Part shown: one piece after another, positions 1 through 64,000 of the stretch
How positions within the stretch are numbered: the stretch's first letter is position 1
How the letters are laid out: every line of letters starts with the position of its first letter
Source of the DNA: Streptomyces sp. NBC_00536
GTDB taxonomy: Bacteria > Actinomycetota > Actinomycetes > Streptomycetales > Streptomycetaceae
Assembly (NCBI RefSeq): GCF_036346295.1
Contig: NZ_CP107819.1
Location: forward strand, 1,116,001 to 1,180,000
Direction of reading: 5' to 3'
Length of the DNA: 64,000 nt
Notes under the pieces: model-generated
The model's input: the letters and a program-made list of their open reading frames with translations, nothing else
Told to the model about the DNA's origin: nothing
Databases searched by the model: none
Position numbers and translations under genes: made by a program

Positions 1-104
1 ACCATGTCCGGTTCCACGTTGAGCGTCTCGCACACCACCTCGCGCAGCAGCGCGTGGTCGTCGATCAGTACGATCCGTAACTGGCCGGAGCGGTCAGGCT
101 GCAT
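1..104 (-). CDS. LuxR/NarL-type response regulator, N-terminus only
   Basis: The ATG at 104..102 opens a frame running off the left edge; 34 residues are visible (MQPDRSGQLRIVLIDDHALL, then REVVCETLNVEPDM). The strand followed by an acidic pair (IVLIDDHALLRE) is the receiver-domain start of NarL/FixJ-type two-component regulators, where the Asp pair binds Mg2+ and the phospho-acceptor Asp would lie beyond the window. The DNA-binding domain and partner kinase are not visible. It is transcribed away from the polyketide genes, so it may belong to the neighbouring locus or be a cluster-edge regulator. The family call rests on a short segment. Confidence 0.7.
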   Translation of the reverse strand, partial: MQPDRSGQLRIVLIDDHALLREVVCETLNVEPDM

Positions 105-680
105 GCCGCGGCCCCGGATCGGGCGGCGGTTCCCACGACGGTGCCGGAATTCCCGCCAAGCGGCGTACGGAAAATCTTGCAGGCTCCGTTACGGAGCCGG
201 CGCTGATGGGCTCTGCCGCTTTCCATTCAAGCCTCCGCTTGACTTTACGGACTGCGAAATTGGCATGTCGTTTTACCGCTAAGGTTTTTGTCGCAACAGC
301 TGCCATAACTCCCCCGTATTCGCTGGCGCACGACATACCGTAGCCCGGGGCTCCACTCCCCAACAAGATCGAATCGAGCCGCTTTAACATTTCTTGGTGA
401 AGGAGTTCAGGGCGGCAAGCCCGGGAGTACATGCCAGGCGTTGCCCCACCGCTTCGGTTCACGGCTGTTCAACAGGCAGGAGCCACCGTGCGGCACCCGG
501 AGGGGGAGCGATAGAGCGCGACCCCGGGGGTACACGGTGGCCTGTCCCGGTTTACCCTGCAATGACCGTTGAAGCCTGTACGTGCGGCGGACGGAGTCAG
601 GACGCGCGCCGCGGCGGCCGACCCCTTCGGAACTCCTGGGAGCCCCTCTTTCGACGCCACCTATTTCCTGCGGATCGCCT
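105..680. other. Intergenic region, no gene seen
   Basis: This stretch separates the response regulator start from the 3' end of the methyltransferase gene. It includes an AT-richer part (about 230-400) that probably holds the leftward promoter of the regulator. Frames through it lack the third-position GC pattern of the neighbours. No RNA gene or convincing hairpin was seen. Confidence 0.5.
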
Positions 681-1490
681 TTACTTCGGCACCCGCACGA
701 CGGTCGTGTACGTGTGGTTGGTCACCATCTCGAATTCCGGGTCCAGGAGTTTCTCCCGGATTACGGAGAGGTCGGCTTCGGTCAGAGATGTCTGACTCAG
801 CAGGAAAGGCTCCAGCATGCTGCTGTGCAGCCGGGCGAGCCGCGCGGTCGGCGCCCCGCCCTCCCCCGGTGCCCGGAAGTCGCGCACCGTGATGTCCCGA
901 TAGCCGACGGCGGACAGAACGTCCGGCACACGCGCCGCCCATTCGAAATCCATACCGGTTTCTCCGGCGAGTTTGTGCACGCCGTCGTGGTATTCCTGGA
1001 AGATGCGTGCCGTGTACGCGTCGACCGGGGATTTGATGATGCCCTCGTCGGCACAACCGCAGTACCAGTCGGTGAGCACCAGCGCACCGCCCGGCCGGAG
1101 ATGTGCGGCCAGCCTCGCCGCGACCGCTTCCTTGTCGGCCACGTGCATCAGCACCAGCCGCGCGTGAATGAGGTCGAACGCGGGCTCCGGCCACGGGTCC
1201 TCGACGAGGTCGTGGCGGATCGCCTCGATCCGCGGATGGCTGGGTACGTGCTGGGGCTTGAGGTCGCTGGCCACGACATGTCCGGACGTCCCCACTCTGG
1301 CGGCCAGCCAGCGGGCGACGGAGCCGTCCCCGGCGCCCACCTCCCAGCAACGCCACCCATGCCCGACGCGTACCTCCTCACCCAGGGTGCGGAAGGTCTC
1401 CCTGTTGAGGATCTCGGAGAGCAGGCCGAGCTGCTCGGGTGCTTCCGGCGCGCCGTTGTCGAAGCGTTGCTCGTGCTCTGTGCTGTACAT
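681..1490 (-). CDS. SAM-dependent class I methyltransferase
   Basis: This 269-aa protein has a Rossmann methyltransferase core: motif I (WEVGAGDGSVARWL, about residues 48-61), an acidic residue after the second strand (VVASDLKPQH), motif II/post II (FDLIHARLVLMH) and motif III (LRPGGALVLTDW). It should transfer a methyl group from S-adenosylmethionine to O, N or C; the substrate is probably a polyketide intermediate. It lies 42 bp downstream of the ACP gene on the same strand and is likely cotranscribed with it. The family is seen directly, the tailoring role is inferred from location. It differs in sequence from the DnrK-like O-methyltransferase at 11479-12483, so the two probably act at different positions. 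Confidence 0.85.
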   Translation of the reverse strand: MYSTEHEQRFDNGAPEAPEQLGLLSEILNRETFRTLGEEVRVGHGWRCWEVGAGDGSVARWLAARVGTSGHVVASDLKPQHVPSHPRIEAIRHDLVEDPWPEPAFDLIHARLVLMHVADKEAVAARLAAHLRPGGALVLTDWYCGCADEGIIKSPVDAYTARIFQEYHDGVHKLAGETGMDFEWAARVPDVLSAVGYRDITVRDFRAPGEGGAPTARLARLHSSMLEPFLLSQTSLTEADLSVIREKLLDPEFEMVTNHTYTTVVRVPK

Positions 1491-1532
1491 GGTCTTCTCC
1501 TTGGTGAGCCGTCCACGCCACCGGCCCCGCGG

Positions 1533-1793
1533 CTAGATCGACGCGGGCAGCAGCTCGTTGACCAGTTCGACGAACTGCTTCGGGGTCGAGTTCTTGCTCG
1601 CCCTGTCGTCGTCGGGCAGGCTCATGCCGAGTTGACGCTCGACCAGGAGCGTCACCTCCACCATCGCGACCGAGTCATAGCCCATATCGGCGAACGTGAT
1701 GTCGGCGATATCGCCGTCCAGGTCAAATCCCTCGTCTTCGCCGGCCGCCTGGCGTATGTAACCCACCAGGTCCGCCTGAGTGAAAGTCGCCAT
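1533..1793 (-). CDS. Type II PKS acyl carrier protein
   Basis: An 86-aa acidic protein of normal ACP length. The phosphopantetheine site is MGYDSVAM with Ser41, matching the consensus (L)GxDS(L)xx of aromatic PKS carriers. The apo form should be converted to holo by a PPTase such as the one at 18155, then carry malonyl extender units and the growing poly-beta-ketone for the KSalpha/KSbeta pair. It starts at ATG 1793 and is followed by a methyltransferase on the same strand. It is unusual in lying about 1.3 kb beyond the CLF, beyond the oppositely oriented KAS III gene, and not directly after the CLF as in many clusters. Confidence 0.93.
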   Translation of the reverse strand: MATFTQADLVGYIRQAAGEDEGFDLDGDIADITFADMGYDSVAMVEVTLLVERQLGMSLPDDDRASKNSTPKQFVELVNELLPASI

Positions 1794-2042
1794 TGTCGAT
1801 CCCTTCGTCTCGTGACGTCGAAACCAACATCGCCGGGAGGCTTCGACACCCAATCGAGTTCCGATCGACGGAGGCTCCCGATATTCGGCCTTGGGACCGT
1901 CGGGGTGCGTGGCACCGCGGCAAGGCTTCTCGTACACACCACGGCGAGGCCTGGCCTGGGCCTCGAACGAGCCTCCGCCGGACATGACGACCATGACCGC
2001 ATAGGGGAAACCCGAGACAATCCGATCCGTGGGAGGAAGAAG

Positions 2043-3047
2043 ATGAGCGACGGACTCTACATCGCCGCCGCGAGTTCCTGGCTGCCCGAGCGGCTGACAC
2101 TCGACGAGGCGGAGCAGGCCGGCCTCGCCGATCGGGCGCGGGTCTGGAACACCGGCATCGAGTCGGCGTGTGTCTCCCCGGACAAGTCGGCGCCGGAGAT
2201 GGCGGTGCTGGCGGCACGGGACGCCCTCGGCCGCGCCGAGGTCGGGCCGGAGGACCTGCAGCTGCTGCTGCACGCCTGCGCGTACCACCAAGGTCACGAC
2301 ATGTGGCCGGCGGCGTCGTACGTCCAGCGCTTCTGCGGCGGTGGCTCCTACCCGGCCGTCGAGGTCCGCCAGATGTCCAACGGCGGCATGATCGCCCTGG
2401 AACTCGCGGCCGGCCACCTGCGCGCGTACGGCGGGTCGACCGCCCTGGTCACCACGGCCGACCGGTTCAGCCTGCCCGGCTTCGACCGGTGGCGCAGCGA
2501 CCCGAGCACCATCTGCGGCGACGGCGGCACCGCGGTGGTGGTGTCCACCCGCACCGGCTTCGCCCGGCTGCGCGGACTCGTCACGGTGTCGGATCCCGGG
2601 CTGGAGCACGGCAGCCGGGGCGAGCGGTTCAGTGACGCGCCGTTGGCCGCGCGAGCGCCGATCGACCTGAACAGCGACTCCCTGGTACGCGAACTCGGAG
2701 TGGAGGCCCTGCTCAACCGCATCGAAGCGGGGCAACGGGCGGCGTTCGACCGGGCCTGTGCCCAGGCGGACGTCAAACTCGGCGACATCGACTGGTACGT
2801 GCTGCCGAACCTGGGCCGGACCCGGATGCGGGCGCAGTACTTCGACCCGTTCGGCATCGATCCGCAGCGCTCGACCTGGTCCTGGGGCCGGCGGGTCGGG
2901 CACCTCGGCGCGGGCGACCAGTTCGCCGGTCTCGCCCATCTCGTCTCCGAGGGCGCACTGGAGCCGGGGCAGACGTGCCTGCTGGCAGGCGTCGGCGCCG
3001 GCTTCACCTGGACGGCCGGAATCCTGGAGATCATCGCCAGGCCGTAA
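2043..3047 (+). CDS. KAS III-like starter enzyme with Ser replacing the active-site Cys
   Basis: A 334-aa protein of KAS III (FabH) length and fold: N-terminal thiolase half with LLLHACAYHQ, C-terminal half ending in LLAGVGAGFTWTAGILEI. The start ATG at 2043 has a strong GGAGGAAG ribosome site, although the frame is open far upstream. Where FabH has its nucleophilic Cys this protein has Ser112 (VRQMSNGGMIALEL), and the usual His and Asn motifs are replaced (VLPNLGRTRM; GRRVGHLGAGDQ). The KAS III homologue DpsC of daunorubicin biosynthesis also uses Ser in place of Cys, and CerJ-like acyltransferases share the changed C-terminal motifs. By inference it selects or transfers a non-acetate starter. 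It stands alone on this strand, divergent from the ACP gene. Confidence 0.88.
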   Translation: MSDGLYIAAASSWLPERLTLDEAEQAGLADRARVWNTGIESACVSPDKSAPEMAVLAARDALGRAEVGPEDLQLLLHACAYHQGHDMWPAASYVQRFCGGGSYPAVEVRQMSNGGMIALELAAGHLRAYGGSTALVTTADRFSLPGFDRWRSDPSTICGDGGTAVVVSTRTGFARLRGLVTVSDPGLEHGSRGERFSDAPLAARAPIDLNSDSLVRELGVEALLNRIEAGQRAAFDRACAQADVKLGDIDWYVLPNLGRTRMRAQYFDPFGIDPQRSTWSWGRRVGHLGAGDQFAGLAHLVSEGALEPGQTCLLAGVGAGFTWTAGILEIIARP

Positions 3048-3104
3048 GCCGGAGGACGCCGAGTCGAGGTGCCCGCGTCACCAGCGGGTGCCTCGTCCGG
3101 GGCG

Positions 3105-3143
3105 ACGCCGGTGGCAGCCGTCATGGACGGCTGCCACCGGCGT
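3105..3143. terminator. Bidirectional terminator between convergent PKS genes
   Basis: A perfect 18-bp stem (3105-3122 with 3126-3143) with a 3-base loop lies between the KAS III-like gene ending at 3047 and the CLF gene ending at 3147. It probably ends both transcripts. There is no long T tract, as is common in GC-rich actinomycetes. Confidence 0.75.
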
Positions 3144-3146
3144 TCG

Positions 3147-4397
3147 TCATACCGCCGTCAGCACCATTGCGGAGTTGATGCCGTCGCTGCGGGCCAGCAC
3201 CAGAGCGGTGGACACGGTCGTCTCCCTCGGCCGGTCGAGCACCAGGTCGAGCTGGTCGGACCGGACGGGGTCGGTCACATTGATCATCGGCGGGATGACG
3301 CCGTGCCGCATGCTCAACGACGCCGTGGCCACGTCGAGCGCCGGGCCACCGGAGTACAGCCGGCCGGTCATCGTCTTCGGCGCGGTCACCGGAACACCCC
3401 GTGGACCGAAGACGGCGGTGACGGCGGCGGCTTCCGCGCGGTCGAGTTCGCCGACCCCGGCCGCGTCCGCGAACACGACGTCGACCTCGTCGGGCGTCAC
3501 ACCGGCGTCCGACAGCGCGGACTCGATCGCACGGCGCAGCCCGGGCTCCCGTGCCGAACCGGGCCGCGGGTCGAAGGTGGTGGCGTACCCGGCGATCTCG
3601 CTGTATGGCCGGGCGCCTCGGCCGCGCGCGTGTCCGGCCTCCTCGACTACGACCATGGCGCCGCCCTCTCCAGGTACGTAGCCGGACGCGGCGGTGTCGA
3701 ACGGCAGGTACGCCCGGGTCCGGTCGGCGACCGTGCTCATCCGGCCGGTGGTCAGCTCGATCGTCCACCCGAGCGGGCACATCGCGCTCTCCACGGCGCC
3801 GCACATCACCACCGGCAGGCCGTCGACCACGTACCGACGGGCCTGCGCCATGGCGTCCAGGCCGCTGGTGTTCCCGGTCAGGACGCTGCCGGGGCCGTGC
3901 CACCCGTGCCGGATGGATATCTGACCCGTGTTCACCGCATAGAACCACGAGAACGAGAGATAGGCGCTCACATGGTCGCTGCCGAGGCTCCAGAGCTTCT
4001 CCAGCTCGCGCTGGCTGTACTCGAGCCCGCCCGCGGAGAGACCGGTGACGATGCCGACCTGGTCCTCCGGGAGCGCGGCCGGATCGAGCGAGGAGTCCCG
4101 GACAGCGGCGTCCGCCGCGATCAGCACCAGCCGGGTGGTCTGGTCGGTCTGCGGCACCAGACGTCCGGGGATGTGTGCGCGCACGTCGTAGTCGGCCACC
4201 TCGCCCGCCAGTGTGGCCGGGTACTGCTCCGGATCGAAGCGGGTGACCCGGTCGATGCCGCCCCGCCCGTGGAGGACGGCGTCCCAGTACTCGTCGGTGT
4301 CGAACCCGTTCGGCGCGACCACCCCGAGACCAGTGATCACCGCGCGAGGACGCTCCGACGTCGTGCCGTTGTCGTTCTCCGGGACTGCCCTACTCAT
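3147..4397 (-). CDS. Type II PKS ketosynthase beta subunit (chain length factor)
   Basis: This 416-aa protein has the full beta-ketoacyl synthase fold but lacks the nucleophilic Cys, which identifies KSbeta/CLF. At the Cys position it has Asn176 (LTGNTSGLDAMAQ). Typical CLFs have Gln here (EQAGG), thought to support malonyl decarboxylation, and the flanking TG resembles KSalpha. Residues corresponding to the two catalytic His are also absent (VFADAAGVGELD; KTMTGRLYSGG). With KSalpha it forms the heterodimer that sets chain length. Its start overlaps the KSalpha stop by 8 bases (ATGAGTAG), the usual translational coupling. The Asn is the odd feature, and whether it changes priming or chain length is unknown. 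Confidence 0.93.
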   Translation of the reverse strand: MSRAVPENDNGTTSERPRAVITGLGVVAPNGFDTDEYWDAVLHGRGGIDRVTRFDPEQYPATLAGEVADYDVRAHIPGRLVPQTDQTTRLVLIAADAAVRDSSLDPAALPEDQVGIVTGLSAGGLEYSQRELEKLWSLGSDHVSAYLSFSWFYAVNTGQISIRHGWHGPGSVLTGNTSGLDAMAQARRYVVDGLPVVMCGAVESAMCPLGWTIELTTGRMSTVADRTRAYLPFDTAASGYVPGEGGAMVVVEEAGHARGRGARPYSEIAGYATTFDPRPGSAREPGLRRAIESALSDAGVTPDEVDVVFADAAGVGELDRAEAAAVTAVFGPRGVPVTAPKTMTGRLYSGGPALDVATASLSMRHGVIPPMINVTDPVRSDQLDLVLDRPRETTVSTALVLARSDGINSAMVLTAV

Positions 4398-5655
4398 CGG
4401 ATCCCCCCTTGGTCAACACCATGGCGCTCTGGAAACCGCCGAACCCGCTGCCGACCTTGAGCACCGTCCGCAGGTCCGCCTGTCGCGCCGTCAGCGGCAC
4501 GTAGTCGAGCCCCAGTTCCGGGTCGGGTTCGTGCAGGTTGGCGGTCGGCGGAATGAGCCCGGCGTCGATGGCCAGCGCGCATGCCGCGATCTCGATCGAG
4601 CCGATCGCGCCCAGCGAGTGCCCGATCATGGACTTGATCGAACTGACCGGCGTCCGGTAGGCGTGGTCGCCGAGAGTGCGCTTGAACGCGTTGGTCTCGT
4701 GCGCGTCGTTCTGCTTCGTACCGGAGCCGTGCGCGTTCACGTAGTCGACCTGCTCGGGTACCCGCCCGGCCATCCGCAGCGACACCTCGATGGCCTTGGC
4801 CAGTTCCGGGCCCTCGGTCCTGAGTCCGGTCATGTGGTACGCGTTGGCACGCACGTCCCATCCGCCGATCTCCGCGTAGACGCGCGCGCCGCGTTCCCTG
4901 GCGTGGTTCAGCTCTTCCAGCACCAGCATCGCGCTGCCTTCGGCGAGCACGAAGCCGTTCCGTGTGCGGTCGAACGGGCGGGACGCGGTGGCCGGTTCGT
5001 CGTTGCGCGGCGTCGTCGCCTTGATCGCGTCGAAGCAGGCGACGCAGATCGGTGAGAGGGACGCGTCCGAGCCGCCGGCCAGCATCACGTCGGCAGAGCC
5101 CTCGCGGATCAGCCGCGCCGCGTGGGACACCGACTCGATGCCCGCGGTGCATCCCGTGGACACCAGGGACACGGGGCCTTCCGCCCCGGCCGTCCAGGCC
5201 ACGTCCGCGGCGATCGACGTCGGGACGAGATAGTTGTACATGTGCGGCACCGCGTACTCGTGGTCGAGAAGCCACTTGCGGCCGCCGTCGGAGAGCACGT
5301 TGTACTCCCGGTCCAGGCTCATCGTGCCGCCGATGGCACTGCCGACGCTGGCCCCGCAGCGATGCGGGTCCATCTCGGCCAGGTCGAGTCCGGCGTCCGC
5401 GACGGCTTCCCTGGTCGCGGCGACGGCGAGCTGCGCGCTCCGGTCCATGCGCCGGATCTCCTGCGCGGAGAAGCCCTCCGCGACCGGGTCGAAATCGCAC
5501 TCGCCCGCGATCCGGGAGCGGAACCCGGACGCGTCGAAGAGCGAGATGGTGCGTATGGCCGAGGTGCCGGAGGAGATCAGCTCCCAGAACTCCTTGGCGT
5601 TTCGTCCGCCCGGGGCGCGCACTCCGATACCCGTGATGGCGATGCGGCGGGTCAT
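4390..5655 (-). CDS. Type II PKS ketosynthase alpha subunit
   Basis: A 421-aa ketosynthase with a complete catalytic set: Cys169 in VSTGCTAGIES, His in YVNAHGSGTKQND and His in KSMIGHSLGAIGS. It catalyses decarboxylative Claisen condensations with malonyl-ACP on the KSbeta partner. ATG at 5655 is chosen because homology begins at MTRRIAITGIG; the frame stays open 23 codons further upstream with no homology. Sequence around GECDFDPVAEGFSAQE resembles the anthracycline/tetracenomycin branch of KSalpha, as far as one can tell by eye. It is translationally coupled to the CLF. The P450 gene upstream reads the same way and may share its transcript. Confidence 0.95.
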   Translation of the reverse strand: MTRRIAITGIGVRAPGGRNAKEFWELISSGTSAIRTISLFDASGFRSRIAGECDFDPVAEGFSAQEIRRMDRSAQLAVAATREAVADAGLDLAEMDPHRCGASVGSAIGGTMSLDREYNVLSDGGRKWLLDHEYAVPHMYNYLVPTSIAADVAWTAGAEGPVSLVSTGCTAGIESVSHAARLIREGSADVMLAGGSDASLSPICVACFDAIKATTPRNDEPATASRPFDRTRNGFVLAEGSAMLVLEELNHARERGARVYAEIGGWDVRANAYHMTGLRTEGPELAKAIEVSLRMAGRVPEQVDYVNAHGSGTKQNDAHETNAFKRTLGDHAYRTPVSSIKSMIGHSLGAIGSIEIAACALAIDAGLIPPTANLHEPDPELGLDYVPLTARQADLRTVLKVGSGFGGFQSAMVLTKGGSDE

Positions 5656-5754
5656 CGTGCCCTCACCGCTCGCGCGATGACTGCTGTATTCGGCATGTGG
5701 GTCTCTTTTCTGATGACAGTCCATGGCGAGAAATCGGAATCATCGATGCCGGGT

Positions 5755-6954
5755 TCAGGCATCGAAGGTGACCGGCAGGGCATCCAGTCCGCGGACCGTG
5801 AGGCTCCGCTGCCATCGCAACTGCTCCGGCGGTACGGACAGCGCAAGGCCGGGCAGCCGGCGCAGCAGTCCGTGGAACGCGATCCGGCCCTCCAGCCGGG
5901 CCAGGGGAGCACCGAGGCAGAAGTGCGCACCCCGCCCGAAGGCCACATGCGCGGGGTCCGCGCGGGTGACGTCGAAGTCATCCGGTGCCGGGAACTTCGC
6001 CCCGTCCCGGTTGGCCGATGCCAGGGACAGGAGCACCGGGTGGCCCTTCTCGATGCGCGTGCCCGCCACCTCGATGGGTTCGAGCGGGAACCGCCACGTC
6101 GCCGTCTCGAACGACCCGTCGTACCGCAGCATCTCCTCCAGCGCCGAGTCCACCAGTTCCGGTCGCTCGCGCAGCAGGGCGAGTTGGTCGGGGTGGCGCA
6201 GCAGAGCCAGGGTGCCGTTGCCGATCAGATTGACCGTCGTCTCGAAGCCGCCGACCAGCAGCAGGGACATCATGGACAGCAACTCGGCCTCGTTCAGCCG
6301 GTCGTCGTCGTCCCGGGCCGCGATCAGCGCGTCGACCAGTCCGTCGGCCGGGTCCTGACGGCGCTTCTCGACCAGTCGGGTCAGATATTCGAGGAGGTCG
6401 CGCAGTCCGACCGGCCGCGCGTCACCGCGGTCGGCCTGGGCGGAGTCGGTGTTCGTCCACCGCCGGAAGTCCTTCGTCCACTGGCGGAACACGTCCTGGT
6501 CCGCCTTGGGCACTCCCAGCAGTTCACAGATCACCGTGATCGCCAGCGGGAACGCGAAGTCGCCGATCAGGTCGGCCTGCCCGCGGGGCACGATCGTGTC
6601 GAGGAGCCCGTCCGTGATGTGCTGCACCTGTGCGCGCAGGCCCTCGACGCGGCGGGCGGTGAAGGCGGTCGAGACCAGCCGGCGCAGCCGCGTGTGTTCG
6701 GGCGCGTCCGTGGTCAACAGATGCGTCCCGAGCCCGGTCCGGTCCTCCAGCGGTCTCCCCTTGCCCGCCTCCTGCCAGTCGAGCGGTGCGTTGCGCGGGT
6801 CCTTGCTCATCCGGGGATCGGACAGCAGCTTGCGCACGTCCTCGTACCGGGTCACCAGCAGTCCGTAAAGGCCGCGGCCCTCCAGGACCTGCCGGACCGG
6901 CTCCTCCGCACGTAACCACGCGTACTCGGGATAGGGATCAGCGCCGAAATCCAT
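5755..6954 (-). CDS. Cytochrome P450 tailoring monooxygenase
   Basis: This 399-aa bacterial class I P450 starts at ATG 6954 behind GGAGG. It has an I-helix oxygen-activation motif (LLLVGGFETTVN), a K-helix ExxR (EEMLR) and the haem loop FGRGAHFCLGAPLARLE with the thiolate Cys near residue 350. It needs ferredoxin and ferredoxin reductase from elsewhere, since none is encoded here. By context it hydroxylates or otherwise oxidises the polyketide. It is encoded directly upstream of KSalpha on the same strand with about 100 bp between. The regiochemistry cannot be told. It is canonical, unlike the second P450 at 14447. Confidence 0.93.
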   Translation of the reverse strand: MDFGADPYPEYAWLRAEEPVRQVLEGRGLYGLLVTRYEDVRKLLSDPRMSKDPRNAPLDWQEAGKGRPLEDRTGLGTHLLTTDAPEHTRLRRLVSTAFTARRVEGLRAQVQHITDGLLDTIVPRGQADLIGDFAFPLAITVICELLGVPKADQDVFRQWTKDFRRWTNTDSAQADRGDARPVGLRDLLEYLTRLVEKRRQDPADGLVDALIAARDDDDRLNEAELLSMMSLLLVGGFETTVNLIGNGTLALLRHPDQLALLRERPELVDSALEEMLRYDGSFETATWRFPLEPIEVAGTRIEKGHPVLLSLASANRDGAKFPAPDDFDVTRADPAHVAFGRGAHFCLGAPLARLEGRIAFHGLLRRLPGLALSVPPEQLRWQRSLTVRGLDALPVTFDA

Positions 6955-7218
6955 CCTCCGCCTCCTCTGCCTCGGTGTTCGGTTCCTGACCGGCCTCGCG
7001 TCCCACCCGGACCTGATCCCTGCCGGCCCGGCCTTCACCATCGCGCGGGGAACATCCGCGAACAGGGCGCGCCGAGCGCACGTTCGCTTGAGGTCGGTGG
7101 TCGAGGGACCACATGGCGCCGATGCTCGCGGCAGCGGTTCGAGGCGAGTTCGTGTGTGGTTCGACCCAAGGAGGGGGGCGTACGGAGGCGGTCCGGGGCG
7201 CCTCCCGGCGCCGAGACA

Positions 7219-7259
7219 GCATGCGGCCGACACCGACCGTGCCGGTGTCGACCGCATGC
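7219..7259 (-). terminator. Hairpin downstream of the FAD monooxygenase gene
   Basis: A long inverted repeat (GCATGCGG..GACACCG paired with CGGTGTC..CCGCATGC, small internal mismatch) lies 19 bp past the stop of the leftward monooxygenase gene and before the P450 start. It probably terminates that transcript. The rest of 6955-7277 holds no gene. Confidence 0.6.
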
Positions 7260-7277
7260 CAGGGGTACGGATCCGCG

Positions 7278-8732
7278 TCAGGCCTTCTGCCGGCACAGGA
7301 TCCGGTCGAGGACGTCCCGCAGGTGCTGCGTGCTGGTCTCCACGGCATGCCGTGTGGTGGCCGTACGCCAGCCGACGAACCCGTCCGGGCGGACGAGCAC
7401 GGCGCCGTCCTCCTTGATGCCGGCGGCTTCGGCCCACCCTTCGACCGCGTGCGCCGCGATGCCCAGGTCCCGTGCCGCGTCCAGCCAGTGGTCGGCCGCG
7501 GTCCCGGTGATCAGCGTGAATCCGTCGACGAGGTCGACCGTGGACCGTCCGTCCGGAAGCCACCGGTGCGGCAGGCGGCTGCCCGGGGCGCCGTCCAGGA
7601 CGAGGTTCTCCATGTCGGAGAGCGGCTCCGGGTCGACCACCGCGCCGGAGTCGTACCGGTAGCCGATCACGGGGATCATGATGCCCGCCATGCCCACGGC
7701 CGCCCGGTCGGCAGCCCGGCTCGCGTCGTTGTCCCAGTGCAGGTCACGGTTCTCGGCGCGGAGCACGGTCTGCCGCATGGTGAACAGCGCGACCGGCCGG
7801 CGCTCGGCCTCGTAGGTGTCGAGCAGGGTGTCACCGCCGGCGGCCAGTTTCCACGCCAGGTTGTGGCCGTCGGCGATACCCACGTTGAGTCCGAGACCCC
7901 CGACCGGCGGCACCACGTGGGCCGCATCACCCACGAGGAAGACGTTGCCCTGCCGGAAGCGGTCGGCGACCCGCGCCGTCGACGACCAGGGCAGCAGGCT
8001 GATGATCTCCGGCTCGATGTCGCTGACGCCGGTGGCGTCCCTGATCTGCTGCTGGATCCGCTCGACGGGGGTCTGCGGGTCACCGTTCGGGATGTGGAAG
8101 ACCCAGCGGGCGGTCTCGTCGACCTTCAGCAGGATCCCGGACGCCCGCTCGTTGCGCAGGAACGTCATGGACGTCGGCGGGGTGGGCAGTTCCGCGCGGA
8201 ACAGCACGTTGAGCATGTGCGAACTGCTCAGCGGTCCCGGGCCGGTCACGCCGATGCCGAGCAGGTCACGCATCCGGCTGCGGACTCCGTCGGCGGCGAT
8301 CACGTAGTCCGCCGTGACGGTCCTGCCGTCCGCGGTGGTGACGCCGCCGTCCGTCACCGCGACCACCTCGCTGTCGAAGTCCACCTGGCCGCCGAACTCC
8401 CGCAGCCGTGCCAGCGCGGCCCGGTCGACCCGGTCCTGCGGGCAGCTTCCCAGCTTCGCCGGGCCGATCTCCGGCGGCTCGAACTTGGCCGTGACGGTGG
8501 TCAGATCGGCCAGGCTCGTGCCCGTCATGAGGCCCCGGACGAGATGGTCCGTCTCGATGTCGATGCCGGCCTCCCGGAGGATCTCCGCCGACCGGTCCGT
8601 GATGCCAAAGGCCCGCGGATGGTCGTTGAGCTGTGCCCGGCGCTCCAGCACATGGACCGAGACACCCTGACGGGCGAGGAAGACGGCGGTGCACAACCCG
8701 ACCGTGCCGCCTCCGACGATCACTACGCGCAT
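7278..8732 (-). CDS. FAD-dependent aromatic polyketide monooxygenase
   Basis: A 484-aa class A flavoprotein hydroxylase of the PHBH/PgaE type. The N-terminal dinucleotide motif is VVIVGGGTVGLCTAVFLA (residues 3-20) and the second FAD motif is VFLVGDAAHVVPPVGGLGLN with the ribityl-binding GD. It should use NADPH and O2 to hydroxylate an aromatic ring or perform a Baeyer-Villiger-like step. Length matches anthracycline and angucycline hydroxylases, which have a C-terminal thioredoxin-like domain. It is encoded in a leftward run below the ABC exporter genes. ATG at 8732 directly precedes the FAD motif. The family is certain, the substrate is inferred. Confidence 0.92.
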   Translation of the reverse strand: MRVVIVGGGTVGLCTAVFLARQGVSVHVLERRAQLNDHPRAFGITDRSAEILREAGIDIETDHLVRGLMTGTSLADLTTVTAKFEPPEIGPAKLGSCPQDRVDRAALARLREFGGQVDFDSEVVAVTDGGVTTADGRTVTADYVIAADGVRSRMRDLLGIGVTGPGPLSSSHMLNVLFRAELPTPPTSMTFLRNERASGILLKVDETARWVFHIPNGDPQTPVERIQQQIRDATGVSDIEPEIISLLPWSSTARVADRFRQGNVFLVGDAAHVVPPVGGLGLNVGIADGHNLAWKLAAGGDTLLDTYEAERRPVALFTMRQTVLRAENRDLHWDNDASRAADRAAVGMAGIMIPVIGYRYDSGAVVDPEPLSDMENLVLDGAPGSRLPHRWLPDGRSTVDLVDGFTLITGTAADHWLDAARDLGIAAHAVEGWAEAAGIKEDGAVLVRPDGFVGWRTATTRHAVETSTQHLRDVLDRILCRQKA

Positions 8733-8849
8733 GCTTGTCCCTCCGAGAATGAGAACGGTGTTTCCTCACGGGTACGTCGCACCCGTGGCGGTACTGGAGA
8801 CGCCTCCGCTCACCCGTCGCGTCCCCGGGCGGGAGACGCGCGTACGGAT

Positions 8850-9635
8850 CTAGAGTCCGGCGCGGGCGAAGCGGCGCACCGAGAGCGGCACGAAGATCAG
8901 CAATAGCAGGCCGGCCCACAGCAGGCTCGCGGTCACCGGGTGGGTCAGCGGCCACGCGGCGTCCGGCCCGGGAGCACCGGGGTTACCGAAGAGCTCGCGC
9001 GCGGCGGCCGCGGCGGAGCTGAGCGGGTTCCACTCGCACAGCGCCCGGAGGCCGACCGGCATCCGGTCGGTGGGCACGAGGGCGTTGGACACCATGGTGA
9101 GCGACAGCGTGAGCGGTGCCAGCCGAGCCGCGGTCCGTGCCGAACGCACCACAAGGCCCAGGTAGGTGCCGACCCACGCCAGCGTGCAGCGGAACAGCAG
9201 GAGCAGGCCGATGCCGGCCAGCGCCCGCGGAACGCCGTCGTGCGGCCGCCAGCCGACGACGAGACCGCACACCATCAGGACCGCGAGGCCGTAGGCCCCG
9301 AGGATCCCCTCGGCGCCGCTCTGGCCGAGCGGCACGGACACCCGGTGGATCGGAAGCGAACGCAGGCGCTCCATCACCCCGCGCGCCTGGTCCGTCGCCA
9401 CCTCCGCCATGGCGGTGGACAGGGCGGTCCCGGTCGTCATCACGAACAGGCCGGGCATCATGAACTCGCGGTAGTTCGAGGTGCCCGGCACCCCGATCGC
9501 GCCGCCGAACACGAAGCCGAACAGCACCACGAACACGCTCGGCATCATCAGCATGGTGAGCAGGATGGAGGGCTCGTGGCGCAGCCGGAACAGCCTTCGC
9601 TGGGTCAGCGTCCAGCCGTCGGCCAGGAGGTTCAC
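8850..9635 (-). CDS. ABC-2 type exporter permease (DrrB-like)
   Basis: This 261-aa protein is strongly hydrophobic, with about six membrane segments in the ABC-2 pattern (LLTMLMMPSVFVVLFGFVFG; VMTTGTALSTAM; AYGLAVLMVCGLVVGW; LLLLFRCTLAWVG; a C-terminal LLWAGLLLLIFVPLSV). The conserved cytoplasmic RGVMERLRSLP of DrrB-like permeases is present. It should pair with the ATPase encoded just before it, with which it overlaps by 4 bases (ATGA), to export the polyketide and confer self-resistance. Expression is probably controlled by the divergent TetR gene at 10691. Confidence 0.9.
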   Translation of the reverse strand: MNLLADGWTLTQRRLFRLRHEPSILLTMLMMPSVFVVLFGFVFGGAIGVPGTSNYREFMMPGLFVMTTGTALSTAMAEVATDQARGVMERLRSLPIHRVSVPLGQSGAEGILGAYGLAVLMVCGLVVGWRPHDGVPRALAGIGLLLLFRCTLAWVGTYLGLVVRSARTAARLAPLTLSLTMVSNALVPTDRMPVGLRALCEWNPLSSAAAAARELFGNPGAPGPDAAWPLTHPVTASLLWAGLLLLIFVPLSVRRFARAGL

Positions 9636-10603
9636 GACACCGCCTCGGGCGTCTCGACCGGTTGCGCCGGTTCGACGGTCTGCCCGGTCATCGTCAGGAA
9701 GACGTCGTCCAGGCCGGGCTCGCGGATCCCGATGTGCCTGATCACCGCGCCGGACGCGTCCAGTTCACTCACGATCAGCGGTAGGGCGGGCGCCTGATCC
9801 ACCGCGGCCACGACGATGCGCGATCCGTCGGCCTCCGGGCACCGGCCGGTCAGCCGCTCCAGCCTCGCCATGGCACTCGGCACATGGTCCGCCGACTCGA
9901 CCACGACGTCGATGTGACGGCCGATCTGGGCTTTGAGCTGGGCCGGGCTGCCTTCGGCGATCAGCTGGCCGCGGTCGATCACGCCGACCGCCGTGGCGAG
10001 CCGCTCCACCTCCTCGAGACACGGGGTGGTGAGCAGGACCGTGGTGCCGTCAGCCACCAGTCTCCGCACGCTCTCCCAGATCTCGGCGCGACTGGGGGCG
10101 TCGAGCCCGGTGGTCGGCTCGTCGAGGAAGAGCACCGCGGGAGCCCGTAACAGACTGGCGATCAGGTGGATCCGGCGGCGCATGCCATCGGAGTACGTGC
10201 CGACCAGCCGATCAGCGGCGTGGGCGAGACCGAACCGTTCCAGCAGCTCGTCGGCGCGCCGGCGGGCGCCGCGCGAGCCGAGCCGCGAGAGGCGGCCGAG
10301 GATCCGCAGGTTCTCCCGGCCGGTCAGTCCGTCGTCGAACGAGGCGTCCTGACCCGCCAGGCCGATCACCTTCCGCACATCAGCCGGATTCCGGGCCACG
10401 TCGAAGCCGGCGACGACGGCCCGCCCGCTGCTGGGCCTGGTCAGGGTGGTCAGGATCCGCACGGTGGTGGTCTTCCCCGCGCCCTTCGGGCCGAGCAGGC
10501 CGTAGACGGTGTGCGATGGCACCACGAGGTCCAGGCCGTCCAGCGCGACGACGTCCCCGTACTGCTTCCTCACATCCTCGGTGTACATGATCGCGTCTTC
10601 CAT
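9632..10603 (-). CDS. ABC exporter ATPase (DrrA-like) with altered signature motif
   Basis: A 323-aa DrrA-type nucleotide-binding protein: Walker A GPKGAGKTTT (usual Asn is Lys), Walker B AVLFLDEPTTGLD, and a C-terminal DrrA domain ending GLDDVFLTMTG. The signature reads TYSDGMRRR where family members have YSGGMRRR, so an Asp replaces a Gly that contacts ATP, and the switch region is LLTTPCLEE where QYLEE is usual. These changes may weaken ATP use or simply be tolerated. With the permease it likely pumps the cluster product out. The first gene of its operon, it lies 87 bp from the divergent TetR gene across a repeat-containing operator region. Confidence 0.9.
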   Translation of the reverse strand: MEDAIMYTEDVRKQYGDVVALDGLDLVVPSHTVYGLLGPKGAGKTTTVRILTTLTRPSSGRAVVAGFDVARNPADVRKVIGLAGQDASFDDGLTGRENLRILGRLSRLGSRGARRRADELLERFGLAHAADRLVGTYSDGMRRRIHLIASLLRAPAVLFLDEPTTGLDAPSRAEIWESVRRLVADGTTVLLTTPCLEEVERLATAVGVIDRGQLIAEGSPAQLKAQIGRHIDVVVESADHVPSAMARLERLTGRCPEADGSRIVVAAVDQAPALPLIVSELDASGAVIRHIGIREPGLDDVFLTMTGQTVEPAQPVETPEAVS

Positions 10604-10619
10604 GCATCAACCCCTCACC

Positions 10620-10668
10620 GAGTACGGCGTACGCGATTTTAGCGTAGCCAACTGAGTGCGTCGTACGC
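10620..10668. promoter_or_regulatory. Divergent promoter/operator between exporter and TetR genes
   Basis: Two 15-bp direct repeats of the form GAGTNCGNCGTACGC occur at 10620-10634 and 10654-10668, 34 bp apart. The second is also nearly palindromic with the following AACTC (GAGTGCGT-ACGC-AACTC). The position between the drrA-like start and tetR is typical of a TetR operator repressing both genes. An AT-rich patch (attttag) sits between the repeats. Confidence 0.65.
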
Positions 10669-10690
10669 AACTCTGCGGCGGACGCGTAGG

Positions 10691-11512
10691 ATGACTGTCG
10701 TGTCGGACTCGAAACCAATCATCTGGATGCGACCGGAGAAGCCGGCGAGAGGCCCCGCGCCGGCGCACAGTCGTGGGCAGATCGCCGCGGTGGCGATCGA
10801 CATCGCGGACTCCGAAGGCATCGAAGCCGCGTCGGTGCGCGCCATCGCCAAGCGACTCGGCACCGGTGCGATGACCCTCTACCGCTACCTGCCGACCAAG
10901 GAAGACCTGTACACGGTGATGATCGACGAGGCGACCGGCTTCGAGCCGCAGGAGCCGACCGGCGATCTCCGTGCGGATCTGACGACCTTGGCACGCCGCC
11001 GCCGGCAGATCTTCCTGCGGCACCCCTGGCTCGCCCCGCTCCTCGCCACCCGCCCGATCATGGGCCCCAACTTCATGCGCGGCATGGAACGCGACCTCGC
11101 CGTTCTCGCCGGCTGTGGTCTGGGCCTGGACGACACGATCCACGTGCTCAACCTGCTCCACTCCTGGGTCGGCGGCGCCGTGCAGGCCGAGTTGACCGAG
11201 CGGGCGACCGCGAATCAGTCCGGCCTCGATCGCCATGCCTGGCGGCTGCGGATGGAGCCGTACCTCAAGTCCCTACTGGAGACCGGTGAGTTCCCGCACC
11301 TGAGCCGGATGGTCCAGGCCTCCGAGATCGGGGAGGCGGACGAGCGGTTCGCGAACGGCCTGGAGATCGTCCTGGACGGAATCGAAGCCCACTTCCCGAC
11401 GGCCATCGGGAAGGACGGATCGCGCCGGCGGGTCGGCGACACCGGCGGCGGTGCGCCGGCGGCGCGACGCGCGAACGGTCAGCCAACCGCACGCAGTTCG
11501 ACGACGGAGTAA
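10691..11512 (+). CDS. TetR-family transcriptional regulator
   Basis: This 273-aa protein has an N-terminal TetR helix-turn-helix (IADSEGIEAASVRAIAKRLG followed by TGAMTLYRYLPTKEDLYTVM) and a longer ligand-binding domain of the TetR_C type used by drug-efflux regulators. It probably represses the divergent exporter operon and releases it on binding the polyketide. ATG at 10691 has little room for a ribosome site; GTG at 10700 has TAGGA about 8 bases upstream and could be the true start. Its 3' end overlaps the convergent O-methyltransferase gene by 34 bp. Confidence 0.88.
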   Translation: MTVVSDSKPIIWMRPEKPARGPAPAHSRGQIAAVAIDIADSEGIEAASVRAIAKRLGTGAMTLYRYLPTKEDLYTVMIDEATGFEPQEPTGDLRADLTTLARRRRQIFLRHPWLAPLLATRPIMGPNFMRGMERDLAVLAGCGLGLDDTIHVLNLLHSWVGGAVQAELTERATANQSGLDRHAWRLRMEPYLKSLLETGEFPHLSRMVQASEIGEADERFANGLEIVLDGIEAHFPTAIGKDGSRRRVGDTGGGAPAARRANGQPTARSSTTE

Positions 11513-12483
11513 CGGCCGGCCGACGTGACCGAGGTGGTGTGCAGGCCGACGGTTCCCGCCAGTTCGGCCAGTTGCTCCAGGGTGTGCTGTCGGCCTCCGA
11601 AGTAGCCCAGCATGCGCAGGTCGCCCTCCGTCTGCACGGTCCGGTCACCGAAGTAGTCCACGACGAGCACACGTCCCGTCGTCTGCGCCGCGTCGGCGCA
11701 GCGGCGCAGGATACGGGCGGCCGCCGCGTCGTCCCAGTTGTGCAGGATGCTCGACAGCAGATATCCGTCCGCTCCGGCGGGAAGATCGTCGAAGAAACTG
11801 CCGGCCGCGACGTCGGCCCGGTGATCGAGACCGGCCGCGGCGATGGCCTTCTCGGCGCGGCGCACCGGGCCGGGCAGGTCGACGACCGTCCCCCTCAGAT
11901 CGGGGTAGGACTGCAGGATGGCGATCAGCATGGTGCCGTCGCCACCGCCGACATCGACCACATGACGGAGCGTTCCCCACGGATACGCCCCGGCCACGGC
12001 CGGCGAGTGCGCCGTCAGCCTGGCGCCCATCAAGGTGTCGAAGGACTCGGCGCGCCCGTCGTCGGACGACAGGTCGTCCCAGAACGTCACACCGTACTGC
12101 TGCGGGAACGCGGCCTCACCCGTACGTACCGTGTGCAACAGGTGGACGAGGCTCAACTCTGCGTGTCCCAAGGCGCCTTCGATGTCGAGTATGGCCCGCA
12201 TGTCCTCGGGCGCGCCCTCGCACAGGTGGCGGCCCATGGCCGTCAGGTCGTAGGCGCCGTGCCCGGTGCCCGACAGCACGCCCGCGGTCACCAGGTGGTC
12301 CAGCAGCCGCCCCAGCGCGTCCCGGTCGGCGCCGACGGCTTCGGCCAGCGCCTCGGTCGTCCGGGCGCCCGCGGCGATGTGGTCGGCCAGCCGCAATGTC
12401 GCCGCCACCCGGACGGCCATCGGGGTCAGCAGATCGGCGGCTGCCCACACTCCCCCGCCTCGGGGGGTCGTCTCCTTGGCCAT
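11479..12483 (-). CDS. DnrK/TcmO-type O-methyltransferase
   Basis: A 334-aa protein with an N-terminal dimerisation/winged-helix domain (ADLLTPMAVRVAATLRLADH) and a C-terminal methyltransferase domain: motif I VVDVGGGDGTMLIAIL, then LRGTVVDLPGPV and LLSSILHNWDDAAA. This is the plant-COMT-like fold of carminomycin 4-O-methyltransferase and related polyketide enzymes. It should O-methylate a phenol of the product using SAM. ATG 12483 is preceded by AGGAG; upstream codons lack homology. It is encoded downstream of the aromatase/cyclase on the same strand. Confidence 0.92.
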   Translation of the reverse strand: MAKETTPRGGGVWAAADLLTPMAVRVAATLRLADHIAAGARTTEALAEAVGADRDALGRLLDHLVTAGVLSGTGHGAYDLTAMGRHLCEGAPEDMRAILDIEGALGHAELSLVHLLHTVRTGEAAFPQQYGVTFWDDLSSDDGRAESFDTLMGARLTAHSPAVAGAYPWGTLRHVVDVGGGDGTMLIAILQSYPDLRGTVVDLPGPVRRAEKAIAAAGLDHRADVAAGSFFDDLPAGADGYLLSSILHNWDDAAAARILRRCADAAQTTGRVLVVDYFGDRTVQTEGDLRMLGYFGGRQHTLEQLAELAGTVGLHTTSVTSAGRYSVVELRAVG

Positions 12484-12624
12484 GACTTCTCCTGACTCGA
12501 CGGTTCTCTGTTCGTGGGACCCGGCCGGGACGGTGTCGGTGCCGGTGCGGCAGCTCACGTCCGGCCGGGTGGTTCCTCGCCCCTCGCGCTGCGGCGAGGT
12601 CTCTCGGAGGCCGGTGCGGCCGGC

Positions 12625-13566
12625 TCAGAAGCCGGCGCGCTCCTCCGCGTACGCCTTGGCGAGGCGGAGGTTGCTCATGCTGTTGCCGCTCAGCAGCCGT
12701 CGCAGGTACCGGCGCGCCTCGGCGACCGTCGTCGCGCTGCCCAGCTGGGACAGCGCCGAGCGCTTGATCGTGCTGGTGTGCCGGGCCTCGGCGATGACGC
12801 CTTCCGGTGTCTCGGTGAACCGCCAGTGGCCGGTGTGCGCGTCCAGCATCGTGGGAAGCGAGATCTGCTTGTACACGATCAGGTGGTTCGGGAGGCAGAT
12901 CCGCACCGAGCGGACGGTGTGCGTACTGCCGTCCGGGCCCTTGGTGTCCATGTCGAAGAACTGGACGTTCGGCACGTCCTCGGTCATGGCGAGCCCCACC
13001 ACGTGCGGGATGCGCTCGGGCCACAGGTCCGCCCGGTAGAGGTAGTCATAGGCGTCCTCGACGGAGCCGGCGATGAACAGCGGGTCGGTGAAGGACACGA
13101 CGAGTTCGTCCAGGTCGGCCCGGCGCTCGGCCGTGTCGCGGAGCGTGGCGAGGCAGTCCTCGCTCTCCTGCGCGATCCTGTCCGGCAACGGGCCGAGATC
13201 AGCGTCGGCCGGCGCGACGACCTGGTGACTCAGCTCGACCCGGGTCCGGTTCGGCGTCAGTTCGGTGAAGACCCACTCGCCGCGGAGGTCGGTGGCGGGC
13301 TGTTCGGGTTCCATGTGCGCGAAGGTGATGCGGCGCCCCGGCCGGTCCGTGCGGCGCACGGTCTGCCAGGTGCGGACGGCGGCGTCTCCGGCCAGAGCCC
13401 AGTGCCTGACCAACTCTCCCTTCTCGTTGGCGTGGACCGTCTCCGCGTGCACCGCGGACCGGTGGAACTGCGGCCACCGCGCGATGTCCGCGATCAGGTC
13501 GAACACCGTCTCCACGTCGGCCTCGATGGTGATGGCGTGGTCAACTCGCCGCTGTGTACTCGACAC
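12625..13566 (-). CDS. Didomain aromatase/cyclase
   Basis: About 313 aa with two START/Bet v 1-like halves. The first (VDHAITIEADVETVFDLIAD, WPQFHRSAVHAETV) and the second (FTDPLFIAGSVEDAYDYLYR, WPERIPHVVGLAMTE) repeat the same WPxxxPHV-like element. Didomain aromatase/cyclases direct first-ring cyclisation and aromatisation of reduced polyketides, which fits the ketoreductase in this cluster. GTG 13566 is preferred because GAGG lies about 9 bases upstream; an earlier in-frame GTG at 13593 has no site. The gene is divergent from the TcmI-like cyclase across about 200 bp that should contain both promoters. Confidence 0.92.
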   Translation of the reverse strand: MSSTQRRVDHAITIEADVETVFDLIADIARWPQFHRSAVHAETVHANEKGELVRHWALAGDAAVRTWQTVRRTDRPGRRITFAHMEPEQPATDLRGEWVFTELTPNRTRVELSHQVVAPADADLGPLPDRIAQESEDCLATLRDTAERRADLDELVVSFTDPLFIAGSVEDAYDYLYRADLWPERIPHVVGLAMTEDVPNVQFFDMDTKGPDGSTHTVRSVRICLPNHLIVYKQISLPTMLDAHTGHWRFTETPEGVIAEARHTSTIKRSALSQLGSATTVAEARRYLRRLLSGNSMSNLRLAKAYAEERAGF

Positions 13567-13772
13567 AACAAGACACCTCACAAGCGTCGTCACATCCGGA
13601 TCCGTCGCGACCGACGATGTCCGTCCTCGATCGACCTCGATTCGAGGACCCTTCGAGTTCGCCGTCCGCGGTCGGTCCCGGCCGTTGACCGGGCGTCGAT
13701 CCGGCGTCGAAGGCGCGGGCGCAAGCTGGGCGCACCCCCGAAACGCACCCCGCCTATTCGTGAGGAGACGCT

Positions 13773-14450
13773 ATGCCGAGCATCGTCACTGTCGGCACAT
13801 TCGACAGTGGTAACGTCGCCGACGTCACCAAGATCCTTCAGGAGTTCGACGGCGAGGTCGCGTCCGAACTGCCCCAGCTGCGCCGCCGCCAGGTATTCAG
13901 CTACAGCGACCTTTACGTGCACATGCAGGACTGGGACGTCGCCGACGCCGACGAGGCATACCGGATCATCAGCACCGACCCCCGGTGCACGCGGCTGAAC
14001 GAACGCCTGTCGACCCATTTCGGCAATCACGCCGCGACGGAGGACTGGGACGGCCCGGTCGACCAGCCGACGGCCGAGCGTTTCTACCTGTGGCCGGCCG
14101 AGCGACTGGACGACCTGGAGCAGACGTACAGCGCGGTGATCGTCAACACCCAGCGGCAGGAACACATCCCCGAGGCGTCACGGCTGTTCGCAGAGTCGGA
14201 CGCGACCGACATCCCGCAGAAGATGGGCACGCTGCGCCGCCAGATCTATCTGTGGCGCGGAATCTACCTGCACATCCAGGACTTCGCCGTAGCCAACAGC
14301 ATGGAGGCGATCAGCGAGGTGTGGACGGAAGGAGATCCCCGCTTCCTCCAGCTCGTCGACGACCTCACGGAGATCATTCCGCCGTACGACCCGCAGGGCA
14401 ATTCACTGGCCACCCGTTTCTACCACTGGGCTGCAGAGGTGTCAGCATGA
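13773..14450 (+). CDS. Tandem TcmI-type polyketide cyclase (two fused domains)
   Basis: This 225-aa protein is about twice the length of TcmI-family cyclases (about 110 aa). Each half shows the family's pattern: a beta strand and helix, LRRRQVFSYSDLYVHMQD / LRRQIYLWRGIYLHIQDF, a helix after DPR (TDPRCTRLNERL / GDPRFLQLVDDL), and a terminal AERFYLWPAE / ATRFYHWAAE. TcmI-type ferredoxin-like cyclases normally dimerise and close a late ring of a poly-beta-ketone. Here the pair appears encoded as one chain, so the halves may have diverged into two activities. It is translationally coupled (ATGA) to the downstream P450. Confidence 0.88.
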   Translation: MPSIVTVGTFDSGNVADVTKILQEFDGEVASELPQLRRRQVFSYSDLYVHMQDWDVADADEAYRIISTDPRCTRLNERLSTHFGNHAATEDWDGPVDQPTAERFYLWPAERLDDLEQTYSAVIVNTQRQEHIPEASRLFAESDATDIPQKMGTLRRQIYLWRGIYLHIQDFAVANSMEAISEVWTEGDPRFLQLVDDLTEIIPPYDPQGNSLATRFYHWAAEVSA

Positions 14451-15652
14451 CGAAACTCCCGACCCACCCCATTCGTCGGCAGCTCCCCGGCGTGCTACCG
14501 GCCGAGTACGAGACACTGCGAGAACGAGGCATCGGCCAGGTCGAATTGCCCACGGGCAAACTCGTCTGGATGGTGGTGAGGCCGGAATACGCCCGCATCG
14601 TGCTCTCCGACCCGCGGTTCAGCTCGGACAAGACGGATGACCGATTTCCGAAGCTGACACCCAATTCGCTGATGAAGCTGCGGTACTGCGCACCGTTCAT
14701 GATCAACCTGGACGGTCCGGAACACCTGAAGAAGAAGAAGTCCATCATGGACGAGTTCTCCCCGGAAGGACTCGCCCGGCTGCTGCCACGCCTGCGGGTC
14801 GACGTCGAGGAGAAGATCGACGACATGCTGCGGCAGCCGACGAAGCCGGTCGACTTGGTGAAGGAGCTGGCGTTCCCCATCGCGTGGCGGCTGCAGGAGA
14901 TGTTCCTCGGCATCCCCGCGGCCGAGCTGCAGACGATGCGGGACAACGTCTGGAAGCTACTGCTCGGCACCACCACCGAGGCCGAGGAGAGAGAAGCGGC
15001 CGACCGCCTGAACGGGCACGCGGAAGAGGTCCTGAAGGAGAAGGCCAAGCACCTCGGCGACGACATGATGAGTCGTCTGATCCTGCAGGAACGCGAGAAG
15101 CACGGCGAGGTCGACTGGTACGAACTCGCGCCTCTGATGCTGTCGAACGCCCAGGGCATTCACAACTCGGTGTCCGCGATGATCTCGCTGGGCGTGCTCA
15201 CCCTGCTCAGCCACCCGGAGCAGCGGCCGACGCTGCTCGCCCATCCGGACCGGATGACGATCGCCGTGGACGAGATGCTGCGGTACTTCTCGGTCAACGA
15301 CGGAACCCCCATGCGGCTCGCCACCGAGGACATACTCATCGGCGACACACTGGTCAGGGCCGGTGACGGCGTGGCGGCGCCGACGCTGCCCGTCAACCGC
15401 GACCCGTCGGTGTGCCCGTATCCCCATCAGCTCGACATCATGCGGGAGGAGCCCGCCCGGCACCTGGCGTTCGGTCACGGACCGCACAAGTGTCCGGCGG
15501 ACCGCCTGGTCCCGAGCCTGCTCGAGATCGTCTACACGACGCTCTTCGAGCGGGTCCCGACGCTCGCGCTCGCCGTGCCCGAGGCGGAACTGACGTACAA
15601 GTACCACTCGATCCAGGCGTTCGGCCCGGCCGAGATGCCGGTCACCTGGTAG
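14447..15652 (+). CDS. Cytochrome P450 lacking the I-helix acid/alcohol pair
   Basis: A 401-aa P450: ExxR in DEMLRYF and haem loop AFGHGPHKCPADRL with the Cys ligand. The I-helix stretch reads LMLSNAQGIHNSVSAM where canonical P450s have (A/G)Gx(D/E)T, so neither the acidic nor the Thr residue used for oxygen activation is evident. P450s with such changes can do phenol coupling, ring rearrangement or substrate-assisted chemistry. The gene overlaps the tandem cyclase stop (ATGA), so the two proteins are made together and may act on consecutive intermediates. No ferredoxin gene is adjacent. Confidence 0.92.
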   Translation: MTKLPTHPIRRQLPGVLPAEYETLRERGIGQVELPTGKLVWMVVRPEYARIVLSDPRFSSDKTDDRFPKLTPNSLMKLRYCAPFMINLDGPEHLKKKKSIMDEFSPEGLARLLPRLRVDVEEKIDDMLRQPTKPVDLVKELAFPIAWRLQEMFLGIPAAELQTMRDNVWKLLLGTTTEAEEREAADRLNGHAEEVLKEKAKHLGDDMMSRLILQEREKHGEVDWYELAPLMLSNAQGIHNSVSAMISLGVLTLLSHPEQRPTLLAHPDRMTIAVDEMLRYFSVNDGTPMRLATEDILIGDTLVRAGDGVAAPTLPVNRDPSVCPYPHQLDIMREEPARHLAFGHGPHKCPADRLVPSLLEIVYTTLFERVPTLALAVPEAELTYKYHSIQAFGPAEMPVTW

Positions 15653-15711
15653 CGGCGAAGGCCGCCGCGGAGCGCGGTGGCCACGCGGACCCAGGACCGA
15701 CCGAGAGAAAT

Positions 15712-15757
15712 GACAACCTCGGGCTGACATCACCCGACCGACAACCTACGGTTGACA
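15712..15757 (+). promoter_or_regulatory. Paired palindromic operator-like repeats
   Basis: Two 18-bp repeats, GACAACCTCGGGCTGACA (15712-15729) and GACAACCTACGGTTGACA (15740-15757), lie 28 bp apart. The core of the second, CAACC-TAC-GGTTG, is a perfect palindrome and the first has one mismatch. They end 2 bp before the likely TTG start of the Clp-N gene and suggest binding of a dimeric regulator, possibly autoregulation by its HTH-containing product. Confidence 0.55.
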
Positions 15758-15759
15758 CT

Positions 15760-16462
15760 TTGAGCCACATCACTCCGCCGGTCGAGCTCGACGAGCTCAT
15801 CACGGCGATCACCGAGAACCACACCACCGCCCTCGACCAGCTCAGCGGCGCGATCCTGCTGGCCGACCACATCGGCGAGGTCGCCGACCATCTCATCGGC
15901 CACTTCGTCGACCAGGCCCGTCGCTCCGGCGCGTCCTGGACCGACATCGGCCGCAGCATGGGTGTCACCCGGCAGGCAGCCCAGAAGCGGTTCGTCGGCA
16001 AGCCCGACGCCAAGCCGTCGAATGCCTTCGAGAAGTTCTCCCAGCCCGCCCGCAGCGCGATCATCGCCGGCATGAACGAGGCCAAGGCGGCCGGCAACGC
16101 CGAGATCGTCCCGGCGCATGTCCTCCTCGGCCTGCTCGGCACCGAGGGCAGTGCGGTCGGCGTCCTGCGGGCGCAGGGCATCGACCTCGCCCAGGCGCGA
16201 GACACGGCGGTGGCCGCCCTGCCGCCGCGCAGTGACGCCGATCCGGTGCTGATCCCGTACGACGCCCACGCGAAGAAGGCGCTGGAACTGGCGTCGCGGG
16301 TGGCCTTCCGCCTCGACCAGGACAGCGTCAGCACCGGCCACATGCTGCTGGCTGCTGGAGGAGGGGGACGGCGCCGGGGTCCTGGCCTCGCTGGGCCTCG
16401 ACACGGCGGCGGCCGAGCGCTTCGTGGCGGAAGCCGCCGACGAATCGTCCGTCGCCTCGTAG
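15760..16462 (+). pseudogene. Clp-N domain small protein, frameshifted near its end
   Basis: The frame from TTG 15760 encodes an N-terminal helical region with a helix-turn-helix-like segment (SWTDIGRSMGVTRQAAQKRF) and a Clp N-terminal repeat domain (FSQPARSAIIAGMNEAK; PAHVLLGLLGTEGSAVGVL; SVSTGHMLLA). Such small Clp-N proteins lack AAA ATPase modules and are common in Streptomyces. Around 16350-16357 the family-like reading jumps frame: the continuation LEEGDGAGVLASLGLD to ESSVAS and stop at 16462 is in another frame, while the original frame runs unconvincingly to 16587. A one-base loss, or two-base gain, would explain this. It may be a real mutation or a sequence error. It is probably unrelated to polyketide synthesis. 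Confidence 0.7.
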
Positions 16463-16899
16463 CGAAACCGACCGCGTCCGTCCGCGGACGTCGGCCAACA
16501 GTGGCGGACTCCCGGAATGGGAACGGCACGGGAACCGAACGGTTACGGAACGGGAGCTCCGGGCGAGGTGGAGCCTGTCAAAGGTGACACCCCGCCCGGA
16601 TGTCCTCGCGCCCCGCTCCGACCCCCTACCGGACTCGGCCCGTCGCGCCCTGTGCGCTGTGAACCGCCTACGCGGGTGCGATGGCGGCCGGACCTCCCGT
16701 GGAGGATCGGATCCCGTCTCCCTTTCCCGACCCCGTGCATGCGGAGTGGTGTGATGACTTTCGACCGGACGCGGATATTCGGCCTTCGGCGCCTACGGAG
16801 GGCACGTCAACGCAAGACCGCGATGGGAAGCCTCGCACCGGCGGCCTACCCGACCGCGCCGCGCCGGCCGGTCGGCGCGCGTACGGGAGCGCCCGTCTG
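16463..16899 (+). other. Intergenic region upstream of the ketoreductase
   Basis: No gene with convincing coding bias was seen here. Frames are open because of high GC only. It presumably contains the ketoreductase promoter; a ribosome site GGGAG lies at about 16885. Confidence 0.4.
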
Positions 16900-17640
16900 A
16901 TGGCGACGCCGAGTACCGACGGCCGTGTCGCTCTCGTCACCGGCGCTTCGGGAGCACTCGGCGCCGCTGTGGCGCGGGTCCTCGACCACCGTGGCTACCG
17001 GCTGGCGTTGCACTACACCAGCGGTGAGGACCGGGCCCGCAAGGTAGCGGCCACGCTCAGCGGGCCGAGCACCCTCGTGCGGGCGGATGTCGCCGACTGG
17101 GCTGCCACCCGGGACATGGTCGACCGGGTACGCGCTGAGCTGGGAGGCATCAGCGTTCTCGTCAACGCGGGTGCGATCCGCCGGGACGGTCTCATGGCCA
17201 CCCAGTCCGTCGACGACTGGACCCGGACCGTCGCTGTCAATCTGATCGGCACCTTCCATACCTGCCGGGCGGTACTCCCGGACATGATGCGGGGCCGCTG
17301 GGGACGCATCATCAACGTCGTCTCGCCCGCCGGCCTCCTCGGCAGCCGGGGCCAGACGGCGTACTCGGCGGCCAAGGCCGGTGTGCTGGGGATGACCAGG
17401 AGCCTGGCCTTGGAGTGCGGGCGGTTCAATGTGACGGTCAACGCGCTGTCACCCGGCCTCATGGCCACCGCGCTCACCGAGGACCTGCCGCCCGAGGTCA
17501 GCGCCACGCTCGTGGCGCGGACCGCGTTCGGCCGCATGGGCACGCCCGACGAGGTGGCCCGTGGCATCGAACTGCTGCTGGACGCCGACTACATGACCGG
17601 TCAGGTGCTGTCCATCGACGGGGGCATGTCGATCTCGTGA
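16900..17640 (+). CDS. SDR ketoreductase (FabG-like)
   Basis: This 246-aa short-chain dehydrogenase has the cofactor motif VTGASGALGAAVA (TGxxxGxG), the NAG motif (VLVNAGAIRRDG), and the catalytic set Ser in INVVSPAG with YSAAK (Tyr and Lys four apart). It ends with DADYMTGQVLSIDGGMSI as in FabG. In type II PKS clusters this enzyme reduces one ketone, often C-9, with NADPH, which agrees with a didomain aromatase/cyclase. ATG 16900 fits the start of homology. It could also be a later tailoring reductase. Confidence 0.92.
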   Translation: MATPSTDGRVALVTGASGALGAAVARVLDHRGYRLALHYTSGEDRARKVAATLSGPSTLVRADVADWAATRDMVDRVRAELGGISVLVNAGAIRRDGLMATQSVDDWTRTVAVNLIGTFHTCRAVLPDMMRGRWGRIINVVSPAGLLGSRGQTAYSAAKAGVLGMTRSLALECGRFNVTVNALSPGLMATALTEDLPPEVSATLVARTAFGRMGTPDEVARGIELLLDADYMTGQVLSIDGGMSIS

Positions 17641-17731
17641 CCGCCGTGCCGGACGGCCACCGCGCGCCCCGCTGGAGGAGTCCGCGGAGCCTTCCGCGTG
17701 CGAAGTCCCGTCACCGGAACCGGACCTGACT

Positions 17732-18091
17732 GTGGAGGCGCAAGCATCCCCTCCAGCCCGTACTGAAGCCGAGGAAGGACCACGACATGACCAACCCCCG
17801 CCGCATCGTCATCGGAAGCTCAATCACGAACTGTGGACCGTCAATCAGGAGACCAGCCCACTGCGTGGAGTACGGCGCTACAAGGCCCTGGTGGCGATGC
17901 GCCTCCGCCTCGACGTGATCATCCGGCAATTCGGCATGGTGCGCACCGCGCACTGGCACACCCACTTCGATGTACGGACCTGCGTCTACGGGCTTCTACA
18001 CATCTCCCGCAACACCGTCTACGAGGCGTGCCGTTCGAAGAAGTACCCCTCAGCCACCCGCGGGAGTGGCGCCGCCTCGGGCCATGCCTGA
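17732..18091 (+). pseudogene. Unrecognised, probably broken coding sequence
   Basis: The frame through about 17830-18050 (LWTVNQETSPLRGVRRYKAL, then HWHTHFDVRTCVYGLLHISR) shows strong third-position GC and looks coding, but matches no family I recognise. A plausible start, ATG 17787 with GGAAGGA upstream, is in a different frame. Towards 18030 the coding pattern moves to another frame (VPFEEVPLSHPREWRRLG). A short frame starting at 18085 ends by ATGA overlap with the PPTase. This fits a small gene coupled to the PPTase that carries frameshifts. No function is proposed. Confidence 0.35.
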
Positions 18092-18154
18092 CCTGGCCCA
18101 GCAGGTCCCGCACCGGCCCGACACCACCACGAACGCGAACACGGAAACCGTCGC

Positions 18155-18802
18155 ATGATCGACTCCCTCCTGCCCCCCGCCGCCCGCGCCATTCAGTCCT
18201 TCACCCATCGGCTGGACATCACTCTGTCCCCTCAGGAAGAGGCGCTCATCGCGAGAGCCGTCCCGAAACGGCGCAACGAGTTCACCACCGTCCGCGCGTG
18301 CGCCCACGAGGCACTGGCCGCGCTCGGCCTGGCTCCGGTTCCGCTGCTCCCGGACGAGCGGGGCGCCCCGGGCTGGCCGCCCGGGGTCGTCGGCAGCATG
18401 ACGCACTGCGCAGGCTACGGTGCCGCCGCGGTGGCCCACGCCCATGAGATGACCGCGCTCGGCATCGACGCCGAGCCCAACTCCCCGCTTCCGGAAGGGA
18501 TACTGGAAGCCGTAACCCGCCCCGAGGAACGCTCCGCCCTGGCCTCACTTGCCGCCTTACCCGCCGCGGCGGCCGGGCCCGCATGGGACCGCCTCCTGTT
18601 CAGCGCCAAGGAGTCCGTATACAAGGCGTGGTACCCGGTGACCCGCCGTCGGCTGGACTTCCAGGAGGCGTTCCTCGAACTCGCCCCAGACGGCACGTTC
18701 ACCGCCCGCATCCTCGTCCCCGCCCCGCCCGAACTCGCCTGTGTGCACGGACGTTGGGCCGCCGACAGCGGACATGTGCTCACGGCCGTGGCCGTGGAGT
18801 AG
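18155..18802 (+). CDS. Sfp/Svp-type 4'-phosphopantetheinyl transferase
   Basis: A 215-aa PPTase of the EntD/Svp subgroup. Diagnostic motifs: VVGSMTHCAGYGAAAV, the Mg2+-binding ALGIDAEPN, and LLFSAKESVYKAWYP (F/WxxKEA-like). It transfers the phosphopantetheine arm of CoA to carrier proteins, here probably Ser41 of the ACP at 1533, though such enzymes are promiscuous. Start ATG 18155 overlaps the preceding short frame (ATGA). It marks the right end of the polyketide cluster, because what follows is non-coding and then mobile-element territory. Confidence 0.93.
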   Translation: MIDSLLPPAARAIQSFTHRLDITLSPQEEALIARAVPKRRNEFTTVRACAHEALAALGLAPVPLLPDERGAPGWPPGVVGSMTHCAGYGAAAVAHAHEMTALGIDAEPNSPLPEGILEAVTRPEERSALASLAALPAAAAGPAWDRLLFSAKESVYKAWYPVTRRRLDFQEAFLELAPDGTFTARILVPAPPELACVHGRWAADSGHVLTAVAVE

Positions 18803-19112
18803 GTGTAGGGGCCTCGCCACCGGTTCCGGTTGACCAGTGGGCGAGCCCGCAAGGCCGGCAGAAGGCCCGCGAAACGGGATCCATCGGCAAAACAGGCCGG
18901 CCGCAGCTCGCGCCCCGCCCAGGCCGACAGCCCCTCAGACCGGTGCAGCCGAACACGCCACTCGTGTGACGCCCCACTGAGCATCACGGGACGTCAGCAC
19001 CGAGAGGCGAGTGGACGGGGTCGACCAAGGCTTGGCGACTCGTCCACGCCGCGCGAGCGCTTCACCCGGCGGCCATCAATCGCGCACTACGAACCGTCAG
19101 GAATCGCGCCGT
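18803..19112. other. Intergenic region at the cluster/island junction
   Basis: Nothing coding was recognised between the PPTase stop and the first copy of the RNA-methyltransferase 3' end. No clear terminator or RNA gene was seen. Confidence 0.35.
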
Positions 19113-19254
19113 TCGTGCGTCAAACGTGCGTCGAACATGCGTCAAGATATCGCACATAACGCACGTAACACCCATCATGCACACTCGGAGAAACAGCCGG
19201 TCAGCGGCCCTTTTCGGCAGGCTCCAGGATCGCCACGCACTCCACGTGGTGGGT
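19113..19254 (-). pseudogene. 3' end of a TrmA/RumA-type RNA methyltransferase gene plus downstream DNA, copy A
   Basis: On the minus strand 19254-19201 reads THHVECVAILEPAEKGR and stop, the conserved C-terminus of TrmA/RumA-like 23S rRNA or tRNA uracil methyltransferases. Past the stop, DNA to 19113 (elements tcaagatatcgc and cgtgcgtcaaacgtgcgtc) closely resembles the copy at 33143-33312. The rest of the gene is absent here. Short 3' gene ends like this are typical of integration sites, where an element brings the end of its target gene. It is not expressed as a protein. Confidence 0.7.
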
Positions 19255-19715
19255 CCTTGAAATAAGATCTATCAAAAACATGTGAATGGAAACCCCAGGT
19301 CAAAGGCTCGTGTAGCGCAATTCGGACAGGCTGCCGGTGTGCGTTACGTGCAGAGTGTGCGGCATGCGCAGTGGCCTGACGCTTCTTACCCGCCCGAGCA
19401 CCGCGGCGACGGCTCCCGACGCCACTCGCCCCCGCGCCTTCCTGGCCCTGATCGTCCAGATCGCGGATCGGCCGCGTTGTCGTAACCGTGCGTGAGGCAG
19501 TCGCGCGACCGGCCAGGCGGGTTGACTTCACCGGGCGCGGGCGCGGACAACAACGACACGGGGACGACCCGATGTTGCCTTGTGCAAGTCCCATCGCCGA
19601 CCTGCCGAGAGTCCCTGCCTGCATGTGCGTACGACCGGTAGATCACCCAGCGGCTGGGCCTCGCCGGACGGGATGGCGCCGAGGTCGGTGCCAGGACGCA
19701 CCAGCGCATGGGTTG

Positions 19716-20261
19716 CATGGGTGGGAGTACTACTTCGCGTCCCAGGCCCACGAGGCCATCCTCCAGGCCCGCCGTGGTATCGCCGGTACTGCTCTGACGG
19801 TGTCCATGGGCGAGCGGGCCGCCGGCATCGATGTCCCCGCAACAGCGTTTCACAGTCCCCAACTGCGCATCATGCGGGAGCTGGCGGTGGACGTCCCGCT
19901 GATGTGCAACGACGTGTACTCGCTGGAGAAGGAGGAGGCTCGCGGCGACGTCGACAACCTCGTCCTGTTCCTCGAAAACGACCGGCAGGTGTCCCGGCAG
20001 GCAGCGGTGGCCACTGCCGGGGAGGAAGTGCACCGGCGCTGCGCCCGTTTCCAGGAGCTGGCCGGCCAGGTGCCGGCCGTGTGCGACCAGCTCGGCCTCA
20101 CCTCCTGGGAGCGGGTCGCGGCAGACACGTACGTCGAGGTGATGACCGCCTGGATGAGCGGCTACAGCGCCTGGCAGAGCCAGACCCTGCGCTACACCAG
20201 CGCCCCCGAGGTGGTACCGAGTTCGGGCCCCGGCTACTTCGAAAACGTCCTCGGAGCGTAA
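19716..20261 (+). pseudogene. 5'-truncated terpene synthase
   Basis: About 180 codons match the C-terminal half of class I bacterial terpene cyclases: [15 protein letters not shown], the metal-binding NSE/DTE-type motif [23 protein letters not shown], and a final helix with [17 protein letters not shown]. The N-terminal half with the DDxxD motif is missing. Upstream sequence from 19488 is open in frame but unrelated. It cannot make a functional cyclase and is probably a relic cut by rearrangement at the island edge. The stretch 19255-19715 holds nothing else recognised. Confidence 0.8.
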
Positions 20262-20500
20262 GCGCTCCGGCGGCGCCCGGGTGAGGCTCCCGGGCTGGCT
20301 TCGACCCCTTTCTCTTCGTAGGAGCGACGATGGGCGTGGCCCACGTCGGGGCCGCACTCCACCGCATACGACGACGGGTTCGCGCCCGTGGCTGGGCCAA
20401 CGGCACCTTCCTGAGTTCGTCAGCGGAGTGCAGCGGCCCTCCACCGGCCTGTGGGCTGGTGAAGGGCCGCGCTTACCGGGGACGCGAGGTCACCGGGCGG

Positions 20501-22174
20501 TCAGGGGCAGGTGACCAGGACGATGGAGAGGACGGTGCAGGTCGCGCTCGCGGCGTCGTTGGCGGGGTTGGGGTCGGTGGGTGCGGAGGTGGTGCGCAGG
20601 CCGGTGACCGTGACCGGGCCCAGGGTCAGCAGGTGCAGCGGGACGCGGAACGTCTTGTTCACGCTCGTACCGTTGGGGATGGCGCCGTAGGTACAGGTGA
20701 CGGTGGTGGCGGCAGTGGTGCAGCCGGCGGACAGGTTGGTGGCGGAGGCGCCTGGCGGCAGGGTGGCGGTCAGGGTCGCGGAGGCGACGGCGCCGGGGCC
20801 GGTGTTGTGGGCGGTCAGGGTGTAGGTCAGGTAGGGCACCAGGATGCCCAGGTGCGGCTGTGCGCTCAGGTCGACATCGAGGTCGGCGGGCGGCGCCAGG
20901 TAGGTGTACTGGTCGGCTGCTGTGACGGCGCTGGTACCGCCCGGGGTGATGACGCGCACATCAACGGTCCCGGCCGGGTGGGCGGGGGCGGTGGCGGTGC
21001 AGGAGGTCGCAGTGCAGGTGATGCCGGTGGCGGCCGTGCCGCCGAAGGTGACCGCCGTGGCCCCGGTCAGGTTCGTGCCGGTGATCGTGACGGGGGTGCC
21101 GCCTGCGGTCGGGCCGGAGGCCGGGCTGACCGATGTCACCGTCGGGGCCGGCGGCAGCGGGGCGGGGCCGAACGCGATCCCGTAGGGCTGGTTGAAGCCG
21201 GGAAGGGTCGTGGTGACGGTGTTGGTGGCGGTGTCGATGACCGACACCGTGTCGTTGCCGAGGTTGCTGGTGTAGGCGGTGGCGCCGTCCAGGGAGAACG
21301 CCAGGTTCTGCGGGTAGCTGCCGACGGCGATGGTGGCGGCAGTGGTGTTGGTGGCGGTGTCGACGACCGTGACGGCGCCGCTGTTCTGGCTCACGACGTA
21401 CACCGCCGTGCCGGCCGGGTTGACGGCCAGATTCCAGGGTCCGTAAGCGACCGGGACGGTCGCGGTGATCGTGCCGGTGGCGGTGTTCACGACGGCCAGG
21501 GTGTTGTTGCCGTTGTTCGCGACGTAGGCCGTGGCGCCGTTGGGGCTGAATCCGACGTCGATCGGTCCGTTGAACCCGGTGAGGGTGGAGACCAGGGTGT
21601 TGGTGGCGGTGTCGAATATCTTCACGGTGTTGTCGCCGACATTGGAGACGTACAGGCGGGTGTCGTCCGGGCTGAGCGCCGGCCACCATGGGGTGCTCAG
21701 CCCGGTCAGCGTCGCGGTGACGGTGTTGGTGGCGGTGGCCACGACCGAGACCGTGCCGTCGTTCTGGTTGACGACGTACAGCCGCGAGCCGTCCGCGCTG
21801 ATCGTCAGCGGGTCCGGCCCGCCACCGACCGGGATCGTGGTCAGCACGCTGTTGCTGGTGGTGTCGATGACGGCCACGTCATTGTCGTTGATGCTCGTGA
21901 CGTAGGCCCGCGTGCCGTTCGGGGAGACCGCGATCGATTCGGGGTAGCCGGTCACCGGGATGGTGTTCAAGACCGCATGGGTCGCCGCGTCCAGCACCTT
22001 TACGTCCTGGCCGATGTGATCCACCACGTACAGCCGCTCCCCGGCGGCGGCCAGGGCCGGACCGGCCCCGGTCAGAGCCCCGCCCAGGCCCAGCATCATC
22101 ACCAGGGTCAGCACGGTGCACCGTGACCACCACCGCCCACGCGCAGAAGAACGCAACGTACCAGTTGCAACCAT
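20501..22174 (-). CDS. Secreted YVTN beta-propeller protein with TIG and DUF11-like domains
   Basis: 557 aa starting at ATG 22174 behind GAGGGGGA. A signal peptide (CTVLTLVMMLGLGGALTGAG, ending near LAAAG, residue about 41) is followed by seven repeats of about 42 aa of the type xxYVxN..D(G/N)TVxVxDTATNTVxxT, a seven-bladed propeller. Then come an IPT/TIG Ig-like domain (PTVTSVSPASGPTAGGTPVT) and a DUF11-like domain (LTYTLTAHNTGPGAVASATL). Such proteins are extracellular and bind partners or surfaces; no enzyme site is seen. It stands alone and reads towards the terpene relic, next to the profilin gene on the same strand with about 240 bp between. Confidence 0.85.
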   Translation of the reverse strand: MVATGTLRSSARGRWWSRCTVLTLVMMLGLGGALTGAGPALAAAGERLYVVDHIGQDVKVLDAATHAVLNTIPVTGYPESIAVSPNGTRAYVTSINDNDVAVIDTTSNSVLTTIPVGGGPDPLTISADGSRLYVVNQNDGTVSVVATATNTVTATLTGLSTPWWPALSPDDTRLYVSNVGDNTVKIFDTATNTLVSTLTGFNGPIDVGFSPNGATAYVANNGNNTLAVVNTATGTITATVPVAYGPWNLAVNPAGTAVYVVSQNSGAVTVVDTATNTTAATIAVGSYPQNLAFSLDGATAYTSNLGNDTVSVIDTATNTVTTTLPGFNQPYGIAFGPAPLPPAPTVTSVSPASGPTAGGTPVTITGTNLTGATAVTFGGTAATGITCTATSCTATAPAHPAGTVDVRVITPGGTSAVTAADQYTYLAPPADLDVDLSAQPHLGILVPYLTYTLTAHNTGPGAVASATLTATLPPGASATNLSAGCTTAATTVTCTYGAIPNGTSVNKTFRVPLHLLTLGPVTVTGLRTTSAPTDPNPANDAASATCTVLSIVLVTCP

Positions 22175-22411
22175 GACGAAATTCCCCCTCACGTGCCGCG
22201 ACACACCAGCGGGGCCGAAGGCCCCTGGGAACCGGTATGGACGCGATCCAGCCAGACGCCCCACTCCCCAGGCCCTGGAACGTCCCCACCCCGTCGCCAC
22301 GGGAACCCGAGGCGACGGCCGCACGAACCCGCCTGACGACCGGGCCTGACGCGTTCCTGAACCGATGAGGCACCCCGTCGCTGGGCTACAGGAGGTGCGA
22401 GGCTGCGACGG

Positions 22412-22795
22412 TCAGTAGCCGTTCTCGATCAGGTAGTCGGCGGTGACTTCCACACGGTTATAGGCTTCGCCAGGTATCTGGCCCGCGGTGTAGCAGCCGA
22501 TGACGATGGCCTGTCCGGTGTGGGCCAGCCCGACGCCAGCGGTGCTCCTCGCACCCCGGATGGACCGTTCGTCGCCCTTGTTGCCCTGGTACGTCACCCC
22601 GCAGACGGTGACGCCAGAGCTGAAGACCAGGGTGGGGTTCTTGTAGAGGGCGACGAGGGCCGCACCCTCGCCGGCCTTGAGGACGAGCGTGGGGGTGTTG
22701 GCCCAGACCGCCCCGTCCGCGGCGCTGATGATGGCTGCTCCCCGTACCTTGCCGGACGCTACGAGGTCATCGACGAGCGTTTGCCAGGAGGACAT
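22412..22795 (-). CDS. Profilin homologue
   Basis: A 127-aa protein of profilin length. It begins MSSWQTLVDDLVASGKV and has AAIIS..DGAVWA, CGVTYQG, ERSIRGARSTAGVGLAHTGQ, AIVIGCYTAGQIPG and a final VEVTADYLIENGY. These follow the order of eukaryotic profilins, in particular amoebal ones (MSWQxYVD, AAI.G.DG..WA, RSI.GKKG..G, TGQA, PG...VE...DYLI.QG). Profilin binds actin monomers, proline-rich peptides and phosphoinositides. ATG 22795 has GGAAAG upstream. Profilins are rare in bacteria; a case in the cyanobacterium Microcystis was ascribed to transfer from a eukaryote. No actin-like gene is in the window, so its partner here is unknown. Confidence 0.85.
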   Translation of the reverse strand: MSSWQTLVDDLVASGKVRGAAIISAADGAVWANTPTLVLKAGEGAALVALYKNPTLVFSSGVTVCGVTYQGNKGDERSIRGARSTAGVGLAHTGQAIVIGCYTAGQIPGEAYNRVEVTADYLIENGY

Positions 22796-22939
22796 GGCAT
22801 ACCTACTTTCCAGGGCAACGTCAGGAACCCTGGCCGCAGTTGGCCCGGTCTAGCGAAGTGTTCTGGACCGTGGGTGGGCAAAGTATGGAAATCAACTTGC
22901 GCGGCCGGAAACAGAGATTTGTTGGCCGGTCCGGCTTGA

Positions 22940-23170
22940 TCACGGGCACGGCGCCGCTCGGCCGGGCGGCAGTCGACGACAACCGCCGGATCGAAGTCCA
23001 GCAGCATCACCTGGTCCCGCTCCAGCCACGACTCGTATCCCACGCGACCGCCCGTCGTCGCCGACCACCACCGGGCCCGGCAGGTTGCGCTGCCGGCGGT
23101 AGGACGTGGAGGCGCGTACGGGAAGAGCGTGCTCGAACGGGACAGCCCAGGCAGCCGTCAAAATACCGGG
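22940..23170 (-). pseudogene. TnsA-like endonuclease fragment
   Basis: On the minus strand two frames together give a segment resembling actinobacterial TnsA-like proteins: TSYRRQRNLPG in one frame, then VGYESWLERDQVMLLDFDPA in another. TnsA proteins are the 5'-cleaving endonucleases of Tn7-like elements. Only the middle is left, with at least one frameshift, so it is non-functional. It sits between the profilin gene and the IS3 element. The remaining part of 22796-23184 shows nothing else. Confidence 0.5.
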
Positions 23171-23236
23171 TCTGCCGCACGATCGGGTGACATCTGATCT
23201 GGCTTGCCCTGTGGGGTAGGTGGGAAGGATGTCGCT

Positions 23237-23545
23237 GTGCCCAAGCCTTATCCGGAAGAGTTCCGTCAGGATGTCGTGCGGGTCGCGAGGAACCGCGGCC
23301 CGGGCGTGACGGTCGAGCAAGTGGCCGCCGACTTCGGAGTCCATGCGATGACGCTGTGGAAGTGGATGCGCCGGGCGGACATCGACGACGGGGCCAAGCC
23401 CGGAACAACCAGCCAGGAGAGCGCGGAGCTGCGCGAAGCGCGTCGGCGCATCAAGCTGCTGGAGCAGGAGAACGAGGTCTTGCGCCGGGCCGCGGCCTAC
23501 CTGTCCCAGGCGAACCTTCCGGGAAAAGGATCTACCCGCTCGTGA
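23237..23545 (+). CDS. IS3-family transposase orfA
   Basis: A 102-aa DNA-binding subunit from GTG 23237. It carries a helix-turn-helix (VTVEQVAADFGVHAMTLWKW) and a leucine-zipper coil (ELREARRRIKLLEQENEVLR), the classic OrfA layout. Near the end, a GGGAAAAGG stretch around 23520 could support a -1 ribosomal slip into the orfB frame, producing the OrfAB transposase. It binds the element's ends and regulates transposition. Confidence 0.88.
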   Translation: MPKPYPEEFRQDVVRVARNRGPGVTVEQVAADFGVHAMTLWKWMRRADIDDGAKPGTTSQESAELREARRRIKLLEQENEVLRRAAAYLSQANLPGKGSTRS

Positions 23546-24399
23546 AAGAGCTGGCCGTGGACGGGGTGCCCGTCACGGTGACGTGCCGGGTCCTCAAGCT
23601 CGCCAGAGCGCCCTACTACCGGTGGCTGGAGCGGCCGGTGACCGATGCCGAGGTCGAGCGGGCCGCTCGCGCGAACGCGTTGTTCGACGCCCACCGTGAG
23701 GACCCGGAGTTCGGCTACCGCTTCCTGGCCGACGAGGCCCGCCGCGCGGGATCCGGCATGGCCGACCGGACCGCGTGGCGGATCTGCCGGGACAACCGCT
23801 GGTGGAGCGTGTTCGGCAAGAAGCGTGGCAGGAACAAGAAGGCCGGCCCACCGGTGCACGACGATCTCGTTCGCCGCGACTTCACCGCGACCGGCCCGAA
23901 CCGGCTGTGGCTCACCGACATCACCGAACACACCACCGGCGAGGGGAAGCTGTATCTCTGCGCGATCAAGGACGTCTTCAGCAAGCGGATCGTGGGCTAC
24001 TCCATCGACACGCGCATGAAGTCCCGCCTGGCCGTCGCCGCCCTGGACAACGCCGTGGCCCGGCGTGAACACGTCGCCGGATGCATCCTGCACAGCGACC
24101 GCGGATCGCAGTTCCGGTCCCGGAAATTCGTCCGGGCGCTCGACCGGCACCGCATGGCCGGATCGATAGGGAGGGTCGGGGCGGCCGGCGACAACGCGGC
24201 CATGGAGTCCTTCTTCAGCCTGCTGCAGAAGAACGTCCTCGACCGCCGGACGTGGACCACCCACCAGGAACTGCGGATCGCGATCGTCACCTGGATCGAG
24301 AGGACCTACCACCGCCGCCGCAGACAAGCCGCACTCGGCCGGCTGACCCCCGTCGAATTCGAGACCGTCATGACGACACCGGCCCTCCAGGCCGCGTAA
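23542..24399 (+). CDS. IS3-family transposase orfB (DDE integrase domain)
   Basis: 285 aa from GTG 23542; its frame is -1 relative to orfA and open further upstream to allow the OrfAB fusion. It has the HTH_21-like region (AHREDPEFGYRFLADEARR) and the rve integrase core with the triad: Asp in LWLTDITEH, Asp in CILHSDRGSQF, Glu in NAAMESFFSLLQ. It ends with YHRRRRQAALGRLTPVEFE, typical of the family. All catalytic residues are present. Confidence 0.93.
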   Translation: MKELAVDGVPVTVTCRVLKLARAPYYRWLERPVTDAEVERAARANALFDAHREDPEFGYRFLADEARRAGSGMADRTAWRICRDNRWWSVFGKKRGRNKKAGPPVHDDLVRRDFTATGPNRLWLTDITEHTTGEGKLYLCAIKDVFSKRIVGYSIDTRMKSRLAVAALDNAVARREHVAGCILHSDRGSQFRSRKFVRALDRHRMAGSIGRVGAAGDNAAMESFFSLLQKNVLDRRTWTTHQELRIAIVTWIERTYHRRRRQAALGRLTPVEFETVMTTPALQAA

Positions 24400-24626
24400 C
24401 CGAACCTGTCACCCAAACCTGCATCAGACCCACCGGCCCCACACACTCGACGGCTTCATAGCCGGCACCAGCCTCACCTTCGACAACCCAGCCTCACCCT
24501 GAAGCGCCGAAGTCAGTAACGGCGGTCGCGCCCGGAGCTGTACCTATCGGCGCCGCTCAGGTCGAGCGCCCGCCTCGATCACCGCGGATCTCGTGCCCCG
24601 GCGCTTGCTTGATCGTTGACTTCTCC

Positions 24627-25496
24627 ATGGAGATCACTACTGGCCGTTCGGCGCTGGGCTGCGTCATCGGCGCCACCGTCTTGACGCTGTGCACCGCGAC
24701 CGGCGCCCCCGCCGCAGCTCCGGCACCGAGCGGCACATTCACCACGACGACCTTCGGGACGTTCAACAGCCCCCAGATCCCGGCAGGTTCGAAAGTCATC
24801 ATTGTCGCCGGCGGGGGCGGGGGCGGCGCGGGCGGGAGCATCAATACGGAGCACAAGGACTCCTCGGGGGGCGGCGGCGGAGGCGGCGGCACGGTCACCT
24901 GCGAGATCTACAACTTCCAGGGTGGCACCATCACCGGCTTCGTCGGCGGCGGCGGCCACAACGGCGCCTGGGGCGTCGGCGATCCCGGAGGGCGCGGCGG
25001 GGAAGGTTCCGGCCCCGTGACCACCGGCGGCGCCGGCGAAGGGGGCGCCTTCATGAACATCGCCGGCCGGGGCAACGGCGGCAAAGGTGCAGCGCCAGGC
25101 CAGGCGCTCAGCGACCACCCCGGCAAGGGCGGTGAAGGGGCGAACGCCCACGTCGGCGGCGCCTACACCGGCAGTTCCGGTGGGGGCGGGGGCGGCGCGA
25201 CGTCCCTCGACGGATACGTCACCGCCGGTGGAGGCGGCGGGGGCGGCGGCGCTTCCTTCGACCGCACCATCCACGGTGGTGGCGGGCACGGCGGCGGCGG
25301 TCTGCGCCAGGACAACTCCGCCTGCAACTCCACGCTGATCGAACGGGGTGGTGACGGCGCTCCCGGCAAGAGTCTTCAGCCCGGCAAGGGCGGCACCAGT
25401 ATCGGCGGCGGCACCGGCAACACGACCATCGAGCCGTCCACCAACCGCGACGAAGCCAGCAATGGCCGAGTCAAGATCACCTGGAAGCCGGCCTGA
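24627..25496 (+). CDS. Secreted glycine-rich protein
   Basis: 289 aa with a signal peptide (ALGCVIGATVLTLCTATGAP, about residues 9-28) followed by TFTTTTFGTFNSPQIPAGSK and a glycine-rich body holding many runs such as GGGGGGAGG and SGGGGGGGG, and ending RVKITWKPA. The N-terminal part resembles the entry strand of glycine-rich beta domains in surface and receptor proteins. No catalytic motif is seen. A role in the wall or as a matrix protein is possible but not shown. ATG 24627 lacks a good ribosome site; TTG 24609 in frame is an alternative. Confidence 0.65.
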   Translation: MEITTGRSALGCVIGATVLTLCTATGAPAAAPAPSGTFTTTTFGTFNSPQIPAGSKVIIVAGGGGGGAGGSINTEHKDSSGGGGGGGGTVTCEIYNFQGGTITGFVGGGGHNGAWGVGDPGGRGGEGSGPVTTGGAGEGGAFMNIAGRGNGGKGAAPGQALSDHPGKGGEGANAHVGGAYTGSSGGGGGGATSLDGYVTAGGGGGGGGASFDRTIHGGGGHGGGGLRQDNSACNSTLIERGGDGAPGKSLQPGKGGTSIGGGTGNTTIEPSTNRDEASNGRVKITWKPA

Positions 25497-26042
<546 letters not shown>

Positions 26043-26053
26043 CCCTTGTGGAC

Positions 26054-26091
26054 GCGATGCCCCGCACCGGTTGGTGGGTGCGGGGCATCGC
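26054..26091 (+). terminator. Strong hairpin terminator after the cold-shock gene
   Basis: A perfect 15-bp GC-rich stem (26054-26068 with 26077-26091) with an 8-base loop begins 11 bp past the stop codon. Confidence 0.85.
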
Positions 26092-26310
26092 GGCATGCTG
26101 ACCGCCGATCTGACCTGACCGCCTGGACGAGTGTGTGTCGACGAGGACTTCGCCAACTGGTATCCGGCCTGGTGGGACACGAGGCCAGGGTCGGTGGCTT
26201 GAGGCTTTCCCAGACCCGATCGCTACCTCGGCTCCCGCCCTCGCCCTGCAGCGCGGCCCCCGCACGGCAGGGTGGCGGGAAACGTACGTCAGGGCGAGAG
26301 GCCGGTGAGT

Positions 26311-26628
26311 TCAGTAGACGCGGTTGGTGTTGATCGCGTTCATGTTGTGGTTGATGATCATGCGGCTCTGCGGTGCACTTGTGTCTCCGGCGGAGGGGTT
26401 GAGCCCACCAGGGCTGACCAGAGACGGGCTTGGCGCCACCAGCGTGAAGGCTCGGGCCAGTACTTCGAGTCCCGCCGATGCCTGTCCGGCTCGCTGGTCG
26501 GCGAGGAATGCCGCTTCGCGGCCGATGGCTTCTACGAGCCGTTCGCGGGCTACAGCAACGGTTGGTGACCCGGTCGCGGTGGCCTGCGAGAGCATCGGCC
26601 CCGAGTCAGTTGCTTCGGTCTCAGACAT
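26311..26628 (-). CDS. Small protein of unknown family, paralogue 1, flagellin-like tail
   Basis: 105 aa. The middle (SPTVAVARERLVEAIGREAA, then DQRAGQASAGLEVLARAFTL) is nearly identical to the neighbour at 26698-27114 and is predicted to be helical. The C-terminus ends MIINHNMNAINTNRVY, which closely resembles the first residues of bacterial flagellins (MxINHNxxAxNTxR), odd for a non-flagellated genus. No enzyme motif, signal peptide or membrane segment is seen. The two genes form a small leftward tandem pair 69 bp apart. Their function is unknown. Confidence 0.6.
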   Translation of the reverse strand: MSETEATDSGPMLSQATATGSPTVAVARERLVEAIGREAAFLADQRAGQASAGLEVLARAFTLVAPSPSLVSPGGLNPSAGDTSAPQSRMIINHNMNAINTNRVY

Positions 26629-26697
26629 GCGTGCGTCCTTTGCTTACATGACATGGCGCCGATCGGTGGTGAACTTGGAGTTCTCCGGTTGCTGGGG

Positions 26698-27114
26698 CTA
26701 TCGCGTAGTGGTGGGCCTGATGATGGGCTTGGGGACATCGGTGACGACGTAGTCATCTCCGATCGGGGACCCGTTCGGTGGCGAAAGCTCTTCGAGGTAC
26801 CTGCCGTGGAGGGCCGCCGTGATGGGCTCTGCCTGGCTTGCGGTCACGCCGACCATGGGTCCGGAAACCACGAGGCTGAAGGCGCGAGCGAGGGATTCCA
26901 GGCCTGCGGATGCTTGCCCGGCCCGCTGGTCGACGAGGAATGCGGCTTCCCGCCCGATGGCCTCTACGAGCCGTTCACGGGCTACCGCAACAGTCGGTGA
27001 CTCCTGTACCTGAAGCTGTGCCGGGATCTGCTGAATGCCGCTGGTGTCCGCGCCGTTGCTGCTCTGAATTTCGCCCAAGTCAGCTGCTTCGGGTGCCGCT
27101 TGCTCGTCTGCCAT
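26698..27114 (-). CDS. Small protein of unknown family, paralogue 2
   Basis: 138 aa. It shares the central block of paralogue 1 (SPTVAVARERLVEAIGREAA and QRAGQASAGLESLARAFSLV) but has a longer acidic N-terminus and a different tail (EPITAALHGRYLEELSPPNG, then DVPKPIIRPTTTR). The conserved block suggests an alpha-helical pairing or assembly domain, with variable tails as possible specificity elements. It lies just upstream of paralogue 1 on the same strand, probably cotranscribed. I do not recognise the family. Confidence 0.6.
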   Translation of the reverse strand: MADEQAAPEAADLGEIQSSNGADTSGIQQIPAQLQVQESPTVAVARERLVEAIGREAAFLVDQRAGQASAGLESLARAFSLVVSGPMVGVTASQAEPITAALHGRYLEELSPPNGSPIGDDYVVTDVPKPIIRPTTTR

Positions 27115-27332
27115 GCCCAGTGCCCTTTCCTGGCCAACGCGTTGCCGGCCCGGTCAGAGCGTCGCAGCACCCAATGTGTACGGACAATAACTCTCGACGG
27201 AACGGCTGGATCTCGACAAGGTGACGCAAAGGGGCGGCCTGTGACAGAAGCCACGGCGGTCGGCCGCCCGCCATCGACCGTGAGACATGCAAGCAGCGCA
27301 ACACCGCCGGAGGATGCATCAACCCTTCAGGG

Positions 27333-27425
27333 CAGTGGCGGGGCGTCGCCACCCGCTATGAGAAGACCGCCACCGACTTCTTGGGCGGCCTCCACATAGC
27401 AGCCATTTCCCCCTGGCCTACTTAG
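27333..27425 (+). pseudogene. C-terminal scrap of an IS5-type transposase
   Basis: The frame QWRGVATRYEKTATDFLGGL to a stop matches the conserved C-terminus of IS5-family transposases (QWRGVATRYxKxA). It is directly abutted by the left end of the ISAzo13-like element, which may supply its stop codon. The rest of the gene is missing, and nothing else is seen in 27115-27332. Confidence 0.5.
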
Positions 27426-27438
27426 GACTTGCCGGGAA

Positions 27439-28149
27439 TCAACACGCCGGTTTGATCTTGGATTTGTCGGTGTCGAGGAACCTGGCGACGTCTTCCGGTG
27501 TGTGGAAACGGGCTGTTGAGGCGGTGGGGTGAACATCATGGGCTTCCAGGAGCGGGCGGACGTCTTTCGCTGCGCGGCTGATGGTCATGGCGGTGGTATT
27601 GAAGAGCTGGCCCAGGAGGTCCATGGGCGCGAGTTTTCGCAGGTGGAGCACGGTGGCCAGGACCCGGTCAGCTGAGGTGAGCTTGGCTTTGGCACCTGCG
27701 CCAGGGGCGACCCTGCGCTCGTGGCCTCGACGCGCACGGAGTACTTGCTCACGCTGAAGCTCCATCTCTGGAATCAACGCGTCGATGACTTCACTGAGTT
27801 GCCGGCGGGTCATTCCGGTCAGTTCCGGGTCCTGGAGTGCATGCCGCGTGAGGTGAGTCGGTCGGTCCGCCAGGGCCTCGTCCGGTGTGGTGCCGTTGGC
27901 CGCCGCGTCCACCGGCTGGGAGTGGAGGGTGTAGTTCCAGTCGCCGTGGAAGCGATGGCGGGTGATGGGCAGGGCAGCGATCTCGTCGTCGCTGATGCGG
28001 ATGCCGGTGGGGTACTCGCCACTGTCGAGTTCAGCCTGGACGGTGAGGCCGGTCCGGCTGGTGGTTGCGGCGATGGTCTGAATCATGACTTCGTGGCTGG
28101 TCAGGGGCCTGCCTCGCCAGTTCATGGTGATGTGGGAGAACAGTCTGTG
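27439..28149 (-). CDS. ISAzo13-like transposase, 3' exon
   Basis: 237 codons including stop. The exon begins at CAC AGA CTG (HRLFSHITMNWRGRPLTSHE) and continues through QTIAATTSRTGLTVQAELDS and LPITRHRFHGDWNYTL, all typical of the ISAzo13 C-terminal half, then an extra C-terminal region with helix-turn-helix character (LLGQLFNTTAMTISRAAKDV). Joined to the 5' exon after splicing it would give a continuous protein of about 559 aa. Unspliced, this part has no start of its own; upstream in-frame codons are intron sequence. Confidence 0.8.
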   Translation of the reverse strand, partial: HRLFSHITMNWRGRPLTSHEVMIQTIAATTSRTGLTVQAELDSGEYPTGIRISDDEIAALPITRHRFHGDWNYTLHSQPVDAAANGTTPDEALADRPTHLTRHALQDPELTGMTRRQLSEVIDALIPEMELQREQVLRARRGHERRVAPGAGAKAKLTSADRVLATVLHLRKLAPMDLLGQLFNTTAMTISRAAKDVRPLLEAHDVHPTASTARFHTPEDVARFLDTDKSKIKPAC

Positions 28150-28211
28150 GTGAAGTAGGCCCGAAGCGCGGTCTCGTCTTTCGAGCGAGCCGTTTCTTCG
28201 GGCCTCTTCCC

Positions 28212-28247
28212 GCACCCGGCGTGCCACTCTCATGGCACCGGGCGCTC
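28212..28247 (-). ncRNA. Group II intron domain V hairpin
   Basis: On the minus strand this reads GAGCGCCCGGTGCC, a loop, then GGCACGCCGGGTGC. It is a 34-36 nt hairpin with the AGC catalytic triad at its base, as in group II domain V. It is followed by a domain VI-like stem (AGGCCCGAAG paired with CTTCGGGCCT) with an A near the 3' splice site that could be the branch point. Confidence 0.7.
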
Positions 28248-28279
28248 CACAAGTCCCGTCTCACTGCCCCTGTTGATCT

Positions 28280-29710
28280 TCATCCGATGGTCGGCCAGGG
28301 GGAAGGGATGACCGTTCCCCGGTATCGGTAGCGCGTCGTGCGTACCTTGCCGGGATCGAACAGTGTCCGTTCCTCCCCTGCCGGCCACCATCCCCCGCCG
28401 CAGTAAAGACGGCGGAGATCCTTCCTGTTGATCCGGAGGTGTTTGCGACGCAGCCACTTCATGACCTGGCTCCACGTGTACGAGCTCAGGTACTGGAAGG
28501 TCGCGCTGGACACCCCGGGGCGGAAGTACATGCACCAGCCGAACAGCATCCGGTTGATCTGGATGAGCAGTTCGTCCAGTGGCAGGCCGGTGGCCGTTCT
28601 GCGGCGTACCGCCTTGACCTTGCCCATCGCGGCCGTCAGGGCCTTGCGCGAGGGGTAGGTGTAGACGTAGCTGCGACTGGAACCTCGTTTGCGGTGGCGC
28701 TGGATGCGCCACCCGAGGAAGTCCAGTCCCTCGTCGATGTGGGTGATCAGGGTCTTCTCCACGGACAGGCGCAAGCCCATCGTGGACAATACCTCCGCGA
28801 TCTCCTCGCGCAGAGACTCGGCGTCGTCCTTGGTGCCCTTGATCATTAGGCACCAGTCGTCCGCGTACCGGGTCAGCCGGTAGTTGGGGAGACCTTGACG
28901 AAGCCGCTTGGTCCGCGCCCAAGGCGTGGACCTCGGGCCTCCCGGAGACTGGGCGATGTGCTCGTCCAGGACCGACAGCGCCACGTTGCTCATCAACGGC
29001 GAGAGAATCGAACCCTGTGGGGTACCGGCGGTGGTCTCTCGAAGTACACGGTCCTCACCGAGGATGCCCGACTTCAAGAATGCCTTCACCAAGATCAGGA
29101 CACGTTTGTCTCCGACGCGCTTGCGCACCCGGTCCATCAGAGCGGAGTGTGAAATCTCGTCGAAGCAGGCCTTGATGTCGCCCTCCACGATCCACTCATA
29201 CGACTTGGACGTGAAGAACCGCACCTCGGCCACCGCGTCATGAGCCCGGCGGTTCGGACGGAACCCGTAGGAACACGGCAGGAAATCCGCCTCGAAAATT
29301 GGCTCCAGCACCAGCTTCAAGGATGCCTGCACCACCCGGTCCGCGATCGTGGCGATCCCCAGACGGCGCAACTTGCCGCCCGCCTTGGGGATCATCCGCT
29401 CCCGCACCGGCAGCGGACGGAAACTACGGTTCTTGATGCTCTCCCGCAGTCTGCCGAGGAACTCCTCGACGCCCGTCCGCTCCGCGATGGACGCCGCGGT
29501 GCGGCCATCCACCCCGGCGGTCTTCGCACCCTTGTTACCCCGCACCTGATCCCACGCGACCAGCAGGAACGCGGGATCGGCACAGAGGTTGAACAGGTCA
29601 TCGAACCTGCGATGAGGATCATCGCGGGCCCAACGGTGCAGCTTGGTCTGGATCTCCAGTACCCGTCGCTCCGCCCCATAGGTGACGGCCTCAAGTTCGT
29701 CGGTATTCAC
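28280..29710 (-). CDS. Group II intron reverse transcriptase/maturase
   Basis: 476 aa from GTG 29710, chosen because AGGAGG lies about 9 bases upstream. RT blocks include AGVDGRTAA, IPKAGGKLRRLGI, CSYGFRPNRRAHDAV, GDIKACFDEISH, GTPQGSILSPLM and the catalytic YADDWCLM, followed by a maturase (X) domain with FLGWRIQRHR and LFGWCMYFRPG. No HNH endonuclease domain (Cys pairs) is present, so retrohoming would rely on other priming. It should bind and help splice its own intron RNA. Confidence 0.93.
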   Translation of the reverse strand: MNTDELEAVTYGAERRVLEIQTKLHRWARDDPHRRFDDLFNLCADPAFLLVAWDQVRGNKGAKTAGVDGRTAASIAERTGVEEFLGRLRESIKNRSFRPLPVRERMIPKAGGKLRRLGIATIADRVVQASLKLVLEPIFEADFLPCSYGFRPNRRAHDAVAEVRFFTSKSYEWIVEGDIKACFDEISHSALMDRVRKRVGDKRVLILVKAFLKSGILGEDRVLRETTAGTPQGSILSPLMSNVALSVLDEHIAQSPGGPRSTPWARTKRLRQGLPNYRLTRYADDWCLMIKGTKDDAESLREEIAEVLSTMGLRLSVEKTLITHIDEGLDFLGWRIQRHRKRGSSRSYVYTYPSRKALTAAMGKVKAVRRRTATGLPLDELLIQINRMLFGWCMYFRPGVSSATFQYLSSYTWSQVMKWLRRKHLRINRKDLRRLYCGGGWWPAGEERTLFDPGKVRTTRYRYRGTVIPSPWPTIG

Positions 29711-30310
29711 CGGCGAGAACCTCCTGGTCTTCCAGCACTTCGGCCACTGACTTACTGGCCCCCTTCGCCATGTACGCGCCATTAACGCGCTCGGACTACT
29801 ACGGGGCCTCCGCCACGTACTGGAGCCATCAGCCGACAACGGGCCTGCCCACCGGCTGACTGGATATCAGCCGGGAAGGGCGGTTCCAGCACGCTTCCCA
29901 CGTTCACCACTTACCGGTCGACGAGCGAGCCGCCCAGCTCTACCCCGACAGCATCGCCACGCCTACGCCGCAGGCATTCAACGTGGCCTCCTCACCAGCA
30001 TCGAAAGACCGGCTTCGAAGTCGCCGCCCGACAGGCGGCGTGCGCTGCACCCGGCCCATATCCTCCAGATTGGAGCCGGTGGAACACTTACGGGACGTCA
30101 GGCACTGGTTCCTCTCGTACGGCGTCTCGTCTTGCTTGCCGGACCCGCGCCGTCTGGAAGTACCGACGCGCTCCGTCGTTGTCAGGGCTGCTCCTACCTC
30201 CCCGTGCGTCTCCACGGATCGGCTGCCCTCAGCTTCACCGGACTGCTGCGACAGTCCGGCAGCAGGGGTCTTGCACCCCTGCCCGGTAACAGTGGCGCCT
30301 CGTGGCGCAC

Positions 30311-31279
30311 CTCGATCTTGTTCCACTTCGAGGTGCCGGGCGGAAGGTGGCACACGGTGATCTCAAGGCCGGTCTCGGCAGCGAGGTCGGCGAGGTGGGT
30401 CTTCCAGCCGCGGGTGCGGTAGCCGTTGGAGCCCCCGCCGTCGGCGGTGATCAGCAGCCGGCGGGCACGGGGGTAGTCGTGTCGGCCGCGGGCCTGCCAC
30501 CAGCGCCGGATCGAGGCGACAGCGAACGCCGCGGTGTCGTGATCGGTGCCGATGCTGACCCAGCCGGTGTTCGCTGTCATGTCGTAGATTCCGTACGGAA
30601 TCGCCTTCTCGGCCTGGCCGGGGAAGTCGTGGGTCTTGACCCTCACGGGCTGCCCTGCGGGCTGCCATTCGTGCCCGGCGTTCTTATAGTCGCCGATCAG
30701 TTCCTTCTTCTTGCTGTCCACGCTGATCACCGGGTCACCGGCGTCCCTGTGGTCTCGTGCCTGCTCGTTGAGGTAGCGGAACTGGGTGTCCCGGTCGGGG
30801 TGCTGAGCACCTTCGATGGTCTTGGCGTTGGCCTGCAGGCTGAAGCCTTCCTCCCGCAGCAGGCCGGCGACCGTGTCGGCGGAGACCCGATGGCCCTGCC
30901 GGGTCAGCTCCGCTGCCAGCTTCCGGGTCGACTTCGTCGTCCAGCGCAGCGGCGACATCGGATCACCCCGCTCGTCCGGCTCGACCAACCCAAGCAGAGC
31001 CGGCCGTAACCCCGGATCGAGGTCCGCTGCCCTCTTCCGGCCACCACCAGGTCGACGAATCCGCCCCAACGACGCCTGGCCAGACTCCAGTTCGGCCGCT
31101 CCGCGAGAGACCGTACCCTCCCGAACCCCGGCCGCCGCGGCGACGAGCCTGATCCCACCACGCCCCAGCGATAGCGCTTCCGCTCCTATGGCCAGCCGAC
31201 GCTGACGCTCATCGAGATGCGGCAACAACAACTGGAACTTCGCCGCCAGGACATCCTCGATCCCCTCTGGTCTCCCCAT
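30311..31279 (-). CDS. ISAzo13-like transposase, 5' exon
   Basis: 323 codons from ATG 31279 (MGRPEGIEDVLAAKFQLL). It includes an N-terminal HTH region (GGIRLVAAAAGVREGTVSRG), MSPLRWTTKSTRKLAAELTR, and two of the catalytic acids: Asp in VISVDSKKKE and Asp in LLITADGGGSNG. The exon ends TSKWNKIE, whose Glu is probably the third catalytic residue. The intron follows at once. If not spliced, the frame runs on 39 codons into the intron (VRHEAPLLPGRG to a stop) and would make a dead truncated protein. Confidence 0.85.
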
Positions 31280-31410
31280 ACCAGAACAACGAGTCCGACC
31301 GTTGGAAGCCACGACTTGTTTCCCGGCAAGCCCTTAAAGCTCATAACGCGATCACGGTGAGCGCGGCTGGTGAAGCGTGACCGGTACGACGATGCGGCCG
31401 CTCGTGATTC

Positions 31411-32089
31411 GTGAGCATCAGGCCGTGGATCGTGGATGCCGAGTTGTGGGCGCTGATCGAGCCGGTCCTGCCGCCGTGGCCAGAGCGGTCGCCGGGCCCT
31501 CGGCCAGTGGATGACCGACGGTGTCTGCAGGGCATCTTGTACGTGCTGTACTGCAACATCGGCTGGCAGCAGCTGCCGTTGGAACTCGGTTTTGGCTCCG
31601 ACCAGACCTGCTGGCGCAGGCTCGGCCGCTGGCACGAGGCCGGCGTCTTCGACGCGTTGCACCACCTTCTACTGGCCGAGCTGAATGTGGCCGGAGAGCT
31701 GGACTGGACACGCGTCTGCGTGGATACCTCCCATGTGCGGGCGAAAAAAGGGGGCGAGGCGACGGGTCCCTCGCCGGTCGACCACCGCAAGACCGGCAGC
31801 AAACACCACCTGATCTGCGACGGCAAGGCACCCCGTTCAAGGTGATCACCACCGCGGGCAACGTCAACGATGTCACGCAGACGCTGAATCTGGTCGACGG
31901 CATCCCACCCGTCGCCGGCCGGCCCGGCCGCCGCCGCAACGTCCGGACGCCCTGCGGGGCGACAAGGCCTACGACAGCAACCCAAACCGGCGTGAACTGC
32001 AGAAACACGGAATCCTGCCGGTCATCTCCCGCAAAGGCTCACCCGACATCCACAGCCTGGGCAAGCTCCGCTACGTCATCGAACGGGAG
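31411..32089 (+). pseudogene. IS5-family transposase, frameshifted and truncated
   Basis: The first frame (IVDAELWALIEPVLPPWPER to TGSKHHLICDGKAP) stops at 31845. A one-base loss near 31830 moves the family reading to a second frame (TPFKVITTAGNVNDVTQTLN, VDGIPPVAGRPG), and another shift near 31950 to a third (GDKAYDSNPNRRELQKHGIL, then PVISRKGSPDIHSLGKLRYV). The C-terminal third is missing; it ends at YVIER. Two frameshifts and truncation make it inactive. Confidence 0.85.
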
Positions 32090-32110
32090 GGGCGTGAGGC
32101 TGCTAGCGGA

Positions 32111-32674
32111 TCACTTGGCCTCCCATTTCTGCCAGTTCGATCCGTCGCAGGTCCAGATTCGAACCCCGCTGCCGCTGCCGCTGCTGTTCATCAAGCCCAG
32201 GCACAGGCCCGAGACCGCCGCGTGGATCGTTCCGTCCGTTTGCATTGCCCAGATTTGGCTCTCCAAGTTGTTGCAGTCCGCGATGACGACCCGTGCCCCC
32301 GGGGCCAGGACGCCTCCATTCACGTCCAGACACTTGGAGATTCCGACCTGAAGAACTGCTGAACTAGGCCAACCCGGATCGAACTTCCATTTTTGATTGT
32401 TCCCGCCGTTGCAGTCCAAGATGTCCACCGGGGTTCCGTTGGCCGTGTCGGATCCAGGGGATTCCAGACACCGTCCCGTGGCCATATAGGGCACCAGTGA
32501 GAGGACCCGACTCGCAAGCCTCTCCGAGCCCTGAGATCCAACGCGGCTGACGCTGCGGCTCTTCTCGTCTCTGACCGTAGATGCCTGAGCGACTTGCACG
32601 CAGACCAGCGCGGCTGAACTGAGCACGGCCGCTGCTACGAACCCGCACCTTCTGGCACCGTTCTTGAGGTTCAT
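32111..32674 (-). CDS. Secreted ricin-type beta-trefoil lectin
   Basis: 187 aa from ATG 32674 (AAGGGGA upstream). The signal peptide (FVAAAVLSSAALVCVQVAQA, about residues 12-31) is followed by a short linker and a beta-trefoil with three QxW repeats (NNQKWKF, ESQIWAM, NWQKWEAK) and Cys pairs (CLESPGSDT.. and CLDVNGGVL, CLGLMNSSG). Ricin B-type domains bind galactose or other sugars and usually target a glycosidase. Here there is no catalytic domain, so it acts alone or in trans. Its 3' end abuts the broken IS5. Confidence 0.88.
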   Translation of the reverse strand: MNLKNGARRCGFVAAAVLSSAALVCVQVAQASTVRDEKSRSVSRVGSQGSERLASRVLSLVPYMATGRCLESPGSDTANGTPVDILDCNGGNNQKWKFDPGWPSSAVLQVGISKCLDVNGGVLAPGARVVIADCNNLESQIWAMQTDGTIHAAVSGLCLGLMNSSGSGSGVRIWTCDGSNWQKWEAK

Positions 32675-33142
32675 GACGGATCCCCTTCTCTGTGCACCCC
32701 CCTGGTACGGGAAGCACGACCTAGAAGAGCGCGGATCGCCAAACGGAAGAAGGGATTGTGTACGCGATTCACCCCTGAGGGGCGCAAGTATGCTCAAATG
32801 GCCGCCGAGGTAGGCGGATCAACCATGCGGGAGCCGCCGACAGCCCGCAACACCGTCGGTGGCCGAGGGCCCGGCGACCGCTAGTCCACCAGTGCCGGAT
32901 TCGACACGGTCTCATGGGCAGGGCATTTGGCGATCCGAACTCCAGCCGTTGGTGCTGCCCCAGGTGCGGTGCCACATCCGGCTGTTGTTGTGGGCCGTGG
33001 TGGACGTGGTGGAGCTGTCCGAAGTGGGAGGCCAGTGCCGGACCGTGCGAGGTCATGCTCGCAATTTTCTGGCCGCCGGTCGACCGGCTGCCGTTGAAGG
33101 CGCCCATCCACACCTGACGACTCATCAGTCATCGCCGACGGC
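32675..33142. other. Intergenic region, no gene recognised
   Basis: Contains the lectin promoter. A weak Cys/Trp-rich frame at 32914-33117 lacks a ribosome site and homology and is not called. Confidence 0.35.
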
Positions 33143-33312
33143 GTGCGTCAAACGTGCGTCGCGTGCGTCAGATCTGCGTCAAGATATCGCCCGTAACGCA
33201 CACAGCGCACATAATGCACACTGCCCTAACTTGCAGGTCAGAGGCTCTTTCCAACGGGCTCAAGGATCGCGACGCACTCGACATGATGAGTCATCGGGAA
33301 AACGTGCACTGA
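33143..33312 (-). pseudogene. 3' end of a TrmA/RumA-type RNA methyltransferase gene plus downstream DNA, copy B
   Basis: The minus-strand frame at 33312-33239 reads VHVFPMTHHVECVAILEPVG KSL and stop, a slightly longer C-terminus than copy A at 19201-19254. Downstream DNA again has the tcaagatatcgc element and an array of TGACGCA-like units (complement of tgcgtca) spaced about 10-12 bp. The two copies are clearly homologous but diverged, and lie in the same orientation about 14 kb apart. Confidence 0.7.
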
Positions 33313-34388
33313 GGGCCGCCGGGCGGTTGACAGTGAGCCGACATGCCACTGCTCGATGCCGGGGCCATTTCACGTGCCCACTCCAACCAGCTTCTGGCCG
33401 ATTTCAGTGCCAGCTCGTCCACGCCGCTGCCCGGTTCGGCAAGCCGGCGTTCCAGAGCATCGCAATACGCTCTGAGCACGGCGGCCTCCTGCCGGCGTCC
33501 GGCCTCCTCGCTCAGCACCTCTGCGAGTTGATCCCGAACAACTCGCCTCCTCGCCTCCTGCATGGCCGCCCGCCAGCGGACCTCGCCCTCTGCCCTGGCC
33601 CGCTCCTCGCACTCCCTGCTTCGAGTGTCCTCCAGCGCTCGCGCCTCGATCTCCCCAAGGATCACCCCCAAGGCGTCCTCAAGCACCCTGCTCTTGCCAT
33701 CTCGCCAGCGCCCCGACCGACCGGACCGGCCGTGGTCAAGCTCGACGACAAGGCGCGCGGAGCGCTCTGGATTCGTCGACTGCGGAAACTCCTGCCTGAC
33801 GGTGATGGCGCACGCGAAGCCGTCGGCCACCACGTCCACTCCGGCCTCGCGCCGCGAATAGCACGACCGGCTCTGCCTGACCTCCTACCCTCGCCGCACC
33901 GTCTCGGAAGCCAGCGCCTGCAGCATCAAGAGTGATCGGCGACGAAGCACAGCGGGAATGACCGGCTGTCCGTCATCGTCCTTGAGCGCAGCCACAGCCG
34001 GATGGGGAGAACTCGGTCGCGTGGGGACCGGCACCACCGAAGCATCGGCCTTCGGCCGCTGAGTCCGCGAGTTGGGATGCGGGCCCTCGGTGAGGAACAT
34101 CTCCAGCCCGCGTGCGCCGAAGCGGGCCTTCTCGATGCGTCTGCCCTTCGGTTCCAGGCCGTGCCGCTTGGCGTAATCGACTACGCGCCGCCACTCCGCA
34201 ACCTCGTCGTCATCGGGGTCGGCGAGACGGACGCGCGCCTCGGCGACCAGACGCTCGACCAACTCCAGCGCCTTCGCCCGTCGAGCGCGCCCGATGGGCC
34301 GCTCACTGTATGGCGCCGGACAGTGCTTTCGAGCGGTCACTTCGCGCCGCGCTCCGTCCTTCGTCAACGCCGAGGGTCCGACTGACAC
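33291..34388 (-). pseudogene. Unknown actinobacterial protein gene with an in-frame TAG
   Basis: Two open segments lie in one frame: 34388-33888 (RARRAKALELVERLVAEARV; VVDYAKRHGLEPKGRRIEKA; AVLRRRSLLMLQALASETVR) and 33884-33291 (GVDVVADGFACAITVRQEFP; DALGVILGEIEARALED; SARSWLEWAREM). A TAG at 33887-33885 separates them, and codons on both sides continue the coding pattern, so this looks like one protein of about 365 aa interrupted by a nonsense codon. It contains charged coiled-coil-like helices. Its tail overlaps the copy-B fragment. Function is unknown; similar proteins occur in Streptomyces accessory regions. Confidence 0.6.
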
Positions 34389-34758
34389 TGCCTGGAGGCT
34401 TCATCCGTAGACGCCGGATCGTCGGGATGACGACCACGCCACAGCTGGAACCGGTCGTCAAGCACCTGGACGACCGGCTCTATCGGCTCCCGGCACGTTC
34501 GCCACCACCGCCGGCGTGGGCTGGCAATAACTTGCCGCCACTCGCAGGCACGCCGTCGGCGCAGCCCGAGCTCTGAGGCCCTCCACCGACGACCATCGCT
34601 GCGGGCCCTGGCCACGGAACGACAGTGCGCCCTCGCTCCCCCCACAACCAAGATCCGGGCCAGTTGCGGGCCAGCACCGGCCCACAGAAGGCCGATACCT
34701 TCATTTTGCCTGGTCAGGAACTGTGTGGCGCGTGTACCACCAGCACTCCAAAAACGTT

Positions 34759-35040
34759 CTAGTCAGTTACTGCGAACCTGGTCGGCTGCTGCTGGATGCG
34801 TCGGCGAAGCAGCTCACTGAACCACCGGTGCTCGCTGCCGACGTGCCGCGTGAGGTCCCCGAGAGTCCCGCCGGGGCAGGTCGGCTGCGGGGTGGAGGGT
34901 CGGCTCCCGTGACCGTGGCGACGAATGCGGCGGTCTCGGCTGCGAAGGCCGCTCCGTGCTGGGCGGCCCAGGCCGCCCACAGCGCCCCGCTGCCTTGCTT
35001 GGGACACGGGTCGGCGGCATCCGCTGAACTGCGGCCGTAC
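34759..35040 (-). pseudogene. Fragment of a maleylpyruvate isomerase/DinB-like protein
   Basis: The minus strand gives FAAETAAFVATVTGAD in one frame and TCPGGTLGDLTRHVGSEHRW to FSELLRRR in another. Together they match the N-terminus of the TIGR03083 family (thiol-dependent DinB-fold enzymes: CPGWxLxDLxRHVGxxHRW). It has a frameshift and lost its C-terminus, so it is inactive. The region 34389-34758 holds nothing else except a short tail-like frame near 34730. Confidence 0.5.
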
Positions 35041-35046
35041 CTCTGG

Positions 35047-36081
35047 TCACGCGCTATCGGCCGACCCGTGGCCCGGCGGGTGCCGGTTCGGCGAGAGCGA
35101 GGCCGGTCCGGTCGAGCGGGCGTACTCGGTGGGAGTCTGACCGTAGTGCTTCTTGAAGGCGCGGGTGAAGTGACTGCCGTCCGCGAACTGCCAGTGTGCG
35201 GCGAGTTCCGAAATGCTCAGGCGCCCTGACGGCGAGACGAGGGCGAGCCGGGCCTCATGCAGTCGCCGGTGGCGGATGTAGGTGCTCACCTGCTCTCCCA
35301 CCGCGGCGAATGCCCGGTGCAGCGTGCGGACGGAGACGTTGAGTTCACGCGCAAGCATCGCCGGAGAAAGTTCGGGATCGGCGAGCCGACGGTCCGCGAG
35401 GTCCTTGGCTGCCTGGGTGAGCGCGGGAGCCAACCGGGGCTCTACGTCGTCGAACCGGCCCTTCACCACCGCCTTGGTCAGCTCGATCAGGGTACCTTGG
35501 GCAGCTGCCACACCGGCCGGGCCGAGGTCGGCCACGGTCATGTGGATCATGTCTGCAAGGGCCGTCAGCAAGCGCACCTCGGCCGAGTCCGCCGGCCCGG
35601 TGACGACCCGGTTCCCGAGCAGGGGTTTGAGCTCGCCGGGGGGCAGGACGAGGAACTTCGCCGTGAGGTGCGCCGTCGTCTCGAAGGCCGTCAGGCGCCC
35701 GAGGTGCCGGACGAGGAACTGCCCGGCCGACACGGTCTGGTCGCCGTAGCCGGACGGGCCGCCCAGAGTCCATGCGCCGCTCCGCACGACATACATGGCA
35801 ACCAGATCCTGATCGCCGCCCGGGACGTCCGCGGTCCGGGTTGCCGACGCGGCGTGGAGATCGGCGATCGCCGCGCCATGCACCTTGGCAACCTTGCCCT
35901 TGACCCGGAAGTCACCGATCGTGTCCGGGCTGAAGGCCGGCAGTTGGAAGACATCGTCGCCGACCTGCGTCTGCCACCCGCGCCGGAAAACGTCGAGTCC
36001 CCGCGGTGCGGAATCCGGGGCGGTCGAGTCCACTGCGAACACCCCGCGCGCGCCGTCGACCTCCGCTCCAGTACCGTGCAT
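35047..36081 (-). CDS. AraC-family transcriptional regulator
   Basis: 344 aa. The N-terminal AraC-binding-domain-like half contains MYVVRSGAWTLGGPSGYGDQ and VSAGQFLVRHLGRLTAFE. The C-terminal double helix-turn-helix is LARELNVSVRTLHRAFAAVG and ISELAAHWQFADGSHFTRAF followed by KKHYGQTPTEYARS, the standard AraC/XylS signature. It is encoded downstream of, and parallel to, the 39.7-36.6 kb oxidoreductase genes and may regulate them. The chosen ATG has a poor ribosome site; an in-frame start a few codons later is possible. Confidence 0.88.
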   Translation of the reverse strand: MHGTGAEVDGARGVFAVDSTAPDSAPRGLDVFRRGWQTQVGDDVFQLPAFSPDTIGDFRVKGKVAKVHGAAIADLHAASATRTADVPGGDQDLVAMYVVRSGAWTLGGPSGYGDQTVSAGQFLVRHLGRLTAFETTAHLTAKFLVLPPGELKPLLGNRVVTGPADSAEVRLLTALADMIHMTVADLGPAGVAAAQGTLIELTKAVVKGRFDDVEPRLAPALTQAAKDLADRRLADPELSPAMLARELNVSVRTLHRAFAAVGEQVSTYIRHRRLHEARLALVSPSGRLSISELAAHWQFADGSHFTRAFKKHYGQTPTEYARSTGPASLSPNRHPPGHGSADSA

Positions 36082-36252
36082 CCCTCTGCGATCCCCTCGT
36101 CTTCATTGCTTCAACGCCGTCCTGTGGTGGTCGTGTTCCGCAGGACGGCGCCATGACCCATGTGGACACCGTGCCAATCTTCCTATAGACGGCTCGCATT
36201 GCAGCGGCCGGGAGGCAGAGCTGATGCTTCTGATGCGGCGAGATGAACGACG

Positions 36253-36294
36253 CGACCCCTGACGATCAGGTCGCAGCCTGATCGTCAGGGGTCG
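36253..36294. terminator. Long hairpin, probable terminator
   Basis: A perfect 18-bp stem (CGACCCCTGACGATCAGG, 36253-36270, with its complement at 36277-36294) and 6-base loop. It lies between the F420-reductase-like gene and the AraC start and probably ends the leftward operon. The rest of 36082-36560 has no recognised gene. Confidence 0.7.
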
Positions 36295-36560
36295 CACGCG
36301 CGCTCGGTCCTCCCTCATGGGCTCGTGCCGGGGACGTCTTCGCCACCTCGGTCGGACCTTTCTCCGGAGGTAACGGTGAGTGGCCGGCGCGCAGTTCGCC
36401 GTGTGGGCCGATGGCGTCGGCCACGCCCAGGCCGGCGGGCCATGCCGATCGGCCTGCCAAGCCGTGTCGGCCGAGATCATCCTGTCGCGGTCGTGTCCCA
36501 CCGGGAACCCATCCGTGCCTGTGCCGGCTCCGGTCACCTGCAGGTTGCGCGGCTCGACGG

Positions 36561-37157
36561 TCAGCGGGCGATCGAGATCGCGAAGGGGGTGAATCCGATG
36601 GACCGGATGACGTGCGGGACGAACAGTATCGCGGCCTCCGTGGCGCGGGCGGTCTGGATCCCGCCGAGGTCGGTGATCCATTCCTTGCGCCAGCCGAGGT
36701 CGATGAGCAGTTCAAGGACGGTCCGCTTGGCCTCCGGTTCCTCGCCGGAGAGGAAGGCGGTTGGCGTCTGGGTGAGCGTGGCCGGGGCGGTCATCACCGG
36801 GAAGAGCATGGTGTTGAGCGTCTTGACGACGTGCGTTTCGGGGAGCGCTGCCTGGAGTTGCTCGGCGAGGCTTGAACCGGGGTGGATCAGGGCGGCGGGC
36901 AGTCCGTCCGGTCCGTCGACGGTGGCGTTGGAGACGTCCACGAGGATCTTGCCGTGCAGCTCTTCGCGCAGGGCGGCGAGACGTTCCAGGGAGCCGGCGC
37001 CCGGGGTGGCGTTGATGACGATCCGGGCCGCCCGGGCGGCATCGGCGGCGGCGCCCGGCGCGCGGTCCGCGACGGTCACCTCGTGCCCTGCCAGGGTGAG
37101 GGCTTTCGCCAGGTTGCCGCCGACGCGGCCGTTTCCGAGAACTGCGATCGTGGTCAT
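36561..37157 (-). CDS. NADPH:F420 reductase-like Rossmann protein
   Basis: 198 aa. Glycine-rich loop IAVLGNGRVGGNLAKALTLA (residues 4-23) and a following strand VTVADR; later IVINATPGAGSLE, ILVDVSNAT and HVVKTLNTMLFPVM match the F420-dependent NADP reductase/dinucleotide-binding family. It probably reduces or oxidises a nicotinamide cofactor or a small substrate; an F420 site cannot be confirmed. It is encoded 44 bp after the inositol-monophosphatase-like gene on the same strand, likely one operon with the GMC oxidoreductase. Confidence 0.82.
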   Translation of the reverse strand: MTTIAVLGNGRVGGNLAKALTLAGHEVTVADRAPGAAADAARAARIVINATPGAGSLERLAALREELHGKILVDVSNATVDGPDGLPAALIHPGSSLAEQLQAALPETHVVKTLNTMLFPVMTAPATLTQTPTAFLSGEEPEAKRTVLELLIDLGWRKEWITDLGGIQTARATEAAILFVPHVIRSIGFTPFAISIAR

Positions 37158-37201
37158 GATGTTCTGGTCCTTGCGTTGGGTGCGGGTTGTGGTGTGCGGG
37201 G

Positions 37202-38020
37202 TCAGCGGGAGAGCGTGGCGACGGCTTCGGCGTGGACGCCGGGCGCGGCGGCCAGGAAGCTCTCGCTCTGCGGGGTCCAGGGGCGGCCCTCGGCGTCGGA
37301 GATCTGTCCGCCGGCCTCGGTGACGAGCAGCGCGCCGGGCAGCAGGTCCGCTCGGGCGCCGGCGAACTGCCAGAAGGCGTCGATGCGGCCGGCGGCCACG
37401 TTCGTGAGGTGCAGGGTCGCGGGCACGGCGGTGCGGACGACGAGCGCGTCGAAGAGCATCGCGGTGATCGAGGAGCCGACGCGCCGTACGACCCTCTCGT
37501 CCTCGTCCGGCCGGGCCTGGCTGGTGGCCACGATGCTCAAGGCCAGGTCCGCGGTCGGGGAGACGTGGAGCGGCCGGCCGTCGAGGTAGGCGCCGGCGCC
37601 GGTGAGCGCGGTGTAGGTCTCGCCGGTCAGCGGCAGGTGGACCACGGTGAGCACCGGCTGGTTCTCACGCACGAGGGTCGCGGTCACCGCCCACTCCGGC
37701 AGCGCGTGCAGGTGGTTGACGTTGCCTTCGGCCGGGTCCACGACCCACCACTCGCCGGGCGGCAGCGCCCCGCCGTCCAGCTCGTCCTCCACCCAGCCGG
37801 CCTCCGGGCGCAGGCTCGTGAGGCGGGGGCGCAGGATGTCCAGGGCCGTGTCGTCGTTGACGGCGAGCGCACGCATCAGCTCGTCACGGGTCTCGTAACG
37901 GACCACATCGCCGAAACGCTCGCGCAGCGCCGCACCGGCGGCGCGCACGGCGGTCGCGGTGCGGTCGAGCAGGTCGGCGTCGGAGGTGACGACGTCAGTG
38001 GTCTGAAGCGTTTCGGGCAT
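37202..38020 (-). CDS. Inositol monophosphatase-family protein with altered metal motif
   Basis: 272 aa. The family's core motif WxxDPLDGTxNF appears as WWVVDPAEGNVNHLHALPEW, so the second Asp is Glu and the Thr is Val-flanked Asn. The C-terminal motif GARADLLPGALLVTEAGGQI corresponds to WDxAAG with the Asp kept. Mg2+-dependent phosphatases of this family act on inositol phosphate, sugar phosphates or nucleotides. The changed motif may alter metal binding or substrate. It is the middle gene of a leftward operon. Confidence 0.82.
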   Translation of the reverse strand: MPETLQTTDVVTSDADLLDRTATAVRAAGAALRERFGDVVRYETRDELMRALAVNDDTALDILRPRLTSLRPEAGWVEDELDGGALPPGEWWVVDPAEGNVNHLHALPEWAVTATLVRENQPVLTVVHLPLTGETYTALTGAGAYLDGRPLHVSPTADLALSIVATSQARPDEDERVVRRVGSSITAMLFDALVVRTAVPATLHLTNVAAGRIDAFWQFAGARADLLPGALLVTEAGGQISDAEGRPWTPQSESFLAAAPGVHAEAVATLSR

Positions 38021-38070
38021 GGTGGTGCTCCTGTCTGAGGAGGGGTGATGAGGCCGGTCGGGGTCGCGTT

Positions 38071-38119
38071 CGACGGACGACGGACGACGGACGACGGACG
38101 ACGGACGACGGACGACGGG
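38071..38119. repeat. 7-bp tandem repeat, seven units
   Basis: CGACGGA is repeated six times followed by CGACGGG, between the GMC gene end and the inositol-monophosphatase-like start (minus strand TCCGTCG units). It would be prone to slippage and lies in the mRNA leader of the downstream gene. Confidence 0.95.
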
Positions 38120-38163
38120 GGGATGAAGCGCGTTGTGGAAGCGCCGTGGGCGCGGAAGGCGGC

Positions 38164-39672
38164 TCAGTCGATCAGTTCGGCGGCCCGTTCGGCGATGGCG
38201 TAAACGGTCGCGTTGGTGTTGGCCGAGGGGATGGACGGCATCACCGAGGCATCGGCGACCCGCAGTCCGGCTATTCCGTGCACGCGAAGGTTCGCAGGGT
38301 CGACGACGGCATCGGCGTCGGTTCCCATGCGGCAGGTGCCGGTGAAGTGGAAGTAGGGGCCGGTGGCCTTGCGGATGAACTCGTCTGCGGATTCGCCGCT
38401 CGTCCCGGAGCCAGGCACCGCTTCCTGCTTGCGCCAGTCGGCGAACGCGTCGGCCTCGCCGATGCGGCGTGCCACTGCCAGGCCCTTGCGCATGACCTCC
38501 AGGTCACGGTCGTCGCTCAGGTAGCCCGGGTCGACGACGGGAGCACTGGCGGGATGGGCGTCCGCCAGGCGCACGGTGCCGCTGCTGTGCGGAGCCATCG
38601 CGGAGAACGCTATGGAGTAGCCGTTGGCCGGCGGCCGGCCCCAAGCCGACGGGAGCGGTGCGGCGACGATGTAGACCTGAAGGTCCGGCCGGGCCGCGGC
38701 GGGATCGCTGAACAGCAGGCCCATCATTTCGGCCGGCGGGTTGGCAGGAACGAACGGTACGGGCTGGTCGGCCTCGTACACCACGCCCGCCATCGGATGG
38801 TCCTGCAGATGGGATCCCACTCCCGGCAGGTCGGCGACGACGTCGATACCGTGTTCCTCAAGGTGTTGGGCCGGGCCGATCCCCGACAGCATCAGGAGGT
38901 GCGCGGAACCGATGGCTCCCGCGGTCAATACGACCTCGGCGCTGTCGAGGAACAGGTGCTCGCCACCCACGGTGTACTCGACGCCGGTGCAGCGGCCGGC
39001 GGTGATGCGCAGCCGCTGGACGGTCGCGTCCGTGACGACGTCCAGGTTCGGCCGGTCGAGGAACGGACGGATGTAGGCGTCGGCCGCGCTCTGGCGGGCG
39101 CCGCCGGGCAGATTCATGTCACTCCACCCGAACCCGGTCTCCAGCCCGCTGCCGATGTCATCGGCGCGTGCGAACCCAGCCTCCACTGCGGCGTCGACGC
39201 CCGCAGTGGCCAGGGGATGGGGTTCCGGGACCGGGGCGACCGCGACCGGCCCGTCCGTGCCCCGCACGGAGGCATCACGACTGCGAGTGCTCTCGCTGCG
39301 GCGGAAATAAGGCAGCAGATCGTCGAAACCCCAGCCCGGAGCACCGAGTCCGGGCCATTCGTCGTAACCGGACCGGTGCCCCCGCAGGTGGTAGAGGCCG
39401 TTGATGCTCGACGATCCGCCGAGCGCCTTACCGCGCAGCACGTCAGCGGCCCTGCCTGTACCGGCCTGCACGGTCGAGGCGCCCAGCCAGAGGGATGACG
39501 GGTCGAACCCCAGGAACCCCCAAGGAGATGCCATCGCCTCGGTCGCGTCCCGGGCTCCCGCCTCCAGCAACAACACCCGCACGCCCGGGCGTTCCGAAAG
39601 CCGGGAGGCAATCACGCACCCCGCCGTCCCCGCTCCCACCACGACATAGTCATAAGGACTCTGGCCCATCAT
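38164..39672 (-). CDS. GMC-family FAD oxidoreductase
   Basis: About 502 aa from ATG 39672 (or 39669), just before the FAD motif YDYVVVGAGTAGCVIASRLS. GMC signatures follow: LRGKALGGSSSINGLYHLRG (signature 1), VLTAGAIGSAHLLMLSGIGP (signature 2), and C-terminal FHFTGTCRMG with ANTNATVYAIAERAA. GMC enzymes oxidise alcohols such as choline, glucose or long-chain alcohols. The substrate is unknown. It heads the leftward operon that includes an inositol-monophosphatase-like and an F420-reductase-like gene, suggesting a small redox pathway. Confidence 0.93.
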   Translation of the reverse strand: MMGQSPYDYVVVGAGTAGCVIASRLSERPGVRVLLLEAGARDATEAMASPWGFLGFDPSSLWLGASTVQAGTGRAADVLRGKALGGSSSINGLYHLRGHRSGYDEWPGLGAPGWGFDDLLPYFRRSESTRSRDASVRGTDGPVAVAPVPEPHPLATAGVDAAVEAGFARADDIGSGLETGFGWSDMNLPGGARQSAADAYIRPFLDRPNLDVVTDATVQRLRITAGRCTGVEYTVGGEHLFLDSAEVVLTAGAIGSAHLLMLSGIGPAQHLEEHGIDVVADLPGVGSHLQDHPMAGVVYEADQPVPFVPANPPAEMMGLLFSDPAAARPDLQVYIVAAPLPSAWGRPPANGYSIAFSAMAPHSSGTVRLADAHPASAPVVDPGYLSDDRDLEVMRKGLAVARRIGEADAFADWRKQEAVPGSGTSGESADEFIRKATGPYFHFTGTCRMGTDADAVVDPANLRVHGIAGLRVADASVMPSIPSANTNATVYAIAERAAELID

Positions 39673-40334
39673 GTCTCCGCTTCCCACGGCAGCACTGTCC
39701 GGCCACCGGGTTTCAGAAAAAGGCTCCTCGACGATCAAAGAGCTGATTGCTTGCACGTACTAAAGGGGCCGAGAAGTCCGAGCCCGGCGCGCAGAAGGCG
39801 TGGAACCGGCTGATCAGCAGCGAGCGGGCTCCAGTGGAGCGGGGCTGTCCGCAGGAAGGCCGCGCGCGCTGCTGGTGCTGACGGACACCGAGGTGGCCCG
39901 GCGGCAAACGATCACCTTGATCCGACGGGCCTGGGAGCGCCCGGTCCGGCCATTACCGATCACCCCGTTGGGGATGTCCATGCCGGCGCCGGTGCCTGCG
40001 ATGACGGCCTTCCGGCTGGACTTCTCTTGTTTCACGCGTTTCTTGTCCTTGGTGTGTACCCGTCCTGGAACAGCCCGGGTTTCCCTTCTGCCGTCGAATC
40101 TTAGGAATACGGACGCGGCGCGTACTTGAACCTCCGCGACGTTCGTTCGGAACCTCAGCGCCATACGTGTGGCGAGACAGTCGGCGTCACACAGCACTGG
40201 GTCAGGCTGCTCGTACACGCCGACCGACTTCTTGCCCTGCCTCAGGAGGCCGCCCCTTCCCACCGACGGCCGCGTGAACCTGGGTCGGCAGCAAGGACGT
40301 TGGGCGGCCGCAGTTCCGGCCACGGCGGGCCCGT

Positions 40335-40745
40335 GGCATCGGGGATGGGCGTCGATCCTGACGTCCGTCCACCGAGAGATCGACCTCTGGCAGCAGGTCG
40401 ACGAGAACCTCGGCCCGGAAGCCACCCTCCGCCTGCTCTCCTGCACGGCTCCCACACCGAGTCGATCGGCGAGTGGTGGGGCTCCGGCTGGTACGAGACG
40501 ATGGTCCGCCGCGCGGTTGTCCGCGCGGCGGACGACGGAAGCCTCCCAGCAATCATGCCCAGAACTTCCCGGCCCACCCACGCCAGGAGCGCCCGGGCAA
40601 AGATCCGGACCAGCTCCGGACCAGCCCAGACCAAGGGGGCGCATCAACTGACGTTTCCGCTGGTCAGCATGGGTGTGCCTCCCGTACCACCAGGAGACGA
40701 AGAATCTGCTGGTCTCCTACTCCCCGAAGAAGGTCGGCTTCTTCT
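40335..40745 (+). pseudogene. Remnant of an unrecognised gene
   Basis: One frame near 40345-40440 (ASILTSVHREIDLWQQVDEN, LGPEATLRLLS) and another from about 40450 (SHTESIGEWWGSGWYETMVR, VRAADDGSLPAIM) show strong third-position GC and look like pieces of one gene joined by a frameshift. A third frame ends YHQETKNLLVSYSPKKVGFF and stop at 40745, immediately before a terminator. A similar tail, YHQHSKNVLVSYC, occurs at about 34733-34775. The family is not recognised. Confidence 0.35.
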
Positions 40746-40755
40746 AAGCACACAA

Positions 40756-40797
40756 AAGAAGGCGCCTGACCTGGGCTTTTGCCCAGCAGGCGCCTTC
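40756..40797 (+). terminator. Strong terminator hairpin
   Basis: AGAAGGCGCCTG (40756-40767) pairs with CAGGCGCCTTCT (40786-40797), and the loop itself contains a second stem CTGGGC/GCCCAG around TTTT. It starts 10 bp after a stop codon. Confidence 0.8.
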
Positions 40798-41148
40798 TGC
40801 TCCCGGGCCACGGCCCGGGCCGACAAACCCTCAGCCTGCTCGCGCCGCCGGTGAGGGATCGCCCATTCGCCAAGGCCCAGCTCGGCAAGGTCGCGTCTCG
40901 GACGCGAAGCCCGGCGGCCTCTGGCGGCCTCAGCGCGGCGCTGCCAACGACAGGCAGAACGCAGGCATTTTATGCCCGTACTCGGATTGCTCACCCACCC
41001 ACCGAATGAGCGCGCCACTCTGCTCAGGGGAGAGCAGGATGGGTTCGTCGATCGCCTCGACAGACCTGGTGCGACTTCGGAACCCGGCGACCCAGCGACC
41101 CAGTCCGTTCAGGCCCGCCTTCGTTTCGGGGCTGCCGTCAGTGGGCTG

Positions 41149-41964
41149 TCAACGCGAGGGGACGAGCGGCAGGCTGTCGCTGTACCCGTTGACCGGCGGG
41201 TCGATCTCCTCGACCGTGGCGGGGTCGAGTTCGACCGGGGCGGACTGGGTGCCGAGCGTGCCGCCGGGGTGCCAGGTGCCGGTGACCGCGACCCAGGTGT
41301 CGGCGGGTAGGGAGGGTGCGCCCTGGACGTGGACCTTTACGGACTGTGCGTCCGCGGCGCAGCACGAGATGATGATCCGGGTGAGGTACCAGCCGTCGTG
41401 CCCTTGACCGAGGGTGACCAGGCCGCTCATCTGGACCGTCCGTCCCTTGATGGCCTGGGTGCTGTCCTGCTGCACGCGTCGCGTGAACTGCGTGAGGGTC
41501 ATCGGCAGCGGTGAGGTGGCGGGCAGCGCCTCGAAGCTCGGCTGCTTCGTGACGACCTTGGCGGACTCACGGGAGGCGGTGTACGAGCCGAGGGCAGGCG
41601 GGGCGTACACGAGCAGGCTCAGGGCGGGCAGGAACAGCAGCCAGGCCACCCGGGGGACGCTGGAATGGTCGTGGCCGTGGCCGTGGCCGTGGGCGTGTGC
41701 GTGCGCGGGCTGGACCGTGTCGTTGGGCTCGTCGCCGTCGGCGGCCGCGTGCTCGTGGGTCTTCGTGGGCCTGCGCCACGCGTTCGGTCCGCGGTGGGAC
41801 CAGACGTCCGCCGTCGCCAGCACCAGCAGCAGGACACCGGAGACGATCAGTACGGGCCGCATGCCCGGCTTGACGTACCTCAGGCACAGGTCGGTGAACA
41901 GCGAGACGTGCAGCAGGCCGGAGCCGATGAGGAGGAGCAGGAACGCCTGTGCCGACCGTTTCAC
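41149..41964 (-). CDS. TIGR03943-family membrane protein, permease partner
   Basis: 271 aa from GTG 41964. Two to three membrane segments (FLLLLIGSGLLHVSLFTDLC; VLIVSGVLLLVLATADV; WLLFLPALSLLVYAPPALG), a His-rich loop (HAHAHGHGHGHDHS, about residues 90-103) that looks metal-binding, and a C-terminal OB-like domain with YLTRIIISCCAADAQSVKVH. These are features of the YcgQ/TIGR03943 family, which travels with DUF318 permeases. It overlaps the permease stop by 4 bases (GTGA). A role in metal ion transport is inferred from the His-rich loop and the pairing. Confidence 0.85.
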   Translation of the reverse strand: MKRSAQAFLLLLIGSGLLHVSLFTDLCLRYVKPGMRPVLIVSGVLLLVLATADVWSHRGPNAWRRPTKTHEHAAADGDEPNDTVQPAHAHAHGHGHGHDHSSVPRVAWLLFLPALSLLVYAPPALGSYTASRESAKVVTKQPSFEALPATSPLPMTLTQFTRRVQQDSTQAIKGRTVQMSGLVTLGQGHDGWYLTRIIISCCAADAQSVKVHVQGAPSLPADTWVAVTGTWHPGGTLGTQSAPVELDPATVEEIDPPVNGYSDSLPLVPSR

Positions 41965-42977
41965 AGCAGCACTCCTCCGATCAGGACGCTGGACAGCACC
42001 GCCACGACGGTCGTGGCGGTGGAGAAGCGGACCGCGAAGGGCCGGCCGAAGGTGCCCGCCTGCAGGGCGATGAGTTTCAGGTCGACCATCGGGCCGACCA
42101 CCATGAACGCCAGCCGCGCCAGGGGCGAGAAGCCGGTGAGTGAGGCCGCCACGAAGGCGTCGGCTTCGGAGCACACCGCGAGGACGATGGCGAGGGCCGC
42201 AAGGAAGAGCACGGACAGCCAGGGCGAGCCGGAGACCACGTCGAGGACCGAGCGCGGGACCGCCACGTTGAAGGTGGCCGCCGCCATCGCTCCGAGGACC
42301 AGGAATCCCCCGGCGTGCAGGAAGTCGTGCTGGAAACCGAGCCGGAACTCGCTCCAGCGGCTGCGCCCCGTCTGATGACCGGCGTACCGCGCGACAGGAC
42401 GCAGCCACTCCTCGCGGCCCAGCCAGAGCCAGAGCCAGCCCATCACCGCGGCGGTGGCGAGCGAGGCGAGGAGCCGGGCCAGGACCATGGCGGGACTGCC
42501 GGGGAAGGCGATGGCCGTGGCGGTCAGGACGACGGGGTTGATGGCGGGGGCGGACAGCAGGAAGGCGAAGGCCGCGGCCGGGGTGACTCCTCGGCCGATC
42601 AGGCTGTTGGCGACCGGGACCGACGCGCATTCGCAGCCGGGCAGGACCACTCCGGCCAGGCCGGCGACGGGGACGGCGAGCGCCGGCCGCTTGGGCAGCA
42701 CCCGGGTGAACACGCCCTCGGGCACGAAGGCGTTGATGGCACCGGACAGCGCCGTGCCGAGCAGCAGGAACGGCAGAGCCTGCACGATGACGGCGAGACA
42801 GACGGTCCGCCAGGCCTGCACCGCCGCCGCGTCCAGCCATCCGGCGCCGACCAGGATCACGACACCGCAAACGGCCATCGCCATGGCCCACAGGTACACC
42901 CAGCCGGGGACCGGTTCGCGGATGGAGGCGCCGTCGGATGGGGCGGCGACCCCGGCAACCTCAGCCATCTTGTGCAC
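41961..42977 (-). CDS. DUF318/ArsP-family permease
   Basis: 338 aa with about eight membrane segments. The signature GVVLPGCECASVPVANSLIG with two Cys, FAFLLSAPAINPVVLTATAI and the C-terminal LAVCSEADAFVAASL are diagnostic of the DUF318 (YcgR, ArsP) family. Members transport metals or organoarsenicals; the TIGR03943 partner points to a cation. GTG 42977 has GGAG five bases upstream; ATG 42968 is the alternative. No Zur-like box was recognised upstream. It reads leftward away from the NHLM operon end. Confidence 0.88.
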   Translation of the reverse strand: MHKMAEVAGVAAPSDGASIREPVPGWVYLWAMAMAVCGVVILVGAGWLDAAAVQAWRTVCLAVIVQALPFLLLGTALSGAINAFVPEGVFTRVLPKRPALAVPVAGLAGVVLPGCECASVPVANSLIGRGVTPAAAFAFLLSAPAINPVVLTATAIAFPGSPAMVLARLLASLATAAVMGWLWLWLGREEWLRPVARYAGHQTGRSRWSEFRLGFQHDFLHAGGFLVLGAMAAATFNVAVPRSVLDVVSGSPWLSVLFLAALAIVLAVCSEADAFVAASLTGFSPLARLAFMVVGPMVDLKLIALQAGTFGRPFAVRFSTATTVVAVLSSVLIGGVLL

Positions 42978-43117
42978 GCCATCTCCGCATGTCGGACGTT
43001 CGGATCGAAATATAGCCGGTGTCAGGCCAGGAGGACTGGACCGACTGCCCGCTCGTCCGCGATTCGTCTGCTGATGCGGCCCTGCTCCCCGGAGAAGGTC
43101 GGCTTCGTCTCAGCGGG

Positions 43118-46063
43118 TCAGCTCAGCTGGCGGCGGACCAGGTCGTGGAAGAGGCCGGTCGTGTCGGCGAGCAGGGCGGTGGGCGGGCCTTGCTGGACGA
43201 TGCGGCCGTCCGACATCACGAGCACGCGGTCCGCATCCATGACCGTGGACAGCCGGTGGGCGATCACGATGCGGGTGGTGCGCAGGGCGCGGGTGGACTG
43301 GATGACCACGCGCTGGGCTTCGTTGTCCAGCGCGCTGGTGGCCTCGTCGAAGAACAGGATGCGCGGCTTGCGGATGAGGGCCTGGGCGATCATCAGCCGC
43401 TGGCGCTGGCCGCCCGAGACCGTGGTGCCGCCGTCGGACAGCATGGTGTGCATGCCCATCGGCATGGCCTTGATGTCCTCGGCCAGGCCCGCCATCGCGG
43501 CGGCTTCCCACGCCTCCTCCAGCGAGAAGGTCCCGGCGCCGCGGATGCAGTCGAGGAGGGACCCGGTGAAGGGCTGGGCGTTCTGCAGGACGACGCCGCA
43601 CTGGCGGCGCACGGCCGCCTGGTCGAGCGCCGCCAGGTCCTGGCCGTCGTACAGCACGCTGCCCGAGACCGGCTTGTCGAAGCCGATCAGCAGGCGCAGG
43701 AGGGTGGATTTGCCGCAGCCGCTGGCCCCGACGATCGCGACGAACTCGCCCTGCCGGACGTGGAAGCTGATGTCGTCCAGGACCAGCGGGCCGTCGTCGC
43801 TGTAGCGGTACGACAGGTCCTCCGCCTCGATGGCGCCGGTCAGCTCGCCCGGGCGGGTGCTGGAGGGGGCCACCTCGGGGAGCTCCCACAGAAGCGGCTT
43901 GACCTGCTCGAACATCGGCAGCACCGTGGCGGCCGAGATGAGCGCGCCGGTCAGCTGCGTGACCGAGGACAGCAGCATCGTCAGAGCGGTGCTGAAGGTG
44001 AGGAACTCGCCGGCGGACATGGCGCCGCGCGCCGGTCCGGCCAGCAGTACGAACATCACCAGCGTGCACAGCGGCAGGTGGACCGCGCCCAGCACCGTGA
44101 TGACGTTCTGTATCCGGCCTATGCGCTGGTGCAGCTCGCGGGTACGGGCGAACTCCCGGGCCCAGGCGGCGTAGGCGAAGCTCTCGGCCGCGGCGACGCG
44201 CAGCTTGGGCAACCCGCGCAGGGTCTGGAAGGTCTGGTTGTTGAGCCGGTTGCCGAGCTTGATCAGCCGACGCTGGTAGCGCAGCTGCCACAGCCCCAGA
44301 CCCAGGAAGACCGCGGCGATGACGGCCAGCATGGCGACGGCGGCCATCGCCAGCGGGACGCTGTAGACGAGCAGCAGCACGAGGTTCGTCGTGCCCACCG
44401 CGCTCGCCTGTACGGATACCGAGCCGATACCGGACAGCACGCGGCGGATGGCGCTGATGCCCATGGCCGCACTGGCCAGCTCGCCGGTGGAGCGGCCGGC
44501 GAAGAACTTCGTCGGCAGCCGCAGCAGCCGGTCCCACACCGCGGGCTGCAAGGTGGCCTCGATGCGGCCTTCCATGCGCAGGATGGACATGTTCTGCAGC
44601 AGCATGAAGGCGGCCGAGACGACGCCGGTCGCGATGAGTGCCAGGGCCGTCTGCACGATGAGGCCGTTCTCGGCATCGGGTACGTACCGGCCGAGCACCT
44701 GGCCGGTGGCGATGGGCACCAGAGCGCCCAGGACCAGCGCGACCAGCCCGCCCAGGATGAGGCCGCGCAACTCCGGGAGGGTGCCGCGGACGCTGAAACG
44801 GAGCAGCGCCGCCAAGCCCACCCGCCCGTCGGGGAGCGGGCGGTAGAACATGACCGCGCGCGGTGCGAACGCGGCTTCGTCTGCCTTGCCGATGCGTTCC
44901 CGGGTGCCGGTGGCGGGGTCGACCGCCTCGTAGCCGCCGCGCCGCCACAGCAGGGCGACCGGCGTCCCGTCCTGCTCGCGCCGGCCCACCAGGGGGCCGC
45001 TGTTCTCCCGCCACCAGGGCCCGCCGAGCCTGACCGTACGGGTGCGGATCCGCGAGGCGAGCGCGATGCGCTCGACGGGGTCCATCCGCTCGGAAGGGGT
45101 ACCGGAAGGGGTATCGGAAGCGGAACTCGCCCCGCCCGGTGCGGACCCCGGTTCGGACCCCGGTTCGCACAGCGTGATGCGGGCCTCGTGGGCGACCAGG
45201 CGGCACACGGCGAAGGTCGCGTCGGCGTCGGCGCCCGCGCCCCGTCGGGAGCGGCCGCCGGAGCGGCCGATGGAGGCCAGCAGCGCCCGGTCCGCCTGGG
45301 TACGCGCGGCCTGACCGGCCTCGATACCGGCCGCCGTACGGTCCTCGTGGGCGCGTTCGAGCTGCTCGATCCAGCGGTCCAGGGCGTACAGCAGCCGGTA
45401 CTGCTGCTCGACCATGCCCTGCCACATCGCCGTGTCGACGAGGACGGTGCCCACCGCCTCCGTCTCGTACGCGGCTCCGTATTGGACGGAGCCCGGGGTG
45501 ATCTGCATCCACAGGATGTCGTCGTCGGCCCCGCCGCCCTGCCCGGTGGTGGCGCGGCCGTCCAGCGGTGCCTGGTAGAGCACGCGCAAGCCGCGGCCGA
45601 TGCCCCGCGCGAAGGCGTCGTCGAGCGGGCTCAGCCGGGGCGCGGGGGCGCCGTACGCCGCCTGGTCGGCCCACCCCTGCTGGTACGGGGCGCCGTACTC
45701 CGGGCCGGGCAGCTCCCGCAGCTCGATGCGGCGCAGCAGGCACCCCTGGAGGGGCCGGGCGACCAGGGTGTGCTCAGGGCCCTCGGCCGGGCCCAGCAGG
45801 AGCGTGCCGGCCTCCAGCCGGCCCAGGAAGTGCCAGTGGCCGGCCTGCGCCGCGTCGACGGCGAAGAGGTCCAGCTCGCCGTGCACGACGAGCCACAGCA
45901 CGAGCGGGCCCTCCAGCGACAGGCTGCGCAGGCCCGTGCAGTCGACCGGCGCACCGAGTCCGCCGAGGGCCGCGACGACCGCGTCGACGTCCCTGGCCGC
46001 GGACCGGGCCGCGGCCCGGTCCGGGTGTGCGGGGGCGGCCGTGGCGTGGTGCGGGTACGTCAC
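43118..46063 (-). CDS. NHLM-type peptide export ABC protein 2 (permease/ATPase)
   Basis: 981 aa. A long N-terminal region (about 400 aa, soluble) characteristic of the second NHLM ABC protein, then a six-helix membrane domain (LILGGLVALVLGALVPIATG; LMLLSSVTQLTGALISAA) and an ABC domain: Walker A GASGCGKSTLL, signature TVSGGQRQR, Walker B ILFFDEATSALD, H-loop IAHRLST. It should form a heteromeric exporter with the peptidase-bearing protein encoded 1 bp upstream. By similarity to NHLM systems it exports a leader peptide-bearing bacteriocin-like product, here most likely the 79-aa peptide at 49241. Confidence 0.92.
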   Translation of the reverse strand: MTYPHHATAAPAHPDRAAARSAARDVDAVVAALGGLGAPVDCTGLRSLSLEGPLVLWLVVHGELDLFAVDAAQAGHWHFLGRLEAGTLLLGPAEGPEHTLVARPLQGCLLRRIELRELPGPEYGAPYQQGWADQAAYGAPAPRLSPLDDAFARGIGRGLRVLYQAPLDGRATTGQGGGADDDILWMQITPGSVQYGAAYETEAVGTVLVDTAMWQGMVEQQYRLLYALDRWIEQLERAHEDRTAAGIEAGQAARTQADRALLASIGRSGGRSRRGAGADADATFAVCRLVAHEARITLCEPGSEPGSAPGGASSASDTPSGTPSERMDPVERIALASRIRTRTVRLGGPWWRENSGPLVGRREQDGTPVALLWRRGGYEAVDPATGTRERIGKADEAAFAPRAVMFYRPLPDGRVGLAALLRFSVRGTLPELRGLILGGLVALVLGALVPIATGQVLGRYVPDAENGLIVQTALALIATGVVSAAFMLLQNMSILRMEGRIEATLQPAVWDRLLRLPTKFFAGRSTGELASAAMGISAIRRVLSGIGSVSVQASAVGTTNLVLLLVYSVPLAMAAVAMLAVIAAVFLGLGLWQLRYQRRLIKLGNRLNNQTFQTLRGLPKLRVAAAESFAYAAWAREFARTRELHQRIGRIQNVITVLGAVHLPLCTLVMFVLLAGPARGAMSAGEFLTFSTALTMLLSSVTQLTGALISAATVLPMFEQVKPLLWELPEVAPSSTRPGELTGAIEAEDLSYRYSDDGPLVLDDISFHVRQGEFVAIVGASGCGKSTLLRLLIGFDKPVSGSVLYDGQDLAALDQAAVRRQCGVVLQNAQPFTGSLLDCIRGAGTFSLEEAWEAAAMAGLAEDIKAMPMGMHTMLSDGGTTVSGGQRQRLMIAQALIRKPRILFFDEATSALDNEAQRVVIQSTRALRTTRIVIAHRLSTVMDADRVLVMSDGRIVQQGPPTALLADTTGLFHDLVRRQLS

Positions 46064-46064
46064 G

Positions 46065-48338
46065 TCAGTGCTCCTCGACCAGTCGGGCGTACGGGCCCCG
46101 CGCGGCCAGCAGGTCCTCGTGCCGCCCGCGTTCCACGACCGTGCCCCGGTCGAGGACGACGATCTCGTCGCTGTCGCGTACGGTGCTCAGCCGGTGGGCG
46201 ATGACCACGCAAGCGCAGCCGCGGCGGCGCAGGTTGTCGATGATGACCTGCTCGGTCACCGCGTCCAGGGCGCTGGTCACTTCGTCGAGGACCATGATGC
46301 TGGGACGGCGCACCAGCGCCCGGGCGACCTCCAGACGCTGGCGCTGGCCGCCGGAGAAGTTGCGGCCGTCCTGCTCGACACGGCTGTGGATGCCACCGGG
46401 GCGGCGGGCGACCACGTCGTGGACGGCGGCGTCCTCCAGCGCGGCGACGACGGCCTCGTCCGGGATGGAGGGGTCCCACAGCGTGACATTGTCGCGGACG
46501 GTTCCTTCGAAGAGGAAGACGTCCTGGTCGACGAAGGAGACGGAGGCGGCCAGCGCGCCGCGCGGGATGTCCTCCAGCCGCATCCCGTCGATGCGGATGG
46601 CCCCTTCCCAGGGGGTGTGGAGGCCGGAGATCAGCCGGGAGACGGTGGACTTCCCGCTGCCGGAACCGCCGACGAGCGCCACCTGCTGTCCGGGGCCGAC
46701 CGAGAGCGAGAAGTCCTTGAGCAGCGGGGCGTCCAGCGGGCTGTAGCCGAAGGTGACGCGGTCCAGCTCCACATGGCCCTTGAGGCGGCGGGTGCCGGTG
46801 CCCGCGGCGGGCTCGCGCCGCGAGAAGACCGGGTCGACGGGAAAGTTCTCGACGTCCTTGAGGCGGGCGACATCGGCCGCGAAGTCCTGGATGCGTCCGG
46901 CGACGCCGCCCAGGCGGGAGATGGGCGCGGTGAAGCTGGTCACCAGGGCCTGGAAGGCGACGAGCAGGCCGACGGAGAGATGCCCCTCCACCGCCCGCAG
47001 GCCTCCGATCATCAGGATCAGCGCGCTGTTGAGGCCGGCCAGTGCCGGCGCGACGATCGCCAGCCACGCACTGGGCACGCCGAGCCTCTGCTGCACGTCG
47101 AGGGTGACCGCGTGCTGTCCGGCCCAGCGGCGGAAGAAGGCGTTCTCGCCGCCGGTGGCCTTCATCGTCTCGATGAGCTGGAGACCGCTGTACGAGGTGT
47201 TCGTCAGCCGGGCGCTCTCGGCGCGCAGCTTCTGCGTGCCGGTGGCCCTCAGGTGGATCACGATCCGCATGGCCACGACATTGAGCAGCGCGATCAGCAC
47301 GCCGAGGACGGTGAGCTGGGGGTCGTACGTCCAGAGCAGCACCGCGTAGAGCAGGACCACCACGGCGTCCACGCCCGCAGCGGCCAGGTCACGGGCGAGG
47401 GTCTCGGCGACGGCGTCGTTGGACTGGAGGCGCTGGACCAGGTCGGCCGGGCTGCGCTGGGAGTAGAAGGTGACCGGAAGTCTGAGCAGGTGCCGCAGGA
47501 AGCGGGCGCTGCCCAGGGTGGCGGAGATGATCCGCCCGCGCAGCAGATTGGCCTGCTGGAGTGCGGTGAGCGTCGCGGTGAGCACCAGGGTGACGGCCAT
47601 CGACGCGAACAGCACGCCCAGCAGGGACGTCTGGTCCCCCATGAGGAACATGTCGATGTACGTACGGTTCAGTGCGGGCACCGACGCGCCGACCGCCACC
47701 AGCAGCAGGCTGGAGATCACGACGGCGGCCATGGTGCCCGAAGTGCCGCGCAGGCGGGCCGGCATGGCGCCCAGGACGCCCGGCCTGCGGCCGCCGCGGC
47801 GGAAGCCGTCGCCGGGCTCGAAGGTGAGCACGACACCGGTGAAGCTGGTGTCGAACTCGTCCATGGAGACGAACCGGCGCCCCTTGCCGGGGTCGTTGAC
47901 GTACACGCCCCTGCGGCCGAAGCGGCGGCCCGTGCCGTCGTAGACGACGTAGTGGTTGAACTCCCAGAAGAGGACCGCCGGGGCGCTCACCCCGGCGAGC
48001 GCGGCCAGGTCCATCTGCATGCCCTTGGCCTTCAGCCCGTAACCGCGGGCGGCCTTGAGCAGGTTGCTGGCGCGCGAGCCGTCGCGGGAGACGCCACAGG
48101 CGATGCGCAGTTCCTCCAGCGGGACGAAGCGGCCGTAGTGGCCGAGCACCATGGCCAGGGCCGCGGCACCGCACTCCACCGCCTCCATCTGCAGCACGGT
48201 GGGGGTGCGTACGGTCCTGGGCGTCATGCCCTTGGGGGCGGGGGCGGGCTTGCGGCGCGTGCCGCCCCTGGGCTCGGGGCGGTGGCGCCGGCGCCCGGCG
48301 GGCGGCAGCTGGGGCGCCGCTGACCGCTGGGCGGTCAC
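46065..48338 (-). CDS. NHLM-type peptidase/permease/ATPase ABC protein 1
   Basis: 757 aa from GTG 48338, which overlaps the HlyD-like stop by 4 bases. The N-terminal C39 peptidase has Cys near residue 56 (MEAVECGAAALAMVLGHYGR), His in WEFNHYVVYDG and Asp in YVNDPGKG, so it can cut after a double-glycine leader. The membrane domain follows, then the ABC domain: GGSGSGKSTVS, NFSGGQRQR, IMVLDEVTSALD (Val for the usual Ala), IAHRLST. It removes the leader and moves the core peptide out together with the second ABC protein. Confidence 0.93.
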   Translation of the reverse strand: MTAQRSAAPQLPPAGRRRHRPEPRGGTRRKPAPAPKGMTPRTVRTPTVLQMEAVECGAAALAMVLGHYGRFVPLEELRIACGVSRDGSRASNLLKAARGYGLKAKGMQMDLAALAGVSAPAVLFWEFNHYVVYDGTGRRFGRRGVYVNDPGKGRRFVSMDEFDTSFTGVVLTFEPGDGFRRGGRRPGVLGAMPARLRGTSGTMAAVVISSLLLVAVGASVPALNRTYIDMFLMGDQTSLLGVLFASMAVTLVLTATLTALQQANLLRGRIISATLGSARFLRHLLRLPVTFYSQRSPADLVQRLQSNDAVAETLARDLAAAGVDAVVVLLYAVLLWTYDPQLTVLGVLIALLNVVAMRIVIHLRATGTQKLRAESARLTNTSYSGLQLIETMKATGGENAFFRRWAGQHAVTLDVQQRLGVPSAWLAIVAPALAGLNSALILMIGGLRAVEGHLSVGLLVAFQALVTSFTAPISRLGGVAGRIQDFAADVARLKDVENFPVDPVFSRREPAAGTGTRRLKGHVELDRVTFGYSPLDAPLLKDFSLSVGPGQQVALVGGSGSGKSTVSRLISGLHTPWEGAIRIDGMRLEDIPRGALAASVSFVDQDVFLFEGTVRDNVTLWDPSIPDEAVVAALEDAAVHDVVARRPGGIHSRVEQDGRNFSGGQRQRLEVARALVRRPSIMVLDEVTSALDAVTEQVIIDNLRRRGCACVVIAHRLSTVRDSDEIVVLDRGTVVERGRHEDLLAARGPYARLVEEH

Positions 48339-49141
48339 GGCAGCAGCCAGTCGACGGGGCGCTGCGCGGCGAGGTGGACGGCGCCGGTGACCGGCGTCGT
48401 CGAGTCGACGGCGTACGGGGGCCCGTCCGCGGAGGACCACTCGTAGCCGGAGGTGGTGGCGGAGGAACGTTCCAGCTGCACGAGCACCGCGACGGGGTTG
48501 CCGTGCCGGGAGAATTGTCCGGCGAGCCCGCTGTCGCCGAGGAAGCCGCTGATCTGTGCCGGCGTCTGGGGCGCGCGGCCGACCGCCTTGACCCGGCCGT
48601 GCAGCACGCCGAACCGCTGCCGCGGGACGGACTGGACGCTCAGGTCGACCGGGGCGCCCACCGCGATCGTCGAGCCGTCGCCGCCCGGCACGTACAACAT
48701 GGCCACCAGGGGCTCGTCCTGGTTCTTCACCCGTTCGACGGTCGCGACGTCCGCACCGGTGGCGACGACCGAACCCACCTTGGCCACCAGTGTCGTCAAC
48801 CGGCCGCCGGTCACCACGCGTACGGAGCGGTCCCCCTGCTCGGTACGGACGGTGAGCAGGGGTGCACCGGCGGCCAGCAGTCGGCCCTCCTCGGCGAGGA
48901 CGCCGGTCACCTGTCCCGCGACCGGACTCTGCAGTACGTAACTGCCCTCGGCGTGGGTGAGGATGCCGGGTGCGCTCAGCTTGGAGGACACAGTGCCGGT
49001 GAGGGCCCAGAAGCTCGCGGCAGCCATGACGATGACGGTGACGGCCAGCACGAGCCGCCCCTGCGGGCGCGCGAAGCGTACGGGCAGATCGAGTTCCTCG
49101 GGCGATTGCAGCTGGGAAAGAGCCTTTTGGCGAAACTGCAC
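48335..49141 (-). CDS. HlyD-like secretion protein of the NHLM system
   Basis: 268 aa from GTG 49141. One membrane helix near the N-terminus (LVLAVTVIVMAAASFWALTG, about residues 30-49), then a biotinyl-lipoyl-like domain split by a short linker (GSYVLQSPVAGQVTGVLAEE; GGRLTTLVAKVGSVVATGAD) as in membrane fusion proteins. It should bridge the exporter to the cell surface; in this Gram-positive it has no outer membrane partner. It is encoded between the precursor gene and the ABC genes, overlapping the next gene. Confidence 0.88.
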   Translation of the reverse strand: MQFRQKALSQLQSPEELDLPVRFARPQGRLVLAVTVIVMAAASFWALTGTVSSKLSAPGILTHAEGSYVLQSPVAGQVTGVLAEEGRLLAAGAPLLTVRTEQGDRSVRVVTGGRLTTLVAKVGSVVATGADVATVERVKNQDEPLVAMLYVPGGDGSTIAVGAPVDLSVQSVPRQRFGVLHGRVKAVGRAPQTPAQISGFLGDSGLAGQFSRHGNPVAVLVQLERSSATTSGYEWSSADGPPYAVDSTTPVTGAVHLAAQRPVDWLLP

Positions 49142-49240
49142 GGACTATTCCTTCAACTGCGTTCGTATCGGCCGGGCACGCGGGCGCCCATGAACCCCGG
49201 AGCCGTGGGGGATGATCCGGGGTTCATGGATTTATCCCGA

Positions 49241-49480
49241 TCAGAGACCGGCGTGACCGGGGTTCACCGAAACGCCGGTGATGCCCGAGACCAGGCCGGG
49301 GACGTGGGAGACGAGACCGGTCGCGGCCTGGACGGTGTGGAGGGAGCCGACGACGCCCACGACGTCACTGACGTCGCTGGTCACGGCGCCGACCAGGCCA
49401 CCGGACACGCTGATGATGCCGCCGGAAACGGCGTCCAGCTCGGCGTCGGCGATCTCACGGGTCTCGATGTCGTTACGCAT
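49241..49480 (-). CDS. Cysteine-free double-glycine precursor peptide
   Basis: 79 aa from ATG 49480 (GAAAGG 8 bases upstream; GTG 49489 in frame is less likely). The leader MRNDIETREIADAELDAVSG G ends in a GG site preceded by ELDAVS, as in class II bacteriocins and NHLM substrates. The predicted core of about 58 aa is Gly/Val/Ser-rich (IISVSGGLVGAVTSDVSDVV, GLVSHVPGLVSGITGVSV), hydrophobic, with no Cys and thus no lanthionine or thioether. It lies directly upstream of HlyD and the C39 ABC gene. The likely product is a secreted, unmodified or unusually modified bacteriocin or signal. Confidence 0.8.
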   Translation of the reverse strand: MRNDIETREIADAELDAVSGGIISVSGGLVGAVTSDVSDVVGVVGSLHTVQAATGLVSHVPGLVSGITGVSVNPGHAGL

Positions 49481-49862
49481 AATGCGCACCTTTCATTTGT
49501 TGGGGGGATTCAGCGGCGGCCCGGCTGACCGAAAATTGGCCACCATTCTTTCGACGGCCGCAGCGGGCAAGATGAAAGCACGCGAACGGGCCACCCAGCC
49601 AATCCGGCCGGCTCCCCCTCACTCATAAACGGCCGCCTCGGACGACCGGTGTGGCGTTTCATTCACCGAATGGTGACAAGTTCTCCGCAAGATCGAGTAA
49701 CAGATACGGGCGACCCGTCACCCACACGGAATCAAAGGGACGAACACAAGCGAAACGCATGGGACAAGTCCGGCATTTCGCGGAACCGCGCAGGCCGATC
49801 ACCCCGCCACGCACACGATGTGCAGATTTCCCGAAAGCACGTGGCGTGACGGGCCCGTCACC
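49481..49862 (-). other. Promoter region of the precursor operon
   Basis: About 380 bp with no gene seen, richer in A/T than its surroundings around 49640-49760. It separates the precursor gene from the patatin-like gene end and should contain the operon promoter. No clear operator was identified. Confidence 0.45.
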
Positions 49863-52800
49863 TCAAGGGCTCCAGCCCGTGACCTGTCCGTGAGTCCTGC
49901 ACGCCGCCGCGGTGTCGGCACGTTGACCGCTCAACGTCAGCCTGTTACCCGATGCCTTGTCCTTCAGCCTCTTCAACTGGTCGTCCAGGTCCTGCTGGGC
50001 GCTCTTCGACAGCACCCAGCCCAGGGGTGCCTGTGTGCCGGGGCCCCGCACGTTGGCGAACGGCAGATAGTTGGCGCAGCCGAACGCCTCGTAGGCCCGC
50101 TGGCGTACGTTCGCGTCCGTCGTGTTCACCGCTGCCGCCTTGCCCTGGACCGGTACCAGGAGCTCCCGCGGCCGGCCCGGCGAGGGGGCTGTCGCCACGC
50201 TGTTGTAGCCGTTGTCGATCTGGACGAGCACCACCTCCACCGGGCGGGCCGGGACGGCGCCGCCGGTGGCCTTGCAGCCCACCACGGCCGGGCCGCCCTT
50301 CACCCGTTGGTTGTGGCAGGCGATCACCCGGTCGAGCCGCTCACGCAGATCGACGGCGGTCATGCTGCCGGTTCCTTCGACATAGCCTCCGTCGACCACG
50401 GACAGCCCGGTTCCCGGGTACCCGCATGTGCCGTCGACGAGCCTTCCGGAAGGGGTGATCCAGGGGAAGCGTGCGGACAGCAGCGCGGCGGTGGACCGGT
50501 TGACGTCCTGCTTCCCGCACAGGAATCCGCCGCGCAGGTCGATCAGGGTGGGCCCGCCCACCTGGGGTTCTTCCTGACTGGCGGCGGACCGGCGGGGCTG
50601 CTCGGGGCGCTGCGTACAGGAGGTCGCCCCGACGGGCCGGTCGAAGGCGCCGAGCTGGACGGGGGAGGTCAGCACCCGGCATCCGCTTTCGACCGCGGTG
50701 CCGTTGAGCAGCGCCAGCGGTGTCCAGCCAGCGGTGGCGGTCCGGGTCTGCCAGGTCGCGTAGAACGGGTCCTTCAGCTCCTTCTGCCGGTGCTCCCAGG
50801 ACTGCTCCAGCACGGCTGCCCGGTCCTTCCCGCCGAAGCCGATGAACGCCCGCGGCAGGTCGACGTACGCCAGCCAGGCCACGGCTCCGGACAGGTGATC
50901 GTGCCCGAAGACCTCCTTGTGGCTCGGGGTCCGGCCCGGGACATCGGGTGCGGTCCGTGCGATCCAGGACATCGCTCCGAGGCTGCCGCCCGAAATGCCG
51001 CTGGCGGCGAAGACCGGGGCCCGTCCGTCCGACGGGGTGCACCCGGACCCGGCAGCCGGCCGGACGGGCCCCGGGGGGAACAGCTCGTCGAGCACGGAGC
51101 TGGTCCAGTAGGCCGCACGGACACCGCCACCCGATGCGGCGACGATCACCAGGGGCACGGACGGGTTGGTCCGGGGATCACCCGCCACATCGGCGGGGGA
51201 CGCCGCCGTCGCGCAGTTGGCGGCGGCCCATCTCTCGAACGCCGCGTCCAGGTCCATGCCGTTGGACAGAACCGGTGACCCGGCCTCGGCCTTCCGGATG
51301 CGCACCTGGTGATGGCCTTGCTGGTCGACCACCGAGGCGATCAGGAACCAGGCCGCCAACAGGACGAAGACGGGGGTGCGCTCCAGCGTCAGGGCCCGGA
51401 ATCCCGGGACCGGTGTGGCCCGTTCGGACCACCGCTGCAGTTCGTTCAGCCCTACCAGCGCCAGGCCGAGGAACACCGACAGCACGGCCATCGGGCCCGC
51501 CCAGACCGGCAGGTTCCATGTCCGGTCCCAGATGAGCGTGGCGACCGAGGACGCGACGAACAGCCCGCAGACGAGGGAGAGTACGAGATAGAGGCCGGAC
51601 CTGCTGTGCCTCCTCGACGGCGGCATCGCCCAGCGCCACCGCTTCCAGTGAGCCCACTTCAACAGGTACGGCAGGACGAGCCCGGTCAGGGCCGCGAGCA
51701 GTCCGAGGAGGATGAGGAGGGCCGCCGGCCAGCGGCGGGGGCCGACGATGGCCGGCGCCACGGCGGAACGTACGGCGAACACCCCGAGGACCAGCAGCGG
51801 CAGCGCGGCGAGCAGCCGTGCGGTGGTCCTCAGACTCCTCCGCCGCCTGCCCGTGATCATGTCGGCGCGGTTCTGTGTCGTCCTCCTGGCCTTGGCGGCC
51901 CCGGCGACCCGCTGCGCGTCGGACCCGAAGGTCGCACCTCCGATCCAGGACAGGAAGAAGACGAAGCCGAGGACGATGGCGAGTCCCAGTAGGCCACGGG
52001 CGAGGGTGAAACCCAGGGCCGCGCTGACGAGTGCCGCGCCCAGCACCCACCACTGTCCGACCGGGGCCAGCGCCTTGTCCTGGGTGAGGGCCGTACGGTG
52101 CACGCTGCGCCAGAGCAGGAGCGAGAGGACGAAGACCGCGACCGGTGTGGCGACCGCGGTGGACATGTGGTCGAGCAGGCCCAGCTGGATGTCCGGCACC
52201 TGATCGGTCCCGACTCCGGCGATGAGCAGCAACAGCACGGCCGATACGAAGACCTGCACGCGCAGGACCCCGAGGTTCTCCCGCCAGGGCAGCGTCGTCA
52301 GCACCCTGGTGCGGGCGATCAGCACCAGTAGCAGCAGCGCGGCCAGACCCACCAGGGCCCACTTGGCGACGGCCGACCAGCCCACGATCTGGTAGAGGTC
52401 ATCGATCCGGTCCGGTGTCGTGCCGTGCGCGGACAGCCTCCATTGGCTTGTGTCCTCCACCGCTTCCGCCAGCAGCAGAGCACCGATCAGGAGCCGACGC
52501 CGGGAGGGCGCGGCGGCCCAGAGCAGAGAGACGCTCGTCGGGTCCACCGGCTGGGGGATCAGGGCGCGGAGGGCGATCAGGGCCCGGGAGAGCAGCAGGA
52601 GGTACAGCAGGACGAGAACCGCGTCGATTCCGACGTACCAGCGGATCAGCAGTCGCGCCTCCGCTCCCCCGGTCGGTGGGGTGAAGACCCGGCGGTGTCC
52701 CCCGCTCGTGAACGCGTCGAGGCAGGACTGCACGCGCGGACCCGGATCGGAGCCCTTGTCCGTGTCCTGGGTGATGAGCGGCTTCTGCCGGTCGGGGAGG

Positions 52801-53030
52801 GTGCTGAACCAGACGCACCAGGCCGTGCGCGCCTCCGTACGGGCTTCCTCGGAGCTCGGGTCGAGCGAGACCAGACTTCCCCAGGTCGCGGACGGGGATC
52901 CCGGTGCCTCGATCCGGCCGAGACCGGCGTCCACCCGGCCCGCGGCGATGAAGAGGACCGTCAACAGGACCAGTGCCGGCGCCACCCACCACCGCATCCT
53001 CTGTGGCCACCGCTTCACTTCCTCGGGCAT
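49863..53030 (-). CDS. Large membrane-anchored patatin-like phospholipase
   Basis: 1055 aa from ATG 53030 (GGGAG upstream). The N-terminal two thirds contain around ten hydrophobic segments (VAPALVLLTVLFIAAG; AVLVLLYLLLLSRALIAL; ALVGLAALLLLVLIAR; VFVLLAAWFLIASVV). The C-terminal part has patatin-type lipase elements: an oxyanion-like loop VIVAASGGGVRAAYWTSSVL, nucleophile elbow ASGISGGSLGAM (GxSxG) and the catalytic Asp motif SVVDGGYVEGTGS. It would be a serine hydrolase acting on membrane lipids. Its size is unusual. It sits upstream of the peptide export operon in the same direction, with about 380 bp between, so a link is possible but unproven. Confidence 0.8.
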   Translation of the reverse strand: MPEEVKRWPQRMRWWVAPALVLLTVLFIAAGRVDAGLGRIEAPGSPSATWGSLVSLDPSSEEARTEARTAWCVWFSTLPDRQKPLITQDTDKGSDPGPRVQSCLDAFTSGGHRRVFTPPTGGAEARLLIRWYVGIDAVLVLLYLLLLSRALIALRALIPQPVDPTSVSLLWAAAPSRRRLLIGALLLAEAVEDTSQWRLSAHGTTPDRIDDLYQIVGWSAVAKWALVGLAALLLLVLIARTRVLTTLPWRENLGVLRVQVFVSAVLLLLIAGVGTDQVPDIQLGLLDHMSTAVATPVAVFVLSLLLWRSVHRTALTQDKALAPVGQWWVLGAALVSAALGFTLARGLLGLAIVLGFVFFLSWIGGATFGSDAQRVAGAAKARRTTQNRADMITGRRRRSLRTTARLLAALPLLVLGVFAVRSAVAPAIVGPRRWPAALLILLGLLAALTGLVLPYLLKWAHWKRWRWAMPPSRRHSRSGLYLVLSLVCGLFVASSVATLIWDRTWNLPVWAGPMAVLSVFLGLALVGLNELQRWSERATPVPGFRALTLERTPVFVLLAAWFLIASVVDQQGHHQVRIRKAEAGSPVLSNGMDLDAAFERWAAANCATAASPADVAGDPRTNPSVPLVIVAASGGGVRAAYWTSSVLDELFPPGPVRPAAGSGCTPSDGRAPVFAASGISGGSLGAMSWIARTAPDVPGRTPSHKEVFGHDHLSGAVAWLAYVDLPRAFIGFGGKDRAAVLEQSWEHRQKELKDPFYATWQTRTATAGWTPLALLNGTAVESGCRVLTSPVQLGAFDRPVGATSCTQRPEQPRRSAASQEEPQVGGPTLIDLRGGFLCGKQDVNRSTAALLSARFPWITPSGRLVDGTCGYPGTGLSVVDGGYVEGTGSMTAVDLRERLDRVIACHNQRVKGGPAVVGCKATGGAVPARPVEVVLVQIDNGYNSVATAPSPGRPRELLVPVQGKAAAVNTTDANVRQRAYEAFGCANYLPFANVRGPGTQAPLGWVLSKSAQQDLDDQLKRLKDKASGNRLTLSGQRADTAAACRTHGQVTGWSP

Positions 53031-53250
53031 AAGGGCGCTCCCACTCGGTCGACACGCCCCATCGTGGTCACCGGTGGTGATCAGGGGTAAGCCGCCGAAC
53101 GGGTGCGCCTCGAAGCCGGCCGGTCGGTCGGCCTCGACATGCAAGCGCAAAGCCACCCCACTACTATCGCTATGGGGTAATTCATGTCATTCAAGTTCAT
53201 TCCCGGGGGCTAGTTGTGCCGCAGAAGCCGCTGCACTCCAGGGAGACACC

Positions 53251-53649
53251 ATGGCCAGCCAACGCGCTGCCCGCCGTCCGGCCTCGGTTTACGCACTGGC
53301 CGGCATCCGGCTCTTCAACGGCATCACCGGACTGCTGACGCCCACCGTGCTCATCCGGCGCCTCGACCCCGACCGCGACCTCAGTCCGGCGGCCGTCTAC
53401 GCATTCCGGCTCTTCGGGATCCGTACGATCCTGCTCGGTCTCGATCTGCTCACCAACCGCGGCCAGCGGCTCCAGGAAGACCTTCGTGAGGGCGTCCTGA
53501 TCCACGGCAGTGACACCGCCACCGCCGCTCTGCTCGGTATCCGCGGCCAACTGCCGCCCCGCACCGCCGCCTTGACCACACTCATCTCAGCGGTCAATAC
53601 GACCCTGGCCGCCAGCGCGGCCGGCTTCGGGAAGAGGAAAGGGAAGTGA
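53251..53649 (+). CDS. Small DUF4267-like membrane protein
   Basis: 132 aa from ATG 53251 (GGGAGA). The pattern YALAGIRLFNGITGLLTPTV, YAFRLFGIRTILLGLDLL and TAALTTLISAVNTTLAASAA suggests three to four weakly hydrophobic helices, as in DUF4267-type proteins found beside oxidoreductases. The function is unknown. Its stop overlaps the start of the GMC gene by 4 bases (GTGA), so it is part of the same operon. Confidence 0.65.
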   Translation: MASQRAARRPASVYALAGIRLFNGITGLLTPTVLIRRLDPDRDLSPAAVYAFRLFGIRTILLGLDLLTNRGQRLQEDLREGVLIHGSDTATAALLGIRGQLPPRTAALTTLISAVNTTLAASAAGFGKRKGK

Positions 53650-55598
53650 CCACGGGGTCCGGTGCCCCGCCGGCCGAGACGGGCTTCGACTACATCGTCG
53701 TCGGCGCGGGCGCCGGCGGTGGACCGCTGGCGGCCAACCTCGCCGCCGCGGGCATGCGCGTCCTGCTCCTCGACGCGGGCGGCGCCGAGGAGAACGACAA
53801 CTACCTGGTGCCCGCCTTCCACGCCGATGCCTCCGAGGACCCCGTCCAGCGCTGGGACTACTTCGTACGGCATTACGCGGACGAACAGCAGCAACTGCGC
53901 GACAGCAAGCTCGTACCGGGCAAGGGCATCCTCTATCCGCGGGCCGGAACCGTCGGCGGCTGCACCGCGCATCACGCGCTGATCACCGTCTACCCGTACA
54001 ACCGCGACTGGGACGAGATCGCGCGGGAGACCGGTGACGCGTCATGGCGCAGCGATGCCATGCGCCGGTACTTCGAGCGGCTGGAGCGCTGTACGTACCG
54101 CCCCCGACCCAAGGAGCCCCCCGGCAATCGGCTGCTGGCCGCCCTCCTGGAGCTTCTCCCCTTCGTCGGGGCCCGGTATCGCAACGACTCACGGCACGGG
54201 TTCGACGGGTGGCTGCCGACCCATCTCGCCGACCCCGAACTGATCATCCAGGACAAGGAGTTGCTGAAGGTCATCCTGTCCGCCGCCGAGGACACGCTCG
54301 TCGGCTTCCTCGGTCGGCCGCTGTCCCCTCTGGAGGGGCTCGGATCCTTCGTCGATCCCAATGACTGGAGCGTGCAGACCGAGGGCCTGCAAGGGCTGTG
54401 GCAGATCCCGGTCTCCACGGCCGACGGCCGGCGCAGCGCCGCCCGCGAACGCGTGCGGGCCGTACAGCGCGGCCACCCGGACAACCTGGTCGTCCGGACG
54501 AACGCACTGGTGACGCGGGTCGTGCTGGACGAGGACGGGGCGGCGACCGGGGTCGACTACCTGGACCAGCCGCACGCCTACCGCGCCGACCCCGGAGCCC
54601 AGGACGGCGCCCATGACGGTCCCGCGCCGCCGGCCTTGCGCAGGGCGCTCGCCGGCCGTGAAGTGGTCCTGGCCGCGGGGGCCTTCAACACGCCCCAACT
54701 GCTGATGCTTTCGGGCATCGGGCCGCCTGAGGAGCTGGAACGGCACGGCATTCCCGTACGCGTTGCGCTCCAGGGCGTGGGCGCGAACCTCCAGGACCGG
54801 TACGAGATCGGCGTGGTGAGCCAGATGGACCGCGCGTTCCCGGTCATCAAGGACTGCGACTTCCACGCGCCGCGGCCGGGAGCCGAACCGGACCGCTGCT
54901 ACCGGGCCTGGCAGTACGGGGAAGGCCTGTACACGACCAACGGCGCCGTCGTCGGCATCACCCGCAAGTCCCGCCCGTCGCTGGACGCCCCCGACCTGTT
55001 CGTCTTCGGCGGCCCCTTCGACTTCCGCGGCTACTACCCCGGCTACTCACGCGACCTGACCCGCCACCGGGACCGCTTCACGTGGGCCATCCTCAAGAGC
55101 CGGACCCACAACACCAACGGCCGGGTGCGACTGCGCTCCGCCGACCCCCGGGACACCCCGCTGGTGAACTTCCACTCCTTCGCCGAGGGCACGGACGACG
55201 AAGCCCAGGACCTCGAAGCGATGGTCTCCGCCGTGCAGTTCGTCCGCGGTATGAACCGCGGCGCCGCCTCCGTGATCCGCCAGGAGCTGTGGCCCGGCGA
55301 GGAGGTCGCCGGCACCGAGAGTGTCCGCCGCTTCGTACAGGACGAGGCATGGGGCCATCACGCGTCCTGCAGTTGCAGGATGGGCCGGGCCGACGATCCC
55401 TCGGCCGTCGTGGACAGCCGGTTCCGGGTGCGCGGTGTGGACCGCCTGCGGATCGTCGACGCCTCGGTCTTCCCCCGCATTCCCGGATTCTTCATCGCCC
55501 TTCCGATCTACATGATCAGCGAGAAGGCGAGCGACGTGATCCTCGGCGACGTGTCGCGCACGCGAACCGCCGTGGCCACATCGCGACACCCGACCTGA
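53646..55598 (+). CDS. GMC-family FAD oxidoreductase, long form
   Basis: 650 aa from GTG 53646. FAD motif FDYIVVGAGAGGGPLAANLA (about residues 14-33), LLLDAGG, GMC signature region PRAGTVGGCTAHHALITVYP, VVLAAGAFNTPQLLMLSGIG, and C-terminal WGHHASCSCRMG with FPRIPGFFIALPIYM. It is longer than most GMC enzymes (about 500-560 aa). It probably oxidises an alcohol or long-chain substrate. It is followed 39 bp later by a fatty acid alpha-dioxygenase homologue, so the pair may act in sequence on an oxidised fatty chain. Confidence 0.92.
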   Translation: MTTGSGAPPAETGFDYIVVGAGAGGGPLAANLAAAGMRVLLLDAGGAEENDNYLVPAFHADASEDPVQRWDYFVRHYADEQQQLRDSKLVPGKGILYPRAGTVGGCTAHHALITVYPYNRDWDEIARETGDASWRSDAMRRYFERLERCTYRPRPKEPPGNRLLAALLELLPFVGARYRNDSRHGFDGWLPTHLADPELIIQDKELLKVILSAAEDTLVGFLGRPLSPLEGLGSFVDPNDWSVQTEGLQGLWQIPVSTADGRRSAARERVRAVQRGHPDNLVVRTNALVTRVVLDEDGAATGVDYLDQPHAYRADPGAQDGAHDGPAPPALRRALAGREVVLAAGAFNTPQLLMLSGIGPPEELERHGIPVRVALQGVGANLQDRYEIGVVSQMDRAFPVIKDCDFHAPRPGAEPDRCYRAWQYGEGLYTTNGAVVGITRKSRPSLDAPDLFVFGGPFDFRGYYPGYSRDLTRHRDRFTWAILKSRTHNTNGRVRLRSADPRDTPLVNFHSFAEGTDDEAQDLEAMVSAVQFVRGMNRGAASVIRQELWPGEEVAGTESVRRFVQDEAWGHHASCSCRMGRADDPSAVVDSRFRVRGVDRLRIVDASVFPRIPGFFIALPIYMISEKASDVILGDVSRTRTAVATSRHPT

Positions 55599-55637
55599 CC
55601 GGGCCCCCACACACAGCAGCATCCGAGGAGCACCACG

Positions 55638-57497
55638 ATGAGTACGCAACGACGCGCCGCCCCCGGGCGGTCCGGCTCCGGATACCGATCGTCCCTGCCC
55701 TGGCGGATCATCATCCGCATCGCCGAGTTCGTCGACCGGCGCACCGGCTGGAACAACCTGGCGGTCACGCCCGGCCTGCTGGTCCTTCTCGGGCTGCGGG
55801 TCAAACTCCGGCAGAAGAACCTCCACGACACTTCCCGACTGCCCTCCGTCAATCTCCCCGAACCCGCGCCGCCCTCCGAGAGCCACCGGGTCAACCGGAC
55901 CGCCGACGGCAGCCACAACGACCTCGACGAACCGCGCATGGGCATGGCGGGGACCCGCTTCGGCCGGAACATCCCGCTGGACAAGATCGTCCCGGCCACG
56001 CCCGAGAGCGTGCTGTCGCGGCCGAACCCGCGCGAGGTCAGCCGCGCCCTCCTCACCCGCCACGAGCTGATCCCGGCCGAGTCGGTCAACTCCCTGGTGG
56101 CCGCCTGGCTGCAGTTCATGGTCCACGACTGGTTCAGTCACGGAACCAGCCCCAAGGACCGGCCCTGGGACGTCCCCCTCATGGACGACGATCCGTGGCC
56201 GGACCGCCCGATGCTGATCATGCGGACACCGGACGACCCGACCCGGGACCCCCGCTCGCCCGCCGGGACTCCCGACACCCATGTCAACGTCTCGTCCCAC
56301 TGGTGGGACGCGTCCCAGATCTACGGGACGGACGAGGCGGAACAACTCCAGCTGCGCACCGGCAAGATGGGCAAACTGCACCTCTTCGACAACGCGTCGA
56401 GCCCGCTCTCCTCCGATCCTTCCCGCGACCCCTCGCGCATGCCCGGCTTCTGGCTGGGCCTCGTCATGATGCAGAACCTGTTCGCCCACGAGCACAACGC
56501 GATCTGCGACCATCTGCACTCCGCCTACCCGTCCTGGAATGACGAGGAGCTGTTCCAGCGGGCGCGGCTCGTCAACGCCGCGCTCCTCGCCAAGATCCAC
56601 ACGGCGGAGTGGACACCGGCCGTCATCAGCCACCCCACCACCGTCAAGGCCCTGCGAGCCAACTGGTGGGGCATCGCGGGCGAGCGCGTCCACGACCTCT
56701 TCGGCCGGATCTCGGAGAGCGAGACCGTAAGCGGCATCCCCGGCAGCAAGACGGACCACTACGGCATCCCGTACTCCCTCACGGAGGAGTTCGTGGCCGT
56801 CTATCGCATGCACCCGCTCATCCGCGACGACTGGCACCTGCGCTCCGCCACCGACGACTCCACCCTCAGCGAGTGCACCTTCCGCGACATCGCCGGGCCC
56901 GAGGCGCTCAACGTACTGAAGACCAAAGGGATGGCCAACCTGCTCTACAGCTTCGGCACCCTCCACCCGGGACTGGTGACCCTGCACAACTTCCCCACGT
57001 TCCTCCAGGACTTCGAGCGCCCCGACGGAAACCGGCAGGACCTCGCTGCCACGGACATCCTGCGCAGCCGGGAACTGGGCGTCCCCCGCTACAACGCGTT
57101 CCGGCGACTGCTGCGGCTGAAGCCCGCGGCGAGCTTCGAGGAGCTGACGGACAACCCCGTGTGGGCCAAGGAGATCAAGCGACTCTACGACGGCGACATC
57201 GAGAAGGTCGACCTGACGGTCGGGATGTACGCGGAGAAACTCCCGGCCGGATTCGCCTTCAGCGACACGGCGTTTCGCATCTTCATCCTGATGGCCTCGC
57301 GCCGGCTGAACAGCGACCGGTTCTTCACCGACTACTACACCCCCGAGGTGTACTCCAAGGCCGGCATGGCCTGGATCGACGACAACAGCATGATCACCGT
57401 CCTGCTACGGCACTACCCGGAGCTGCGCACGTCTCTCGCCGGGCTGAAGAACGCGTTCGCGCCCTGGCACACCGCCTCCGGCGGCACACCCTCCTGA
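55638..57497 (+). CDS. Fatty acid alpha-dioxygenase-like haem peroxidase
   Basis: 619 aa. It follows plant alpha-dioxygenase (alpha-DOX) along its length: RTADGSHNDL, FGRNIPLDK, AWLQFMVHDWF with distal His163, WWDASQIYG, LFAHEHNAICDHL, AKIHTAEWT, ANWWGIAGERVHDLFG, YSLTEEFVAVYRMHPLI with catalytic Tyr389 and proximal haem His392, and a C-terminal VPRYNAFRRLLRL, YDGDIEKVDLTVGMYAEK, FFTDYYTPEVYSKAG. Alpha-DOX adds O2 at C-2 of fatty acids to give 2-hydroperoxides that decay to shortened aldehydes. A short hydrophobic N-terminus may attach it to the membrane. Coupled to a GMC oxidoreductase. Confidence 0.9.
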   Translation: MSTQRRAAPGRSGSGYRSSLPWRIIIRIAEFVDRRTGWNNLAVTPGLLVLLGLRVKLRQKNLHDTSRLPSVNLPEPAPPSESHRVNRTADGSHNDLDEPRMGMAGTRFGRNIPLDKIVPATPESVLSRPNPREVSRALLTRHELIPAESVNSLVAAWLQFMVHDWFSHGTSPKDRPWDVPLMDDDPWPDRPMLIMRTPDDPTRDPRSPAGTPDTHVNVSSHWWDASQIYGTDEAEQLQLRTGKMGKLHLFDNASSPLSSDPSRDPSRMPGFWLGLVMMQNLFAHEHNAICDHLHSAYPSWNDEELFQRARLVNAALLAKIHTAEWTPAVISHPTTVKALRANWWGIAGERVHDLFGRISESETVSGIPGSKTDHYGIPYSLTEEFVAVYRMHPLIRDDWHLRSATDDSTLSECTFRDIAGPEALNVLKTKGMANLLYSFGTLHPGLVTLHNFPTFLQDFERPDGNRQDLAATDILRSRELGVPRYNAFRRLLRLKPAASFEELTDNPVWAKEIKRLYDGDIEKVDLTVGMYAEKLPAGFAFSDTAFRIFILMASRRLNSDRFFTDYYTPEVYSKAGMAWIDDNSMITVLLRHYPELRTSLAGLKNAFAPWHTASGGTPS

Positions 57498-57597
57498 CGG
57501 GCGCCTCGCGAGCGGCGGCAGGATATTCCGTACAATTATGGACTATATTTGGTTGGTATCCCTACATGCGCAGGTCGCCCGTGAGGGGAGTACCGAC

Positions 57598-58341
57598 ATG
57601 GCCGAACAGGACGTCCCGGAGAGGCGGGGGCACCTGAGCCGCCCGCTGGTGCTCACCGCGGCCGTCGCCCTGGTCGACCGGGAAGGGCTCGCCCGGCTGA
57701 CCATGCGGCGCCTCGCCGTCGACCTGGGCGTGGAGCCGATGGCCATCTACCGGTACACCGCCGGCAAGGAGGCCCTGCTCGACGGCCTGGTCGAGGCCTT
57801 CTTCGCCGAGGTCAACGACCGGCTGCGGACCTCGGCCGAAGAGATCCGCGCCGACCGGGGGATCACATCGGGCGACGCGCCCTGGCGCGCCGAACTGCGC
57901 CGGATCGCCCGCGCCTTCGCCGCCGCGGTGCACGCCCACCCCGAGATCCTGCCCGTGGTGGCCACGCGCCCGCTCAGCGTGCCGGTGGCCCGGCGCCCCG
58001 CGCCGGTGCTCAGGCTCACCGAGCACATCCTCGAAGTGCTCGGGCGGGCCGGCTTCGACGACGCCACGACGCTGACGATCTACCGCGCGTTCGTGGCCTG
58101 GATCCTCGGCTGCCTCCTCGTCGACAAGCGCCAGACGGTGGACAACCCCGAGGAGCCGGACCTCATGCTGCGCCTGGGGCTGCACCGGATGCCCGCCGCC
58201 GAGTACCCGCGGCTGCGCGCACTCGTCCCGCGACTGGCCGATTACGACGACGAGCAGGAAATGATCGCGGGCCTCGACGCCCTGCTGAGCCGGGTGCCCG
58301 AGGCGCCCCTTGACTCGTTCTACGGCGGAAGCGCAGGCTGA
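57598..58341 (+). CDS. TetR-family regulator
   Basis: 247 aa from ATG 57598 behind GGGGAG. HTH region AVALVDREGLARLTMRRLAV and DLGVEPMAIYRYTAGKEALL, then a TetR_C-type ligand domain (LTIYRAFVAWILGCLLVD). It reads in the same direction as the dioxygenase genes and lies 100 bp after them behind an AT-rich promoter-like segment (ACTATATTT near 57540). It may control them or the downstream peptidase genes. Confidence 0.88.
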   Translation: MAEQDVPERRGHLSRPLVLTAAVALVDREGLARLTMRRLAVDLGVEPMAIYRYTAGKEALLDGLVEAFFAEVNDRLRTSAEEIRADRGITSGDAPWRAELRRIARAFAAAVHAHPEILPVVATRPLSVPVARRPAPVLRLTEHILEVLGRAGFDDATTLTIYRAFVAWILGCLLVDKRQTVDNPEEPDLMLRLGLHRMPAAEYPRLRALVPRLADYDDEQEMIAGLDALLSRVPEAPLDSFYGGSAG

Positions 58342-58354
58342 GGGTACAAGGTAT

Positions 58355-58380
58355 ACATCGGACATACACATCGGACATAC
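58355..58380 (+). repeat. 13-bp tandem direct repeat
   Basis: ACATCGGACATAC occurs twice in a row (58355-58367, 58368-58380) between the TetR stop and the next ribosome site, preceded by GTACAAGGTATAC. It could be an operator for the TetR protein, since GTACAA also occurs at about 57529 before its gene. Confidence 0.8.
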
Positions 58381-58425
58381 ACGTACCGCTGATGTGAGCC
58401 CGACGGCGCCCGAAGGAGGCCCGTC

Positions 58426-58752
58426 ATGTCCAACGAGTACACGATCCTCCGCGTCCGGGTCACGGTGAAGGACGCCGACACCCTGCGCGCGCTCCTACGC
58501 GATACCCGTCCCGACGTCGGCGGGCGGGTCGGCCGGGATGAGGACGGCAGTCTGAGTTTCGACGCCTACGTATCCCCCGAGAAGGCCCGGGCCCTCCCCC
58601 GCGAGGGCGTGACGGTCAGGACCCTGGACGGCGACGCCGCCGCCACCGGACGCGCCCGGCAGGCCGAGGTCGGCGAGGGAGACCGGTTCGCTCCCGCGGA
58701 CGCGGTTCCCCAGGGACTCGCCCTCAAGGTGCAGGACACCAAGTACGCCTAG
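58426..58752 (+). CDS. Small acidic protein, partner of the M14 peptidase
   Basis: 108 aa with a strong AGGAGG site. It starts YTILRVRVTVKDADTLRALL, with an alternating beta/alpha pattern like a small ferredoxin-like domain, and has no signal peptide or known motif. It is encoded 10 bp before the M14 carboxypeptidase, so the two are coexpressed. It might act as a propeptide-like inhibitor or chaperone of the enzyme in trans, because M14 prodomains share this kind of fold. That is inference; the family is not recognised. Confidence 0.65.
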   Translation: MSNEYTILRVRVTVKDADTLRALLRDTRPDVGGRVGRDEDGSLSFDAYVSPEKARALPREGVTVRTLDGDAAATGRARQAEVGEGDRFAPADAVPQGLALKVQDTKYA

Positions 58753-58762
58753 GAGGGACGCC

Positions 58763-59836
58763 ATGCCGTACCTGAACATCACCGAGGTCGAGTCGGCCGT
58801 GACCAGCCTGGCCACCGCGTTCCCCGACACCTGCGACCTCATCGACCTGCCCGAGCGCTCCTTCGAGGGCCGGGCCGCCCACGCGCTGCGGATCGGCGCC
58901 GCCCAGCGAGGGGCCAACGACGCCGTCGTACTGATCGGCGGCGCACATGCCCGGGAATGGGGCAGCTGCGAAATCCTCGTCAACCTCGCGGCCGACCTCC
59001 TGCACGCGCGGAGCGGCGGTACGGGCCTCGCCTACGGCGGTACGAGCTTCAGCTCCGCCCAGGTGCGCGGCATCCTCGACGGACTCGACGTCGTCGTGTT
59101 CCCGCTCGTCAATCCGGACGGCCGGCACTACAGCCAGACCGTCGATCCGATGTGGCGCAGGAACCGCGATCCGGCCCAGTCCGGCGGCGACCCGCAAGCG
59201 ATCGGCGTCGACATCAACCGCAACTACGACCACCTCTTCGACTTCGGGACCGCCTTCCACCCGGACGCCCCGGTCCGGGTCTCGACCGACCCGGGCGACC
59301 TGGATCAGGTGTACCAGGGGCCCAGCGCCTTCTCGGAGCCCGAGACGCGCAACGTCCGCTGGCTGCTCGACGCGTTCCCGCGGACCCGCTGGTTCGTCGA
59401 CGTGCACAGCTACACCCAGGACATGCTCTATGTGTGGGGCGACGACAACAACCAGTCCATCGATCCGAACAGGAACTTCCAGAACCCCGCCTTCGACGGC
59501 AAGCGCGGACTGAAACAGGACCTGCTCTACGCGGAGTTCGTCCCGAAGACCGATGCCGACGACTCCGCCGTGCTCGCCGAGCAGTTCTGCAAGGCGCTGA
59601 AGGGCGTCCGGGGCAAGGTGTACACCCCCCAGTCCGCCTTCGACCTGTACCCGACCTGCGGAACCAGCGACGACTACGCCTACGCGCGCCACATCGTCGA
59701 CCCGCAGAAGGGCAAGATCCTGGCCTTCACGGTCGAGTGGGGCAAGAGCTTCCACCCGCCGTGGGCGGAGATGGAGAAGATCGTCCTCGATGTCGACGCC
59801 GGGCTCGTGCAGTTCTGCCTGACCGCTCGCACCTAG
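58763..59836 (+). CDS. M14-family zinc carboxypeptidase
   Basis: 357 aa. Zinc site HxxE in GGAHAREWGSCEIL (His62, Glu65) with the third ligand His in WFVDVHSYTQ, substrate-binding Arg/Asn in MWRRNRD and VDINRNYDH, and catalytic Glu in LAFTVEWGKSF. This is the carboxypeptidase A fold, which removes C-terminal residues. There is no signal peptide or fused prodomain, unlike secreted members, so it may work inside the cell or be controlled by the preceding 108-aa protein. It is convergent with a leftward operon across a strong hairpin. Confidence 0.92.
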   Translation: MPYLNITEVESAVTSLATAFPDTCDLIDLPERSFEGRAAHALRIGAAQRGANDAVVLIGGAHAREWGSCEILVNLAADLLHARSGGTGLAYGGTSFSSAQVRGILDGLDVVVFPLVNPDGRHYSQTVDPMWRRNRDPAQSGGDPQAIGVDINRNYDHLFDFGTAFHPDAPVRVSTDPGDLDQVYQGPSAFSEPETRNVRWLLDAFPRTRWFVDVHSYTQDMLYVWGDDNNQSIDPNRNFQNPAFDGKRGLKQDLLYAEFVPKTDADDSAVLAEQFCKALKGVRGKVYTPQSAFDLYPTCGTSDDYAYARHIVDPQKGKILAFTVEWGKSFHPPWAEMEKIVLDVDAGLVQFCLTART

Positions 59837-59849
59837 TGCCGTGACGTAC

Positions 59850-59880
59850 GTTGAGGCGCCCGCCAGGCGGGCGCCTCAAC
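59850..59880. terminator. Bidirectional terminator between convergent genes
   Basis: GTTGAGGCGCCCGCC (59850-59864) and its complement (59866-59880) form a nearly perfect hairpin between the M14 stop (59836) and the propeller gene stop (59903). Confidence 0.85.
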
Positions 59881-59902
59881 CGCGCCAGGCCCACGTCCAG
59901 GC

Positions 59903-61303
59903 CTATGCGGTCCGGTGGTAGAAGAACGGGTCGATGGACGGGGGTACCCGCGTCACGTTGTCCAGGTCGAGCAACTGGTGGCTCACGAAGTCCGCGTGGC
60001 GCTGGTACGTCACGCCCTCCGGGAAGTTGGCGTGGTCGGGCGTGTTGTTGCCCGAGAACACCCCGTAGAAGTCGCGGCCGACCGTGAGCAGCCGGATGTA
60101 GTCGCCCAGGAACGGCAGGAAGCCTGCCACGGGCACATTGGCCGGCGCCTGGTGCAGCACGTGGCGCTCCGGCGGGGTCTGCCAGTCGTCGGCCGTCAGC
60201 TCCAGCACCGTCGCCCACTGCCCCTGACCGAACTGCTGGTAGGCCAGTCCGAGCAAGCCGTCGGTGTTCACGGCCAGCGCCGGGTTCTTGGCGTTCGTGA
60301 GGGTACGGGCGTCGTCCGACCAGGCCTGTCCGAAGTCCGCCGAGTGGCGGACGTGCAGGATGCAGCCGACCCCCGCCGACGCGCCGACGCGGTCGCACCA
60401 GGCCACCCGGACGCGGGCCGCGTCCGTGGGGTCCACCGCGATCGCGAGATCGCCGCCGAGGCGCTCCTGGCCCATGAACACGTTGAACTTCTCGACCCGC
60501 TCCGTCGCCACGCGCTGGCCGATGGCCGAGTCGTCGGCGTCCTTCAGGTCCTGGAAGGGGTTCGTCCCGACGCCTCCGCCGTCGTCACGGGTGACCACGA
60601 CGTCGAAGGTGACGTTCACGATGTCGCCGCCGCCGTTGGTGGCGTTCTGCCAGCTTTCGAAAGCCGCGTAGACCGTCCCCTCGGGGTGGAGTGCGATCCG
60701 TACCGGCGGCCCGTCCTGGCCGTCCGGGGTGCGCTGTTCGACGCGGTTGCGCGCGAATCCGGCGGGCGCCGGCGCCGTGCGGGCGTCGTCGGAAACGTCC
60801 ACGGCGGCGCTCCTGGGGCTCCGCCCCAGGTCGTTGTTGGCGACGTAGACGCGGTCGCGGGTGACTCCGTTGACCTCGAAGCTCCCGGCCACGACGGACG
60901 GCTGGTCCGGCCTGTCCCGGGAGACGAGGACCTCCATGGGCGCCGTCGAGGAGATGCCCGGCGAGCGCAGGATCTGCATGCGCAGGATGTCCTGCAGGGA
61001 GGCTTTGGCGTTGAGGATGCCCGCGTAGAGGGCGCCGCCCTTGGACGCGAAGCTGACCGAGATGTCCCCGGTGCCCAGCGTCGGGGTACCGCCGGGGACG
61101 ATGCTCCTCAGGATCCAGCTGTCGCCGCCGTCGGTGGATACGTAGACCGGGGCGAGGGAGCCTCCCATCGGGTCAGGGGTGAACGCGGTCGCGACCACCT
61201 CGTTGGGGTGCTCAGGGTTGACGGCGAGGTCGGGCTCGGCGTCCTGGGTGCGGTCGCCGCTCAGCGCGACGGGAGTGATGTTGACGATTTTGAGCGTGGG
61301 CAT
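59903..61303 (-). CDS. Asp-box (BNR) beta-propeller protein
   Basis: 466 aa. Two Asp-box motifs are visible (PVYVSTDGGDSWILRS; RHSADFGQAWSDDA), with repeated propeller-like strands in between (AVNPEHPNEVVATAFTPD; LAIAVDPTDAARVRVAW). The fold resembles sialidase-type propellers, but the sialidase Arg triad is not evident, so a binding or structural role is as likely as glycosidase activity. No signal peptide. It is encoded 6 bp after the 257-aa protein gene and follows a small membrane protein gene, together a leftward operon. Confidence 0.75.
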   Translation of the reverse strand: MPTLKIVNITPVALSGDRTQDAEPDLAVNPEHPNEVVATAFTPDPMGGSLAPVYVSTDGGDSWILRSIVPGGTPTLGTGDISVSFASKGGALYAGILNAKASLQDILRMQILRSPGISSTAPMEVLVSRDRPDQPSVVAGSFEVNGVTRDRVYVANNDLGRSPRSAAVDVSDDARTAPAPAGFARNRVEQRTPDGQDGPPVRIALHPEGTVYAAFESWQNATNGGGDIVNVTFDVVVTRDDGGGVGTNPFQDLKDADDSAIGQRVATERVEKFNVFMGQERLGGDLAIAVDPTDAARVRVAWCDRVGASAGVGCILHVRHSADFGQAWSDDARTLTNAKNPALAVNTDGLLGLAYQQFGQGQWATVLELTADDWQTPPERHVLHQAPANVPVAGFLPFLGDYIRLLTVGRDFYGVFSGNNTPDHANFPEGVTYQRHADFVSHQLLDLDNVTRVPPSIDPFFYHRTA

Positions 61304-61309
61304 GTCCGC

Positions 61310-62083
61310 TCACCTCCGTGCCGCCTGCAGCGTTTCAAGCTTCTGCACCGGCTGGTAGTCATCGGGGTGGAGGATCTGGAACGGGGCCCACTCGGCCAGG
61401 GCGCCCTCGGTGGCGTGCAGGAACCACATTCCCTCCTGCGAGGCGTGCGGCTTCGGCGCCTGGAACCAGCGGAAGTCCCGGCTGTTCGGGTAGAGCACCG
61501 TGATCGGCCCCTCGGCGACCTCCCCCTGCTCCACGTGACCCACGTCGAGCCGCGCGAGCCACCAGTTGGGGGCGTGCTCCGAGACGTTCTCGGCGCTCGC
61601 CCGCTCGCCGCCCGCCCGGCTGGGGCCCGCCTGCTCCAGGCCCACGACGACGCCGATCACGACCGCGTCTGCTGCGTCGGCGTGCGTGACCATGTCCTCG
61701 TCCTCGATATCGCGCTCCAGCGCGGAGAAGGGCATCGCGTCGGCGGTTCTGGCGGCGCGGGAGAGGTGCGGCTGGACCGCGTCCGCGGGCAGCCGTCCGA
61801 CCTCATGGACGGCGAGTCCCCGGCCGTAGACCGTTCCGTCGGTGAAGAACGCGGCCGCGTCGCCGACGGCCGGCGGGTCGAGTTCCGCCGACAGCTGTAC
61901 GGTGACCTCGCTGCCGGCGAGCTTCTTGAAGGCGTCGGGCGCGTGCAGCACCGCGTCCACCTGGACCACGGCGGTCCGTTCGTCGACCGGTACGTCCGCC
62001 ACTCGCGCGTCACCGAGCCGCGTGACCGTACCGACGAAGCTCAGCGGCGTCTTCCGGATGAGTTCCCTCACGTCCTCAGGCAT
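61310..62083 (-). CDS. Conserved protein of unknown function
   Basis: 257 aa, soluble, starting MPEDVRELIRKTPLSFVGTV. It contains beta-rich segments with regular V/A strands (TAVVQVDAVLHAPDAFKKLA; DAVVIGVVVGLEQAGPS; WWLARLDVGHVEQGEV) and a conserved-looking end WFLHATEGALAEWAPFQILH. The two strands starting FVGTV and VVIGVV look like repeated OB or beta-barrel halves with similar wording. No enzyme motif is seen. It is encoded 6 bp before the propeller gene and is probably part of the same complex or pathway. Confidence 0.7.
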   Translation of the reverse strand: MPEDVRELIRKTPLSFVGTVTRLGDARVADVPVDERTAVVQVDAVLHAPDAFKKLAGSEVTVQLSAELDPPAVGDAAAFFTDGTVYGRGLAVHEVGRLPADAVQPHLSRAARTADAMPFSALERDIEDEDMVTHADAADAVVIGVVVGLEQAGPSRAGGERASAENVSEHAPNWWLARLDVGHVEQGEVAEGPITVLYPNSRDFRWFQAPKPHASQEGMWFLHATEGALAEWAPFQILHPDDYQPVQKLETLQAARR

Positions 62084-62115
62084 GGCGATCCTCCTCTCGC
62101 CTCAGCCCGGCTCCG

Positions 62116-62394
62116 CTACCGCGAGGCGAGCGCGCCGGCTGGGTGGGTTCTGCGCCACTCCATCCGCGCGCCGAGGGCGCACAGGACGGTGACCAGGGCC
62201 GTAACGGCCACGATGAGCCACTCAAGGGCGCCGCTCCCGGAATCGGGCTCGACGCCGAAGAGGAGCTCGATCCAGTCGCGCCAGACGAGCGTGACCAGGA
62301 AGAGCAGCCCGGACAGGGTTCCCAGGGCGGTCTCCGCCCAGAAGCGCGTGCGGACCGGGCCCACAGGGTGGTGCTGGAGTCTGTGGAGGGCCAT
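62116..62394 (-). CDS. Small membrane protein, two helices
   Basis: 92 aa from ATG 62394. Two hydrophobic helices (TALGTLSGLLFLVTLVWRDW; WLIVAVTALVTVLCALGARM) are separated by a short acidic loop (FGVEPDSGSG). The C-terminus is basic. It is the first gene of the leftward operon with the 257-aa protein and the Asp-box propeller. A membrane anchor role for these partners is possible. Family not recognised. Confidence 0.7.
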   Translation of the reverse strand: MALHRLQHHPVGPVRTRFWAETALGTLSGLLFLVTLVWRDWIELLFGVEPDSGSGALEWLIVAVTALVTVLCALGARMEWRRTHPAGALASR

Positions 62395-62681
62395 CGCGCG
62401 GCCTCCCCTCTGTGACTGTGCCGGTGCGTCTCCCGTGCGGGGCACCGGCTCGGGGCAAGGGTTCGGGTCGCGGAGCCGCGACCTCGCCGCCGCCGGCGCC
62501 CGTCAGAGGGAGCGGAGCGGCGTATACCTACGATGCACACGTACTACGTCCAGTCTCCGCGCGCCTGCAAACCCGGTCAAGGCCCGCCGGACGGCCCCGC
62601 GGGTGTCCGGCCGCTGCCGGGAGCGGGTAGGGATGCGGAAACGGCGGGTCGCCCCGCCGCCCGCCGAGACTGGAGCGCCGC

Positions 62682-63623
62682 ATGCCCGTGAGCACCGACC
62701 CCGCCGGGGTTCCCCGGGTGTCCCGGCGGGAATTCGACGCCCTCTTCGACTCGGTCCGTACGTGGGGGCGCTGGGCCGCGGCCGACCGGGGCGCCTGGAA
62801 CCGGGTCACCCCGGATCATGTGCGGCGGGCCGCCGCCCTGGTCCGGGACGGTACGGCGGTGCCCCTGGGGCTGCCCTGGAACACCCGGCCCGGCCCGGAC
62901 AACGCCAAGCCCGCCCTGCACTACATGTCCGACCTCGGCGATGTGGAGCCCCCGGAACCTGCCACCCACAAGGACTTCCTCGCCGTCGACTACCACGGCA
63001 AGGCGGTCAGCCACCTCGACGCGCTGTCGCACGTCGCCTACCGGGGGCTGCTCTACGGGGGCATCCCGGCGCGCGAGGTCATCGGCTCCGGCGGTGCCCG
63101 CTTCGGCTCGGTGGCGGCGCTGGGCCCGCTCGTGACCAGGGGCGTGCTCCTCGACCTGCCGGTCGTCCTCGGGACCGACTGGCTGGAGCCCGGACACGCG
63201 GTCCACGCCCGTGACGTCATCTCCGCCGAGCGGGCGCTCGGCGTCGCGATCGACGAGGGGTGCGCGGTTCTGCTGCGCTCCGGCCGGTTCCGGCGCCGCC
63301 GCGAGCTGGGTCCCTGGGACGTCGACGCGGCGAGCGCGGGTTTCCACGTGGACGCGATGCCCCTGCTGGCCGAGCGGGCGATCAGCCTGCTCGGCGCGGA
63401 CGGGGACAGCGACGTCCGGCCCTCCCCGGTCGAGGGCGTCCACTCCCCCGTGCACGCCCTCGCCGTCGCGGCCATGGGGGTGCCCCTGCTGGACAACCTG
63501 GACCTGGAGGCGCTGTCCGCCGCGTGCGCGGAGGCGGGGCGCTACGAGTTCATGATCGTCGTGACGCCCCTCGACGTCCCCGGCGGGACGGGATCACCGG
63601 TCAATCCGGTCGCTCTCCTGTGA
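62682..63623 (+). CDS. Cyclase-family metal-dependent hydrolase (kynurenine formamidase-like)
   Basis: 313 aa. The PF04199 metal motif HxGTHxDxxxH appears as YHGKAVSHLDALSHVAYRG, keeping the His/Asp/His spacing, with a second element SPVHALAVAAMGVPLLDNL. Members hydrolyse amide or lactone-like bonds (arylformamidase, isatin hydrolase, cyclases). The substrate is unknown. ATG 62682 fits the start of homology. It is monocistronic and lies upstream of a regulator-like gene whose leader carries tandem repeats. Confidence 0.88.
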   Translation: MPVSTDPAGVPRVSRREFDALFDSVRTWGRWAAADRGAWNRVTPDHVRRAAALVRDGTAVPLGLPWNTRPGPDNAKPALHYMSDLGDVEPPEPATHKDFLAVDYHGKAVSHLDALSHVAYRGLLYGGIPAREVIGSGGARFGSVAALGPLVTRGVLLDLPVVLGTDWLEPGHAVHARDVISAERALGVAIDEGCAVLLRSGRFRRRRELGPWDVDAASAGFHVDAMPLLAERAISLLGADGDSDVRPSPVEGVHSPVHALAVAAMGVPLLDNLDLEALSAACAEAGRYEFMIVVTPLDVPGGTGSPVNPVALL

Positions 63624-63696
63624 AGCGTGAAGCGTGAAGCGTCAAATAGCCGGGAGGCAAGTAGTCAGGAATATACTCAAACCTGACTGATTCGAC

Positions 63697-63742
63697 TCAT
63701 CGCACGGAGCGACCGCGGATCATCGCTCGGAGCGACCGCGGA
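63697..63742 (+). repeat. 23-bp tandem direct repeat
   Basis: Two adjacent copies of TCATCGC(A/T)CGGAGCGACCGCGGA (63697-63719 and 63720-63742, one mismatch) lie 23 bp before the start of the last gene. A short GTGAAGC repeat (three times) occurs just after the preceding stop (63622-63645). Confidence 0.9.
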
Positions 63743-63765
63743 CGCGCCGGGCGGTTAGGGAAGTG

Positions 63766-64000
63766 ATGCAGATGGGGGTCACGGGAGAGCAGATAGGCCC
63801 CGCACGCTCCCGTGAGCGGTTCCTGGTGGGCGAGTCGGTCGAGACCGGCGTACGGAGCCCGATCCTGAATTCGTGGCTGCGCTGCCGGATGCTGGGGCTG
63901 TCACCGGACCAGACCGAGCTGCCGTACCGGGACGACTTCGATCCGGACAGCCGGCTCGTACGGGCGGCCCGTCCGGTCCTCGACCAGTTGCAGTCCCGGT
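63766..64000 (+). CDS. GAF/SpoIIE-type regulatory protein, N-terminus only
   Basis: 78 residues are visible from ATG 63766 (GGGAAG upstream; GTG 63763 and ATG 63772 also in frame). ARSRERFLVGESVETGVRSP, then ILNSWLRCRMLGLSPDQTEL and ARPVLDQLQSR match the start of Streptomyces GAF-domain proteins that end in a SpoIIE phosphatase or Fis-type HTH. Which C-terminal domain follows cannot be seen. The tandem 23-bp repeats just upstream may regulate it. Confidence 0.65.
   Translation, partial: MQMGVTGEQIGPARSRERFLVGESVETGVRSPILNSWLRCRMLGLSPDQTELPYRDDFDPDSRLVRAARPVLDQLQSR

Follow-up and report, generated by a model that had tools for sequence, protein, structure and literature searches.

The window, a stretch of 64,000 nucleotides from Streptomyces sp. 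NBC_00536, carries a profilin gene on its minus strand, between a beta-propeller gene and the remains of mobile elements:

20501..22174, minus strand: beta-propeller gene (YNCE/YVTN repeats and a TIG domain), 3' of the profilin gene; domain matches.
22412..22795, minus strand: profilin gene, 127 aa, ATG at 22795 and TGA at 22412; PF00235, PDB, AlphaFold2 and Foldseek matches.
22806..22811, minus strand: Shine-Dalgarno-like GGAAAG, 10 nt before the ATG of the profilin gene, assigned by eye.
22959..23161, minus strand: remnant of a TnsA-like transposase subunit (actinobacterial), upstream of the profilin gene; NF033179 and DNA matches.
About 23158..24434, plus strand: IS3-family element beside the TnsA remnant, with open reading frames at 23204-23545 and 23356-24399; HTH_Tnp_1 and rve matches.

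The mobile-element setting proposed in the preliminary description is supported on the 5' side of the profilin gene, where the TnsA-like remnant and the IS3-family element lie. The remnant matches NF033179 over 21 residues (E 7e-07; 28.9 bits, cut-off 110), and its DNA is 73-87% identical to other Streptomyces genomes among the matches listed. The IS3 element is 89-91% identical to transposase DNA of Streptomyces plasmids (best 10 of 113 matching records); as all ten of these records match the IS3 element alone, a plasmid origin of the island was rejected. Carriage by phages or other viruses was rejected as well: tblastn of profilin against 50,697 phage records found nothing, and a scan of viral contigs with P0009 returned 12 pattern matches and 0 relatives. 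A search for the empty site, with the DNA from 20400 to 23200 against 199 genomes, gave matches at the TnsA remnant and at the propeller gene; of those listed, only the ones in the own genome cover the profilin gene.

With the Met at 22174 as its start, the propeller gene begins 237 bp beyond the profilin stop, and the N-terminus of its product resembles a signal peptide, as judged by eye. Propeller-like DNA is present in many of the 199 genomes of the genus, without profilin, and in a second copy in the own genome near 213 kb. The gene is therefore no evidence of function and is probably just a neighbour. Its pairing with profilin was seen at two loci only, the window and perhaps pRLB1-9.2, where the neighbour has a lectin-type profile match well below the cut-off and no PDB match; the association was set aside for this reason. 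No recurring adjacent partner gene was found at 11 profilin loci, with genes called by a crude script and compared by blastp. The window and the plasmid locus L021 share ABC-transporter-type and cold-shock-type genes several kb off, both of common kinds.

Two other features of the window are recorded here for themselves. The minus strand at 27439-31312 has two ISAzo13-like transposase parts, one at 30194-31312 that covers profile positions 2-233 and one at 27439-28233 that covers positions 231-307; the gene between them (28280-29839) is that of a reverse transcriptase/maturase of group II intron type, as if a group II intron had inserted into an ISAzo13-like element. At 19488-20261, on the plus strand, a terpene synthase family 2 match is confined to the C-terminal half of the domain (profile 102-197 of 199), so that the gene looks broken.

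The window gene is a genuine, well-preserved profilin. Its product matches Pfam PF00235 over positions 1-127 of the 127 in the profile (E 2.3e-34; 118.7 bits, cut-off 25), which bears out the initial reading of it as a profilin homologue. The closest solved relative is Acanthamoeba profilin II (E 2.3e-20). In the AlphaFold2 model (pLDDT 96.5) the N- and C-terminal helices pack on one side of an antiparallel sheet, the arrangement of the profilin fold; Foldseek matches the model to 1acf with an E of 1e-13, and in structural alignment it lies 1.1-1.4 Å from amoeba and yeast profilins. The profilin pattern first read from the letters thus extends to the predicted structure, at 1.1-1.2 Å from the Acanthamoeba proteins. 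No curated NCBIfam model matched the window profilin, P0058 or P0023 at E 0.01, and inspection of the window sequence by eye revealed no recognisable export signal. The gene has a GC3 of 0.85, compared with 0.90-0.91 in the copies L009, L013 and L014, and resides in a contig of 8.66 Mb within a 9.15-Mb genome rated 100% complete.

We compared the two binding surfaces with those of other profilins. The six poly-proline residues, human W3, Y6, W31, H/Y133, L134 and Y139, were taken from Table 2 of PMC1964790. In each of the 18 eukaryotic rows compared, all six positions carry a residue of the expected type. The window protein keeps five of the six, namely W3, W31, a Tyr at 133, L134 and Y139 (W4, W31, Y121, L122 and Y127 in its own numbering), and has Leu in place of Y6; within its phylogenetic group, called group I below, the site varies. 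On the actin side we counted the basic residues R66, K80, K90 and K115 of Acanthamoeba, of which K115 cross-links to actin. Lys or Arg occupies these columns in 17, 18, 17 and 14 of the 18 eukaryotic rows, respectively, and the window protein has T, A, H and V there. It retains a basic residue at the columns of R71, R75 and K81 (Acanthamoeba numbering). At those of human K69, R74 and R88 it has T, K and A, and actin contacts vary even among eukaryotic short profilins. Judged from these columns, the window protein appears to have lost several conserved basic residues of its actin side.

Eukaryotic-type actin was not found in the nine carrier genomes searched with PF00022, all nine of which gave low-scoring matches only, of at most 47.8 bits in a single piece and at most 51.3 with pieces of one frame added. 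The best match in the own genome reaches 40.4 bits, so that the absence of a visible actin gene, first stated for the window, extends to the genome. A true actin would score far above these values; the matches are presumably MreB-like, and PF00022 is also matched in 6 of 14 control genomes.

Profilin genes are rare and scattered in the genus. A match to PF00235 is present in 8 of the 392 Streptomyces genomes sampled (about 2%, own genome included), in 6 of 383 of a second, overlapping draw (each at least 99% complete) that brought no new carriers, in 5 of 293 genomes of the order, in 1 of 396 across the phylum, which is the own genome, and in 0 of 14 control genomes; all draws together yield nine different carriers. 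Profilin was absent from all 60 further genomes of the 'relatives' draw, which is not a test of nearest kin since two centres gave identical other genomes. Plasmids, linear ones among the carriers, add three copies: one annotated as profilin on pRLB1-9.2; a profilin-type open reading frame without listed annotation at 6001-6363 of L027, from the Streptantibioticus cattleyicolor megaplasmid pSCATT, whose record has a single feature in its table; and a C-terminal profilin fragment on a plasmid of Streptomyces sp. NBC_00513. The plasmids gave no match to P0058, a query from the divergent group described below.

In a large protein set, the profile search found at least 55 proteins; apart from the own copy, 11 of these carry the name Streptomyces or Kitasatospora. 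A search with divergent sequences found at least 24, of which 17 are named Streptomyces; both counts are lower bounds, as just the 8000 candidates sharing most words were scored. Public records already call some of these Streptomyces proteins profilin. L014, a locus midway along a 9.08-Mb chromosome, perhaps holds an operon: its group III profilin gene (9748-10194) is followed after some 18 bp, on the same strand, by a gene of ATP-grasp/acyl-CoA ligase type (7412-9730).

Three maximum-likelihood trees (A, B and C), of 127 columns and with many open forks, place the window protein among mostly bacterial sequences, in a group nested within the eukaryotic profilins. Tree A contains 46 of the 55 proteins of the profile search, P0004, L009 and 20 of the 24 divergent proteins; it leaves out P0002 (the window's own protein, included as 'window'), P0007 and seven others, six of them of 112 aa or less. 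Relative to tree A, tree B drops P0052 and 12 divergent rows and adds L027 and two Acanthamoeba sequences, and tree C drops the divergent rows and six others and adds two Acanthamoeba sequences. The frame-split L019 and L020 and the fragment L028 are in no tree; the truncated P0031 is included.

Streptomyces profilins fall into four groups in these trees. Group I unites six Streptomycetaceae, namely the window, Kitasatospora P0003 and its near-copy L009, S. fuscigenes P0008, NBC_01497 P0024 and S. hundungensis P0047, with four metagenome rows (support 98/82 in trees A and B; 93/78, not starred, in tree C). Its nearest eukaryotic row is P0025 of EukProt, joined with supports of 94/94, 99/94 and 95/94 in trees A, B and C; in the set of tree A, moreover, no row has a higher identity to the window protein than P0025, at 56%. 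Group II consists of the plasmid copy P0031, S. tendae P0032 and the metagenome row P0018. It stands beside basidiomycete fungi, a join supported at 99/97 in tree B and 98/92 in tree C and not resolved in tree A. Group III holds P0020, P0023, P0033, P0035 and P0041, and group IV is a divergent family that forms one clade with 100/100 in trees A and B.

A single origin of the canonical Streptomyces rows is rejected by the AU test in tree B (p 0.0066 for 14 rows, 0.005 with the divergent rows), as is one of the Streptomyces rows in tree C (p 0.0014, 13 rows). In tree C, uniting groups I and II is rejected (p 0.027); uniting I with III (p 0.18) or II with III (p 0.44) is not, so that two captures are the safe minimum, and more than two are likely. 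The window gene appears to have come from a eukaryote, with an amoeba-like donor of short-profilin type, which supports the acquisition proposed in the preliminary description. Asgard archaea are not a likely source, since their profilins (5zza from Odin; 5yed, 5yee and 5zzb from Loki) have only 16-23% identity to the window protein in structural alignment, compared with 35-43% for those of amoeba and yeast. The preliminary description had also counted bacterial profilins as few; with 8 carriers in 392 Streptomyces genomes, at least two captures, plasmid copies and a divergent Streptomyces family, this needs correction.

Since its divergence, the window copy has changed in a way that avoids conserved profilin columns. 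Its terminal branch measures 0.52-0.64 changes per site in trees A-C. Compared with P0009, it is identical at 30 of 37 eukaryote-conserved columns vs 21 of 50 variable ones (p 0.00022), an excess to be expected if the gene is retained for its fold. Substitution rates within its group give no clear support for constraint: dN/dS is 0.40/0.73 between the window and L009 (ratio 0.55), 0.60/0.67 between the window and L013 (0.9) and 0.58/0.41 between L009 and L013 (1.4), ratios that run high because dS is itself high and depressed by common GC-rich third positions. An open frame alone proves little, as in simulations of neutral drift at 0.5 changes per site a frame of this length stays open in about 20% of cases. 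Besides the window, full-length open group I copies occur in five other streptomycetes (P0003, L009, P0008, P0024 and P0047). Several other Streptomyces copies are broken: the profilin sequence is spread over different frames in L019 and L020, from two further genomes, which are decayed copies or sequencing errors; L028 is a C-terminal fragment; and the plasmid copy L021 lacks its N-terminus. Capture and decay would thus recur.

The divergent group IV comprises at least 24 proteins (P0058-P0081). Trp at position 3 is found in 0 of 20 of its rows and Trp31 in 5 of 20. Its profile still finds Acanthamoeba profilin (1.3e-20), and a model of the group (pLDDT 87.2) has the canonical profilin order of elements. 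The group looks native to Streptomyces, with most of its poly-proline site lost. The signal of constraint is clearer in these genes (dN 0.28-0.43 over dS 0.87-1.32) than in the window's group. Near three of four divergent loci examined (L015-L018; 10 chosen genes) lies a gene of anti-sigma/phosphatase type: SpoIIE in L015 and L017, HATPase_c in L017 and STAS in L018. Such genes are frequent in Streptomyces, so this neighbourhood serves as a lead only.

The reading that we favour, with a probability of roughly 0.45, is that a captured eukaryotic profilin is kept in Streptomyces as a small cytosolic peptide-binding protein, a putative function. The gene would have entered from a eukaryote; with the need for actin binding gone, its actin side would have eroded. 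Proline-rich peptides may be bound in the groove between the two terminal helices, and the window gene, if functional, would persist through that groove. Binding such peptides there, the protein could work as a single-domain adaptor for bacterial proteins rich in proline. The retention of five of the six residues of the proline site is compatible with reuse for proline-rich ligands, one of the options in the preliminary description. Against this reading stand the lack of a recurring adjacent partner, the Tyr to Leu change in the proline site and the variation of that site within group I, the unsupportive dN/dS values, the rare and patchy carriage and the broken relatives, such as a gene of little use would leave.

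Several of these observations also speak for its main rival, a quite conceivable if tentative one, according to which Streptomyces occasionally takes up eukaryotic DNA and a small profilin gene then lasts for a time, selected weakly or not at all, before it decays. Carriage in only 8 of 392 genomes and in none of the 60 'relatives' genomes, the partnerless loci, the broken or cut copies L019, L020, L021 and L028, and dN/dS within group I (0.55, 0.9 and 1.4 for the pairs of three members) would all fit a passenger. It is opposed by the preferential retention of profilin-conserved columns over 0.52-0.64 changes per site and by the open, full-length group I copies in five other streptomycetes.

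An improbable alternative is a weapon or tool against eukaryotic neighbours, a protein that leaves the cell to bind the actin, proline-rich proteins or lipids of an amoeba, fungus or animal. Amoebae and fungi are among the nearest eukaryotic sequences, and profilin is a known binder of actin monomers, but the window protein shows no export signal by eye, several conserved basic residues of its actin side are replaced, and the neighbouring propeller is of a common type. Action on host actin, which the preliminary description had put forward, is on these grounds not supported. Regulation of the bacterium's own actin relative, MreB, is very improbable: actin-family matches, albeit low-scoring, do occur in all nine searched carriers, but 6 of 14 control genomes also match PF00022 where 0 of 14 match PF00235, and the actin side is eroded. 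An old, vertically inherited bacterial profilin, for which the divergent clade (100/100) could be mistaken, or an assembly contaminant are already disfavoured and scarcely credible, given that the own genome is the sole carrier among 396 across the phylum, that a single Streptomyces clade is rejected in trees B and C, that the gene sits in an 8.66-Mb contig with a high GC3, and that G208 and G385 carry profilin in genomes of 1 and 2 contigs.

The peptide-binding reading can be widened into a scenario that we offer tentatively, as conceivable rather than expected. Streptomyces may repeatedly capture profilins from different soil eukaryotes, with a protist-like donor for group I and a basidiomycete-like donor for another; one old capture might now be a native family near anti-sigma, SpoIIE and STAS genes, acting with no actin and with little left of the poly-proline site. 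The window gene would represent a middle stage, its actin side gone and its proline side kept. Profilin is usually taught as a partner of actin; bacteria that keep it without eukaryotic-type actin are a natural test of the fold alone and of which surfaces selection keeps. Multiple captures by one genus, with broken beside intact copies, also allow a eukaryote-to-bacterium transfer to be traced from the entry of a gene until it is lost or domesticated.

None of the open-licence matches listed had Streptomyces profilins as its topic, judging by title and opening of the abstract, which does not prove their absence in print. PMC10717218 ascribes a 'profilin-like fold' to a regulator, and 'profilin' as a whole word is absent from the main text of PMC7968930. 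Besides the Asgard profilins of solved structure, heimProfilin is described in PMC8410842, and a review of actin evolution mentions Asgard profilins (PMC12050087).

Of the known systems, the Acanthamoeba castellanii profilins (1f2k, 1prq, 1acf and 2acg) are like the window protein in length, in the order of elements, in most of the proline site and in structure-aligned identity (39-43% at 1.1-1.2 Å). They differ in having Tyr in the motif WQTYVD where the window has Leu, in a loop one residue shorter (GHDG instead of SAADG) and in the basic residues at R66, K80, K90 and K115. The poxvirus protein ECTV-PH (PMC1964790; 4qwo in our structural alignment) is likewise an acquired profilin that has kept the fold and lost actin-binding residues, but it is described as having lost five of the six proline-site residues, of which the window protein keeps five. 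The precedent in bacteria is PfnM of Microcystis aeruginosa PCC 7806, presented in PMC3254629 as a profilin from a eukaryote, on a genomic island, 84% identical to eukaryotic profilin, encoded beside the eukaryote-type actin ActM and, in 2012, the only known prokaryotic homologue. As described there, it shares with the window gene a eukaryote-to-bacterium transfer and a comparable setting, a genomic island for PfnM and mobile elements for the window gene; unlike PfnM, the window gene was found without a eukaryote-type actin, is much more divergent and belongs to a genus in which profilin was captured more than once.

What the first reader, a model, noticed from the sequence alone, without database searches (positions are those of the whole stretch)
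22412..22795. A profilin homologue in an actinomycete accessory island
The 127-aa protein follows the profilin pattern from MSSWQTLVDD to DYLIENGY without gaps in the main elements and at the right length. Profilins are eukaryotic actin regulators; few bacterial cases are known (established: Microcystis actin/profilin pair ascribed to transfer from a eukaryote). Here the gene has a ribosome site, host-like GC-rich codons and lies among IS elements next to a secreted propeller protein. It could be acquired from an amoeba or other protist and used to act on host actin, or reused for proline-rich or lipid ligands. No actin gene is visible.
Basis: partly seen in the sequence, partly recalled or inferred. 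Interest (0 to 1): 0.92.

Follow-up and report, generated by a model that had tools for sequence, protein, structure and literature searches.

The report
Eukaryotic profilin gene in a streptomycete
A bacterium of the Streptomyces family carries an intact gene for profilin, a protein that controls actin in fungi, amoebae and animals, although the bacterium has no such actin; it is one of a scattered set of eukaryote-type genes in these bacteria, and this copy seems to have lost several of the usual contact residues.

Summary
Confirmed: window 22795-22412 (minus strand) encodes a real 127-aa profilin: PF00235 E=2.3e-34 over the whole model, predicted profilin fold at pLDDT 97, 1.1-1.2 Å from S. 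pombe and Acanthamoeba crystal structures. It is the only profilin match in its genome; the actin-like hits are MreB/Mbl. It is not unique: 11 of 394 Streptomycetaceae genomes, own included, carry profilin; some are on plasmids, some broken. Eleven bacterial rows are not one clade (AU p=6e-7); two are sister to the fungus Conidiobolus (100/99). The window copy's donor is unresolved. At four positions almost fixed in 67 non-bacterial rows it differs: the poly-proline Tyr is Leu; K67, Y79, K81 are Thr, Arg, Ala. Canonical binding by this copy is doubtful; the host-actin idea is weakened, not excluded. Unexpected: ADF/cofilin occurs in 12 of 297 genomes of the family, TCTP and eIF5A on Streptomyces plasmids, cofilin and TCTP once in one island. 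Most likely: an acquired eukaryotic protein under relaxed or changed selection.

The parts
22412..22795 (-). profilin gene, 127 aa, intact
   Evidence: PF00235 E=2.3e-34 full length; AF2 pLDDT 97 and Foldseek to solved profilins; GC3 0.85
22806..22811 (-). weak Shine-Dalgarno-like GGAAAG, 10 bases before the ATG
   Evidence: read from sequence; not tested for function
22775..22777 (-). codon of Leu7, position of the poly-proline tyrosine (S. pombe Y5)
   Evidence: Y in 67 of 67 non-bacterial rows
22592..22594 (-). codon of Thr68, position of S. pombe K67 (actin face, recalled)
   Evidence: K/R/H in 67 of 67 non-bacterial rows
22556..22558 (-). codon of Arg80, position of S. pombe Y79
   Evidence: Y in 65 of 67 non-bacterial rows; contact role not established here
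22550..22552 (-). codon of Ala82, position of S. pombe K81 (actin face, recalled)
   Evidence: K/R in 67 of 67 non-bacterial rows
20501..22324 (-). neighbour: beta-propeller (YNCE-like) with IPT/TIG domain, same strand, 87 bases downstream
   Evidence: Pfam; neighbour only, not shown to belong functionally
23167..24439 (+). neighbour: IS element with rve transposase (IS3-like by organisation)
   Evidence: Pfam; 100% identical copies at C1:8648690-8649962 and C1:6557544-6558808
28280..29839 (-). neighbour: group II intron-type reverse transcriptase/maturase
   Evidence: PF00078 and PF08388

Best explanation
Shown: the gene encodes a genuine profilin, correctly folded by prediction, in a Streptomycetaceae chromosome that has MreB/Mbl but no eukaryotic-type actin match. 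Shown: profilins are scattered over this family, on chromosomes and plasmids, are not of one bacterial clade, and are broken in about a quarter of the bearers found. Inferred: the ancestor came from a eukaryote (fungus or protist; donor of this copy unresolved), and in a cell without actin and formins the protein was released from its old ligands. The fold stays while poly-proline and actin contact residues drift. My committed mechanism for this copy: a leaderless cytosolic profilin-fold protein that no longer works as a normal actin-monomer or poly-proline binder, and survives either as a small binding module for a bacterial partner or as a transient passenger under weak selection.
For: Family and fold. 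One profilin, no eukaryotic-type actin; in the 18 profilin-bearing genomes the best printed single actin match is 47.8 bits and the best printed sum of pieces 53.5, while the two checked proteins, both from the own genome, are MreB/Mbl. Patchiness, own genome in each count: 11 of 394 (family), 8 of 392 (genus), 3 of 394 (class), 1 of 396 (phylum). Plasmids: 4 records, all Streptomycetaceae. Breakage: 5 of 18 genomes (G131, G258, G534, G666, G900), and the copies of pRLB1-9.2 and NBC_00513 lack N-terminal parts in frame. Several origins: AU test rejects one bacterial clade of 11 rows, p=6e-7; well-supported branches force at least 3 label changes, which may include losses; two rows sister to Conidiobolus 100/99. 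Contact drift: four sites in the window copy; eight main-cluster rows 14/64 interface departures against 26/230 at other conserved sites (Fisher p 0.039), group B 21/30 against 40/113 (p 0.0008), one Conidiobolus-type and one Ardenticatenaceae row 0/16 against 2/58. Crude dN/dS 0.51-0.90 in five classic pairs.
Against: The ORF is intact with host-like codons, so some selection is likely. By the stricter list of conserved sites the window copy departs at 2 of 8 interface positions against 3 of 29 others (p 0.29), so the drift claim rests on groups of related, non-independent rows, and the interface list is partly recalled. dN/dS from saturated GC-rich codons is rough. W4, W31, Y121, Y127 of the poly-proline site, and R77 and a basic residue at 73, are kept. 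P0009 from Streptomyces keeps every listed poly-proline and basic actin-face position. The tree is unrooted, metagenome rows of unknown origin and one fungus sit in the cluster, and the Ardenticatenaceae record is a MAG that could hold eukaryotic DNA. SpoIIE-type phosphatase genes lie within about 2 kb of three profilins, and some group B loci share other neighbours (L024/L042, L042/L043), so context is not wholly random.
Confidence: 0.55

Rival explanations
1. Eukaryote-directed protein: Streptomycetaceae keep acquired actin-monomer binders (profilin, ADF/cofilin) and release or inject them into fungi, amoebae or other neighbours, where they disturb actin.
For: Two unrelated actin binders, profilin and cofilin, are present in 11 of 394 and 12 of 297 genomes of a family in which no eukaryotic-type actin was seen in the 18 genomes examined; one Conidiobolus-type copy keeps all listed contacts; the own genome holds five matches to a contractile sheath family, a possible delivery machine; turnover fits an arms race.
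Against: No leader or extension on the protein by eye; the window copy has changed contacts; sheath matches occur in 15 of 30 profilin or cofilin genomes with no background rate measured, and in the own genome lie more than 6 Mb away; the pool also holds TCTP and eIF5A, so it is not restricted to actin. None of the 12 cofilin genomes is listed with profilin, but chance alone would give less than one.
Confidence: 0.17
2. Neutral passenger: small eukaryotic genes enter Streptomyces often (as DNA, or as reverse-transcribed mRNA of abundant transcripts), ride on plasmids and chromosomes, and decay without ever having a use.
For: Patchiness, breakage in 5 of 18 genomes, no neighbour shared by most loci, high dN/dS, mobile setting.
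Against: Some lineages persist and diverge under constraint: group B (four genomes) has dN/dS 0.24-0.44 and the group C pair 0.12; 16 of 17 bacterial cofilin rows form one clade that has spread over several genera; actin, 14-3-3, LC8, NTF2 and histone H4 gave no plasmid match and ubiquitin none in Streptomyces, so inflow does not look indiscriminate, with the sensitivity caveat given under Tried and rejected.
Confidence: 0.25
3. Assembly contamination or a chance look-alike.
For: None beyond the oddity itself.
Against: The gene lies inside an 8.66 Mb contig of a 4-contig assembly and has GC3 0.85; relatives lie in complete plasmid records and other long contigs; Pfam E=2.3e-34.
Confidence: 0.01
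4. Old vertically inherited bacterial profilin, related to the ancestor of the eukaryotic ones.
For: The tree is unrooted.
Against: In the phylum scan only the own genome of 396 has it; bacterial rows are not one clade (AU p=6e-7) and two sit beside one fungus.
Confidence: 0.02

Closest known systems
Acanthamoeba and fungal profilins (PF00235; 1acf, 2acg, 3d9y, 1ypr)
   Same: length, full-length model match, fold at 1.1-1.4 A, W4, W31, Y121, Y127 kept
   Different: no eukaryotic-type actin in the bearer; no formin match either, without positive control; Y5, K67, Y79, K81 positions changed
Microcystis aeruginosa PCC 7806 PfnM with ActM (PMC3254629; outline, abstract and Discussion read)
   Same: eukaryotic-type profilin on a bacterial genomic island, ascribed to horizontal transfer
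   Different: there a eukaryotic-type actin is encoded with it and is bound; here no such actin was found. The PfnM sequence was not compared here
Asgard archaeal profilins (Odin 5zza; 5zzb and 5yed as Loki profilins, recalled)
   Same: profilin fold (5zza, TM 0.80-0.85)
   Different: very distant in sequence: 5zzb E=6e-4 with a 40-row profile, not found with the single protein up to E=1
Mammalian PFN4 (PMC2694148; passages and one section read)
   Same: profilin fold with loss of canonical contacts
   Different: PFN4 lost both actin and poly-proline sites and bound phosphoinositides; the window copy keeps four of five poly-proline aromatics

Membership tests
Profilin family (PF00235) | Profile match over the curated cut-off across the domain | tested here: met
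   118.7 bits against 25, model 1-127 of 127
Profilin family (PF00235) | Profilin fold | tested here: met
   AF2 pLDDT 97, pTM 0.90; TM 0.92-0.95 to yeast, S. pombe and Acanthamoeba crystal structures. Predicted, not solved
Functional profilin | Poly-proline aromatic cluster (W, Y, W, Y, Y/F) | tested here: inconclusive
   4 of 5 positions kept; Leu at the Tyr whose mutation made binding undetectable in Leishmania
Functional profilin | Basic actin-facing residues | tested here: inconclusive
   R77 and K73 kept; K67 and K81 equivalents are T and A; site assignment partly recalled
Functional profilin | Binding of actin and poly-proline | not testable with these tools
   needs purified protein
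Actin/profilin pair as in Microcystis | Eukaryotic-type actin encoded with the profilin | tested here: not met
   own genome: three PF00022 matches in two proteins, both MreB/Mbl; 18 profilin genomes: scores in the same range
Secreted or injected effector | Export signal or delivery-linked gene neighbourhood | tested here: inconclusive
   protein begins MSSWQ directly, judged by eye, no signal predictor run; neighbours are IS, propeller, biosynthetic genes; sheath matches elsewhere in the genome

The most novel reading that the evidence does not exclude
Streptomycetaceae hold a mobile repertoire of small, leaderless eukaryotic cytosolic proteins (profilin, ADF/cofilin, TCTP, eIF5A, perhaps cyclophilin and ML-domain proteins), repeatedly taken from fungi and protists, sometimes gathered in one plasmid island, and used against or with eukaryotic neighbours; several of them meet on monomeric actin although the bacteria have none. 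The profilin of this window would be an ageing member of that repertoire.
Probability: 0.2. Interest if true: 0.92.

Novelty: new variant of a known kind. Interest (0 to 1): 0.74.

Why it matters
In the papers found here bacterial profilin is described from one cyanobacterium that also has the actin; its authors in 2012 called it the only known prokaryotic homologue of a eukaryotic actin-binding protein (PMC3254629, Discussion read). Profilin and cofilin without such actin, in a few per cent of a well-studied bacterial family, give a natural experiment on what an actin regulator becomes when its target is absent, and a direct way to test whether these bacteria recruit eukaryotic proteins for dealings with fungi and amoebae. 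Because the copies range from close to fungal to strongly diverged, the order of contact loss can be measured within one family.

Tried and rejected
Tried without result: genome-contig scan with the single protein (68 pattern matches, 0 relatives; the second scan gave 2 of 85); IMG/VR scan (0 of 59) and phage records, so no viral carrier was seen; neighbour comparison of 17 loci (one pair of them the same genome) and 21 loci for a partner shared by most loci (none; SpoIIE-type phosphatases lie within about 2 kb of three profilins, L024, L034, L042; I did not pursue them because streptomycetes have many such genes, recalled); formin FH2 in the own genome (none, but nothing rang in the controls either); TCTP in 14 genomes, 13 with open profilin copies plus G031 (none; no positive control rang). 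Literature: ten searches. Judged by the titles and abstract openings listed, none is about profilin, cofilin or TCTP in Streptomyces; only open-licence PMC text is held and at most 20 rows were listed per search, so this is weak evidence of absence from print.

Considered and rejected: that the nearby propeller is a partner (not conserved); that a plasmid-borne eukaryotic-type actin is its target (yeast-type actin query, 0 of 72,556 plasmid records); that uptake is restricted to actin binders (TCTP, chosen beforehand as a non-actin control, did ring in Streptomyces plasmids; that TCTP itself touches actin and cofilin is recalled). That uptake is wholly indiscriminate is unlikely but not excluded: sensitivity was unequal, since profilin, cofilin and eIF5A were queried with bacterial copies and TCTP and the other controls with eukaryotic sequences, and eIF5A was picked because it lay beside TCTP.

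Rows dropped: one search used 62 of the 116 non-bacterial proteins held plus three Acanthamoeba rows; itself listed 120 of 651. In the second profilin tree ten long-branch or diverged bacterial rows were left out (G112, G088, G302, G785, G1049, G898, S. cattleyicolor, S. ferralitis, G836, G250). In one search the fungus Cladobotryum was left out of the eukaryote set. The NBC_00513 copy and the broken copies of G131, G258, G534 and G900 were in no tree. The cofilin tree used 54 named rows out of 120 listed of 1390, and no diverged copies from L066-L076.

Full report
Observation. The ORF runs on the minus strand from 22795 to 22412 and encodes 127 aa. PF00235 matches end to end at E=2.3e-34; the nearest solved proteins are Acanthamoeba, yeast and S. 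pombe profilins. The model has mean pLDDT 97.0 and pTM 0.90 and superposes on S. pombe and Acanthamoeba crystal structures at 1.1-1.2 A. GC3 is 0.85, like its neighbours; the ribosome site is weak.

Setting. The window is bases 1116001-1180000 of an 8.66 Mb contig in a 9.15 Mb, 4-contig genome. The genus of the window was not established. Around the gene are a terpene synthase that matches only the C-terminal half of its model (19488-20261), a phosphopantetheinyl transferase, a short-chain dehydrogenase, a propeller/TIG protein, an IS element with two identical copies elsewhere in the genome, and a group II intron-type reverse transcriptase. I read this as an accessory region. In 60 relatives searched with the 7.6 kb stretch 18000-25600, no listed match covers the profilin part (query 4413-4796), while the IS, propeller and other genes are matched (the list was cut).

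Actin. The own genome's three PF00022 matches lie in two proteins, both MreB/Mbl (459 and 519 bits for PF06723 against 50.7-55.7 for actin). In 18 profilin-bearing genomes the best printed single actin match is 47.8 bits and the best printed sum 53.5, the same range; those proteins were not checked one by one. FH2 formin: none in the own genome, without positive control.

Distribution. PF00235 was found in 11 of 394 genomes of the family, 8 of 392 of the genus, 3 of 394 of the class and 1 of 396 of the phylum, the own genome being one in each; the sets overlap. Together they give 18 genomes, 16 in this family and 2 (G534, G666) in other families of the class. Copies of 13 are open, though group B starts late in the model; 5 are broken: G131, G258, G534, G666, G900. 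Ten open copies other than the window's were scanned and all pass the Pfam cut-off. Plasmids: 4 records (pRLB1-9.2, two of S. cattleyicolor, NBC_00513); the pRLB1-9.2 and NBC_00513 copies lack N-terminal parts in frame. Phage and viral collections: none. NCBI names several of these proteins "profilin", so the proteins are in databases, but my ten paper searches listed no paper about them in streptomycetes.

Origin. In a tree of 76 rows the 11 bacterial rows are not one clade (AU p=6e-7), and well-supported branches force at least three changes of label, gains or losses. The window copy lies in a 14-row set (98/91) with six other Streptomycetaceae rows, G666 of another actinomycete family, five metagenome rows of unknown origin and one fungus, Cladobotryum mycophilum. 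The NPDC017993 and pRLB1-9.2 copies are sister to Conidiobolus coronatus (100/99). A Chloroflexota MAG copy (Ardenticatenaceae) groups with two short metagenome sequences; contamination of that MAG is not excluded. An earlier 85-row tree gives the same Conidiobolus and MAG groupings and a similar mixed cluster at lower support. Direction is inferred from patchiness and nesting; the tree is unrooted and Cladobotryum leaves the direction open for that row.

What it does. Alignment to S. pombe profilin shows four changed positions in the window copy: Y5 to L7, K67 to T68, Y79 to R80, K81 to A82. In 67 non-bacterial rows (eukaryotic plus metagenome) these are Y 67/67, K/R/H 67/67, Y 65/67 and K/R 67/67. 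In Leishmania profilin Y6A made poly-proline binding undetectable, K86E abolished and K68A weakened actin binding (PMC10907219, passages); equating those lysines with K81 and K67 is my inference, and the list of interface positions used is partly recalled. Across groups the drift is graded: 0 of 16 interface departures in one Conidiobolus-type and one Ardenticatenaceae row (2 of 58 elsewhere), 14 of 64 in eight main-cluster rows (26 of 230 elsewhere; p 0.039), 21 of 30 in group B (40 of 113 elsewhere; p 0.0008), while the window alone is 2 of 8 against 3 of 29, not significant (rows are related, so p-values are optimistic). Crude dN/dS is 0.51-0.90 for five classic pairs, 0.24-0.44 for four group B pairs and 0.12 for the one group C pair. 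I read this as retention of the fold with loss of the eukaryotic ligands, in some lineages under purifying selection for something else.

A wider pool. As a comparison family, ADF/cofilin PF00241 was searched: 12 of 297 family genomes have it, not the own genome. Of 17 named bacterial cofilin rows 16 form a clade (94/93) inside a set (96/76) with Termitomyces, Hypsizygus and two Tephrocybe; the 17th is a very long branch. On plasmids (72,556 records) cofilin has 2 records, both Streptomyces; TCTP 6, all Streptomyces; eIF5A 6, all S. anulatus and nearly identical; actin, 14-3-3, LC8, NTF2 and histone H4 none; ubiquitin 3, none in Streptomyces. One S. globisporus megaplasmid has an EF-hand protein, cofilin, cyclophilin, TCTP and an ML-domain protein within about 6.5 kb (L079:15874-22319); S. 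anulatus has eIF5A and TCTP 6 kb apart. So profilin is one of several eukaryote-type small proteins in these bacteria. That the choice is neither random nor confined to actin binders is a suggestion from few families and unequal queries. TCTP was not found in 13 genomes with open profilin copies nor in G031.

Delivery. The protein starts directly with the profilin fold. The own genome has five matches to the contractile sheath family PF04984, at 7.36-8.27 Mb against 1.14 Mb for the profilin; 15 of 30 profilin or cofilin genomes have one. In G005 a sheath match lies about 98 kb from the profilin on the same megaplasmid; linkage elsewhere was not compared. No background rate was measured, so this neither supports nor excludes delivery.

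Verdict. A real, eukaryote-derived profilin, probably no longer a canonical actin or poly-proline binder in this copy, in a bacterial family that seems to sample such genes repeatedly. The host-actin effector reading survives mainly for the contact-complete relatives.

Noticed in passing
L064-L076 (12 genomes); P0126-P0232 in part: ADF/cofilin homologues in 12 of 297 Streptomycetaceae genomes; the Embleya copy is 78-84% identical to Lyophyllum, Termitomyces, Hypsizygus, Asterophora, Tephrocybe and Sphagnurus, others are strongly diverged.
   Followed up: partly
L079:15874-22319 (Streptomyces globisporus NBC_01078 megaplasmid): A 6.5 kb stretch with EF-hand, cofilin, GH108, cyclophilin, subtilase, TCTP and ML-domain proteins, several of them eukaryote-type.
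   Followed up: partly
L080:5438-5908 and 12057-12560 (S. anulatus plasmid NZ_CP109263.1): A gene annotated eIF5A and a TCTP gene 6 kb apart near a linear plasmid end.
   Followed up: partly
P0097 (Cladobotryum mycophilum, 5.07 Mb contig): A fungal record named Profilin-P falls inside the Streptomyces profilin cluster; direction of transfer unknown.
   Followed up: no
P0082 (Ardenticatenaceae bacterium MAG): Profilin in a Chloroflexota MAG, 88% identical to a short metagenome sequence; neither its actin content nor contamination was examined.
   Followed up: no
L024, L042, L043, L044 (group B) and L026, L027 (group C): Two diverged profilin subfamilies that lost most poly-proline aromatics; group C pair shows dN/dS 0.12.
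   Followed up: partly
L034:12379-13512, L042:7291-8139, L024:4849-6315: SpoIIE-type phosphatase genes within about 2 kb of three profilins, directly adjacent in L034.
   Followed up: no
G000:C1 7356700, 7358597, 7673493, 7676126, 8274052: Five contractile-sheath matches in the own genome, suggesting phage-tail-like systems.
   Followed up: no
window 19488-20261: A terpene synthase ORF matches only the C-terminal half of PF19086 and looks truncated.
   Followed up: no
NC_014824.1 388198-388422 (Ruminococcus albus plasmid): A ubiquitin-family gene 88% identical to the ubiquitin query on a bacterial plasmid.
   Followed up: no
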